Source: a bacterium
GTDB lineage: Bacteria; UBP6; JAFGXH01
Length of the DNA: 41,755 nucleotides
Assembly: GCA_027064085.1 (NCBI GenBank)
Contig: JAMOQH010000100.1
Location: 1-41,755 of the forward strand
Reading direction: 5' to 3'
In this document: positions 1-41,755 of the stretch, piece after piece
Layout of the letters: the number at the start of each line of letters is the position of its first letter
How positions within the stretch are numbered: position 1 is the stretch's first letter
Translations under genes and position numbers: made by a program
Notes under the pieces: model-generated
The model's database searches: none
What the model was told of the DNA's origin: nothing
The model's input: the letters and a program-made list of their open reading frames with translations, nothing else

Positions 1-2
1 TT

Positions 3-854
3 TCTCGTTTAGATATAAAAGCCACCACTTCTAGTAATGAAATAGTAAATATAGAAATACAACTCAAAGATGAAAAAAATATGATAAAAAGGTCTTTATA
101 TTATTTAAGTAAGATGTATGTTAATCAGCTTGGGAGTGGAGAAAATTATAAAAAATTACCTAGAACTATAGCAATTAACATATTGAGATTTAATTACTTA
201 GATAGAGAGAAGAATTTTCACAATAGTTATAGGTTTAAAAATGTTAAAAACGATAAAGAACTAACAGATGTAATGGAAATACACTTTATAGAATTACCTA
301 AATTTGATGAAAACAAAGAAGGTAAACTACTTATAGAGAATCTAAAAAAATTAGATATGCTTAAGGCTTGGACTTTGTTTTTAAAACAACCTATGAGTGA
401 ACATATTTTAGAACTTGAAGAAAATATTAAAGAGCTCAGAGAAGCTAAAAAAGAATTAACAGTAATAAGTTCAGATAAAAAAAATAGAATGCTTTATGAA
501 ATGAGAGAAGCCTCTTTGCATGATAGAGTTAGTGCTTTAGAAGGAGCAGAGGAAAAGGGATACAATAAGGCACTAAAAGAAATATCTAAAGCAAAGAAAA
601 GAGCAGAACAGGAAAAGAAAAGAGCAGAACAGGAAAAGAAAAGAGCAGAACAGGAAAAGAAAAGAGCAGAACAGGAAAAGAAAAGAGCAGAACAGGAAAA
701 GAAAAGAGCGGAGCAAGAAAAGAAAAGAGCGGAGCAAGAAAGACAAATAAAAGAACAAGCTATTTCTAAATATTATAAAAAAGGCTTTACTATAGAGGAA
801 TTAGCAGAAGATTTTAAAATGACTCTTCAAGAAATTAAAAATATTGTTTTATAA
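3..854 (+). CDS. Rpn-family PD-(D/E)XK nuclease / transposase-like protein (5' end outside window)
   Basis: The frame is open to the left edge. Codons before the first ATG (base 81) read SRLDIKATTSSNEIVNIEIQ, which carries the Asp and the Glu-x-Gln of the PD-(D/E)XK fold, so ATG 81 is internal and the true start lies outside the window. This family (Rpn, recombination-promoting nuclease) acts as a DNA endonuclease and is often annotated as a transposase. The middle is ordinary family sequence. The C-terminal quarter has seven perfect KKRAEQE heptads, predicted to form a long charged helix or coiled coil. It ends in a short IEELAEDFKMTLQEI helix-turn-helix-like motif that is common at this family's C-terminus. 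Role in the cell is unknown; I infer a selfish or phage-defence-like accessory gene. Family call is firm; exact function is not. Confidence 0.8.
   Translation, partial: SRLDIKATTSSNEIVNIEIQLKDEKNMIKRSLYYLSKMYVNQLGSGENYKKLPRTIAINILRFNYLDREKNFHNSYRFKNVKNDKELTDVMEIHFIELPKFDENKEGKLLIENLKKLDMLKAWTLFLKQPMSEHILELEENIKELREAKKELTVISSDKKNRMLYEMREASLHDRVSALEGAEEKGYNKALKEISKAKKRAEQEKKRAEQEKKRAEQEKKRAEQEKKRAEQEKKRAEQEKKRAEQERQIKEQAISKYYKKGFTIEELAEDFKMTLQEIKNIVL
594..740 (+). repeat. Seven tandem 21-bp units inside the Rpn-family gene
   Basis: Seven head-to-tail 21-bp units each encode KKRAEQE. Units 1-5 are near identical; units 6-7 differ by two silent changes (gcg gag caa for gca gaa cag style codons). 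The unit keeps frame, so copy-number change would lengthen or shorten the coiled coil without breaking the gene. A reading frame on the opposite strand here is only a by-product of the repeat. Confidence 0.95.
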
Positions 855-951
855 ATTTAAAATTATAATTGGGGTTACACAGATAAGTTTGTTAAGTTTT
901 TATAAGGTTTTTATAATACTATAAAAAATAGGATTTATAACTATTAGATAT

Positions 952-2193
952 TTAAACTTCATCTCTTAGTATAGGCATACTCATACACCTACAACCACCA
1001 CCACCTCTTGCTAATTCAGAACCTTGAATTACAACTACAAGTTTTTCAAAGTTGTTGGGGTCTATTTTTCCATTGATTATATCGTCTGCTTTTATAACTT
1101 TAAAACCATGATTATCTAAATAATTAATTGTATGGGTATTTCTACTGTAGCCAATTATTTTTCCTGGTGCTAATGTTAAAAAATTTGCTCCACTATGCCA
1201 TTGTTCTCGTTCTTGATGCCAAATATCATCTTTTCCTCCACAAAACATAGGAGTTAATTTCATGCCTAAGTTTTCAAGAGCTGTAAGTAGATTTTTTTCA
1301 TCTGTAATTGTAACGCTATCGCCTGTATTATCAATATGTATAGTTCTATACCTGTCATTTAATATTACTGGCTCATAAATCATACAAGTAGTTTTATCTA
1401 AAAATGTAAAAATCATGTCCAAATGAATAAACGATTCAGGAGAATGAGGTAATTCTTGAATAATTATATGTTTTTTAATATTTTTAGACTTAAAATGCTT
1501 TATAATAAAATCAATTCCTTTCGCTGTTGTTCTTGGCCCCATACCAACACACAATATGTCTTTTCTTGCAATTAAGATATCACCACCTTCAACGGTAATT
1601 GAACTATCACTATAATCAGGTTTGAAAGTCTCTGCATTTATAAAATTAGAATACTTAAATATTGCTTCCATAATTATTGCTTCTCTTGCTCTAACTTTAC
1701 TTGCCATTTTACTAATTGAAACTTCATTACCTATACTCACAGATGCATCTCTTGTAAAAAATAAATTATGTAAAGGAACTAAGCTGTATCTTTCTTCTTT
1801 AAGATAATCAGTAAGAGTGTTTCTTTTTAAAGGTAATCCTACTATTAATGTATGAGCAAGTTCTTTGTACTCCATATTTAAAAGAGTGTTTTTTATATAT
1901 TCAAGATTTTCATTTTTAGAAATTTTTTCAATTAATTCTTTTTTGATGTTTTCATTTTTTAAAATATCTATAAGTAAATCTTCAACTTCAAAAACATTTT
2001 CAACAAGTTTTTCTAATACTCCTTTAAATTGAGCATATTCTTTAGAGGCAACAGAGAGACTTAATATATCACTATAAAGTGCTTTTTCTGCATTTTCAGG
2101 AGTCATGTTTTCAAGCTCTTCTCCTGGAGTATGCACTATAACTCCGTTTAACTTTCCTACTTCAGAATTAATTGTAAGATTTAACTTTTTCAT
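952..2193 (-). CDS. arcA: Arginine deiminase
   Basis: Hydrolyses L-arginine to citrulline and ammonia in the cytoplasm, the first step of the arginine deiminase pathway. The 413-residue length fits the family. Seen: FTRDA at about residues 146-150, HLDMIFTFLD with the catalytic His/Asp region, the REQWHSGANFLTL block, and the C-terminal RGGGGCRCMSMP with the catalytic Cys about residue 403. The start is the ATG at 2193: GGGAG lies 5-6 bases before it, while the longer frame would start at a TTG that overlaps this ribosome site. The usual partners arcB, arcC and arcD are not in the window, so energy production through carbamoyl phosphate cannot be inferred; the enzyme may only supply citrulline and ammonia. 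It is divergent from lhgO, and its own promoter lies just upstream. Confidence 0.93.
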   Translation of the reverse strand: MKKLNLTINSEVGKLNGVIVHTPGEELENMTPENAEKALYSDILSLSVASKEYAQFKGVLEKLVENVFEVEDLLIDILKNENIKKELIEKISKNENLEYIKNTLLNMEYKELAHTLIVGLPLKRNTLTDYLKEERYSLVPLHNLFFTRDASVSIGNEVSISKMASKVRAREAIIMEAIFKYSNFINAETFKPDYSDSSITVEGGDILIARKDILCVGMGPRTTAKGIDFIIKHFKSKNIKKHIIIQELPHSPESFIHLDMIFTFLDKTTCMIYEPVILNDRYRTIHIDNTGDSVTITDEKNLLTALENLGMKLTPMFCGGKDDIWHQEREQWHSGANFLTLAPGKIIGYSRNTHTINYLDNHGFKVIKADDIINGKIDPNNFEKLVVVIQGSELARGGGGCRCMSMPILRDEV

Positions 2194-2212
2194 TATTTCT
2201 CCCAAAAATGTC

Positions 2213-2241
2213 AGAATATATTATTTTTAATTTTTTAACAA
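2213..2241 (-). promoter_or_regulatory. Promoter of arcA
   Basis: Reading leftward, TTGTTA and TATTCT are separated by 17 bp, and the start site would be about 15 bases before the GGGAG ribosome site. Confidence 0.5.
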
Positions 2242-2259
2242 GGATTTTATTCATGCTTT

Positions 2260-2287
2260 TTGTTAAAATGTTTGTATTTTATATAAA
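2260..2287 (+). promoter_or_regulatory. Promoter of lhgO
   Basis: TTGTTA and TATAAA with 16 bp between them. It lies inside the longest open frame but upstream of the GTG at 2331, which supports the later start. Confidence 0.5.
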
Positions 2288-2330
2288 TATGATTAAAATG
2301 TATGAGTTGCTTTTATTTAGAGGTGTTAAA

Positions 2331-3587
2331 GTGCAGGAAAATGTAAAAAACTATGATTATTTAATTATTGGTGCGGGAGTTATTGGTTTAACAATCTCTT
2401 TAGAGTTGAGAAAACGACATCCAAATAGTACTATTGCTATTTTAGAAAAGGAAACTAATGTAGCTTTTCACGCTAGTGGTAGAAATAGTGGTGTATTACA
2501 TGCAGGATTTTATTATACATCAGATTCTTTAAAAGCAAAGTTTACTGCCATTGGTAATAAAAAGATGAAAGAGTTTTGCAAAGAGCATAATTTAAAGCTA
2601 AAAGAATGTGGCAAAGTTGTAATTGCTAAGAATAAATCGGAGATAAATACAATTCATGAATTATACAAGCGTGGTTTAAAAAATGGAGTGGATGTAAAAA
2701 TAATCTCTAAAAAAGAGTTAAAGGAAATTAATAAAGATATTAAAACTGTAGATATTGCATTATACTCTCCGTCAACTGCATCTATTGACCCTAAAGAAGT
2801 TATGTATAAGTTAAGAGAAGTCGCAGAAAATAAAAAAATTGAAATTTTTCTCAATACTTCATATAACTCCCATAAAGATAACACTGTTTATACAAATAAT
2901 AGAGAATTTAAATTTAAGCATCTTGTAAACTGTGCCGGTCTTTATGCTGATAAAATTGCTCATAATTTTAATATTGCTCATAATTACACATTAATACCAT
3001 TTAAGGGTATATATTTAAAATATAATGGAGACCCAAATTTAGTAAATATACATGTTTATCCTGTTCCTAATTTAAAGAACCCATTTTTAGGAGTTCATTT
3101 TACTAAAACTGTTGATAATGAATTAAAAATAGGTCCTACATCAATGGCTGCATTTTGGAGAGAAAATTATCATGGAGTTAAAAACTTTAATATTTCGGAA
3201 ATGGTAGAAATATTATCTCAAACAAGTAAACTATTTGTATTAAATTCTTTTGGATTTAGAGACTTAGCATTTGAAGAATTTAAAAAGTATAATCCAGCCT
3301 TTATGATAGAAGAAGCTGAATCGTTATTAGATAATGTAGAAAATGATTTTATTTCAAAACCTGCAGGAATTAGGGCTCAACTACTAAATAAGACTACAAA
3401 AGAATTAATTATGGATTTTAAAGTAGAGAAAGCTAAAAATTCAACTCATGTTTTAAATGCTATTAGCCCAGCTTTTACATCATCATTTCCATTTGCTGAA
3501 CATGTAGTTAATATCATAGAAAACAAAGTTGAAAACAAAGTTGAAAATAAAGTTGAAAATAAAGTTAAAAACAAAGAGGTTTTATGA
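2331..3587 (+). CDS. lhgO: L-2-hydroxyglutarate oxidase / FAD-dependent oxidoreductase
   Basis: Flavoprotein of the DAO superfamily that oxidises L-2-hydroxyglutarate to 2-oxoglutarate and feeds electrons to the quinone pool at the membrane. Seen: FAD-binding GAGVIG (residues 14-19), the HASGRNSGVLHAGFYY block typical of the LhgO family, and about 418 residues. The start is the GTG at 2331, with GAGGTG just before it. The longer frame adds 41 hydrophobic residues containing the promoter, and no ribosome site supports it. The last residues are a run of ENKV repeats encoded by 12-bp units, unusual for the family. The TGA overlaps the next gene's ATG (ATGA), implying coupled translation. A related FAD oxidase acting on another 2-hydroxy acid or glycerol-3-phosphate is possible but less likely. 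Confidence 0.85.
   Translation: MQENVKNYDYLIIGAGVIGLTISLELRKRHPNSTIAILEKETNVAFHASGRNSGVLHAGFYYTSDSLKAKFTAIGNKKMKEFCKEHNLKLKECGKVVIAKNKSEINTIHELYKRGLKNGVDVKIISKKELKEINKDIKTVDIALYSPSTASIDPKEVMYKLREVAENKKIEIFLNTSYNSHKDNTVYTNNREFKFKHLVNCAGLYADKIAHNFNIAHNYTLIPFKGIYLKYNGDPNLVNIHVYPVPNLKNPFLGVHFTKTVDNELKIGPTSMAAFWRENYHGVKNFNISEMVEILSQTSKLFVLNSFGFRDLAFEEFKKYNPAFMIEEAESLLDNVENDFISKPAGIRAQLLNKTTKELIMDFKVEKAKNSTHVLNAISPAFTSSFPFAEHVVNIIENKVENKVENKVENKVKNKEVL
3519..3578 (+). repeat. 12-bp coding tandem repeat at the lhgO 3' end
   Basis: Four units of gaaaayaaagtt (ENKV) run from 3519 to 3566, followed by a degenerate fifth ending at 3578. They lie immediately before the ATGA junction. Confidence 0.9.
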
Positions 3588-5323
3588 AAATAATATATTT
3601 ACTAATATTGGCTATATCATTATTTTTTATATCTTGCCAAACTCAAAAACAATTAGAATATAAAAAAGCAATAACTAGTTATGAGTTAACAGATATTGAA
3701 TCATATATAAAAAAGTACCCAGAAGATGAAAATATTCCTCAACTAAAGTTTAGAATCAGGGTAATTGAATATGAGAGAGTAAAAAAATCAGGCAACATCA
3801 TGCTTTTAAACTATTTTGTAAAAAAATATAAAAATGGCAAGGATGTTGATAAAATAAAAGATATTATTTTTTCTATGAAAGTAAAAAACAAAAAAAATAA
3901 TATAGAATATTTAACTTATTTAAAAACAATTTTCAATGAAGATAAATATATTGAAATCATAAATAAAAAAATATATAAAATTAATGAATTGGAATTATCT
4001 AAAATTAATACGATTACAAGTAATGAACAAGAAGATAAAATCAGTGAGTTTTTAGAAAAGCATCCCACTAATAAATTTCATTTAAAATTAAGAAAAAAAC
4101 TTAAAGAATATGAACTTAAAAAAATTCTTAAATCAAAAAACTTAAATAAAATAAATAACTTCATACAAAGATATCCAGAATACTATAATGATAAAATAAA
4201 AACTAAAATAGCAAATATTCTTCTGTCTGAATATAAAAATGCTCCATTAAATATCTTAAAGAGATTTCTTGAAAACAATAAAGATTATAAAAATTATTCT
4301 GAACTTGAAAAAACTTATATAGAAAGAGCTTATAAAAAAGATATTTCATTTTATAGATATAATCAATTAATAGAACTTGATAACAAATATCATAATAAAA
4401 TTTACCAAAAAGATATTAAGTGGTTTAAAAACAATAAAGATAATGTTTTAAAAATTAATAAACTAATAAATTCATTATTTAAAGCCATTCCTTACAAAGT
4501 AGAAGAAGAAGATAATTTGTATCAAATAGCAAGAAATACTAAAGAAGAATCCGAATTTATTATAAAATCTGCTTTTTTTACTAACAATATAAATAGTATA
4601 ATAAAAAAAGTTTCATCTCATTTTTTTATTATACAATTATCTGCCTTTAAAGCATTAGAATATTATTATAATCAAGATATTATATCAAGAAGAACAGAAT
4701 TAATAACAAAATATAAATCATTAGAAAAATTTAAAAATAAATACTATAAAGAAAAAATTTTATTAATTGCACTAGTTTTAAATGATGAAAATTTATTTTT
4801 AAAATATTTAGATAAACTATCGCAAAATAAAACATTATGGATTAATTTCCTAAGATATAATTTTCTTGCTACAAGCTCAAGTAATTTAATTAACTTAATA
4901 TATGATATCGCTAGTATTGATTTTAAAGTTATTTATTCTGATAAAACTTTAGAAAAAAATAAATTTGATAGAAAGATAAATTTATCTTTAACAAGAACAT
5001 TATTGAATCATATTATTAATGATATGCAAAAGAAAGAAATTATTTCTAGTAAAAGTATTAATAGAAAAATAAATACTCTTAAGCATTATTTTAAGGATAT
5101 TGACTTTTTTGAGTTTTCTTTAGTTAATTACTATGAATCAAAAGCCTTAAAAGATATAAAAGCATTAATAAAAACAATAAAGATGAGTAACTACTTGAAA
5201 AGTTATATTATTAATAACTCTCCAATAGTTAAAGTAAAAAGATTACTAATAAAGAATAACTGTTCTTCTTGGTGTAATAAAAAAGAAAATATATATAAAA
5301 TTTTTTTTAGAAATATGGACTAG
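3584..5323 (+). CDS. Predicted helical-repeat lipoprotein, function unknown
   Basis: A 579-residue protein with a lipoprotein signal: MKIIYLLILAISLFFISC, lipobox FISC, lipidated Cys at residue 18. The mature part is Lys/Asn/Ile-rich and almost wholly helical. Short motifs such as ESYIKKYPED, SEFLEKHP and NNFIQRYPEYY recur in the first 250 residues and resemble degenerate TPR-like hairpins, as in outer-membrane scaffold proteins. No catalytic motif is seen. It overlaps lhgO by 4 bases (ATGA), so it shares that transcript, although a link to 2-hydroxyglutarate oxidation is not evident. Its end overlaps the convergent gene by 17 bases. I do not recognise the family; a periplasm-facing scaffold is an inference from the signal and the repeats. 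Confidence 0.75.
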   Translation: MKIIYLLILAISLFFISCQTQKQLEYKKAITSYELTDIESYIKKYPEDENIPQLKFRIRVIEYERVKKSGNIMLLNYFVKKYKNGKDVDKIKDIIFSMKVKNKKNNIEYLTYLKTIFNEDKYIEIINKKIYKINELELSKINTITSNEQEDKISEFLEKHPTNKFHLKLRKKLKEYELKKILKSKNLNKINNFIQRYPEYYNDKIKTKIANILLSEYKNAPLNILKRFLENNKDYKNYSELEKTYIERAYKKDISFYRYNQLIELDNKYHNKIYQKDIKWFKNNKDNVLKINKLINSLFKAIPYKVEEEDNLYQIARNTKEESEFIIKSAFFTNNINSIIKKVSSHFFIIQLSAFKALEYYYNQDIISRRTELITKYKSLEKFKNKYYKEKILLIALVLNDENLFLKYLDKLSQNKTLWINFLRYNFLATSSSNLINLIYDIASIDFKVIYSDKTLEKNKFDRKINLSLTRTLLNHIINDMQKKEIISSKSINRKINTLKHYFKDIDFFEFSLVNYYESKALKDIKALIKTIKMSNYLKSYIINNSPIVKVKRLLIKNNCSSWCNKKENIYKIFFRNMD

Positions 5324-5852
5324 CTTGAATTGGTTCTAAATCTACTTTTGACTCTTGGATTTGAAAATCAATATCATCGACATAACTTTTTTCTACAACT
5401 AAGTCTTCAACAGAAACATCTAAAGATGGAACATTATTATCTTTTGCTTCAATTGTAATTGTTCCTTCACAAGACAATGCTTCTACACTTGCCTGTTTAA
5501 TGTTTTGATTTGCAAGTGTTATTTTTGTATAATAGTAATTAGCACTTTTAGCATCATCTTTAGCAATAGATTCTTGTAAGCTCATTAAATCTTCTTTGGA
5601 TCTTTTTAGTAATCCTTTAATTTTTTTAATTGATTCATTAACACAATTTAATTTAATAATATCTTTTTCCTTTCTAGTTTTCTTTAAAATATTATATGCT
5701 TCTTTTAATGAACCACCCATCTTAGATATCATTGCCGTTGCAGTTGATATTTTTTGAGAACTACTTAATTTAGCAATTTTAGCCTCTTGCTCATTTTCAA
5801 AAGAAAACAATAATGTACTTAATAAAATTAATAATATATAAATATATTTCAT
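5307..5852 (-). CDS. Small exported helical protein, myxobacterial-type hypothetical
   Basis: A 181-residue protein with signal peptide MKYIYILLILLSTLLFSFEN. The body is helical, with the block KEKDIIKLNCVNESIKKIKGLLKRS followed by a second conserved Cys in EALSCEGTI. From memory, this pattern (a conserved KLNCVNxxLxxIKGLL block, then a helix, then a Cys) occurs in small exported proteins of myxobacteria of unknown function. The two Cys could form a disulfide. The tail is acidic. The start is the ATG at 5852, 6 bases after AGGAGG; the longer frame begins inside that ribosome site. It has its own promoter and converges with the preceding lipoprotein gene. Confidence 0.75.
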   Translation of the reverse strand: MKYIYILLILLSTLLFSFENEQEAKIAKLSSSQKISTATAMISKMGGSLKEAYNILKKTRKEKDIIKLNCVNESIKKIKGLLKRSKEDLMSLQESIAKDDAKSANYYYTKITLANQNIKQASVEALSCEGTITIEAKDNNVPSLDVSVEDLVVEKSYVDDIDFQIQESKVDLEPIQASPYF

Positions 5853-5874
5853 AAATAACCTCCTCATACTTTAA

Positions 5875-5903
5875 ATTATTAACTATTTTTTAGATTTTGT
5901 CAA
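5875..5903 (-). promoter_or_regulatory. Promoter of the small exported protein gene
   Basis: Reading leftward, TTGACA and AATAAT are separated by 17 bp, just before the AGGAGG site. It is divergent from the transglycosylase promoter. Confidence 0.6.
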
Positions 5904-5922
5904 ATATTAAAAAAAATAAAAC

Positions 5923-5952
5923 TTGTTATCACATATCTTTTTAGTTTATAAT
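5923..5952 (+). promoter_or_regulatory. Promoter of the first lytic transglycosylase operon
   Basis: TTGTTA and a perfect TATAAT with 18 bp between them. The predicted leader is only about 12 bases and carries AGGGGG. Confidence 0.6.
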
Positions 5953-5969
5953 TCCTTTTTTAGGGGGCT

Positions 5970-8261
5970 ATGAACCATAGAATCTTTTTAATATTATTTT
6001 TAATAAACAGCTCTTTAATGGCAAATGACTCATTTTTAAATATTTTTAATAAAGAAGAAAATGTATTTTTTAAAAAACTACAATATAAAAAGCTTTTGCT
6101 TTCTTTAAATGATAATATTAAAAACAATAATGAGCCAAGAAACTTCTTTACTGGATTTCTTTTATATAAAAGAGGCAAACATGAAGATGCGTTCTTATTT
6201 TTTAAATCACTTAAAGATAAAAACTTAAAAGCTTTTGGTGATTATTACATGGCTAGATATTACTTTAATCATAATAAAATAAAACAAGCAGAAAAACTTT
6301 TTAATAAAATAGATAAAAGGCATTATTTTGAAAATTCTATATTATTATATCAATCTAAAATATATTTTAAAAAAAACAATTTAGAAAAATTTGAAAAAAT
6401 TTATTCTGAATTGTTTAAGCTTAGTAAAAAGAAACAAAAACAAGAGATTCAAAAATTATATATTACTTTATTGTATAAAATATATATAAAAGAAAATCGA
6501 AAGTTAAAGTATAATAAAAAAGAGCAAAAGGAAGAAATAAAAAGTAATATTCAAAAATATAAAAATAAATTAAAGACCCAAATATTAATTTTTTTAAATT
6601 TAAATAGTTTAGCAAATACTCCTTGGTTAAAAACCTATGTAAAAAAAATATTTAGAACGGAAGAAGATTATTTTAATTTATTGTTAAAGAGATATTATTA
6701 TTTGATAGCTAAGTTTAGATACATAAAAGCATTAAATATTATTGATTCTGATATAAGAAGATACGAAAGATATAGAATTAGAGCAAAAAGAAAACATAGG
6801 CAAAAACTTTTAATGTATAAAAATAGATTATACTTATTAAAAATTGAAATTTTATATAAACTTAGAAGATATAAAAAAACTTTTACAATATTTGAGAAGA
6901 TATTGAAATATAAACAAGTTAAATATAGCTATTGGTTATTTAAAGTTTATGCTAAAAGAAATATGTTAAAAAAATATGAGGCATATTATAAAAAAACTTA
7001 TAGTTTAATTTCTCATTCTGAATATATTGAAGAAATAGACTATCTTAGAGCAATGTTAAATTTTAATAATCACAAGTTGGAAACAGAAAAATTATTTCAT
7101 AATTTTTTCAAAAAATATAAAATTTCTAATAAAATATTAGAAATGCAAGAAAAATTAGCTTGGTTTTATTATAGAGAAGGCCTATACTCTAAATCGATAC
7201 CATTATATGAAATAATATCTAAAAACCAAAACTATAAAAAAAGAGATTTAGCTTATTATTGGCTTGGGAAAATATATAAAAAAATAGGCTTAAATAAAAA
7301 AGGTGAAGCTTATTGGCAAAAAATATTAATAAATTCACCATTAACATATTATTCTAATCTAGTACTAAATTATTCTAATAATAGCTTTAATAAAGTTACT
7401 TTAAGTAATAGAAAACAACTTAATAAAAAATTAAATGTTAGAAATTTTCAAAAAATAATAAAAAACGATGAAATCCCTAATTATATTAGATTTTTTATCA
7501 AATATAGGTTTTATAATATTGCAAGATATGAACTCTTTTATCTATATAAAAGAAATAACAGAAAATTAAATCATAATTTAAAGCTTGCAATGGCAAAACT
7601 ATCTTACTTAAATGAAAAATCAATTAAATATGCTCATGCAATCTTTCATAGAGATATGGGAGGAGCTGATTATCCTGAAAATGATTCTTTAGAAATTTGG
7701 CAATTAGCTTTTCCAAATATGTATAAAAATGATGTTTTATTTGCTTCAAAAACTATAAAAATACCTAAAAGTCTTATTTATGCAATTATAAGAGAAGAAA
7801 GTAGTTTTAATAGATTAGCAAAATCATATTCTAACGCTTATGGTTTAATGCAACTATTATACCCAACAGCAAGAAGATTAAGGTGGAGTCTTAAAGCTTA
7901 TACTCGTTTAAACTTTAATCGTTCTTGGAAGTTATTTAACTCTAGATACAATATCTCACTTGGAACAACCTATCTAAAATTTTTAGACAAAGAGTTTAAT
8001 GGAAATAAAATATCTATGATTGCTTCTTATAATGCCGGAGAAAGAAATGTTCGTAAGTGGAGAAAAAAATATAAAAATATGAGTGAAGATGAATTTGTTG
8101 AATCTATTCCAATAAATCAAACTAAACACTATGTAAAAAAAGTCCTGAAATCTTATTATATTTATAAATATATTTATAATTTTAAAACTGAACTAAACTA
8201 TATCCCAATTAAAAAGAAACTAAAAGCAAGGCGATGTATTGTCCGAAGGAGAAAAAAATGA
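5970..8261 (+). CDS. slt: Soluble lytic murein transglycosylase (Slt70-like, GH23)
   Basis: Periplasmic enzyme that cleaves the MurNAc-GlcNAc bond of peptidoglycan to give anhydro-muropeptides. A signal peptide (MNHRIFLILFLINSSLMA) precedes about 560 residues of helical, Lys/Tyr-rich repeats like the Slt70 superhelical ring. The C-terminal SLT domain has REESSF (catalytic Glu about 610), SNAYGLMQLLYPTA and SYNAGERNV, all in the right order, followed by the KHYVKKVL helix. Length (763) is near other deltaproteobacterial Slt proteins and longer than E. coli Slt70. A strong AGGGGG site precedes the ATG. The gene ends in an ATGA overlap with thiE. It shares its design with the transglycosylase at 26916-29240, but the two are clearly diverged. 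Confidence 0.88.
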   Translation: MNHRIFLILFLINSSLMANDSFLNIFNKEENVFFKKLQYKKLLLSLNDNIKNNNEPRNFFTGFLLYKRGKHEDAFLFFKSLKDKNLKAFGDYYMARYYFNHNKIKQAEKLFNKIDKRHYFENSILLYQSKIYFKKNNLEKFEKIYSELFKLSKKKQKQEIQKLYITLLYKIYIKENRKLKYNKKEQKEEIKSNIQKYKNKLKTQILIFLNLNSLANTPWLKTYVKKIFRTEEDYFNLLLKRYYYLIAKFRYIKALNIIDSDIRRYERYRIRAKRKHRQKLLMYKNRLYLLKIEILYKLRRYKKTFTIFEKILKYKQVKYSYWLFKVYAKRNMLKKYEAYYKKTYSLISHSEYIEEIDYLRAMLNFNNHKLETEKLFHNFFKKYKISNKILEMQEKLAWFYYREGLYSKSIPLYEIISKNQNYKKRDLAYYWLGKIYKKIGLNKKGEAYWQKILINSPLTYYSNLVLNYSNNSFNKVTLSNRKQLNKKLNVRNFQKIIKNDEIPNYIRFFIKYRFYNIARYELFYLYKRNNRKLNHNLKLAMAKLSYLNEKSIKYAHAIFHRDMGGADYPENDSLEIWQLAFPNMYKNDVLFASKTIKIPKSLIYAIIREESSFNRLAKSYSNAYGLMQLLYPTARRLRWSLKAYTRLNFNRSWKLFNSRYNISLGTTYLKFLDKEFNGNKISMIASYNAGERNVRKWRKKYKNMSEDEFVESIPINQTKHYVKKVLKSYYIYKYIYNFKTELNYIPIKKKLKARRCIVRRRKK

Positions 8262-8914
8262 ATTTAGATAAAGATATTGGTTATTATTTTATTACAAACA
8301 ATGAGTTATCTATAAAAGGCAACGAAAATGATGTTAAATTAGCTTGTGAATTAGGCGTAAAAGTAATTCAATATAGAAATAAAAATGCAACTACTAAAGA
8401 ATTATATAATGAAGCACACAAATTAAGACAAATATGTAAAAATCATAATGTGAAATTTTTAGTTAACGATAGAATAGATATTGCAATTGCGGTTGATGCA
8501 GATGGAGTTCATTTAGGGCAAGATGATATGCCTTATCCAGTTGCAAGAAAGCTATTAGGTAGAAAAAAAATAATAGGATTATCTACACATAATATAAAAG
8601 AAGCTCAATTAGCTGAATTTAGCAATGTTGATTATATAGGCGTTGGTGCGATATTTAACACAAGTACAAAAAAAAATGTAACAAAGGCTCAAGGAGTTGA
8701 GTTAATAAAAAACATAAAGAAAATTGTTAATATTCCAATTGTTGCAATTGGTGGAATAAATATGAGTAATTTTAAAGATGTTATTGAAGCTGGAGCAGAT
8801 GGATTTTGTTCTATTTCAGATATTGTGAAGCATGAAGATATGAAAACAAGAATACTTGAAATCAGTAAATACTTAAAACAAGAGAATTCCAAATATAGCT
8901 CCAAAATGAAATAA
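8258..8914 (+). CDS. thiE: Thiamine-phosphate synthase
   Basis: Joins HMP-pyrophosphate and HET-phosphate to make thiamine monophosphate in the cytoplasm. Family motifs appear in order: QYRNKN, NDRIDIAIAVDADGVHLGQDD with the Mg/pyrophosphate-binding Asp residues, GLSTHN, YIGVGAIFNTSTKK (phosphate loop) and VAIGGI. The 218-residue length is normal. The start is the ATG at 8258, 5 bases after AAGGAGA; the earlier ATG at 8234 has no ribosome site. Overlap with the transglycosylase stop is ATGA. No other thi gene and no TPP riboswitch were seen nearby, so it is expressed with a cell-wall gene. The 3' end overlaps the convergent barrel-like gene by 42 bases. Confidence 0.93.
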   Translation: MNLDKDIGYYFITNNELSIKGNENDVKLACELGVKVIQYRNKNATTKELYNEAHKLRQICKNHNVKFLVNDRIDIAIAVDADGVHLGQDDMPYPVARKLLGRKKIIGLSTHNIKEAQLAEFSNVDYIGVGAIFNTSTKKNVTKAQGVELIKNIKKIVNIPIVAIGGINMSNFKDVIEAGADGFCSISDIVKHEDMKTRILEISKYLKQENSKYSSKMK

Positions 8915-9508
8915 ATTTTCTGAACCAGAACCAAATTCTATATTAAATCTTACTGTATTTGCAATTTTGAATCCCAAATAAACATTAAAAGTAATTAAAA
9001 TATCTGTTTCTTCATTACCAATATAATATGTAAGAATGCCAGATGACAGCCCAAAATCAAAATATTGCAACATATAAAATGGAGCAAATCTAAGGTATGG
9101 CTGGAATATTGCTCCAAGATCCTTATTATGATAATTTGAAAGATTTTCAAAAATGCCAAGTTGAGCCCCAACATATAGTATAGGAATTATTCTTGATTCA
9201 AAAAACATTGAATAAGCTTGATATCTTTCTGAATGTTTAAAGTAAAATGAGTCCATCTTAAATCCTAAATGATATTGCTTACTTTTATCAAATAAAAAAT
9301 TATCTAAAGATTTATTTGAATTATTTGCTTTAGCTCTTAATAGGTAATTACACATTTCTGCTTTTTCTTTTGAGTCAAGCCTATAAGAATTGTTAAAAGA
9401 TTTTTGAGAACTTTCGCAATTATTGTAAATTTCTTTATTTAAATCATTTATTTTGTTTGAAAATGCTATAAGTGGGAAAAACAGTAAAAATAATAATAAA
9501 AATCTCAT
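8873..9508 (-). CDS. Exported beta-rich protein, possible outer-membrane barrel
   Basis: A 211-residue protein with signal peptide MRFLLLFLLFFPLIAFSN. The first third of the mature protein is polar and has two Cys residues. The remainder is a series of alternating hydrophobic strands with many aromatic residues (LYVGAQLGIF, FDFGLSSGIL, ITFNVYLGFKI, FNIEFGSGS), ending in Phe. That fits a small 8-10-strand outer-membrane barrel. No family was recognised. It has its own promoter, a weak ribosome site, and a 3' overlap with thiE on the other strand. Confidence 0.65.
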   Translation of the reverse strand: MRFLLLFLLFFPLIAFSNKINDLNKEIYNNCESSQKSFNNSYRLDSKEKAEMCNYLLRAKANNSNKSLDNFLFDKSKQYHLGFKMDSFYFKHSERYQAYSMFFESRIIPILYVGAQLGIFENLSNYHNKDLGAIFQPYLRFAPFYMLQYFDFGLSSGILTYYIGNEETDILITFNVYLGFKIANTVRFNIEFGSGSENLFHFGAIFGILLF

Positions 9509-9537
9509 AAAATACTCATAAAAAATAATAAAACAAT

Positions 9538-9566
9538 ATTTTATCTTATATCTGAAAAACTGTCAA
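9538..9566 (-). promoter_or_regulatory. Promoter of the barrel-like protein gene
   Basis: Reading leftward, consensus TTGACA, a 17-bp spacer and TAAAAT. Confidence 0.6.
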
Positions 9567-9694
9567 ATTATATTTTGATAATGTAAGAGCAAAAAAACTT
9601 TAAGTTATGATATTGAGACCCAAGAAGTAGTTAGATAAAAATATATTTATTTATTTAATGTGTTATAAGAAGTTATCAATTTTGGGCGAAACGA

Positions 9695-9740
9695 AAAAAG
9701 GGGCTACTTCGACTACGCTCAGTAATCGAGGCCCCTTTTT
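9695..9740. terminator. Bidirectional intrinsic terminator of mdh
   Basis: AAAAAGGGGC at 9695-9704 pairs with GCCCCTTTTT at 9731-9740. Inside, TTCGA (9708-9712) can pair with TCGAG (9726-9730). T-runs on either strand allow use in both directions; mdh ends 32 bases away. The loop contains CTTCGACTACGCTCAG. Confidence 0.85.
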
Positions 9741-9771
9741 AATATAATCTAAATTATTCTTAATTCACTAA

Positions 9772-10740
9772 TTAGAAACCTAATTCAGCCATAAAAGCAA
9801 GATTTCCTTTAACAGCATCTAAAGATACCTTTAATGCGGCAGTTTCTTTTTCGTCTAAATCAAAACCAACTACTTCTTCAACACCATTTTCACCAAGAAT
9901 AGCAGGAACACCAATATAGTATCCATCAATACCAAATTCACCAGTTAAGTAAGCCGCAACAGGTAAGATTCTTCTTTGATTTTTTATAATAGCTTCAGTC
10001 ATTGTTATTGCTGCAGATGCAGGAGAATAAAAAGCAGAACCGTTTCCTAATAATCCAACAACTTCACCACCAGCTTTTCTAGTTCTATTAACGATAGCTT
10101 CTAATACTTCAGCAGCTTTAGCTTTATCACCTTTATACTTTCTTTCTAAAAGAGTAGTAACAGGGATACCATTAACATTAGCATAACGAAGTAGAGGAAC
10201 CATAGTATCACCATGACCACCTAAAACCATTGCGTTAACATCTTTAACTGAAACATTAAGTTCCCATGCTAAAAATGCTGAAAATCTAGCTGAATCTAAT
10301 ACACCTGCTTGTCCCATAACTCTATTTTTAGGGAATCCAGAGATTTTTTGAAATAAAGTAACCATGGCATCTAGTGGATTAGAAATAATAATAACTATAG
10401 CATTTGGAGCATTATCTCTTACACCATTTGCAACAGCAGTCATAATTTTTGCATTTACAGACATTAAGTCTGATCTATCCATACCTGGTTTTCTAGGTAA
10501 TCCAGCAGTAACGATAACAACATCAGCATCTTTAATAGCTGAATAATCATTAGAACCAACTAAACTACTATCAAAACCATCAATTCTAGCTGCTTCAGCT
10601 ATATCTAAAAGTTTACCTTGAGGTAAATTTTCTTTAATATCAACCATAACAACATCACCTAACTCTCTCATAGCTGCAAGTTGAGCTAATACTCCACCAA
10701 TCTGTCCACCACCAACTAATGCAATTTTCTTAAGTCCCAT
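9772..10740 (-). CDS. mdh: Malate dehydrogenase (LDH-like type)
   Basis: NAD-dependent interconversion of malate and oxaloacetate in the citric acid cycle, cytoplasmic. Seen: the Rossmann glycines ALVGGGQIG, the coenzyme Asp in [14 protein letters not shown] with the Arg pair that selects malate over lactate, SNPLDAM, DSARF, and [10 protein letters not shown] with the catalytic His. The length (322) is standard. The start is the second ATG (10740), 5 bases after AGGAGG; the first ATG (10743) is only 2 bases away from it. A bidirectional terminator follows, so it is probably monocistronic. Confidence 0.95.
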
Positions 10741-10760
10741 CATTTCCTCCTAATAAATAC

Positions 10761-10777
10761 TTTGATAAATCATCAAA
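10761..10777. promoter_or_regulatory. FNR-like dyad in the mdh leader
   Basis: TTTGAT-N5-ATCAAA is a perfect dyad about 20 bases upstream of the mdh ATG. The half-sites resemble FNR boxes, but the spacing is five rather than four, so binding is uncertain. Confidence 0.3.
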
Positions 10778-10828
10778 TCAAAAAATATAAATAGGATATG
10801 CAATTCACATATTCTATATTTCAGAAAG

Positions 10829-10857
10829 AGATTACAAAAGTTAAGTTTATCTGTCAA
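10829..10857 (-). promoter_or_regulatory. Possible promoter of mdh
   Basis: Reading leftward, a consensus TTGACA is followed after 17 bp by a poor -10 (TAATCT). No better -10 was found at acceptable spacing. Confidence 0.3.
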
Positions 10858-10872
10858 GTTAATTCAATTTTT

Positions 10873-10921
10873 TTATTAGTTTTTTTTTCTTTTTATTTTT
10901 TTTAATAAGAAAAACTAATAA
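10873..10921. repeat. 12-bp perfect inverted repeat between arfB and mdh
   Basis: TTATTAGTTTTT (10873-10884) and AAAAACTAATAA (10910-10921) are exact inverse copies around a T-rich loop. The stem has almost no G+C and lacks a clear U-run, so terminator function is doubtful. Confidence 0.55.
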
Positions 10922-10979
10922 TAAGCCCATGTTATTTTATATATTAACTAATTTCATTTAAACTTATCCTTCTGAATAA

Positions 10980-11396
10980 TTAGTCCTCATAGTTTTTTCT
11001 ACGAGATTTTTTTAATTCTCCCCTATTTTTTTTATTATCTAATCGTTTCTTAACAGAATTTTTTGATGGTTTTGTTGCTTTTCGTTTTTTTATGATTATC
11101 ATTGACTTTAAAATTAATTCTTTTAATCTTTTAAATGCTGCCTCTTTATTTCTTACAAGAGAACGAGTTTCCTGTGATTTAATTATAATTTCTCCACTTG
11201 GAGTAATTCTATTATCTTTCATCTTCAATAGTTTTACTTTTACCCAATCGGGTAAAGAAGATTTTTTTATATTGAATCTAAGATGAACAGCGGAACTCGT
11301 TTTATTTACATGTTGTCCACCAGGACCCTCTGCTCTGATTGCTGAAATTTCTATTTCATTTAAAGGTATTGATATTTTATCATTTATAATTAACAT
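10980..11396 (-). CDS. arfB: Alternative ribosome-rescue peptidyl-tRNA hydrolase ArfB (YaeJ)
   Basis: Releases peptides from ribosomes stalled on non-stop mRNA by hydrolysing peptidyl-tRNA. The 138-residue protein has the class I release-factor catalytic loop AEGPGGQHVNKTSSAVHLRF with GGQ at residues 26-28. It also has the Lys/Arg-rich C-terminal tail (KKRKATKPSKNSVKKRLDNK) that ArfB inserts into the empty mRNA channel. It lacks the codon-recognition domains of RF1/RF2. The start ATG follows GGAG by 4 bases. It has its own promoter overlapping a small dyad. No mature release factor gene is in the window. Confidence 0.9.
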   Translation of the reverse strand: MLIINDKISIPLNEIEISAIRAEGPGGQHVNKTSSAVHLRFNIKKSSLPDWVKVKLLKMKDNRITPSGEIIIKSQETRSLVRNKEAAFKRLKELILKSMIIIKKRKATKPSKNSVKKRLDNKKNRGELKKSRRKNYED

Positions 11397-11416
11397 AAAA
11401 CTCCAATAAAGAATAG

Positions 11417-11450
11417 TATGATTTTATCATATTTATATTAAATAAATCAA
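11417..11450 (-). promoter_or_regulatory. Promoter of arfB with overlapping dyad
   Basis: Reading leftward, TTGATT, 18 bp, then an extended -10 TGATAAAAT. The -10 sits inside the perfect dyad TATGAT-N3-ATCATA (11417-11431), a possible repressor site. Confidence 0.5.
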
Positions 11451-11495
11451 TTTACAAATGGAGTAAAAAAATTAAAAGGGTTTAAAACGACTAAA

Positions 11496-11524
11496 TTAAC
11501 ATTTAATTGCAATCTCAATATAAT
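11496..11524 (+). promoter_or_regulatory. Promoter of fba
   Basis: TTAACA and TATAAT with a 17-bp spacer, 11 of 12 consensus positions. A leader of about 45 bases carries AGGAG. Confidence 0.7.
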
Positions 11525-11575
11525 TATAGTATAAGAATGTAAAGGTGTTTATTTATTTATTATTTAGGAGTCATT

Positions 11576-12538
11576 ATGATTAGTTATAAAGATTTAGGCT
11601 TGGTTAATTCAAAAGAAATTTTCAAAAAAGCCTTTGAAGGTCAATATGCAATTCCTGCATATAACTTTAATAATTTAGAACAAATGCAAGCTATAGTAAA
11701 GGCTTGTGTTGAAAGTAGTTCACCTGTAATAATGCAAGTATCAAAGGGTGCAAGAAATTATGCAAATGAAACTTTACTTAGATATATGGCTCAAGGTGCT
11801 GTTGAATATGCAAAAGAATTGGGTAAAAACATCCCTATAGTGCTTCATTTAGACCATGGAGATAGTTTTGAAACTGCAAAATCATGTATTGATTCAGGTT
11901 TTAGCTCTGTTATGATAGATGGTTCTCATTTACCTTATGAAGAAAATGTTGCTTTAACTAAAAAAGTAGTTGAATATGCTCATAAATATGATGTTACAGT
12001 AGAAGGCGAATTAGGTGTCTTAGCTGGAATAGAAGATGAAATATCTCATGAAAAGTCTAATTATACAAGGCCAGAAGAAGTAGAAGATTTTGTTAAAAAA
12101 ACAGGTGTTGATTCTCTTGCTATTTCAATTGGAACAAGCCATGGAGCATTTAAATTTAAGCCAGGTGAAGATATTCAGTTAAGATTTGATATTCTTGAAG
12201 AAATAGAAAAGAAAATACCAGGATTTCCTATTGTTTTACATGGGGCATCTTCTGTAGTGCAAGAATATGTTAAAATTATCAATGATAATGGTGGAGAACT
12301 TAAAGATGCTTTAGGCGTTCCTGAAGAACAACTCCGTAAAGCTGCAAAATCTGCTGTTTGTAAAATTAATATTGATTCTGATGGTCGTCTTGCTATGACC
12401 GCAATGGTTAGAAAAGTATTAACTGAAAATAAAGGTGAATTTGACCCTCGTAAATACTTAGGAAAAGGTAGAGATGAGTTAGTTAAATTAATTAAGCATA
12501 AAAATGAGCATGTTTTAGGTAGTGCAAATAGAGCTTAA
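11576..12538 (+). CDS. fba: Class II fructose-bisphosphate aldolase
   Basis: Zinc enzyme of glycolysis and gluconeogenesis that splits fructose-1,6-bisphosphate into dihydroxyacetone phosphate and glyceraldehyde-3-phosphate. Seen: HLDHGD with catalytic Asp93 and zinc ligand His94, VEGELG, SIGTSHGAFKF with a zinc His, and VLHGASS with the third zinc His and the phosphate-binding residues. KINIDSD near the C-terminus is also standard. The 320-residue length fits. AGGAG precedes the ATG by 5 bases. The stop codon overlaps the stop of the convergent CDF gene by 3 bases (TTAA). High expression is expected from the strong promoter. Confidence 0.95.
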   Translation: MISYKDLGLVNSKEIFKKAFEGQYAIPAYNFNNLEQMQAIVKACVESSSPVIMQVSKGARNYANETLLRYMAQGAVEYAKELGKNIPIVLHLDHGDSFETAKSCIDSGFSSVMIDGSHLPYEENVALTKKVVEYAHKYDVTVEGELGVLAGIEDEISHEKSNYTRPEEVEDFVKKTGVDSLAISIGTSHGAFKFKPGEDIQLRFDILEEIEKKIPGFPIVLHGASSVVQEYVKIINDNGGELKDALGVPEEQLRKAAKSAVCKINIDSDGRLAMTAMVRKVLTENKGEFDPRKYLGKGRDELVKLIKHKNEHVLGSANRA

Positions 12539-13425
12539 TGTTCTTTTTCTGGGTCGTAAGGGTCAACATGTACAATTACATGTATTGCATTAGATAATTC
12601 TTTTTGTATCACATTTTTAACATCTTTAGATAGTTCATGAGCATCGTACAATCTCATATCAGGATTAACCTCTATATCTATTTCTATTTTATAAAAAACT
12701 CCAGATTTGATAATTCTAAAGTGATGAAAAGTTTCTATTCCACTAATTTCTAATATTTTTTTAGATATAATCTCCTTTTCTTCTACCTCAATAACTGTAT
12801 CAATAAGTTCTAGATACGCATCTTTACCTATTTCATATGCAGCATGTAGTATCATTAAAATCACAATAAAGGAGGCAATAATTTCGCCGTATTTAAATGG
12901 AGTAAATATAATTAAGATTAAACCTATTAGTGCCGCAACCGAGGATAAAGCATCAGATCTATGATGATGTGCATTTGCAATAAGTAAATCAGATTTTATT
13001 TCTTTGCCTTTAATTAAGGTATATCTATAAAGTCCTTCTTTTATCAAAATTGAAAAAATTGCAATAAAAATTGTAAACTTTGCAGGAGTAACAGCACTAG
13101 GGTTATTTATTCTTGATATATTATCTTTAAAAAGGAAAAAAACAACCATAAATAACACCATTGAAATCATTAATGTTGCAATTGTTTCTACCTTTCCATA
13201 TCCATAAGGGTGATCATCATCAGGAGGTTGGTTAGCAACTTTTACTATAAAAAAAGTTGCTAAATCTGTAACTAAATCAGATAAAGAATGTATTCCATCT
13301 AAAAATATAACTTGAGATTTTCCTAAAAGACCGAATACAATTTTTAAAGTACTAAGAATTCCATCAACAAGAATACTTATTAATGAAACCTTCTTACTCA
13401 CTACATAATATTGATTATTTTCCAT
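12535..13425 (-). CDS. Cation diffusion facilitator metal exporter
   Basis: Six-helix inner-membrane antiporter that exports divalent metals in exchange for protons. Seen: FLDGIHSLSD in helix 2 with His46 and Asp50, the DDDHPYGYGKVE loop, and helix 5 HHHRSD with His154 and Asp158. A cytoplasmic ferredoxin-like domain (about residues 205-296) has His residues near the C-terminus (AIHVIVHVDPYDP). HxxxD in both transport helices is typical of zinc-type members, rather than the DxxxD of manganese members, so zinc or iron export is the best guess. The length (296) is normal. AAGGA precedes the ATG. It is divergent from the HD-GYP gene. Confidence 0.9.
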   Translation of the reverse strand: MENNQYYVVSKKVSLISILVDGILSTLKIVFGLLGKSQVIFLDGIHSLSDLVTDLATFFIVKVANQPPDDDHPYGYGKVETIATLMISMVLFMVVFFLFKDNISRINNPSAVTPAKFTIFIAIFSILIKEGLYRYTLIKGKEIKSDLLIANAHHHRSDALSSVAALIGLILIIFTPFKYGEIIASFIVILMILHAAYEIGKDAYLELIDTVIEVEEKEIISKKILEISGIETFHHFRIIKSGVFYKIEIDIEVNPDMRLYDAHELSKDVKNVIQKELSNAIHVIVHVDPYDPEKEH

Positions 13426-13445
13426 TATTTTCCTTCAAATAAATA

Positions 13446-13474
13446 ATTTATATTATAAAACTTGTAAACTGTCA
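13446..13474 (-). promoter_or_regulatory. Promoter of the CDF exporter gene
   Basis: Reading leftward, consensus TTGACA, a 17-bp spacer and TATAAA. Confidence 0.65.
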
Positions 13475-13559
13475 ATGATGATTATTTAAATATTTTAAAA
13501 CCTAGCACATCTATAAATACTTCGATTTCATAATATTTAAATCTTAAATAATAAAAATT

Positions 13560-13587
13560 TTGATATATTCATAAAATTAGGTATAAT
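13560..13587 (+). promoter_or_regulatory. Promoter of the GAF/HD-GYP gene
   Basis: TTGATA, 16 bp, TATAAT. The leader is about 20 bases with only a weak TAGGT ribosome site. Confidence 0.6.
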
Positions 13588-13611
13588 GTAGTATATTTAA
13601 TTAGGTTTGAA

Positions 13612-14700
13612 ATGGAAAAATTAAGATTGTTACTAAAGATATCATCAGAAATGACAAAAGATAGAGATATCAGAAAAATATTAACCAAACTTACAAGTAT
13701 CACTAAACAGCTTTTAGAAGCAGATAGATGTAGCATATTTTTAAATGATGAAAAAACTCAGGAATTATGGACAATAGTAGCTGATGGAGTTAAAGAAATA
13801 AGGTTTCCAAATGATAAAGGTATTGCCGGAGAAGTATTTCAAACTAAATGGAGTCTAAATATAAAAAATGCTTATGATTATCCTAAATTTAACAAAGAAA
13901 TAGATAAAAAAACAGGTTATTATACAAAAAATATACTTGCGGTTCCTTTAGTAAATCATTTAGGGGATACTATAGGTGTTTTTCAGGTTATAAATAAATT
14001 GACCGCAGACACATTTACAAAATCTGATTTTGAATTACTAGATCATTTAGCTATGTATGCTGCTTCAAATATTGAAAATGTAATTTTATATGAAAAGCTT
14101 AGAAAAGCTCAAGAAGATGTTATCTATAAGTTATCTCATGCCACTGCCTATAAAGACCCCGAAACTAAAAATCATATCATTAGAGTTGGTTTATATTCAG
14201 CTGTAATCGCAAAAGCGTTAGGTTGGCGTGATGATAAAGTTGAGTTAATTAAATTAGCCGCACCAATGCATGATATCGGTAAAGTTGGTATTCCAGATAA
14301 AATTTTAAATAAGCCCGATAAGTTAACTGATGATGAATTTGAAATAATGAAAAAACATACCGAATATGGTTATGATATTCTGCATGGTGGAGATAGTGAA
14401 CTGTCAAAACTGGCTGCAATCATTTCTTTGGAGCATCATGAGAAATGGGACGGAAGTGGTTATCCTAATCATAAAAAAGCTAAAGAAATATCTCTTGAAG
14501 CTAGGATTACAACAGTAAGTGATGTTTTTGATGCTTTAACATCAGAGAGGCCATATAAAAAAGCTTGGAGTATTGAAGATACAATGAAAGAACTTCAAAG
14601 AACAGCTGGAAGTCATTTTGACCCTGAAATAGTTAAGTTATTTGAAAGAAATATTGATAAAATATTGGAAATTAAAAAAGAATATTATGATGAGCATTGA
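13612..14700 (+). CDS. GAF-domain HD-GYP cyclic-di-GMP phosphodiesterase
   Basis: Soluble 362-residue regulator. Residues about 1-155 form a GAF domain (LLEADRCSIFLND, GIAGEVF, NILAVPL, GVFQVINK), which binds a small ligand. Residues about 165-360 form an HD-GYP domain that hydrolyses c-di-GMP. The metal-binding HD is at His220-Asp221 in HDIGKVGIPD; HHEKWDGSGYP begins at His275 and holds the GYP signature; RITTVSDVFDALTSERPYK follows. All catalytic residues are present, so it is likely active. There is no receiver or membrane segment, so the signal is cytoplasmic. No diguanylate cyclase lies in the window. The downstream thioredoxin gene has its own promoter beginning at the end of this gene. 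Confidence 0.93.
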   Translation: MEKLRLLLKISSEMTKDRDIRKILTKLTSITKQLLEADRCSIFLNDEKTQELWTIVADGVKEIRFPNDKGIAGEVFQTKWSLNIKNAYDYPKFNKEIDKKTGYYTKNILAVPLVNHLGDTIGVFQVINKLTADTFTKSDFELLDHLAMYAASNIENVILYEKLRKAQEDVIYKLSHATAYKDPETKNHIIRVGLYSAVIAKALGWRDDKVELIKLAAPMHDIGKVGIPDKILNKPDKLTDDEFEIMKKHTEYGYDILHGGDSELSKLAAIISLEHHEKWDGSGYPNHKKAKEISLEARITTVSDVFDALTSERPYKKAWSIEDTMKELQRTAGSHFDPEIVKLFERNIDKILEIKKEYYDEH

Positions 14701-14724
14701 TTTTTTCTATTTGAATCTTATAAT
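14697..14724 (+). promoter_or_regulatory. Promoter of the thioredoxin-like gene
   Basis: TTGATT overlaps the preceding stop codon; TATAAT follows after 16 bp. Confidence 0.55.
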
Positions 14725-14747
14725 AGACTAGTTTTGTGGAGATTCAA

Positions 14748-15284
14748 ATGGAAGAAAATAAAAATCAAGTTAAACAAAGTAATATAAAAAAATATGTAAA
14801 CTTCTTGTTTTATATTGTTATTATTGTAGTTGCAGTTGCATATTTTTTAAATAATATGCCTAAAAAAGGACCTGCATATTTTTTTCAAACAACAAACATA
14901 AGAAACGAAAAAGTTGATTTAAATCAATATAAGGGTAGAGTTATTTTGCTAGATTTCTGGGGAGTATGGTGCCCACCATGTAGAAAGATGTTACCTATCT
15001 TGGAAGAATTAAATACAGAATATAAAGCAAAAGGAGTATCGATAATAGGGGTTCATGTTGTAAGTGGCTTTAGAGGTAATCAATTTACACAAAAATTTGC
15101 TAAAAACTATAAACTAAAATATCCAATTTGGGTTTCAACTAGAAATATTGAGCAAAGATATCAAGTAAAATCATACCCTACAATGATAATAATAGATAAA
15201 AAAGGTCAAATAAGGAATGTTGTAGTAGGTACTCAATCTAAAAGAAAATTAAAAAAGATTTTTGATACTTTGCTTGCTGAATAA
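14748..15284 (+). CDS. Membrane-anchored TlpA/ResA-like thioredoxin
   Basis: Periplasm-facing thiol-disulfide oxidoreductase of 178 residues. A single N-terminal membrane segment (about residues 16-37, FLFYIVIIVVAVAYFL) anchors it. The thioredoxin fold follows, with active site WCPPC (Cys75 and Cys78) and the cis-Pro in YPTMIIID. The CPPC motif and the anchor match TlpA/ResA/CcmG proteins, which reduce apocytochrome c cysteines or other periplasmic disulfides. Since two multiheme cytochromes are encoded about 15 kb away, a role in cytochrome c maturation is plausible but not shown. The start is the ATG at 14748, 5 bases after GGAGA; a GTG 12 bases upstream lies within the ribosome site. Confidence 0.87.
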   Translation: MEENKNQVKQSNIKKYVNFLFYIVIIVVAVAYFLNNMPKKGPAYFFQTTNIRNEKVDLNQYKGRVILLDFWGVWCPPCRKMLPILEELNTEYKAKGVSIIGVHVVSGFRGNQFTQKFAKNYKLKYPIWVSTRNIEQRYQVKSYPTMIIIDKKGQIRNVVVGTQSKRKLKKIFDTLLAE

Positions 15285-15312
15285 AATATTAAATAAGTTA
15301 AATTACTCGTAA

Positions 15313-15333
15313 AGATGTAGCATTGCTACATCT
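15313..15333 (+). terminator. Possible terminator after the thioredoxin-like gene
   Basis: Perfect 9-bp stem AGATGTAGC / GCTACATCT with a 3-base loop. It is followed by only a weak U-tract (ATTTACA). Confidence 0.45.
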
Positions 15334-15371
15334 ATTTACAATTGGAGAAAATAAAAAATAAAAAAATAAAC

Positions 15372-15401
15372 TTTACAAAATAAATTTAGATATTATATAC
15401 T
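15372..15401 (+). promoter_or_regulatory. Promoter of the DHH phosphoesterase gene
   Basis: TTTACA, 18 bp, TATACT, with GGAG just before the ATG. Confidence 0.5.
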
Positions 15402-15432
15402 CAAAACTCCTATAACATACCTTGGAGTTATA

Positions 15433-17769
15433 ATGAAGTACTTGAAACAATTAATACAAAAAGACAATTTTGATTCAATTAAAGAAATGAAAGAATTTTT
15501 TATACACTATTCAGAAGAACTTGAGAAAAAGAATGAAGAAGCATTTAATAGTTTTTTAATTGAAAACAAAATAGAATATAAAAATTTAAATGAATTAACA
15601 ATTATTCTTAATGAAATGATTTTAAAAATAGAAGAAGCTATTCAGGAAGAGTTATTTATTACCTCATTTTCAGAAGAAGACTCAATAAGGAAGATTTTTT
15701 TCTTTATGAATTGCTATATTGATCCATATCATGGGCTTTATATAAAAGAAGAAGCTGTTAAAAGAATAGTAATGGATAACCCTCTCTTATTTGTAAAAAG
15801 GGAAATCGGTGATGATTTATATCAGCATTATCTTGACACTAACCCAATATTACTAATGGCAATAGGTAGATTTTCAGAAGAAAAATCTTGGAACTATAGA
15901 ACAGTTTTATCTATAAAAAAATTGACCCTTAATGATTTTGAATTAAGAGAAAATGATATAGTTATAATAAAACACAATGTTTTTACTAAAACAGTTCAAA
16001 AAATTATAGATAAAAAATGTTTTAATACTCATGATAAATTATTGGGTGTACACATAGTAACAACTTTACCGAAAAATTTTGACTTAAAAGGTAAAGCTCC
16101 AATACTCAGAACTGTTACTAAAATGATACATTATCATAAAGAAATGGAATTATTTAATAAAGGATTTAAATATATTAGCCAAAATTATCCCAAAGTATTT
16201 ACCAATAAAGTACATAAAATATTAAAATCACATATCTATGAAGATAATGCTCCTTTATTTAATACTAATGATGTAATTGAAGGGCTAGCAAATAGATATA
16301 TAGATAAGCAAATTTTTAAAATGGTGGAGGATTTTCCCGAACTTAAAAAATGGGCAAAGGTACATGATATAACTCATTTACTTGATGGAGAAGCATTTTC
16401 TTTATCACTTTGGAGATTAACATCTTGGAATTTAGGTGGTTCTCTTGAACATACCATAAAAATGTACAGAGATGATATAATTGCTGACATGCTAATAAAA
16501 TATTACAGTGAGGAAGAAGTTGTTAATGGCGTAATTATTTCATTTTTAGATTCTAGCAATAATGTATATGAATCTATAAAAAGAATACATTATAATAATT
16601 TATTTAAAGACTTTAAACTACCAGAAATTAAAGAAGCTATTATTTTGCATCATAATGATGCAGATGGTATTTCTTCGGGTTTTATTATAAACAGTGTCTT
16701 AAATGAATTGGGTGTTAAAACATATAGATATTCTTTAGAAATTATGTTTCCACATGCAATTGATATTATTTTAAAACAATATGGGGGTATTCCTATTTTT
16801 ATTGTTGATTTGGGAACGCAGATTGTAAGTAAATTTGTGAAAGATGATATAGAAAATGAGATAATTATTATTGACCATCATAAGTATGATTGTACTAGAA
16901 AAGTTCCTGAAAATGTACATATTTTTAATCCAAGAACCTATGGTATTGATGCTGATTTTGAAGGAAGTTCAAGTATTAATGCTCACAGATTTGCTTTGTC
17001 ATTAATTGATAATTTTAAGTATTCATCAATTGGTTTAATTGGAGCTATTGGTGATGGTATGTATAAAAGGAATAAAAATAATTTTATAGGCTTAGATGCA
17101 ATAGTTTTAGCTGGTGCTGAAAATTATGGAGATTTAAAATTTAAAAATAATAATTATTGGTTACAAATTGTTGCTAAAGAAATAGAATTTACTGAATTTG
17201 TAAGAAAATATATTAATGTGCTAGGTTCTGTTGGTTATGAATCAGGAGGAATTAACCTCGCATTTCAACTTTTAGAAAAGAAAATACCTATTATGGATCC
17301 AAGAATTTCACATATAAGAAATCTTAAAAGAAGAAAATATGAAGAAGTCATAAAATACTTCATAAGTTCAGGTTTTGAAGAAGGTAAAAACTATTATTCC
17401 TTTAATGTATATGATAAATTTTCTCCTATGGGTGTTAAAGAAATAGGTAATTTTTTAGATAGTGTTATTTATAATAAAGAAGTTGAATTAAAAGATGATA
17501 AATACCTTTTTGGTGCCCAAAAAGTTATGCCAGTCAAAGGAATAGGTGAAGTTGTAAATGTTGAATCATTAAAATTATCAATGAGAGTAGGAAAAGGGCT
17601 TGTTGATAAAATTAAAAAAGGAGAATTACCTGATCTTGCAGAGATTTCAAATCAATTTGAAAATATTCCTGGTGGAATACATGCTCTCAGTGCAGCTGTA
17701 ATTATTCCTGTTACTGAATACCAAAATGTTTTAAATAAGATAGATGATTTTATTAGTAATTATAGCTAA
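15433..17769 (+). CDS. DHH-family phosphoesterase with an unrecognised N-terminal half
   Basis: A 778-residue soluble protein. The C-terminal half is a DHH/DHHA1 phosphoesterase: HHNDADG at residues 406-412 (metal ligands), FIVDLG, IIIIDHHKYD with the DHH triad at 481-483, and a GGIHALSAAVI DHHA1-type end that binds substrate. Such enzymes are RecJ-like nucleases, oligoribonucleases or cyclic-dinucleotide hydrolases. The N-terminal 390 residues are helical with a central beta-rich stretch and match nothing I recognise. Substrate cannot be named. It sits alone between the thioredoxin gene and aspS, with its own promoter. Possible roles are DNA repair or nucleotide-signal turnover, both inference. 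Confidence 0.8.
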   Translation: MKYLKQLIQKDNFDSIKEMKEFFIHYSEELEKKNEEAFNSFLIENKIEYKNLNELTIILNEMILKIEEAIQEELFITSFSEEDSIRKIFFFMNCYIDPYHGLYIKEEAVKRIVMDNPLLFVKREIGDDLYQHYLDTNPILLMAIGRFSEEKSWNYRTVLSIKKLTLNDFELRENDIVIIKHNVFTKTVQKIIDKKCFNTHDKLLGVHIVTTLPKNFDLKGKAPILRTVTKMIHYHKEMELFNKGFKYISQNYPKVFTNKVHKILKSHIYEDNAPLFNTNDVIEGLANRYIDKQIFKMVEDFPELKKWAKVHDITHLLDGEAFSLSLWRLTSWNLGGSLEHTIKMYRDDIIADMLIKYYSEEEVVNGVIISFLDSSNNVYESIKRIHYNNLFKDFKLPEIKEAIILHHNDADGISSGFIINSVLNELGVKTYRYSLEIMFPHAIDIILKQYGGIPIFIVDLGTQIVSKFVKDDIENEIIIIDHHKYDCTRKVPENVHIFNPRTYGIDADFEGSSSINAHRFALSLIDNFKYSSIGLIGAIGDGMYKRNKNNFIGLDAIVLAGAENYGDLKFKNNNYWLQIVAKEIEFTEFVRKYINVLGSVGYESGGINLAFQLLEKKIPIMDPRISHIRNLKRRKYEEVIKYFISSGFEEGKNYYSFNVYDKFSPMGVKEIGNFLDSVIYNKEVELKDDKYLFGAQKVMPVKGIGEVVNVESLKLSMRVGKGLVDKIKKGELPDLAEISNQFENIPGGIHALSAAVIIPVTEYQNVLNKIDDFISNYS

Positions 17770-17773
17770 AATC

Positions 17774-17782
17774 TGTTATAAT
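17774..17782 (+). promoter_or_regulatory. Extended -10 promoter of aspS
   Basis: TGTTATAAT is an extended -10; no good -35 is visible. Downstream, TCCCT (17786-17790) could pair with AGGGA (17806-17810) and hide the AAGGGAGAG ribosome site. Confidence 0.45.
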
Positions 17783-17816
17783 CCTTCCCTAATTTAGATT
17801 TTGTAAGGGAGAGATA

Positions 17817-19592
17817 ATGCAAAACGATTTTTTCTTAAAAAGAACACATACTTGTGCTGAGTTAAATAAAAATAATATTGGAGAAATTGTAGTTTTAAAC
17901 GGATGGGTAAAAGATACCCGTAATTTAGGACAGTTGTTTTTTGTAACTTTAAGAGATAGATATGGTTTAACTCAAATAGTATTTGATATTGAAAAATCAG
18001 AACTTTATGAACAAGCAAAAATTCTAAGAGCAGAAACCGTTATTTCTATTAAAGGTGAAGTAATTAGCCGTGGAGAAAACATTAATAAAAAGATGAAAAC
18101 AGGTGAAATAGAAGTTAATGTTTTAGAAATGGAAATTTTGAGTATGGCTGATATTCCTCCATTTGTGGTTGGAGACTTTGTTGGAGTTAGTGAAGCTATG
18201 AGACTTGAATATCGTTATCTTGACCTCAGAAGAGATAGTGTTAAAGATACTCTCATATTAAGACATAAAGTAACAACCGCTGTAAGAGAATATTTAAATG
18301 AAGCAGGTTTTCTTGATATTGAAACACCTATTTTAACAAAATCAACACCAGAAGGGGCAAGAGATTATTTAGTTCCGAGCCGTGTTAATAAAGGTTGTTA
18401 TTATGCACTCCCTCAGAGTCCTCAGGTATTTAAACAAATTTTAATGATTTCTGGTTATGACAAATATTATCAGATTGCAAAGTGCTTCAGAGATGAAGAC
18501 CTTAGAGCTGACCGTCAGCCTGAATTTACACAAATAGATATAGAAATGAGTTTTATAACTCCAGAAGATATTTATAGCAACACAGAAAATATGATGAAAA
18601 GAGTTTTTAAGCAGGCTAAAAATATAGATATTGAAATACCATTTCCAAGAATGAGTTATCACGAGGCAATGGATAAATATGGTAGCGATAAACCCGATTT
18701 AAGATTTGGTTTACAATTACAAAATTTATCGGAAATATTTAAAAATACTGATTTTTCTGTTTTTAAACCTGCAGAAGGAAAATATTTAAAGGGTATAGTA
18801 GTAGAAAATTCAGCATCATTTTCAAGAAAGAAAATAGATAAATTAACAGATGCTGCAAAAATTTATGGAGCAAAAGGACTAGCTTGGATTAAATTTAAAG
18901 ATGGAGCTTTTAGTGGGCCTGTTGCTAAATTTTTAAAAGATGCTGAGAAACAACAATTGATAGAAAAATTTAATTTAACAGATAATGTTATATTTATTGT
19001 TTCTGATAATTATAAAGTTACTCATGATGCCTTATCTGCAGTTAGGCTAGAGGTTGCTAAAGAATTAGGCTTAATAAATGAGGATGATTTTAAATTTGTA
19101 TGGGTTACTGATTTTCCTATGTTTGAATGGGGAGAAGAGGCTGGTAGATATACCGCAATGCACCATCCTTTTACAGCTCCGTTTCCAGAACATGTTGAGT
19201 TACTTGAAGATAATACATCTAAGAATGCAGAAAAAATTCTTTCACTTTCCTATGATTTAGCCTTAAATGGAGTTGAATTGGGCGGAGGAAGTATAAGAAT
19301 TCATAATTCAGATGTTCAAGAAAAAGTTTTTAGATTTTTAGGTATTGGAAAAGAAGAAGCTGAGCAAAAATTTGGATTTTTATTAAAAGCTCTAAGATAT
19401 GGTACTCCTCCTCATGGTGGAATTGCATTTGGTTTAGATAGGTTTGTAATGTTATTAAGTAAAAGTGCAGAATCAATCAGGGATGTAATTGCATTTCCTA
19501 AAAACCTTAAAGCAGTTTGTTTACTTACAGATGCTCCCTCAGAAGTAGCAACAGAACAACTAGATGAATTGGGGATTGAATTAAAAAAATAA
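17817..19592 (+). CDS. aspS: Aspartyl-tRNA synthetase (bacterial type)
   Basis: Class II synthetase that charges tRNA-Asp in the cytoplasm. The 591-residue length is the bacterial type with the GAD insertion. Seen: N-terminal OB-fold anticodon domain (NGWVKDTRNLGQLFFVTLRD); motif 2 region with QSPQVFKQILM and FRDEDLRADRQPEFTQIDIEMSF; the GAD insert in the middle; and motif 3 GLDRFVMLL near the end. The start ATG follows AAGGGAGAG. Whether it also charges tRNA-Asn (non-discriminating form) cannot be told by eye. It converges with the RNase gene 24 bases away. Confidence 0.96.
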   Translation: MQNDFFLKRTHTCAELNKNNIGEIVVLNGWVKDTRNLGQLFFVTLRDRYGLTQIVFDIEKSELYEQAKILRAETVISIKGEVISRGENINKKMKTGEIEVNVLEMEILSMADIPPFVVGDFVGVSEAMRLEYRYLDLRRDSVKDTLILRHKVTTAVREYLNEAGFLDIETPILTKSTPEGARDYLVPSRVNKGCYYALPQSPQVFKQILMISGYDKYYQIAKCFRDEDLRADRQPEFTQIDIEMSFITPEDIYSNTENMMKRVFKQAKNIDIEIPFPRMSYHEAMDKYGSDKPDLRFGLQLQNLSEIFKNTDFSVFKPAEGKYLKGIVVENSASFSRKKIDKLTDAAKIYGAKGLAWIKFKDGAFSGPVAKFLKDAEKQQLIEKFNLTDNVIFIVSDNYKVTHDALSAVRLEVAKELGLINEDDFKFVWVTDFPMFEWGEEAGRYTAMHHPFTAPFPEHVELLEDNTSKNAEKILSLSYDLALNGVELGGGSIRIHNSDVQEKVFRFLGIGKEEAEQKFGFLLKALRYGTPPHGGIAFGLDRFVMLLSKSAESIRDVIAFPKNLKAVCLLTDAPSEVATEQLDELGIELKK

Positions 19593-19616
19593 AGCCTTTT
19601 TCAACTACTGTATTTC

Positions 19617-21491
19617 TTATAAAATTTTACCATATAACTCTAGTTTAGGGATATTTACATCTGTAATTTTTATCTTTAATTCTGTATCGAGTTCTAATGA
19701 CTTAACATTATGAACTTTTGCATCTATTGCTAATTCTGGTATCATTACTATTCCCTTTCCATTTCTTTTATCCATTAATATTCCATCAAATTCTTTATTG
19801 CTAAAATATTTTATATAAAATAACTTCCAATGTTTAGCACTTAAACGGCTAGCAGTAGTCGCATTTCGTGAAGTAAATTCAGCTTCCGTCATTCTTTCTT
19901 CCATTTCTTTAGAAGCTATAATTTCTTTGTTAGCTAAAAATGCTCTTATTTGCTGATGAACTAATAAGTCGGAGTATCTTCTTAATGGGCTAGTAACTCT
20001 AGTATATTTATCTAATCCTAAGCCATAATGTTTTCCTCCAGCTAAAGTTAGTTTTGATTTTTGAAATGTTTTTAAATATGCAAGCATTTCTGATAATGTT
20101 TTTGGGTCTTTTATTTCTAAAGGCTCATTTTGAGTAACAAAAGGAGCTGGAATATTGTTAATACTAAGCCAATCAGCAACTGCTTCACCTGTTAATAACA
20201 TGGAGTTACTAACCATTTCTCTACTAGGAGAATTTTCAATTTTATTTATGTATATTTCTAATTCAGGAGTATTTTCTTTACTATTTATTTGTAAGATACT
20301 ATTTTTAAAAAATTCATTTTTAGAGTTAACTATAATATCTGTTTCAGGCAAATTTATATCTCTTGAACCATTTAGTTTTCTTCTTTCATAAAATCTATTG
20401 ATAATAGAATTAATACTAGAAAATGGCTCTTGCTTCATTAAATCATCAACTTTATTATAAGAAATACGAATTACTTTAACTAAACTGGGAGTAATCTCCT
20501 CACAAAACGGCTTCCCTTCATCATTTACCTTAATTTTAAATGATAATGCAGGAGATATTTCTTGTAAGCCTAGCCCTAATTGTTCAACTATTTTATGAGG
20601 AATCATATTTACAACTTTTTCAGGTAAATAGAGGCTAGAGCCCCTTCCTCTTGATTCTAAATCTAATTCTGAATTTGGATTAATAAGGCTTGCAACATCA
20701 GCAATATGAACCCATAGATATTCTCCGTCTAAGCTAATTGCATCATCTGGGTCTTTAGTATTTTCAGAGTCAATAGCATAAGTTTCTAAATGAGTTAAAT
20801 CTTTACGGTTTTCTGTGGGTAAATTAGGAATATTAAAATTAGGAGCATTTAAACTACAATTAAGCCTTTTAGGATATGGATTTACTGTTTCATTCCAAAC
20901 ATTTAAGTCTAATAATAATTTATGAGCTTTTTTAGGGTTTATTTCAATGTTTAAAGCTTTCATAGTTTTATTACTTGTACTTTTATCTAATGCAACTTGT
21001 TCAATTTCTTTTAATTTTATTAAATCACTTTCAATAATAGTGCGTTCTTTTACTCTTTTTAGATAATCATTCCAATTTTTAGTTTCTTGCTCTTTTTCAT
21101 TTTGTTTAGTGATTATTCCTTCTATATATTCTTTAGAATTAGAACTTATATTATTTATTTCTCCTGAAAAATATATGCCTTTCTGAACTATAATCCAAGT
21201 TTTATATACAGCATTACAAGAATTTTCATTAAATATTAATTCTGACAAATCATTAATATCAACAGTTTCTCCTTCTAATAATTCAAGAGCTGATTCTATA
21301 TCTGCATTTAAGTTTTCTTCTAATTCTTTTAAATTTTTAATATTAGAGCATAAAAATATTATATCTTTTTCTCTTACCTTTTTAATTTTTTTGTTTTGTA
21401 ATTCTATAGTAATTTTATCATTTTGTATATTAGTAATCATTGCAGGTGAACTGTGGTATATAACCAAGCTTCCTTCTTTGTAGTTACTCAT
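19617..21491 (-). CDS. RNase II/R-family 3'-5' exoribonuclease
   Basis: Processive single-strand RNA-degrading enzyme, 624 residues, cytoplasmic. The N-terminal about 230 residues hold a small SH3/OB-like domain (GSLVIYHSSPAMITNI) and helices, not the two classical cold-shock domains of E. coli RNase II. The catalytic RNB domain begins at about residue 235, with AIDSENTKDPDDAISLD (Asp241, Asp247, Asp249, Asp250 as Mg ligands). YSDLLVHQQIRAFL and the R/S-rich segments characteristic of the family follow. The S1 domain at the end is short. This form resembles the RNB proteins of cyanobacteria and chloroplasts more than Rnb or Rnr of E. coli. GGAGAAA precedes the ATG. It is third in a minus-strand set after the aldehyde dehydrogenase and barrel-like genes. 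Confidence 0.87.
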   Translation of the reverse strand: MSNYKEGSLVIYHSSPAMITNIQNDKITIELQNKKIKKVREKDIIFLCSNIKNLKELEENLNADIESALELLEGETVDINDLSELIFNENSCNAVYKTWIIVQKGIYFSGEINNISSNSKEYIEGIITKQNEKEQETKNWNDYLKRVKERTIIESDLIKLKEIEQVALDKSTSNKTMKALNIEINPKKAHKLLLDLNVWNETVNPYPKRLNCSLNAPNFNIPNLPTENRKDLTHLETYAIDSENTKDPDDAISLDGEYLWVHIADVASLINPNSELDLESRGRGSSLYLPEKVVNMIPHKIVEQLGLGLQEISPALSFKIKVNDEGKPFCEEITPSLVKVIRISYNKVDDLMKQEPFSSINSIINRFYERRKLNGSRDINLPETDIIVNSKNEFFKNSILQINSKENTPELEIYINKIENSPSREMVSNSMLLTGEAVADWLSINNIPAPFVTQNEPLEIKDPKTLSEMLAYLKTFQKSKLTLAGGKHYGLGLDKYTRVTSPLRRYSDLLVHQQIRAFLANKEIIASKEMEERMTEAEFTSRNATTASRLSAKHWKLFYIKYFSNKEFDGILMDKRNGKGIVMIPELAIDAKVHNVKSLELDTELKIKITDVNIPKLELYGKIL

Positions 21492-21541
21492 AAGTTTCTC
21501 CGAATTATTATTTTTTATTCTTTTTTTTTTTTATTCAAGAT

Positions 21542-22054
21542 TTATTCTTCTGTTTCAAAGATAAAATTAAATCTAACTCCTAATAAAAAATAAGCGTTGA
21601 ATATTTCATCATATTTATTTAAAGCTGTTTCATATCTAAAAAAAACTGATATTGAATGTTCCCAGTCTATCAGATAGGACAATGCAAAGCCTCCATAAAT
21701 ATTAATTGAAAAGAAGTTGTCATTTAATTCATAGTTGTTTAATAGAGTTCCGCTAAATCCAGCTTCAAAAAGTGGGACGAGCCTTAGTATGTCCAAGTTA
21801 TAACTTACGCCTGTATAAAAATTTATAATATCATATTTTTCAATACTAAAATGTTTACTATAGTCCAAACTTGATGTTACACCCCAAAAATCATTTAAGT
21901 TATAAACTGCATTAACTCCAAATCCTACGCCATGAGAGTAGTCTTCATTTTTTAAATATCCCGAATAACTAACCTGTGGCCCAACTTCCCATGAGCCTTC
22001 TTCTGCATAAATTAATGTAGAAAATATTAAAAATATTGTAATTATTTTAATCAT
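21542..22054 (-). CDS. Small exported beta-barrel-like outer-membrane protein
   Basis: A 170-residue protein with signal peptide MIKIITIFLIFSTLIYA cleaved before EEGS. The mature part is about eight alternating amphipathic strands rich in Tyr, Phe and Gly (GPQVSYSGYL, GFGVNAVYNL, FYTGVSYNL, FFSINIYGGFAL), as in 8-strand OmpA/OmpW-like barrels. No named family was recognised. AGGGG precedes the ATG. It is 10 bases downstream of the dehydrogenase gene and 50 bases upstream of the RNase gene, so it is probably co-transcribed with both. Confidence 0.7.
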   Translation of the reverse strand: MIKIITIFLIFSTLIYAEEGSWEVGPQVSYSGYLKNEDYSHGVGFGVNAVYNLNDFWGVTSSLDYSKHFSIEKYDIINFYTGVSYNLDILRLVPLFEAGFSGTLLNNYELNDNFFSINIYGGFALSYLIDWEHSISVFFRYETALNKYDEIFNAYFLLGVRFNFIFETEE

Positions 22055-22064
22055 TATTCCCCTA

Positions 22065-23477
22065 TTATCGAAAAATTACAGTTTTAATTTCGGCAAATTC
22101 TTTTATAGCGTATTTTAAGCCTTCTCGGCCTCTTCCAGAGCCCTTTATTCCACCATAAGGTTGTTTGTCAACTCTAAAAGTAGGGTAATCATTTATAATT
22201 ACCCCTCCAACCTCAAATTCTTCAATGGCTTTACCTATAAGTCTATAACTATCAGAAAAAAGTGCTGCTTGAAGTCCGTATTTATTGTTGTTTATTAAAC
22301 CAACTACTTCTTCAAAGTTTTCATATTCTCTTAATAACACAATAGGAGAAAATGCTTCTTCGGAGTTTAAAAGTAGGTTATCTTCTTTACTTTCTATAAT
22401 TGTAGGGGTGATTAAATTATTTTCAATATTTGGTTCTAGTAATATATTTGATTTCTTTACAACTGCATCATGGTAAAATCTATTAAATTTTTTAACTCCA
22501 ACAGAGTCTATTAGAGATGAGCATAATACTGATTCATCTAATGGATTACCAACTTTAATGTTTTTGGATTCTTCCAAAAACAGAGCTTTAAACCTATTGT
22601 AAACTTCTTTATGAACAAAAACTCTTTGCACAGAGATACATATTTGTCCACTATATGCAAATGCTCCAATTGCTGCTCTATTAGCTGCTTTTTTCAAATC
22701 GGCTGTTTTGTCAACAACCATTGTTGCTATTCCACCTAATTCAAGTAATACTTTTTTATTGTAAGCTAGTTTACTTATTATGTCTCCAACGGCATCACTT
22801 CCCGTAAAAGATATGATTTTAACATTTTTATCCTCTATTATTTGTTTTGCAATATCATTATCAGATGGCAAAACCTGAATTAACCCCCTTGGAAAATCAA
22901 GTTCTTGAACAATTTCAGCAAATTTAATTGCAGTTAAAGGGGTTTGTTGAGGAGGTTTTATAATTACCGGTGCCCCTATTGCTAAAGCTGGTGCAATCTT
23001 ATGTAACATTAAATTAAGAGGAAAATTAAAAGGAGATATAGAATAAACAATACCCATAGGCTCATATTTTACTATAGACTTTGTATTATTAACATTTTTA
23101 TCAATTTCTAAATCAAGATATTCTCCTTCAATTCTTGTTGATTCTTCTGCTGCTTCTTTTAGTGTAATTAACGCTCTTTCAACTTCTCCTCTTGCAAGTC
23201 TGATTGGTTTTGCTGATTCTATTGATATTAATTTAGCGAGAGTTTCTTTGTTTTTAGCAATTTCTAATGCTAATTTTAATAATCTTTTTTTTCTTATAAA
23301 GCTTGGTTCTCTTTTTGAAATAATAAAAGCCCTTTGAGCAAACAATAATGCTTTTTTTGCCTGCTCTGCTGTGGCAAGAGATATTTCTTTAATTGTTTTT
23401 TGGGTAAATGGGTCTTTTATTTCTGATTTTATATTTGACTCTAAAAATTCATTTCCAATGAATATTGTTTTACTCAT
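22065..23477 (-). CDS. NAD(P)-dependent aldehyde dehydrogenase
   Basis: Oxidises an aldehyde to the acid, cytoplasmic, 470 residues. Seen: SPFNFPLNLMLHKIAPALA (the N-terminal Asn of the active site), the coenzyme Lys in IIKPPQQTP, FTGSDAVG, LELGG with general-base Glu246, GQICIS with catalytic Cys280, and the EEAFSPIV C-terminal block. The sequence is nearest to the lactaldehyde/GapN-like group, but the substrate cannot be fixed. The start is the ATG at 23477, 6 bases after GGAG; the longer frame begins at a TTG within that site. It leads a minus-strand operon with the barrel-like and RNase genes and is divergent from the radical SAM gene. Confidence 0.9.
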   Translation of the reverse strand: MSKTIFIGNEFLESNIKSEIKDPFTQKTIKEISLATAEQAKKALLFAQRAFIISKREPSFIRKKRLLKLALEIAKNKETLAKLISIESAKPIRLARGEVERALITLKEAAEESTRIEGEYLDLEIDKNVNNTKSIVKYEPMGIVYSISPFNFPLNLMLHKIAPALAIGAPVIIKPPQQTPLTAIKFAEIVQELDFPRGLIQVLPSDNDIAKQIIEDKNVKIISFTGSDAVGDIISKLAYNKKVLLELGGIATMVVDKTADLKKAANRAAIGAFAYSGQICISVQRVFVHKEVYNRFKALFLEESKNIKVGNPLDESVLCSSLIDSVGVKKFNRFYHDAVVKKSNILLEPNIENNLITPTIIESKEDNLLLNSEEAFSPIVLLREYENFEEVVGLINNNKYGLQAALFSDSYRLIGKAIEEFEVGGVIINDYPTFRVDKQPYGGIKGSGRGREGLKYAIKEFAEIKTVIFR

Positions 23478-23506
23478 ATCAGTCTCCAAGAAAGATAATA
23501 AATCTG

Positions 23507-23535
23507 ATTATATTGCTTTTGGAATAAAAGGTCAA
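23507..23535 (-). promoter_or_regulatory. Promoter of the aldehyde dehydrogenase operon
   Basis: Reading leftward, TTGACC, 17 bp, perfect TATAAT. Confidence 0.65.
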
Positions 23536-23556
23536 AGTTTTTTAGTTTTTTATTCT

Positions 23557-23584
23557 TGCAATAGAAAACAAATAATCTTATATT
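23557..23584 (+). promoter_or_regulatory. Promoter of the radical SAM gene
   Basis: TTGCAA, 16 bp, TATATT. It is back to back with the dehydrogenase promoter, with their -35 boxes about 21 bases apart. Confidence 0.5.
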
Positions 23585-23624
23585 GGTATAAGTTTACTTA
23601 TTGTTAGGTATTAGAAGGATTGTT

Positions 23625-24698
23625 ATGAGCATGTTAGATAAATTAGAAAGAAAGTTAGCAAAAAAAAGAATACCACTAGGGGTTACTTTTGAAGTTACTA
23701 AAAAATGTAATTTAGATTGCATACATTGCTATGTTGACCATTTTGATATAGAAAAGGAATTAACAATTGAAGAACAAAAAGATATAATAGATCAATTATA
23801 CGATATGGGAGTAGTTTATATCACATTTTCAGGAGGAGAACTTTTTACCAAAAAAGGTGTTTGGGAGCTTTTTGAACATACTAGAAGTAAGAAAATGGGA
23901 TTTAAAATTATAACCAGTGCAACTACGCTAACAAAATCAGATATGGATAGATTAAAAGAATTAGGGATATTAGAAGTAGGGATATCTATTTATTCACATA
24001 AAAATGAAATTCATGATTTAGTAACTAGAAAACAGGGCTCGCTTAAAAAAAGTTTGGCTGCTGCTAAGTATTTAGGAGAAATAGGAGTCGTAACTGTTTC
24101 TAAAACAATAATTATGACTTTAAATAAAAATGATATTATTGATATCTATAATACTGTTAAAAGTATAAAAATGATACCTACTTTTGATTTGACAATTATT
24201 GATGCAGAAAATAATGTAAGAAACTCTAAAAAATATGCCTTATCTCAAAATGAGATATATGAACTTTTTAAAAATGAAGAGATTGAAAAAATTCTTTTAG
24301 ATAATAAATCAGTAGAAGAATCATATTGTGGTATAAAGAAAGATTTTAAAGATGAAGATTCAAGATGTAACATTGCTAGAGGAGCAATGTGGATAGATTC
24401 TAAAGGTTATGTGTATCCTTGTTTAGTGTATCCAGAGCCTATTGGTTATTTAAAAGAAAACTCATTAAATGAAATATGGTATGAAAGTCAAGAAGTTAAA
24501 GAAATACTTGAGTTAGTTAAATATAAAAACTATAAAGCTTGTCATACTTGCAAAGCCAAGCAATATTGTGATCCTTGTATTGCACTTACTAAACTAGAAA
24601 ACAGAAAAGATAGTTGTAATTCTGCTAGTTATAAGAGAGGATTTGCAACTAAGCAAATTATAGATGAAACTAGTAAAAAAGCTATTATAAAATCTTAA
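23625..24698 (+). CDS. Radical SAM protein with SPASM-like C-terminus
   Basis: A 357-residue cytoplasmic enzyme. FEVTKKCNLDCIHCY carries the [4Fe-4S]/SAM-binding Cys28, Cys32 and Cys35, followed by FSGGELF (SAM-binding GGE). The C-terminal half has about seven further Cys (CNIARGAMW, YVYPCLVYPEP, CHTCKAKQYCDPC), arranged like a SPASM auxiliary-cluster domain. SPASM enzymes usually modify peptides or proteins (PqqE, sactionine or sulfatase maturases) or help make cofactors. I found no small precursor peptide in the gap upstream or downstream. The start is the ATG at 23625, 5 bases after AGAAGGA. The next gene encodes a Cys-rich lipoprotein under its own promoter. Confidence 0.85.
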   Translation: MSMLDKLERKLAKKRIPLGVTFEVTKKCNLDCIHCYVDHFDIEKELTIEEQKDIIDQLYDMGVVYITFSGGELFTKKGVWELFEHTRSKKMGFKIITSATTLTKSDMDRLKELGILEVGISIYSHKNEIHDLVTRKQGSLKKSLAAAKYLGEIGVVTVSKTIIMTLNKNDIIDIYNTVKSIKMIPTFDLTIIDAENNVRNSKKYALSQNEIYELFKNEEIEKILLDNKSVEESYCGIKKDFKDEDSRCNIARGAMWIDSKGYVYPCLVYPEPIGYLKENSLNEIWYESQEVKEILELVKYKNYKACHTCKAKQYCDPCIALTKLENRKDSCNSASYKRGFATKQIIDETSKKAIIKS

Positions 24699-24724
24699 GT
24701 ATTGATAATTATTATTACAAAATC

Positions 24725-24753
24725 TTGCCTAAAATATTAAAAAAGTATATAAT
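24725..24753 (+). promoter_or_regulatory. Promoter of the Cys-rich lipoprotein operon
   Basis: TTGCCT, 17 bp, perfect TATAAT. GGAGGGG lies just before the ATG. Confidence 0.6.
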
Positions 24754-24774
24754 AGGGATGCTAACGGAGGGGAA

Positions 24775-26916
24775 ATGAAATATTTTTTTTTATTATTTAT
24801 ATCAATAATAGTGTTCTTAGCTTGTAACACTCCAACTTATAAATTAACTTGTAAAATTGATAGAGATTGTGATTTAGGACAAACATGTAATGTCGTTACA
24901 AATACTTGTATTCAAAACAGAATAGAATGTAAAGGAAATGAAGATTGCCCTGTTGGTAAATCGTGTGATTTAGATAAAAATAAATGTGTTGTTCCTACGA
25001 GTTGTACAACAGATGAATCATGTTATAATTTGTTTCCAGATGAATGGAATAAAGATACTAAACCTGCAAAATGTAATAGTGCAAAAGCATGTGTTCTTGA
25101 TGCATGTGTAAATAATGTTGATTGTATTGCAGGTAAGGTTTGTCAAGGAGGCGCTTGTGTTACTCCTATTTCGTGTGATTTAGTTGGAGCTATAAAAATA
25201 ATAACTCCAGCTATTGTTTTAAAAGAGGGAAAAGAAGATTTTTTAAAAGCTCAAGTTTTTAATAAAAATGGTTTAGCCGTTGTAGTTGAAGATGGAAAAA
25301 TCACTTGGGAAAGTAGTGATACCGAAATCGTTTCAGTTGATGCTAGTGGTAAAATTAAAGGTGGAACAAAATCAGGAATAGCTCAAATTACTGCTCATCA
25401 TAACGATTGTAGTCAGGTATCAGCACCTTTGGAAATAGAAAATTTTGCCAATCTAGAAGATGGTAAACTTAGAGTAATTTTAAGAGATTTATATACGGGT
25501 AAACCTGTAAATAATGGACAAGTTATTATAAATAAACAAGCTCCTATAATAACTGACTCTAAAGGTTGGATAGAAACGGATAACACTGAAACTAAAAATA
25601 ATATACTAGTAAAATCAGATGCTTATCAATATTTATCTATTTTGGATACATCTTCAAAAGATATAATTTTATATTTAACTCCTTTTGTACCTCAAGATAA
25701 AGCTGGTGGATATCAGGGTAAATTTAATTTTGATAATGTTAAAAATTTAGGAGACTTAAAAATTGGTATTGCTGGAGCATCTTTACCATCAAGTTTATTA
25801 GATATCTCATTTGATTTCTTATTAAGTGAATCCTACATGAAAGACATAGATGCAGGAGGTATTTCTGGTACTTATGCTGTTCCTTCTAATATTGTAATGA
25901 TATTGGGTGATGATATTGTTCAAGAAAACTATAGAGTTACTACTCCTAAGGGTAATATCGCTTTTTGGGGATTAGGAAGTAAAATGAGTATGAGTGATTT
26001 TTTAGTAATAATTCAATCTGTTATGGGTAGTGAGGGATTAAATATGGGAGATTTAATAAGAGAATTAGCTCCATATTTTAAAACATTTTATCATGCTCTT
26101 AAAACAGAAAATCAAACAAGTTTATGTAGTAAAATAATTGATACAACCGATAGTAATGGAAATGGTCTTACTGATGATTTAATTCCTGCTTATAATAACT
26201 CGTCATGTTTTCCGGAATTTAACTTAAAGCTAGAAAAGAAACTTTCTCTTGCGTCAACTATTAAAACCCCTAAACTGATAAAATTGGATAATGAATTTAC
26301 TGATACAGCAATTGCAATACTTGGATATAATGTAGATGGAAATGGTTTTATTCCCGCAGGGCTTACTATTGGAGCTGACAAAAAAGATAAAAATGATACT
26401 CCAGATCAAGTTGTTAATGATACAATATTAAATTATTCTCCTCAATATAATGGAATGGAAGGCTCCACGACATCTCTTGTTCTTTTAGCAATGAAGCTTG
26501 AAAGTGATAAAGAAGAAACAAAAGCAGATGAAGAAGCTCCTAAAAAGATAAGGTTATCAGGTTTACTCAGAAATTATGAGAATGGTGTTCCTTCTGTAAT
26601 GGATCTTAGCCAAGTAAATTTTTTAAAAACAACAGATGATGCAATTTTTAATAGTCCAAATATAAATTTTACAGCGATTAGTGATGCAAATATTTATAGG
26701 TTAAAAATTAAGTCTGTAACGGGGAAAATATTAATTCTTTATAGTTCTAAAACAAATTTTAATGTTCCTATAATTCCTGATTTCGGAGAAATTGAGTTTA
26801 TATTGATTCAAGCTGTTAAAGCCTCTAAATCTATTAATGAAATTGTTTTATTTAATGATGCAAATTTAAATAAGTTTACTGATTTTGTAACAGCATTTTC
26901 TGTGTTTGAGTTATAA
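24775..26916 (+). CDS. Cys-rich, Ig-like surface lipoprotein
   Basis: A 713-residue predicted lipoprotein: lipobox FLAC, lipidated Cys17. Residues about 26-135 are four Cys-rich repeats of the type CxxDxDCxxGxxCxxxxxxC, a pattern frequent in myxobacterial surface lipoproteins. Next is a BIG2/Ig-like domain (about 150-225: ITWESSDTEIVSVDASGKI). A carboxypeptidase-regulatory-like beta-sandwich follows (about 230-310: LRVILRDLYTGKPVNNGQV). A further unrecognised region of about 400 residues contains a Ca-loop-like DSNGNGLTDD near residue 457. No enzyme motif is seen; it probably faces the cell surface and binds a polymer or partner. The stop joins the next gene as TAATG. Confidence 0.82.
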   Translation: MKYFFLLFISIIVFLACNTPTYKLTCKIDRDCDLGQTCNVVTNTCIQNRIECKGNEDCPVGKSCDLDKNKCVVPTSCTTDESCYNLFPDEWNKDTKPAKCNSAKACVLDACVNNVDCIAGKVCQGGACVTPISCDLVGAIKIITPAIVLKEGKEDFLKAQVFNKNGLAVVVEDGKITWESSDTEIVSVDASGKIKGGTKSGIAQITAHHNDCSQVSAPLEIENFANLEDGKLRVILRDLYTGKPVNNGQVIINKQAPIITDSKGWIETDNTETKNNILVKSDAYQYLSILDTSSKDIILYLTPFVPQDKAGGYQGKFNFDNVKNLGDLKIGIAGASLPSSLLDISFDFLLSESYMKDIDAGGISGTYAVPSNIVMILGDDIVQENYRVTTPKGNIAFWGLGSKMSMSDFLVIIQSVMGSEGLNMGDLIRELAPYFKTFYHALKTENQTSLCSKIIDTTDSNGNGLTDDLIPAYNNSSCFPEFNLKLEKKLSLASTIKTPKLIKLDNEFTDTAIAILGYNVDGNGFIPAGLTIGADKKDKNDTPDQVVNDTILNYSPQYNGMEGSTTSLVLLAMKLESDKEETKADEEAPKKIRLSGLLRNYENGVPSVMDLSQVNFLKTTDDAIFNSPNINFTAISDANIYRLKIKSVTGKILILYSSKTNFNVPIIPDFGEIEFILIQAVKASKSINEIVLFNDANLNKFTDFVTAFSVFEL

Positions 26917-29240
26917 TGATACTAATATATTTAATAATTTCTTTATTATCTCCTATTGATAATAACCAAGTGGAGTTAAATAAAGTTAAATTACTAGAAG
27001 ATAATTTTTTTCAGAATGAAAAAAACACTAAAAACAAAAAAAATAACAAAAAACTAGGCTGTAAACTAGCAATAGAATATCAAAATATTAATGAATTTAA
27101 AAAATCTAGCAAGTATTTAAAGTATTGTAAAAAATTAGGTTATAAATACAAAGAATTATATACTTTTTTAGATGTTAGGAAAAGGTTTTATCTAAATGAA
27201 AAGGGAGTAGTATATAAAATAAATTATTTTTTAAAAAAATATGAAAATTCTAGTTTTACAGATGAAATTAGAAAACTTAAATTAAGATATTATTTTAAAA
27301 ATGAAAGATATAAGGCATCATACTATGGTTATTTGAAATATAAAAAAGAAAATCCTCCGTCACATGAAGAATCAATATTTATTAATTATATTATTAGGTA
27401 TTCATATTTAAAAATTGCTAAAAAAAATGATAAATTTATTGCACTTCTAGATGTATTACAAGACAAACAGTTTTATTTAAAAGAAGATATTGAGAAGATA
27501 AAAAAACAAATAAATGGATTTTCTTTAGACGCCATAAAAAAGTTAATAACTACATATAAAAAAGAAAAAAAATATTATAAAATATCAAAATTACTATATT
27601 TAACAAGAATTTATGCTCCTAACTTATTTGATTATATTGCTAATGATAAAAACATAAAAAATCTTTTAAATACAAAACAAACAAATTTAAATTATCAAAT
27701 AAATATTTACCATTTTAATAAAAAAAATTGGGATTTTAATAAAAGAGAGAAATTTTTGGATAATTTGTTAAAACAGGCGGTAAAAGAACAGGAAAAAAAG
27801 GACATTTTATATCAAAAATTACTTTTATACAAAAAATATAAAAAAATAAAAAAAAGAATAGAAACTTATAAAAAAATGTTAGAATTAAAGCAAACGAGAC
27901 GAAAACAATCATATTATTATCTTAAAATAGGTGTTTATTCTCTTGAATTAGGGAATGAAAAAGAAGGAATAAAATATCTAAATTTATTAATAAATAAGTT
28001 TAATAGATGGTACAAGGAATACCCCTCTGCATTGTTTGTTTTGTTTAATTTGTATAGGGAAAAATACCTTTATAGTGTTAAAAGTAAAAAAGGAAAATCG
28101 TCAATATTGGTTATATTGCAAAACATTGAAAAAAAGATGGAAAAAACATATTTAAAACAAATTTTATATTATTATAAAATAAAGGATAACAGAGCAACAA
28201 AGAAAGAAAGAGAAAAAATTAAAAAGTTTTTTAAGTTAAGACCATATAATTTTTATTCAATAATGCTAGATAAAAGAATTGTTAATAAAAAAGACAGTTG
28301 GAAAAAATGGGAAGACTTAGTGAAATATCAAAAAATACCTGATTTTTCTAAAAAAATAGAAAAAAAATCTTCTAAAAAGTATTCAATTTATAAAATAAAA
28401 AAGATATTTAAAAAATATGATAAATTATTTACAGAAATAAATTTAATAAGGAATTTACAATATATTGAAGAAGAGAATCTTCAAGAAAAATTAATGATAA
28501 AATTTTATAATAAACTATATAAATTAAACAAAATAAAAAACAAAAAAAACATAGATAAAGATAAAAAACCTTTAGTAGAGGCTTTAAAAGAGATAAAAAA
28601 GAATTACTATTACCACTTTTTAAATTATTTTATAGCTATTAATAATATTCAATATGCTTATTTACTAATGCATAGGCATTTTGGGTATTTAAAAAACGAT
28701 GATTTTTATAAATTTTATTATTCTCCTATTCCATACCCAAAAATTATTGATGAAGAAGCTAAATTTTTTAATATTAACCCGTTAATTATAATATCAATAA
28801 TGGAAACGGAATCAATCTTTAATTCAAATGCTTATTCTTCTGCTGGGGCAATAGGTTTAATGCAAATTATGCCTGCAACAGGAAGAGCAATCGCTAAAAA
28901 ATTAAAAATTAAGAATTATGATTTATATTTACCTCAATTTAATATAAAATTTGGAGCTTATTATTTATCGGAACTGTTAAAAAGATTTCATTATCAGTTA
29001 CCATTTGCTGCTGCATCTTATAATGGTGGTCCTCATAACATGAAAAGGTGGTTACAAAGTAATAAAAATAAAAAATTAAAACTTGATGAAATGATAGAAA
29101 AAATAGGCTTTAGGGAAAGCCGAAATTATGCTAAAAAAATAATAAGATTATTTTCAAGTTATAGAAAATTATATTTTAATCAAGAAACAATTATTCCAAT
29201 TAATGTTAATTTTGACGATGAAAAGAAAATCAATTTTTAA
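26916..29240 (+). CDS. slt: Second lytic murein transglycosylase, large
   Basis: A 774-residue predicted periplasmic enzyme cleaving peptidoglycan glycan strands. The first 15 residues are hydrophobic but short and lack a clear cleavage site. About 610 residues of Lys-rich helical repeats follow. The C-terminal SLT domain has METESIF (catalytic Glu about 632), SSAGAIGLMQIMPATGRAIA, NIKFGAYYLSELL, ASYNGGP and FRESRNYAKKI, a complete set. The N-terminal superhelix shares composition, not obvious sequence, with the transglycosylase at 5970. The ATG overlaps the lipoprotein stop (TAATG), implying translational coupling and perhaps a physical partnership at the envelope. Confidence 0.87.
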   Translation: MILIYLIISLLSPIDNNQVELNKVKLLEDNFFQNEKNTKNKKNNKKLGCKLAIEYQNINEFKKSSKYLKYCKKLGYKYKELYTFLDVRKRFYLNEKGVVYKINYFLKKYENSSFTDEIRKLKLRYYFKNERYKASYYGYLKYKKENPPSHEESIFINYIIRYSYLKIAKKNDKFIALLDVLQDKQFYLKEDIEKIKKQINGFSLDAIKKLITTYKKEKKYYKISKLLYLTRIYAPNLFDYIANDKNIKNLLNTKQTNLNYQINIYHFNKKNWDFNKREKFLDNLLKQAVKEQEKKDILYQKLLLYKKYKKIKKRIETYKKMLELKQTRRKQSYYYLKIGVYSLELGNEKEGIKYLNLLINKFNRWYKEYPSALFVLFNLYREKYLYSVKSKKGKSSILVILQNIEKKMEKTYLKQILYYYKIKDNRATKKEREKIKKFFKLRPYNFYSIMLDKRIVNKKDSWKKWEDLVKYQKIPDFSKKIEKKSSKKYSIYKIKKIFKKYDKLFTEINLIRNLQYIEEENLQEKLMIKFYNKLYKLNKIKNKKNIDKDKKPLVEALKEIKKNYYYHFLNYFIAINNIQYAYLLMHRHFGYLKNDDFYKFYYSPIPYPKIIDEEAKFFNINPLIIISIMETESIFNSNAYSSAGAIGLMQIMPATGRAIAKKLKIKNYDLYLPQFNIKFGAYYLSELLKRFHYQLPFAAASYNGGPHNMKRWLQSNKNKKLKLDEMIEKIGFRESRNYAKKIIRLFSSYRKLYFNQETIIPINVNFDDEKKINF

Positions 29241-29350
29241 AGCCTTTTTCTGGTGTATAAGCTTGACTAATTTTACATAAAGTTATTCTTATGAAGATGT
29301 GAACAATATGTGAATAATGGGTATTTCTTGATGTTTTCTGTTTCAACTAA

Positions 29351-29391
29351 TTGACATATTAATGTGATTTATATCATATTAATGGTATAGG
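29351..29391 (+). promoter_or_regulatory. Promoter region of the hao-like module with FNR/CRP-type dyad
   Basis: A 26-bp dyad has arms ATTAATGTGAT (29358-29368) and ATCATATTAAT (29373-29383) around a 4-bp spacer, 10 of 11 pairs matching. Its core TGAT-N4-ATCA fits the Crp/Fnr superfamily. A consensus TTGACA (29351-29356) abuts it, with a poor -10 (CATATT at 29375 or TATAGG at 29386). Confidence 0.6.
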
Positions 29392-29412
29392 AATTGTTTA
29401 TTAGAGGTTGTG

Positions 29413-29997
29413 ATGTCTGAAAATAATAAGACTACTGAAAATGATGGAAATATTAAAAGCTCAAAATTTAGAAAAATTTTAAAATTAGCTCTTATTGTTT
29501 CTATCGGTATTTTAATAGGAATGTTATTATCTCTTTTTACTGCTCATATGGCTGAAGAAACCTCTGATGAAAAATTTTGTGGGAGTTGTCACTCTATGGA
29601 GCCTATGGTTAAGGCATTTAGAGATGATATACATGGTGGCAATAACAGAGTAGGATTTAGAGCAACTTGTACAGATTGTCACTTACCTCATGATGGCATT
29701 ACAAACTATATGTTTCAAAAATCTTTAACTGGAATGCATGATATTTGGGTTGAGACATTTGGAGATACTAAAAATATAGATTGGGAAGCTAAAAGAAATC
29801 ATAGAAAGCATTTTGTATATGATTCAGGATGTTTAAAATGTCATAAAAACTTAAAAGATGCTACTGCAAGTAATCAAAAGGCATTTATTGCGCATAAAGC
29901 ATATTTTATGAAGAAAACCGAATTAGATTTAAATTGTGTTTCATGCCATGAAAATGTTGGACATAAAAATCTTAGCAAATATTTAAAAAGAAAATAA
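29413..29997 (+). CDS. Tetraheme NapC/NirT/NrfH-type cytochrome c
   Basis: Membrane-anchored quinol dehydrogenase that passes electrons from menaquinol to a periplasmic partner. One N-terminal helix (about residues 18-42) precedes four CxxCH heme sites: CGSCH (Cys56), CTDCH, CLKCH and CVSCH. Length 194 and four hemes match NrfH and short NapC proteins. The start is the ATG at 29413, 5 bases after AGAGG; the GTG before it is too close to the site. The gene is 24 bases upstream of an octaheme HAO-like gene, the arrangement of the Campylobacterota haoC/haoA pair, so it most likely supplies that enzyme. No nrfA or nap gene is visible here. Confidence 0.9.
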   Translation: MSENNKTTENDGNIKSSKFRKILKLALIVSIGILIGMLLSLFTAHMAEETSDEKFCGSCHSMEPMVKAFRDDIHGGNNRVGFRATCTDCHLPHDGITNYMFQKSLTGMHDIWVETFGDTKNIDWEAKRNHRKHFVYDSGCLKCHKNLKDATASNQKAFIAHKAYFMKKTELDLNCVSCHENVGHKNLSKYLKRK

Positions 29998-30021
29998 TTA
30001 CACATACTTTAAGGAGGGTTT

Positions 30022-31404
30022 ATGCGTGTTTTTAAGATGGTATCAGTGCTTTTAGTACTGACTTTAGCTATTGCATGGATGGTTAGTAATTCATCACCTG
30101 TATCAGTAGCTCAAGACAAAAAAGATGTTAAAACAACTAGTGATAGTAATATTACTAATTTGAAAGTTAGTCATGGATTAACAAAAACAGCTAAAAATTG
30201 TGTGGAATGCCATGCAAAAATTCAACCAGGTATAGTTAATGATTGGAAAAATAGTCGTCATGCTCATTCTGGTGTTTCTTGTATAGATTGCCATCAACAA
30301 CCAAAAGATTCTCCTATGGCAGCCCAAAACTGTGAAGGTGTCAAAGGTACTGATATTTATGTGAGTATTATGGTTACTCCTAAAACATGTGCAAAATGTC
30401 ATCCAGGTGAAGTAAAAGAATTTAATGAAAGTGGTCATTATAGAGCAAGAATTCAATATGATTTAGCAACAAGTAAACATGCTAAAGGTAAAACTGAGGG
30501 ATTAAATAAATTATATAATTATCATGAAACTCAAGGCAATGAAGCTCTTAAAAGAGCAAGTTTAAATGTTGGTTGTATGCAATGCCATGGTTCTATTATC
30601 AAACTTGATGCAAATAAAAGACCTACTTCTGACACATGGCCTAATGCTGGAATAGGAACTGTTTGGCCTGACGGTTCTGTTGGTAATTGTGTAACTTGTC
30701 ATACTCGTCATAAATTTGATATTGCAGAAGCAAGAAAACCAGAAGCATGTGCATCATGTCACTTAGGTCCTGATCATCCAGATATTGAAATTTATGAAAG
30801 CAGTAAACATGGTCAAATTTATAAAGCAGAACATGATACATGGAAATTTGATGATGCTCCTGGAGCATGGGAACCTGGTTCATATAGAGCTCCTACTTGT
30901 GCAACTTGCCACATGTCTGGAATTGGTGACTTGCAACCTACTCATAATGTTTCAAGAAGATTACACTGGAATTTATGGGCAAAAGTATCTAAAGTTAGAA
31001 ATAGTCCAGATCCGCTAAGTATGTGGACAGGAGAAGGTAATCAAGGCCGTAAAGAAATGAAAAAAGTGTGTTCTAATTGTCATTCAAGCCTTCATACTAA
31101 TAGTTTCTTTAAAAATGGTGATGATGCTGTAAAACTTTATAATGATTCGTATTTTGCTCCAGCTGAAAAGATGAGAAAAGAATTAAAAGCAAAAGGTTTA
31201 TTAAAAGCAAATCCTTGGGCTGATGAATTCCAAAAAGTATATTATCACTTATGGCATCATGAAGGAAGAAGAGCAAGACAAGGTTCTTTAATGGGTGGAC
31301 CTGATTATGCTCACTGGCATGGTTTCTTTGAATTAATGCAAGATATGTATAAATTAAAAGATATTTATAAAGCTCGTATGAAAAATGGTAAAATAGAAGA
31401 ATAA
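30022..31404 (+). CDS. haoA: Octaheme hydroxylamine oxidoreductase-like cytochrome c
   Basis: Secreted (signal peptide MRVFKMVSVLLVLTLAIAWMV) multiheme enzyme of 460 residues. Eight CxxCH sites were counted: CVECH (Cys60), CIDCH, CAKCH, CMQCH, CVTCH, CASCH, CATCH and CSNCH (Cys350). The block WHHEGRRARQGSLMGGPDYAHWHGF after the last heme is characteristic of the HAO family and separates it from other octaheme reductases. Classical HAO oxidises hydroxylamine and needs a heme-linked Tyr. Forms paired with a NapC-type protein are thought to work reductively on nitrite or hydroxylamine. Tyr429 in PDYAHWHG is the residue to align to decide this. A very strong AAGGAGGG site precedes the ATG. A strong terminator follows, so the operon is two genes. 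Confidence 0.87.
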   Translation: MRVFKMVSVLLVLTLAIAWMVSNSSPVSVAQDKKDVKTTSDSNITNLKVSHGLTKTAKNCVECHAKIQPGIVNDWKNSRHAHSGVSCIDCHQQPKDSPMAAQNCEGVKGTDIYVSIMVTPKTCAKCHPGEVKEFNESGHYRARIQYDLATSKHAKGKTEGLNKLYNYHETQGNEALKRASLNVGCMQCHGSIIKLDANKRPTSDTWPNAGIGTVWPDGSVGNCVTCHTRHKFDIAEARKPEACASCHLGPDHPDIEIYESSKHGQIYKAEHDTWKFDDAPGAWEPGSYRAPTCATCHMSGIGDLQPTHNVSRRLHWNLWAKVSKVRNSPDPLSMWTGEGNQGRKEMKKVCSNCHSSLHTNSFFKNGDDAVKLYNDSYFAPAEKMRKELKAKGLLKANPWADEFQKVYYHLWHHEGRRARQGSLMGGPDYAHWHGFFELMQDMYKLKDIYKARMKNGKIEE

Positions 31405-31467
31405 AATATTAATCTTGAATCTCACAGAATAAAAAATCCTAAAATTTGTTAATCATTTATTATTTAG

Positions 31468-31512
31468 ACTTCCATAGCCTTTACTATTGAAAAGTCTATG
31501 GAAGTGATTTTT
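31468..31512 (+). terminator. Intrinsic terminator of the hao-like operon
   Basis: ACTTCCATAG (31468-31477) pairs exactly with CTATGGAAGT (31496-31505), extended inside by CTTT/AAAG. A short U-run (31508-31512) follows. Confidence 0.75.
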
Positions 31513-31543
31513 AAGCCAAAGTCTTAAAAATGAAGAGAATATT

Positions 31544-31582
31544 AATACAATTCTTGTATTAAATAAGGTTTTTATATATACT
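31544..31582 (+). promoter_or_regulatory. Promoter of the transglutaminase pair with overlapping dyad
   Basis: TTGTAT (31554), 17 bp, TATACT (31577-31582). The -35 is one arm of a perfect dyad AATACAA-N3-TTGTATT (31544-31560), a possible operator. Confidence 0.55.
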
Positions 31583-31612
31583 CCGTTTGTAGAGTTTTAT
31601 TAAGAGGTTAAT

Positions 31613-34600
31613 GTGAAAATAGTAATTGTTAGTTTGCTTTTATTTTTTACAGGTAGTTTGTTTAGCTATAATAATTATCTGGAATTTCAGAAAAATAATT
31701 ATATTAAAAATATTAAGAATGCTCCAAATGATATTACAATTCTTTATGATATTATGGAATTATGGGATATTAATGATTATTTTGATGATAATCCTTTCAA
31801 AAAAACAATAAAAAATATAAAAACTAAAAATAGGATACTTGATGCATATCTTGATATTTACAGAAACAGAGTTAATAATAAAGAAATTGGTTATATAAAT
31901 AATTATTATATTATTGGGCCATTTGATAATCAAGGTGAGTCAGGTTTTACTAAAAGTTATTTACCTGAAACTGAGTTTTCTAAAAAGAAGGTGTATAAAG
32001 GTAAAAATCAAGAAGTGAAATGGAAAACTGTTAAAAATTATGAAAAATCTTTTATTAGTTTTAAAAACTTTCTAAATCCTAAAGTTGATTCTCTTGGATA
32101 TGCATTATTTTTTGTAAAAATTAATAAATCAGGAAGGTATCAAATAAGATTTTCAACAAATAATCAGTATGAGTTATTTTTAGATAAAAAATCCATATTA
32201 AAATCTGAAAATAATGATTATTTATATTATGATAAAAATATTCTTGATGTATTTCTAAAAAGAGGTATTCATACTATTTTAGTTAAATTAGATAATAGAT
32301 ATGGTAGCTGGGGTATTTATTTAAGGGTATTGGATAAATTTGGAAAATTTAATAAAAAAAATATAGAGTTTATTTTGGCAAATAAATACCCTAAAAAGTA
32401 TCCTAAAAGCAAAATATTATCAAAAAACAGTAATTTAATTAAACAATTGGAGAAAATAAAAAATAAAAATTATAAATACTACATAAAAAGAGCAATTATA
32501 GAAAAGAATTTTACTCCTTATGATAAAAAATCCAAACCATATCCTTACGAGAAATATTTAAAAAAAGCTATTGAATTAGCAAAAAATGATGCAGAAAAAG
32601 GAGAAGCCTATTATTATGCCTATTATTATAACTCAAGTAAAATAGATGTTATTGATTATTTAAATAAAGCTGTTGAATATAATTATTTTCCTGCAATTTT
32701 AAATAAAATAAAAAGAGATATTACGATTAATAGGCTATATGAAGTAAAAAGCTTAATAAAAAAAGCCGAAAAAATTGATAAATATAATTATGAATTATTA
32801 TTTTTAATCAATAGCTATTATCAAGTTTTAGGGGTGAATTACTTAAATAGAATTATTAAAAAATATCAAAAAAGTAAAAGAATATCTAAGTATTTTGAGT
32901 TTAAAATAGATAAATTAAAATTTTCATCAATAAAAACACTGATAAATATATACAAAAATAATCAAAAAAGTCATTTTTTTAGTATTCAAGATACAAAAGA
33001 CTTGCTTTCTTATTATTTAGAAAGTTTAAATTTAAAAAAATATGAAGAATTATTAAATAAAAAATTAAAAAAAGATTACCTTAGTTTTGATTATAATTCA
33101 TTAAAGATAACATATTTATTCTCAAAACAAGAATATAATGAATTACTTGATTTGTTTAATAAAAGAAAAGAATTACTTGATGATAGCCCTAAGTTAGTTA
33201 AAATAATTGCAAAAACTTATCAATTGCTAGGTGATAGTAAAAATAGTATTAAATATTATAATAAATATTTAATGTTAACTCCTAGTGATACTAAAATTAA
33301 AGAATATTTAGCATTTATAAATACTAATAAAAAGGAACTTTGGGCTAAAAAATATATTGAAAAATTAGAAAAGTTTGATGTGAAATATAGTGATTATAAA
33401 TCTAAAAATAAGCCATTAGAAAAATTATACGAGCATATAATAGTAAAAGTAAACAATGATTTTTCTTTTAATATGTATAGAAAAGCGGCTATTGCTATAA
33501 ATAATTCAGAATCAGTTAAAAGATTTAAATTTTTACCTATGTATTATTTGCCAAATAACGAAAGAGTTACTAATTCTTATGTTAGAATAATTAAAAAATC
33601 GGGTGAAATAGAAGAAATCACAGATTATAGAGATAGGTATTATCGTTCTAAATCTAATGGAGCTTTTACAAATTATTCTGTTAGGGGTTATTATTTACCA
33701 AATTTAGAAAAAGGTGATATAATAGAGTATTCTTATTATTTAAAAAATAATAATATTTATGAAGACCCTTTTTATGCTGCTGTTTATAATTTAAATTCAT
33801 TTATGCCTGTAAAAAGAGCAACATTTACTTTTTTAACAGATAATAAAAAATTAAATTTTAATTTATCTCCTAAAACAAAAACAAATAATCAGTACTTTTT
33901 TGAATTTAAAGATTTAAGAGAAGTTAAAAGAGAACCATCTTCTACAGGATATTCTTCAAACTATAATTTCTTATCAGTATCTTCATTATCTTCATGGCAA
34001 GAACTTATAAATTGGTATAAGGGTTTGTTATATAAACAAGACATCTTATCTCAAAGTGTTAAAGATGAATTACACAAAGGAGTGGATAGTCTTAAAACTT
34101 TAGAAGATAAAATTAAATGGGTACATCATTATTTGTTTGAACATACTCATTATGTTGGTATAGAACTAGGTTTAAATGCCTATAAACCTTATTCTGCAAC
34201 AGAAGTACTTGAAAGAAAATATGGAGATTGTAAAGATAAAGCAAATTTATTTAATGCTTTATTGAAAGAAGTGGGCATAAAATCTGAAATAGTTTTATTA
34301 AGAACTAACACTTTAGGGCAAATTAATACACAAATTCCTGTTAATCCTAAATACTTTAATCATGCGATTTCATATATTCCTAAATTAAATATATTTGTTG
34401 ATTTAACAGCAGAAAAAAATGGATTATTTGATTTACCTTTTACTGACCAAGAAGCAACTGGAATTATTATTAAAGATAATGAACAACTTATACAATTACC
34501 TTCTTTAGAATCAAAAGAGATTATAAATTTAACAGCTACTAAAAATAAAAATAATTTAGAGGCAAAAATTATTTTCATATTTAAAGATTCACTAGCGTCA

Positions 34601-35128
34601 ACTTTAAGATATGGCTTAGAAAATAAAGAATTAAGAAAAAACTATTTACAACGATTACTAAAGTCTATATTTAATTCTTTTAATATAAACACTTTTAAAA
34701 TTAAAGATTTTGATGATATTAACAAAGACTTAACTATTGAAATTAATTTAGTAATTAAAGATTTTTTTAATAATAAAAGATTATATAATTCTATCTTTAT
34801 TAAAAATTCTTTAGATAATCAGGGTTTATTAAATAAACGAACAGAAAGTTATAAAAAATTAAAACTATCTATAGAGGAAAATATAAATATTAAAGGACTA
34901 AACATAAAACAAGTTTATAAAAAGAAGAATTTTAACATTAAAAATAATAACTTTTCTTATAGTTCTCATCTTGAAGAGAAAAATAACAATCAAATAATTA
35001 TTAAAAATAATATTTTATGGAAAAAGTTTAGCATAGATGTTAAGAATTATGAATCTTTTAAAAATGGTATAGAAGAAATAACTAAATTTATGAAAAATAA
35101 TATAGTATATTTAAATGGAGATAAGTAA
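31613..35128 (+). CDS. Exported DUF3857/transglutaminase-like protein, catalytic triad intact
   Basis: A 1171-residue predicted periplasmic or surface protein with signal peptide MKIVIVSLLLFFTGSLFS. In order: a jelly-roll-like beta domain (about 95-235: IGPFDNQGESGF to GSWGIYLRVLD), helical TPR-like repeats (to about 600), a DUF3857-like beta domain (about 620-800), then a transglutaminase fold. The triad is Cys873 in YGDCKDKANLF, His917 in FNHAIS and Asp930 in FVDLTA, all present. The remainder is a beta-rich tail. Family members are often annotated as transglutaminases or cysteine proteases; substrate unknown. The start is GTG 31613, 5 bases after AAGAGG; the ATG two bases earlier is followed at once by TGA. 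The stop overlaps the next gene (TAATG). Confidence 0.85.
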   Translation: MKIVIVSLLLFFTGSLFSYNNYLEFQKNNYIKNIKNAPNDITILYDIMELWDINDYFDDNPFKKTIKNIKTKNRILDAYLDIYRNRVNNKEIGYINNYYIIGPFDNQGESGFTKSYLPETEFSKKKVYKGKNQEVKWKTVKNYEKSFISFKNFLNPKVDSLGYALFFVKINKSGRYQIRFSTNNQYELFLDKKSILKSENNDYLYYDKNILDVFLKRGIHTILVKLDNRYGSWGIYLRVLDKFGKFNKKNIEFILANKYPKKYPKSKILSKNSNLIKQLEKIKNKNYKYYIKRAIIEKNFTPYDKKSKPYPYEKYLKKAIELAKNDAEKGEAYYYAYYYNSSKIDVIDYLNKAVEYNYFPAILNKIKRDITINRLYEVKSLIKKAEKIDKYNYELLFLINSYYQVLGVNYLNRIIKKYQKSKRISKYFEFKIDKLKFSSIKTLINIYKNNQKSHFFSIQDTKDLLSYYLESLNLKKYEELLNKKLKKDYLSFDYNSLKITYLFSKQEYNELLDLFNKRKELLDDSPKLVKIIAKTYQLLGDSKNSIKYYNKYLMLTPSDTKIKEYLAFINTNKKELWAKKYIEKLEKFDVKYSDYKSKNKPLEKLYEHIIVKVNNDFSFNMYRKAAIAINNSESVKRFKFLPMYYLPNNERVTNSYVRIIKKSGEIEEITDYRDRYYRSKSNGAFTNYSVRGYYLPNLEKGDIIEYSYYLKNNNIYEDPFYAAVYNLNSFMPVKRATFTFLTDNKKLNFNLSPKTKTNNQYFFEFKDLREVKREPSSTGYSSNYNFLSVSSLSSWQELINWYKGLLYKQDILSQSVKDELHKGVDSLKTLEDKIKWVHHYLFEHTHYVGIELGLNAYKPYSATEVLERKYGDCKDKANLFNALLKEVGIKSEIVLLRTNTLGQINTQIPVNPKYFNHAISYIPKLNIFVDLTAEKNGLFDLPFTDQEATGIIIKDNEQLIQLPSLESKEIINLTATKNKNNLEAKIIFIFKDSLASTLRYGLENKELRKNYLQRLLKSIFNSFNINTFKIKDFDDINKDLTIEINLVIKDFFNNKRLYNSIFIKNSLDNQGLLNKRTESYKKLKLSIEENINIKGLNIKQVYKKKNFNIKNNNFSYSSHLEEKNNNQIIIKNNILWKKFSIDVKNYESFKNGIEEITKFMKNNIVYLNGDK

Positions 35129-38100
35129 TGAAAAAAATGAAAAAGAAATTTATAAATCAATATGTAATATCTTTCCTAGCTTTATTTCTAACTATCTCTT
35201 GTGGCACAAATAATAAAATTGTAAATAAAAAAACTGAATTAAATAATAAAAAAATAGAAGATATTATTTCAACACAGGAAGAAAAAGATTTTTTTAATAA
35301 AAATATTATTCCTAAAAAAAGAAGTGGATTTTATGATATATTTTTTTCATATATGGAAGGAGATTATAGTAATTTTTATAAAAAATCTAAAAACTTTCTA
35401 AAAAACAAGCAAAATCCAGAAGCTTTGAAGCTTTGGATAGAATTAAAAATGTTTACCTTATTTAAAAAAGATATCTTATCATTTGAAGAGGTTAATAATG
35501 TATACTCTGATAATATGAATTTGAAATTTACTCCATTATTAATTAAAGAAATTGAGAGTTTATATAAAGCTTTTTTTAAATTAGATAAATCTAGTATTAA
35601 AAACTTGTATTCGTTAAATAAGTGGTCTTTATCTGGCCCATATAGAAGAACTAATACTAGTAAGCTAAGTAAATTTGACTTTAAAAATAAATACGATGAA
35701 ATATTTGTAGAAAATAAATCTATATATTTTAAAGAGGGAGGAATTACTGTACCGGATTATTTAGATAAAGTTTATGGAGGCGTTTATAAGTTAGAATCTT
35801 ATATTTATGTTGATAGTAATGAATTCAACTTATATTTAAATAATTTGATTTCGGGAGCCATTATAAAAATAGATGATAAAATTATTTTAAGTAATGATAC
35901 CGTTTATGGATCTAAAAATAAAGATATTATTAATATAAAACTAAAGAAAGGGATACATAAATTTACTATAGTAGTGAGCGACTTTAATAAAGAAATGTTT
36001 ATGTATAGTGATAAAAAACCTTCTTTTAAAAAAATAAATTCTGTAATCATAAAGAGCAAAATAAAATATAGTTCATTAGTAGATAATATTGCCCAAAAGG
36101 TTTATAAATTAGATAATAAATATTCTTATAGTTTTAAAAATATTATTTTATCTGAAATAACTATTGATTTGACAAATAATGTGGATATGTTTTATAAATA
36201 TTTAATTAAAATACCAAAAGATAATTTCTATAAATATTATTTATATTATAATTTTTATAATAATGTTTGGGGAGTAGGATTAGGTGTTAAAAGTAAATAT
36301 ATGCAGAAATATTTAAAGTTATCTTTGAAAAAAAATCCTAAATTTTATAAAACTAAAATGGAATATGTTATTTTACAAAATAAGCCAAATCCATATAAAG
36401 TTTTAGATGATTTGAAAGATATGTCTAAAACACTTTGGACTTATAAGTTACTAGCCTCTTATTATAAAAAAGCAAATTTATTATCTAAATATAAAGATAC
36501 AGTAAACAAAATGTATAATATGAATAATGGAGCATTGTTTTTATATAAATATTTTTTAAATGATTTAAGGATTTACAATTATGACCTATATACAAAAATT
36601 TATCTAAAATTTAAAAAGAAATCATTATATAAAACTGATTATAATGAAGATGATATTAAGTATATTGCTAATGAAATAAAAAAAGCTCCATATTCAAAAA
36701 CTAGCTTATATTTATTAATGGTTTTAAAAGAAGTTGATAAAAAGTTATTTTCAAAATTTAGTCTTAAAAATTTTAAAATAGAATCTATTAAAGAAACGGT
36801 AAATAGATCTAGTAAAGATTTAGAAAACTTAATAAATTCTAAAAATAATAAATATTTTATAAAAGCCGATTTTTTTCTAAAAAAATGGAAAAAATATGTT
36901 AAATTTAAACCTAATAAAGATATTATCAAAGAATTTAAGGCTCATTCTGTAAAAGAAGAATTCCCTACAACTAAATTATTGGATTACGATATCGCTTTTG
37001 TAGAAAAAGGATATTGGTTTTTACTAAATAGAAGAATTATAAAGATAAATAATTCTCAAGGATTAAGAAAATATTCAAATTTAAGAAGAGATAATTATTT
37101 AAAGATAGTAACCATTTCAAATGAAGACTTAAAAGAGTATGAACCTTTATTTACACAAAATACATCTGAAATTTCATTAAAAAAATTAAAAGTAGGTGAT
37201 TATATAGAGTTAATCACTTATCAAAACTCCATAATTAACCCAGAAACATCTCTTAGTAGATTAATTGCCTTCAGATATAAAGACTTTAACCAAACTGTTA
37301 TAAATGCAAAATTAGATTTATATATTGATAACTATTTCAGTAAAGGAAATAGAATATTATACTTGAGTTCTAGAAATAATTTTGATTTATCTAAAATAAA
37401 AAGTAAAAAACTAAATAATCATACTTTATACCAATACAGAGATAATAATTTATTTGGAATCAAAACCGAGCCATTTAGCTTTAGAAATGGAGATTTATTA
37501 TTTCCTAGTTTAGACATTTCATCTAAAAAAACATGGAAAAAAGTCTATGAAAAGTTTCAATTATTCTACGATTATTTAACTTATTCAAATTATTCTAATA
37601 CTATAATTAAAGAATTTAAAGATATAAAAACTGTTGATGACTTAAAAGATTTATATTATAAAGTCAATAAAGACATGAAGCATATTAATTCTTATTATGG
37701 GCTTTTTGATTCTACTTTTTTAAGTAAGCAGGGGAATTTAGTTTATTTTATGAAAATGATTTTAGATAAAAAGAATATAGATAATTCTGTTTTGATTTTT
37801 CATAATAAATATAATTTTTTGGATAAAAAGGATATTCCAAGATTAAGTTATTATAATGTTTTTATTTTGAGAGTTAATTTTAATAAAAAAGTTTATTATT
37901 TAGATTTTTCTAATAAATGGAATGAATTTAATAAAATTTCTCCTAATTTATATGGTCAGTTTTATTTAAGAATTGATAATGACAAAAATATTTTTAAAGA
38001 GCGATTTAAAGAAGCTAATAAATTACAAACCAAAACAGCTCTTAGTATTAAAGTTAATGAAGATAATAGTGCAGAGTTTTCATTAAAAATGACTATTCCA

Positions 38101-38676
38101 AGTATTTTAAGTTCATCTTTAAAAGGTTTCTTTTCAACTCAATCAGAAGCAAGAGTTAATATGATTTTTAATGCAATATTTTCTAAAAAACTAGGAGCAA
38201 TTAAAGATTTCAAGGTAAATATTCAAAACAGTGATACTCCAAAGCTTCCATTAATTATAGTTGTTAATTTCAAAAAAGACAATTTCACAGAGAAGAAAGA
38301 TAACAAGCTAATGATAGTAAATTTTCTTGATAAAGAATTTAGCAGTCAATTATACAGTTATGCTACTTTAAAAGATTATACAATTTTAGAAAATAGAACT
38401 CTCCCTTTGTTACTATATTATTTTAATGATATTTATACACTTAATATTAGTTTTCCAAAAGGCTATAAAGTTACTAATTTAGATGAAATAAATTTAAAAA
38501 ATCAATTTGCAAGCTACAAACTAACTAAAAATATAGTTAATAATACAATAAAACTTCAAAGAGAGTATTTTATTGATAGTAATAAGGTAGAAATTACTGA
38601 TTATAAATTACTAAAAAATATGACAGAAAAAATTAAAAAAATCAAAAATCAAGATATTGTTGCTGAGAAGAAATAA
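35128..38676 (+). CDS. Lipoprotein paralogue of the transglutaminase-like protein, triad lost
   Basis: A 1182-residue predicted lipoprotein (lipobox TISC, Cys25). The layout repeats that of the upstream protein: N-terminal beta domain (LSGPYRRTN to GIHKFTIVVSD), helical repeats, DUF3857-like domain, transglutaminase-like domain, C-terminal beta tail. At the equivalent active site, Cys is replaced (LSKQGNLVYF; the position falls on Leu865), His by Val (YNVFIL, Val911), and only Asp926 (YYLDFS) is kept. So it is probably a non-enzymatic partner or scaffold. Alignment was by eye around the NL and YLD anchors. Translation is coupled to the upstream gene, GGAGAT precedes the ATG, and the operon ends in a shared terminator with rho. 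Confidence 0.78.
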   Translation: MKKMKKKFINQYVISFLALFLTISCGTNNKIVNKKTELNNKKIEDIISTQEEKDFFNKNIIPKKRSGFYDIFFSYMEGDYSNFYKKSKNFLKNKQNPEALKLWIELKMFTLFKKDILSFEEVNNVYSDNMNLKFTPLLIKEIESLYKAFFKLDKSSIKNLYSLNKWSLSGPYRRTNTSKLSKFDFKNKYDEIFVENKSIYFKEGGITVPDYLDKVYGGVYKLESYIYVDSNEFNLYLNNLISGAIIKIDDKIILSNDTVYGSKNKDIINIKLKKGIHKFTIVVSDFNKEMFMYSDKKPSFKKINSVIIKSKIKYSSLVDNIAQKVYKLDNKYSYSFKNIILSEITIDLTNNVDMFYKYLIKIPKDNFYKYYLYYNFYNNVWGVGLGVKSKYMQKYLKLSLKKNPKFYKTKMEYVILQNKPNPYKVLDDLKDMSKTLWTYKLLASYYKKANLLSKYKDTVNKMYNMNNGALFLYKYFLNDLRIYNYDLYTKIYLKFKKKSLYKTDYNEDDIKYIANEIKKAPYSKTSLYLLMVLKEVDKKLFSKFSLKNFKIESIKETVNRSSKDLENLINSKNNKYFIKADFFLKKWKKYVKFKPNKDIIKEFKAHSVKEEFPTTKLLDYDIAFVEKGYWFLLNRRIIKINNSQGLRKYSNLRRDNYLKIVTISNEDLKEYEPLFTQNTSEISLKKLKVGDYIELITYQNSIINPETSLSRLIAFRYKDFNQTVINAKLDLYIDNYFSKGNRILYLSSRNNFDLSKIKSKKLNNHTLYQYRDNNLFGIKTEPFSFRNGDLLFPSLDISSKKTWKKVYEKFQLFYDYLTYSNYSNTIIKEFKDIKTVDDLKDLYYKVNKDMKHINSYYGLFDSTFLSKQGNLVYFMKMILDKKNIDNSVLIFHNKYNFLDKKDIPRLSYYNVFILRVNFNKKVYYLDFSNKWNEFNKISPNLYGQFYLRIDNDKNIFKERFKEANKLQTKTALSIKVNEDNSAEFSLKMTIPSILSSSLKGFFSTQSEARVNMIFNAIFSKKLGAIKDFKVNIQNSDTPKLPLIIVVNFKKDNFTEKKDNKLMIVNFLDKEFSSQLYSYATLKDYTILENRTLPLLLYYFNDIYTLNISFPKGYKVTNLDEINLKNQFASYKLTKNIVNNTIKLQREYFIDSNKVEITDYKLLKNMTEKIKKIKNQDIVAEKK

Positions 38677-38683
38677 GAATAAA

Positions 38684-38703
38684 AAAGGGGCTTTCGCCCC
38701 TTT
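38684..38703. terminator. Bidirectional terminator between the lipoprotein gene and rho
   Basis: AAAGGGGC-TTTC-GCCCCTTT with an A-run before it. It serves the plus-strand operon ending at 38676 and rho ending at 38731. Confidence 0.85.
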
Positions 38704-38730
38704 AAAATATTTACCTTGTTGTTTAGTTTA

Positions 38731-40008
38731 TTACTTACTCATTGAGTCAAGAAATTCTTGATTTGTTTTTGTTTTCTTAAGTTTATTAAGTAAAAATTCC
38801 ATAGAATCAACAGGTGTAAGAGGATGAAATAATTGTCTAAGTATCCAAACTCTATTAAGAGTTGTTGGGCTTTGCAATAATTCTTCTTTTCTTGTTGCTG
38901 AACGGTTGATATCAAGAGCAGGGAAGATTCTTTTTTCCATAAGTCTTCTATCAAGTTGAAGCTCTGAGTTACCTGTGCCTTTAAATTCTTCAAAGATAAC
39001 TTCATCCATTCTTGAACCTGTATCAATAAGAGCGGTTGCAATAATGGTAAGTGATCCACCATCTTCAATATTTCTAGCAGCACCAAAAAATCTTTTTGGC
39101 TTATGAAGAGCATTGGAGTCAACACCACCAGAAAGAATTTTTCCACTTGGTGGAATAACTGTATTGTATGCTCTAGCAAGCCTAGTAATTGAATCTAAAA
39201 GAATAACAACATCATGCTTATGTTCAACTAACCTTTTAGCTTTTTCTATAACCATTTCTGCAACTTGTACGTGTCTTGTTGCTGGTTCATCAAAAGTTGA
39301 AGAAATAACTTCACCTTTAACTGATCTTTGCATATCTGTAACTTCTTCAGGTCTTTCATCAATAAGTAAAACAATTAATTTCACTTCTGGGTGATTTGTT
39401 GAAATCGCATGAGCAATATCTTGAAGAAGAACTGTTTTACCTGTTCTTGGAGGAGCAACAATTAATGCTCTTTGTCCTTTACCAATTGGTGTTAACATAT
39501 CAATGATTCTTGTTGACATATTGGTTGGATTGTGCTCCATATGTAGCTTTTCTTTAGGATATAATGGTGTAAGATTATCAAAAACCACCTTTTCTTTACA
39601 AAAAAGAGGATCTTGATGATTTATAAGCTCTATTCTAAGCAAAGCAAAATATCTTTCACCTTCTTGAGGAATTCTAATTAATCCAGAAACTGTATCACCT
39701 GTTTTTAAGAAAAACTTTCTTATTTGAGAAGGAGAAACATATATATCATCTTGACCTGGTAAGTAATTTGATTTAGCATTTCTTAAAAAACCAAATCCAT
39801 CGGGTAGAATTTCTAATACTCCTTCAGCATATATTTCAATTTGTTGCTTTTCTTTTAAAGCATTTAGATAAAATGAAATTACTTCATGTTTTCTATTTGT
39901 TTGTGGTGCTTTTGCTCCAAGTTCCTTGATTAAATCTTCAAGTTGATGAAGAGACTTTTTCTTTAATTCACTCAAATTTACTCTTTGAGCTTTACTCTCT
40001 TTAGCCAT
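38731..40008 (-). CDS. rho: Transcription termination factor Rho
   Basis: Hexameric RNA helicase/ATPase that ends transcription of untranslated RNA. 425 residues. Seen: N-terminal helical SAP-like segment ([20 protein letters not shown]), the cold-shock RNA-binding domain ([32 protein letters not shown]), Walker A ([11 protein letters not shown]), Walker B region ([15 protein letters not shown]), the Q-loop and the R-loop segment [20 protein letters not shown]. No large N-terminal insertion is present, so it is the short form as in E. coli. AGGAG precedes the ATG. The promoter and leader are unusual (see separate entries). The ORF within it on the same strand in another frame is an artefact. 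Confidence 0.96.
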
Positions 40009-40018
40009 TTAATAACTC

Positions 40019-40051
40019 CTATATTGTTTTGATTAAAAAAAAGAATGACAT
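40019..40051 (-). promoter_or_regulatory. Possible 10-codon leader peptide upstream of rho
   Basis: A short frame, MSFFFLIKTI then stop, begins at 40051 in the rho leader. Its TAG overlaps the rho ribosome site (TATAGGAG). AGG stands 4 bases before its ATG. Translation is unproven. E. coli rho also has a leader peptide, so the position is suggestive. Confidence 0.35.
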
Positions 40052-40100
40052 AAAACCTATTTAATGTTTGATTTTGATTTAATTTTGTGGCATAACCAAC

Positions 40101-40155
40101 AAAAGATAAAATCTTATACGACATTTATTAATGTTTGTCAAGTATTTTATCTTTT
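40101..40155 (-). promoter_or_regulatory. rho promoter enclosed by a 12-bp perfect inverted repeat
   Basis: Reading leftward, TTGACA (40136-40141), a 17-bp spacer and TATAAG (40113-40118). The arms AAAAGATAAAAT (40101-40112) and ATTTTATCTTTT (40144-40155) flank it exactly. The leader to the ATG is about 98 bases. Confidence 0.75.
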
Positions 40156-40198
40156 GACTACTTTTTTTTGGGAGATTTAGGGAAGAATTTAATTTTTA

Positions 40199-41242
40199 TT
40201 ATGATAATGGGTTTAAGTTAGTGCTAGGTTTTAAATTTAATATGAAATTAGTTAATAAATCTATTTCATTCTGTATGTCATTAAAACTTGCTGTTTCAAC
40301 TGGAGAGTGCATGTATCTTATTGGAAGAGATACTAGAGCTATAGGAACGCCTTTGCCGGTATACTTTATTGTATCAGCATCAGTACCAGTTCTTCCTGGG
40401 GTGAGCTCATATTGTAGGTTTATATCTAGTTCTTTAGCAGACTTTTCTAATAACAGATTGATCTTTGAATTAATAGGAGCCCCTTTTGCTAAAACAGGAC
40501 CTTTGTCGAGAGAATACTCTCCATGTTTTGATTGATTAACACTAGGATAATCTGTTGCAAAAGTTACATCACATATAATTGCAAGGTTAGGGGCTATTCT
40601 ACTTCCTGCAAAATATGCTCCACCTTGGTTTGTTTCTTCTGTGCTTGTATTTACAGCATAAACTCCAATATTTAAGTTTTTGTCAATTAAATTTTTCATG
40701 ACTTCAGCAATAATAAAACTACCAGATTTATTATCTAATGCTTTGCTTGAAATACGATTATTTTGTAATAATTGAGCTGTTCTTACATAAACCGCCATAT
40801 CACCTATGTTTAAAAATTCTATTGCTTCTTCTTTATTTCTAAATCCACAATCTATATATATGTCATCAATGGTTAATTTTTCTTTTACTCCACCATGATG
40901 CTCTGCATTTGCACCAACAATACCCGTTATCTCTTTTTTACCCATAATTTTAATTTTCATACCAATTGCAATCTTAGGGCTTATTCCTCCAAGTTTTTCA
41001 AGATATATAAAGCCTTTGTCGTCTATTCTTTTAATCATAAAGCCAATTTCATCACCATGAGCGGCTATCATAACTTTAAAGTCTGCATCTGGATTTAAAA
41101 TAGCATAAGCATTACCAACATTGTCCGTTTCTGTTTTATGAGAATAATTTTTCATATAATCAAGCCATAATAACTGAACTTCCTTTTCCATCCCTGATGG
41201 TGAAGATGTATTTAAAAGTTTTAATAAAAAGTCTTTGTTCAT
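40199..41242 (-). CDS. M42-family metallo-aminopeptidase
   Basis: Cytoplasmic zinc or cobalt aminopeptidase of the TET/FrvX/glutamyl aminopeptidase family, 347 residues, likely forming a dodecameric cage. The metal-ligand and catalytic residues are all visible: His62 and Asp64 in AAHGDEIGF, Asp170 in KALDNKSG, Glu202-Glu203 in STEETNQGG, an Asp in CDVTFATD, and His312 in MHSPVET. The PDZ-like dimerisation insert at about 70-155 is normal. It releases N-terminal residues from peptides, finishing protein turnover. The ATG follows GAGGGG. It is monocistronic, with its own promoter. No clear terminator is seen before rho. Confidence 0.92.
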   Translation of the reverse strand: MNKDFLLKLLNTSSPSGMEKEVQLLWLDYMKNYSHKTETDNVGNAYAILNPDADFKVMIAAHGDEIGFMIKRIDDKGFIYLEKLGGISPKIAIGMKIKIMGKKEITGIVGANAEHHGGVKEKLTIDDIYIDCGFRNKEEAIEFLNIGDMAVYVRTAQLLQNNRISSKALDNKSGSFIIAEVMKNLIDKNLNIGVYAVNTSTEETNQGGAYFAGSRIAPNLAIICDVTFATDYPSVNQSKHGEYSLDKGPVLAKGAPINSKINLLLEKSAKELDINLQYELTPGRTGTDADTIKYTGKGVPIALVSLPIRYMHSPVETASFNDIQNEIDLLTNFILNLKPSTNLNPLS

Positions 41243-41265
41243 TATATTTTCCCCTCAAAAAACTT

Positions 41266-41294
41266 ATTCTATATAAAATTTATCATTAAATCAA
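41266..41294 (-). promoter_or_regulatory. Promoter of the M42 aminopeptidase gene
   Basis: Reading leftward, TTGATT, 17 bp, TAGAAT. Confidence 0.55.
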
Positions 41295-41305
41295 TGAAAA
41301 TAGTT

Positions 41306-41533
41306 TTATTTTTTCTTAAAAGATTTAATTAAGCCAAGTAATCCTATAATTGACCAAATAGATTCCAATAAAATAAATCCATATTGTTTATTAACCGTTG
41401 CGGTAATAGTTAATAATAATGCACCCAAAAAGTTTAAAGAATTATATGAAAAGGACTTTGCTTCCATTTTTTTCAAACTAAGTGCTGCAAATGGAATTAA
41501 TATTAAAAAAGCTCCTATTAAAGATGAGTCCGC
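41306..41533 (-). pseudogene. 5'-truncated small membrane protein (CBU_0592-like)
   Basis: The open frame of about 75 codons encodes DSSLIGAFLILIPFAALSL, a second segment NSLNFLGALLLTITATVN and a third FILLESIWSIIGLLGLIKSF, ending in KKK and TAA. The three-helix layout and the NFLGALLL motif match the CBU_0592-type small membrane proteins of unknown function. An in-frame TAG (41534-41536) stands just upstream of the first conserved segment, and there is no ATG, GTG or ribosome site before the first helix. The gene therefore lost its first codons at the junction near 41524-41533, which coincides with an inverted repeat. A start at an internal TTG would drop the first helix. Confidence 0.55.
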
Positions 41534-41632
41534 CTAAGTTTTTCTTGACTTACATCCTATAAAAAACTACAATAATTTTGGATTTTTAATTGAGTCGCTT
41601 ATTGTGAAGAGGTTTTTTACGAGTGGACTCAT
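41524..41632. repeat. Inverted-repeat-bounded segment, possible insertion-sequence edge or MITE
   Basis: ATGAGTCC (41524-41531) and GGACTCAT (41625-41632) are exact inverse copies 109 bp apart, the left one lying at the break in the membrane-protein gene. Beyond the right copy, TGGACTCATTACAACAAAAA resembles ends of IS3/IS150-type elements. No transposase is in the window and no target duplication was seen. Confidence 0.3.
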
Positions 41633-41755
41633 TACAACAAAAAGTGGAACTTTAACTATATGTTATTTAAAGCTTTTATTCAAGCTTTAATTGAGCTTTT
41701 TATAAGTTTTTTTTTATTTAATTTTTTTATTCAAAATTAGATAAATTTTAAATAT
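41633..41755. other. A+T-rich non-coding end of the window
   Basis: No coding frame was found. AAAGCTT (41669-41675) and AAGCTTT (41682-41688) form a small hairpin, and long T-runs follow. It may be the start of an element or gene beyond the window. Confidence 0.4.

Follow-up and report, generated by a model that had tools for sequence, protein, structure and literature searches.

Why would a bacterium encode a probable envelope enzyme directly beside a protein of the same fold that has lost the catalytic Cys and His? This question is raised by two adjacent genes, A and B, found in a stretch of bacterial DNA of 41,755 nucleotides that was analysed at its full length (the window). The initial annotation read the two genes as an enzyme and a lipoprotein pseudoenzyme of shared architecture that act as one envelope complex. 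Is B a genuine member of the family of A? Is it dead as an enzyme, and do such pairs recur elsewhere? If so, what may the dead partner contribute?

Architecture of the A-B pair

Gene A has GTG as its start codon. The features of the gene and its product are as follows:

31613..35128, + strand: gene A, exported DUF3857/transglutaminase-like protein of 1171 aa, triad intact, without a lipobox (export predicted)
31868..32362, + strand: N-terminal beta domain, A residues 86-250
33458..33916, + strand: DUF3857 (PF12969), A residues 616-768; Pfam E 2.6e-13, above the curated cut-off
34088..34402, + strand: transglutaminase-like core up to Asp930, A residues 826-930
34229..34231, + strand: codon of the catalytic Cys873, motif YGDCKDKA
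34361..34363, + strand: codon of the catalytic His917, motif FNHAI
34400..34402, + strand: codon of the catalytic Asp930

The N-terminal beta domain has also been kept in full-length relatives of A from other families of the phylum. Within the core, PF01841 (Transglut_core) matches residues 826-897 with an E-value of 1e-7, again above the curated cut-off. Cys873 is the sole cysteine in A. The Cys873-His917-Asp930 triad was confirmed at the positions where it had first been read; the GDC, FNH and Asp of A align with those of all live members of the family, and the triad is also intact in the A orthologues. The BTLCP family PF06035 (LapG/HvyA) was not matched by A or B in Pfam up to E 1.

Gene B follows on the same strand. 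The coordinates initially given for the two reading frames (31613-35128 and 35128-38676) are correct, and the TAATG overlap between them is seen in the sequence:

35126..35130, + strand: TAATG, the TAA stop of A and the ATG start of B with one base in common
35128..38676, + strand: gene B, lipoprotein pseudoenzyme of 1182 aa (lipidation predicted)
35200..35202, + strand: codon of the lipobox Cys25
36940..37518, + strand: DUF3857-like domain, B residues 605-797 (from model and alignment; boundaries approximate)
37525..38007, + strand: dead transglutaminase-like core, B residues 800-960 (boundaries approximate)
37732..37740, + strand: G869-N870-L871, replacing Gly-Asp-Cys where the Cys-bearing helix of live members begins
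37855..37860, + strand: N910-V911, replacing the catalytic His
37903..37905, + strand: Asp926, the single triad residue retained, invariant in B0-B2
38386..38673, + strand: DUF3858-like C-terminal domain, B residues 1087-1182 (boundaries approximate)

The relationship between B and A is not visible in simple comparisons. BLASTP of A against B gave no match at E 0.1, and no Pfam family matches B up to E 1; PF12970 (DUF3858) was detected below threshold, at E 0.012, in one of the three B proteins. When profiles were compared with hhalign, three B proteins matched three A proteins at E 2.5e-4 (probability 43%), and the B profile matched six members of other tandem pairs at E 2.4e-9 (probability 96%, 400 columns). 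Against a profile made from nine active members only, B0, B1 and B2 scored 51.8, 32.5 and 40.8 bits, respectively. The best of 900 shuffled B sequences reached 7.5 bits, so the similarity of B to the family is not a product of chance.

An AlphaFold model of full-length B made with three sequences had a low pLDDT of 36 and was not used. The model of B residues 605-1182, made with 22 homologues, had a pLDDT of 77.5 and a pTM of 0.76. The alignment behind it held the window and genome loci, with plasmid rows left out; since it takes in active homologues, the model is not independent of the claim of homology, whereas the profile tests are. A Foldseek search with this model returned one strong solved structure, 3KD4 (E 1.7e-18, TM 0.61/0.68, 589 columns). 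The profile, model and Foldseek results together indicate that B has DUF3857-like, transglutaminase-like and DUF3858-like domains, and its predicted fold places B in the DUF3857/transglutaminase-like family.

The architecture first proposed as common to A and B thus holds for the DUF3857 domain and the transglutaminase core, which are recognised by Pfam in A and by profile and structure only in B. The N-terminal beta domains of the two proteins match weakly (E 0.0016, probability 16%), and a helical middle in both is plausible. A third common domain, DUF3858-like and at the C-terminus, had been overlooked and was brought out by the match to 3KD4.

Loss of the active site and recurrence of live/dead tandems

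In a family-wide alignment, Cys and His are lost and Asp is retained in all three known B proteins (B0, B1 and B2). The residues that take their place depend on the alignment. The Cys site is occupied by Leu or Ile after a conserved G-N, or by Gln or Arg, and never by Cys; the His site is occupied by Val, Asn, Tyr or Leu, and never by His. The absence of Cys and His and the retention of Asp, as initially annotated for B, therefore stand, and the Leu and Val named for the two sites are one fair reading. Could a Cys/His pair lie elsewhere in B? The lipobox Cys25 is the sole cysteine in the protein, which leaves no thiol nucleophile at any other position. The orthologues B1 and B2 have additional cysteines, none of them at the catalytic column.

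Active-site residues were compared across 36 aligned family proteins. Every protein in this census that bears GDC also retains the His, and the third triad residue differs from Asp in two plasmid copies. The dead tandem partners outside the family of the window also have G-N or S-N at the Cys site (GND, GND, GNS and SNE), a recurrence that may reflect common descent or common constraint. A single origin of all dead members was considered and not taken as established: the best tree needs four changes, with long branches meeting, although a single clade is not rejected (p-AU 0.23).

A and B lie side by side, with A first, in each of the three genomes analysed from the family of the window (G000, G001:C172 and G002:C230), at identities between loci of 30-37% (about 35-36% for A and about 30-31% for B); these three loci are orthologues and not independent events. 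The remaining 25 genomes surveyed from the phylum had no B at E 0.001, and a three-row B profile gave nothing there beyond matches at E 0.05 or worse. Wherever B was found among the 28 genomes of the phylum, it was accompanied by A as its neighbour, with the order kept. In the two relatives, about 40 and 36 nt lie between the genes, so that adjacency is the conserved feature and the TAATG overlap a peculiarity of this genome. The gene that converges on the pair from the 3' side in the relatives does not resemble the rho of the window; what persists is thus the pair and not a longer block.

Live/dead tandems recur well beyond the window. The survey covered 28 genomes of one phylum, a plasmid collection and a few viral contigs. 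In another family of the phylum (G003), the gene for an active lipoprotein of 697 aa comes first and overlaps in ATGA with that for an inactive lipoprotein of 674 aa, in which both Cys and His are replaced by Asp. The order is reversed in G010, where an inactive lipoprotein lies upstream of, and overlaps, an active protein without a lipobox. Two plasmids of Persicobacter (Bacteroidota) each carry an active gene and then an inactive one; the two genes either overlap by 4 nt or stand 1 nt apart. Each of the seven tandems found (the three A-B orthologues, those of G003 and G010, and the two of Persicobacter) combines a single live member with a single dead one. Among the unpaired copies, 27 are live and two dead (G003:C92 and G002:C182), and both dead ones keep His and Asp; these counts are not independent, as the A-B loci and several of the single copies are orthologues. 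Plasmid searches started from the Persicobacter and G003 proteins yielded no additional pairs, a scan of genome contigs recovered the G002 contig alone, and scans of the viral contigs for more pairs found only phage proteins and one partial single copy. The initial reading of an enzyme with a lipoprotein pseudoenzyme is supported by the triad in A and the loss of Cys and His in B, and it withstood both of the checks proposed with it, on a Cys/His pair elsewhere in B and on the adjacency of the genes.

The two unpaired dead members differ in their settings. The one in G003:C92 (L090, 5267-8350, minus strand) has GSY for GDC, with His and Asp kept, and lies inside a conserved FHA/MinD/kinase-like cluster; the family members encoded in this cluster elsewhere, in other genera, are live. 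The one in G002:C182 (L091, 1519-4656, minus strand) is a lone protein of 1045 aa without a Pfam match that has lost the Cys site and kept His and Asp. Its C-terminus resembles the B profile.

Possible roles of the inactive partner

What could a dead homologue do for a live one? The distribution of lipid anchors provides one clue. A lipobox is present in all three B proteins, and the predicted anchor is on B and not on A in all three genomes; in G010 it is on the dead member alone. Six single copies resemble A over the whole length; five of them are lipoproteins, and in the other one the start is uncertain. This pattern suggests that an anchor once provided in cis is now provided in trans. An Omp85-type barrel adjoins such single A-like copies in G005, G009, G010 and G012, and a MORN-repeat lipoprotein does so in G010, G011 and G012. 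Both kinds of neighbour point to the outer membrane.

In other families of the phylum, the genes for the single A-like lipoprotein, an Omp85-type barrel and a MORN-repeat lipoprotein make up a recurrent, probable outer-membrane neighbourhood (L041, L042, L043, L045 and L047).

With slightly more confidence than doubt, we favour the reading that A and B make up a long-standing enzyme-pseudoenzyme pair from the DUF3857/transglutaminase-like/DUF3858 family, in which B most likely binds A in the envelope and anchors it, controls it, or both. In this scheme, A would be exported across the inner membrane and would be a cysteine hydrolase or acyltransferase of the papain fold, with a protein or peptide of the envelope as its substrate. 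B would be lipidated and probably located in the outer membrane. Keeping the fold without the nucleophile, it would most likely bind A through the homologous domains, so that the two may act as one envelope complex, as the initial annotation had proposed from their coupling and layout. B would then anchor A, control access to its active site, or both. With the lipid anchor moved from cis to trans, B would hold A at the membrane by domain pairing and might also gate it. Anchoring cannot be the general or the only role of dead partners, since G003 has lipoproteins in both tandem positions and in Persicobacter the dead proteins lack a lipobox match.

The chief alternative to anchoring is inhibition or allosteric control. 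B might be an inhibitor or an immunity-like pseudoenzyme that holds A inactive until a trigger or shields the envelope of the producer from A. The live-then-dead order seen in most pairs fits such a role, but the dead member comes first in G010. A dead homologue could occupy a substrate or dimer surface, and the Persicobacter partners without a lipobox fit a role other than anchoring; an inhibitor, however, needs no lipid anchor, which B has. Sequence does not separate this reading from that of an anchor or activator, and we consider it possible but rather unlikely.

B could also work alone, as a lipoprotein scaffold, receptor or peptide-binding protein, with the adjacency due only to tandem duplication and shared regulation. 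The low similarity between A and B at the BLASTP level, the lipobox that B has of its own and the lone dead member in G002:C182 are compatible with this. Yet adjacency and order have been kept across genera in which B is only about 31% identical, B was not found without A in the 28 genomes, and live/dead tandems recur in other families and in a second phylum. We regard independence of B as improbable on these grounds.

Two further explanations carry very little weight. Unusual active sites do occur in the papain-like superfamily, such as Ser/Thr in DUF1839 (PMC10318531), and B might by analogy use a non-canonical nucleophile; the three B proteins, however, have no Ser or Thr in common at the nucleophile position, they have Leu or Ile after G-N, and the His is lost as well, which makes activity of B very improbable. 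Least credible of all is that B is a decaying, functionless copy: its catalytic residues are gone, but its frames are open at full length in three genomes with the lipobox kept in each, and dN/dS between G001 and G002 (Nei-Gojobori) is 0.225 for B overall and 0.096 for its dead core, against 0.196 for A. B, and particularly its dead domain, is under purifying selection. The G+C content of the G002 contig is 27%.

Related proteins and surroundings of the window

PDB 3KD4 (BDI_1141 of Parabacteroides distasonis) is the only solved structure of the DUF3857 family and was deposited as a 'putative protease'. Its GTPLE aligns to GDCKD with four different profiles, which indicates that it has no catalytic Cys and shares with B a dead Cys site; its His and Asp fall outside the aligned stretches. 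Judged from these alignments, 3KD4 is probably a pseudoenzyme too.

How do A and B compare with systems already described? A matches the first two families of the DUF3857/Transglut_core/DUF3858 proteins (PF12969, PF01841 and PF12970) by Pfam, and the C-terminal half of B matches the whole length of 3KD4. A and B differ from these proteins in carrying about 600 extra N-terminal residues (the beta domain and helical repeats), and B has diverged too far to be matched by any Pfam family. The BTLCP proteins LapG and HvyA (PF06035) are, like A with its predicted location, extracytoplasmic papain-fold enzymes with a Cys-His-Asp triad. The periplasmic HvyA, of the wider superfamily, restrains capsulation in Caulobacter and requires its triad to do so (PMC4241560). 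BTLCP proteins differ from A in belonging to another Pfam family and in lacking DUF3857, and no dead twin is described for them in the same paper (PMC4241560).

Dead folds and pseudoprotease partners are already known elsewhere. What is new here is that live/dead tandems are also found in G003, in G010 and on two Persicobacter plasmids. CspA and CspC of Clostridioides difficile are bacterial pseudoprotease partners. EPB42 and FBXO21 are dead transglutaminase folds (PMC10318531). B would resemble all four in that a dead fold is kept as a structural or regulatory partner; they differ from A-B in being eukaryotic or from unrelated protease families, and they are not tandem pairs of the DUF3857 family. 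A search of open-licence papers on DUF3857, bacterial dead transglutaminases and 3KD4 found no description of live/dead DUF3857 pairs, and the DUF3857 domain has one passing mention in the open literature searched.

DUF3857 proteins are present in several bacterial phyla, and the repeated live/dead pairing provides a first concrete handle on the function of the family. It also alters the reading of the family's only crystal structure. A broader proposal, which we put forward tentatively and at somewhat less than even confidence, is that the live/dead tandem constitutes a working unit of the DUF3857/transglutaminase-like family that is widespread in Gram-negative phyla and has gone undescribed. 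The secreted thiol enzyme would then depend for its activity on a complex with the dead homologue, by which it would be docked or gated at the envelope, and 3KD4 would be the dead half of such a unit, mislabelled as a protease. A-B offers a directly testable two-protein envelope system.

Several other genes of the window were noted. Directly upstream of A, at 29410-31404, an NrfH/NapC-like cytochrome gene is followed by a multihaem cytochrome gene similar to hydrazine dehydrogenase/HAO-type proteins. Two Slt-type lytic transglycosylase paralogues are encoded at 5970-8261 and 26916-29240; both have an SLT domain, and their catalytic parts are 31% identical. The latter gene shares a single base with the end of a gene for a Cys-rich predicted lipoprotein (24775-26916). 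These two coupled upstream genes were considered as a second live/dead pair and rejected, as there is no similarity between them. Between the convergent ends of B and rho, at 38684-38703, lies a terminator-like stem-loop, AAAGGGGCGAAAGCCCCTTT, followed by a T-rich sequence.
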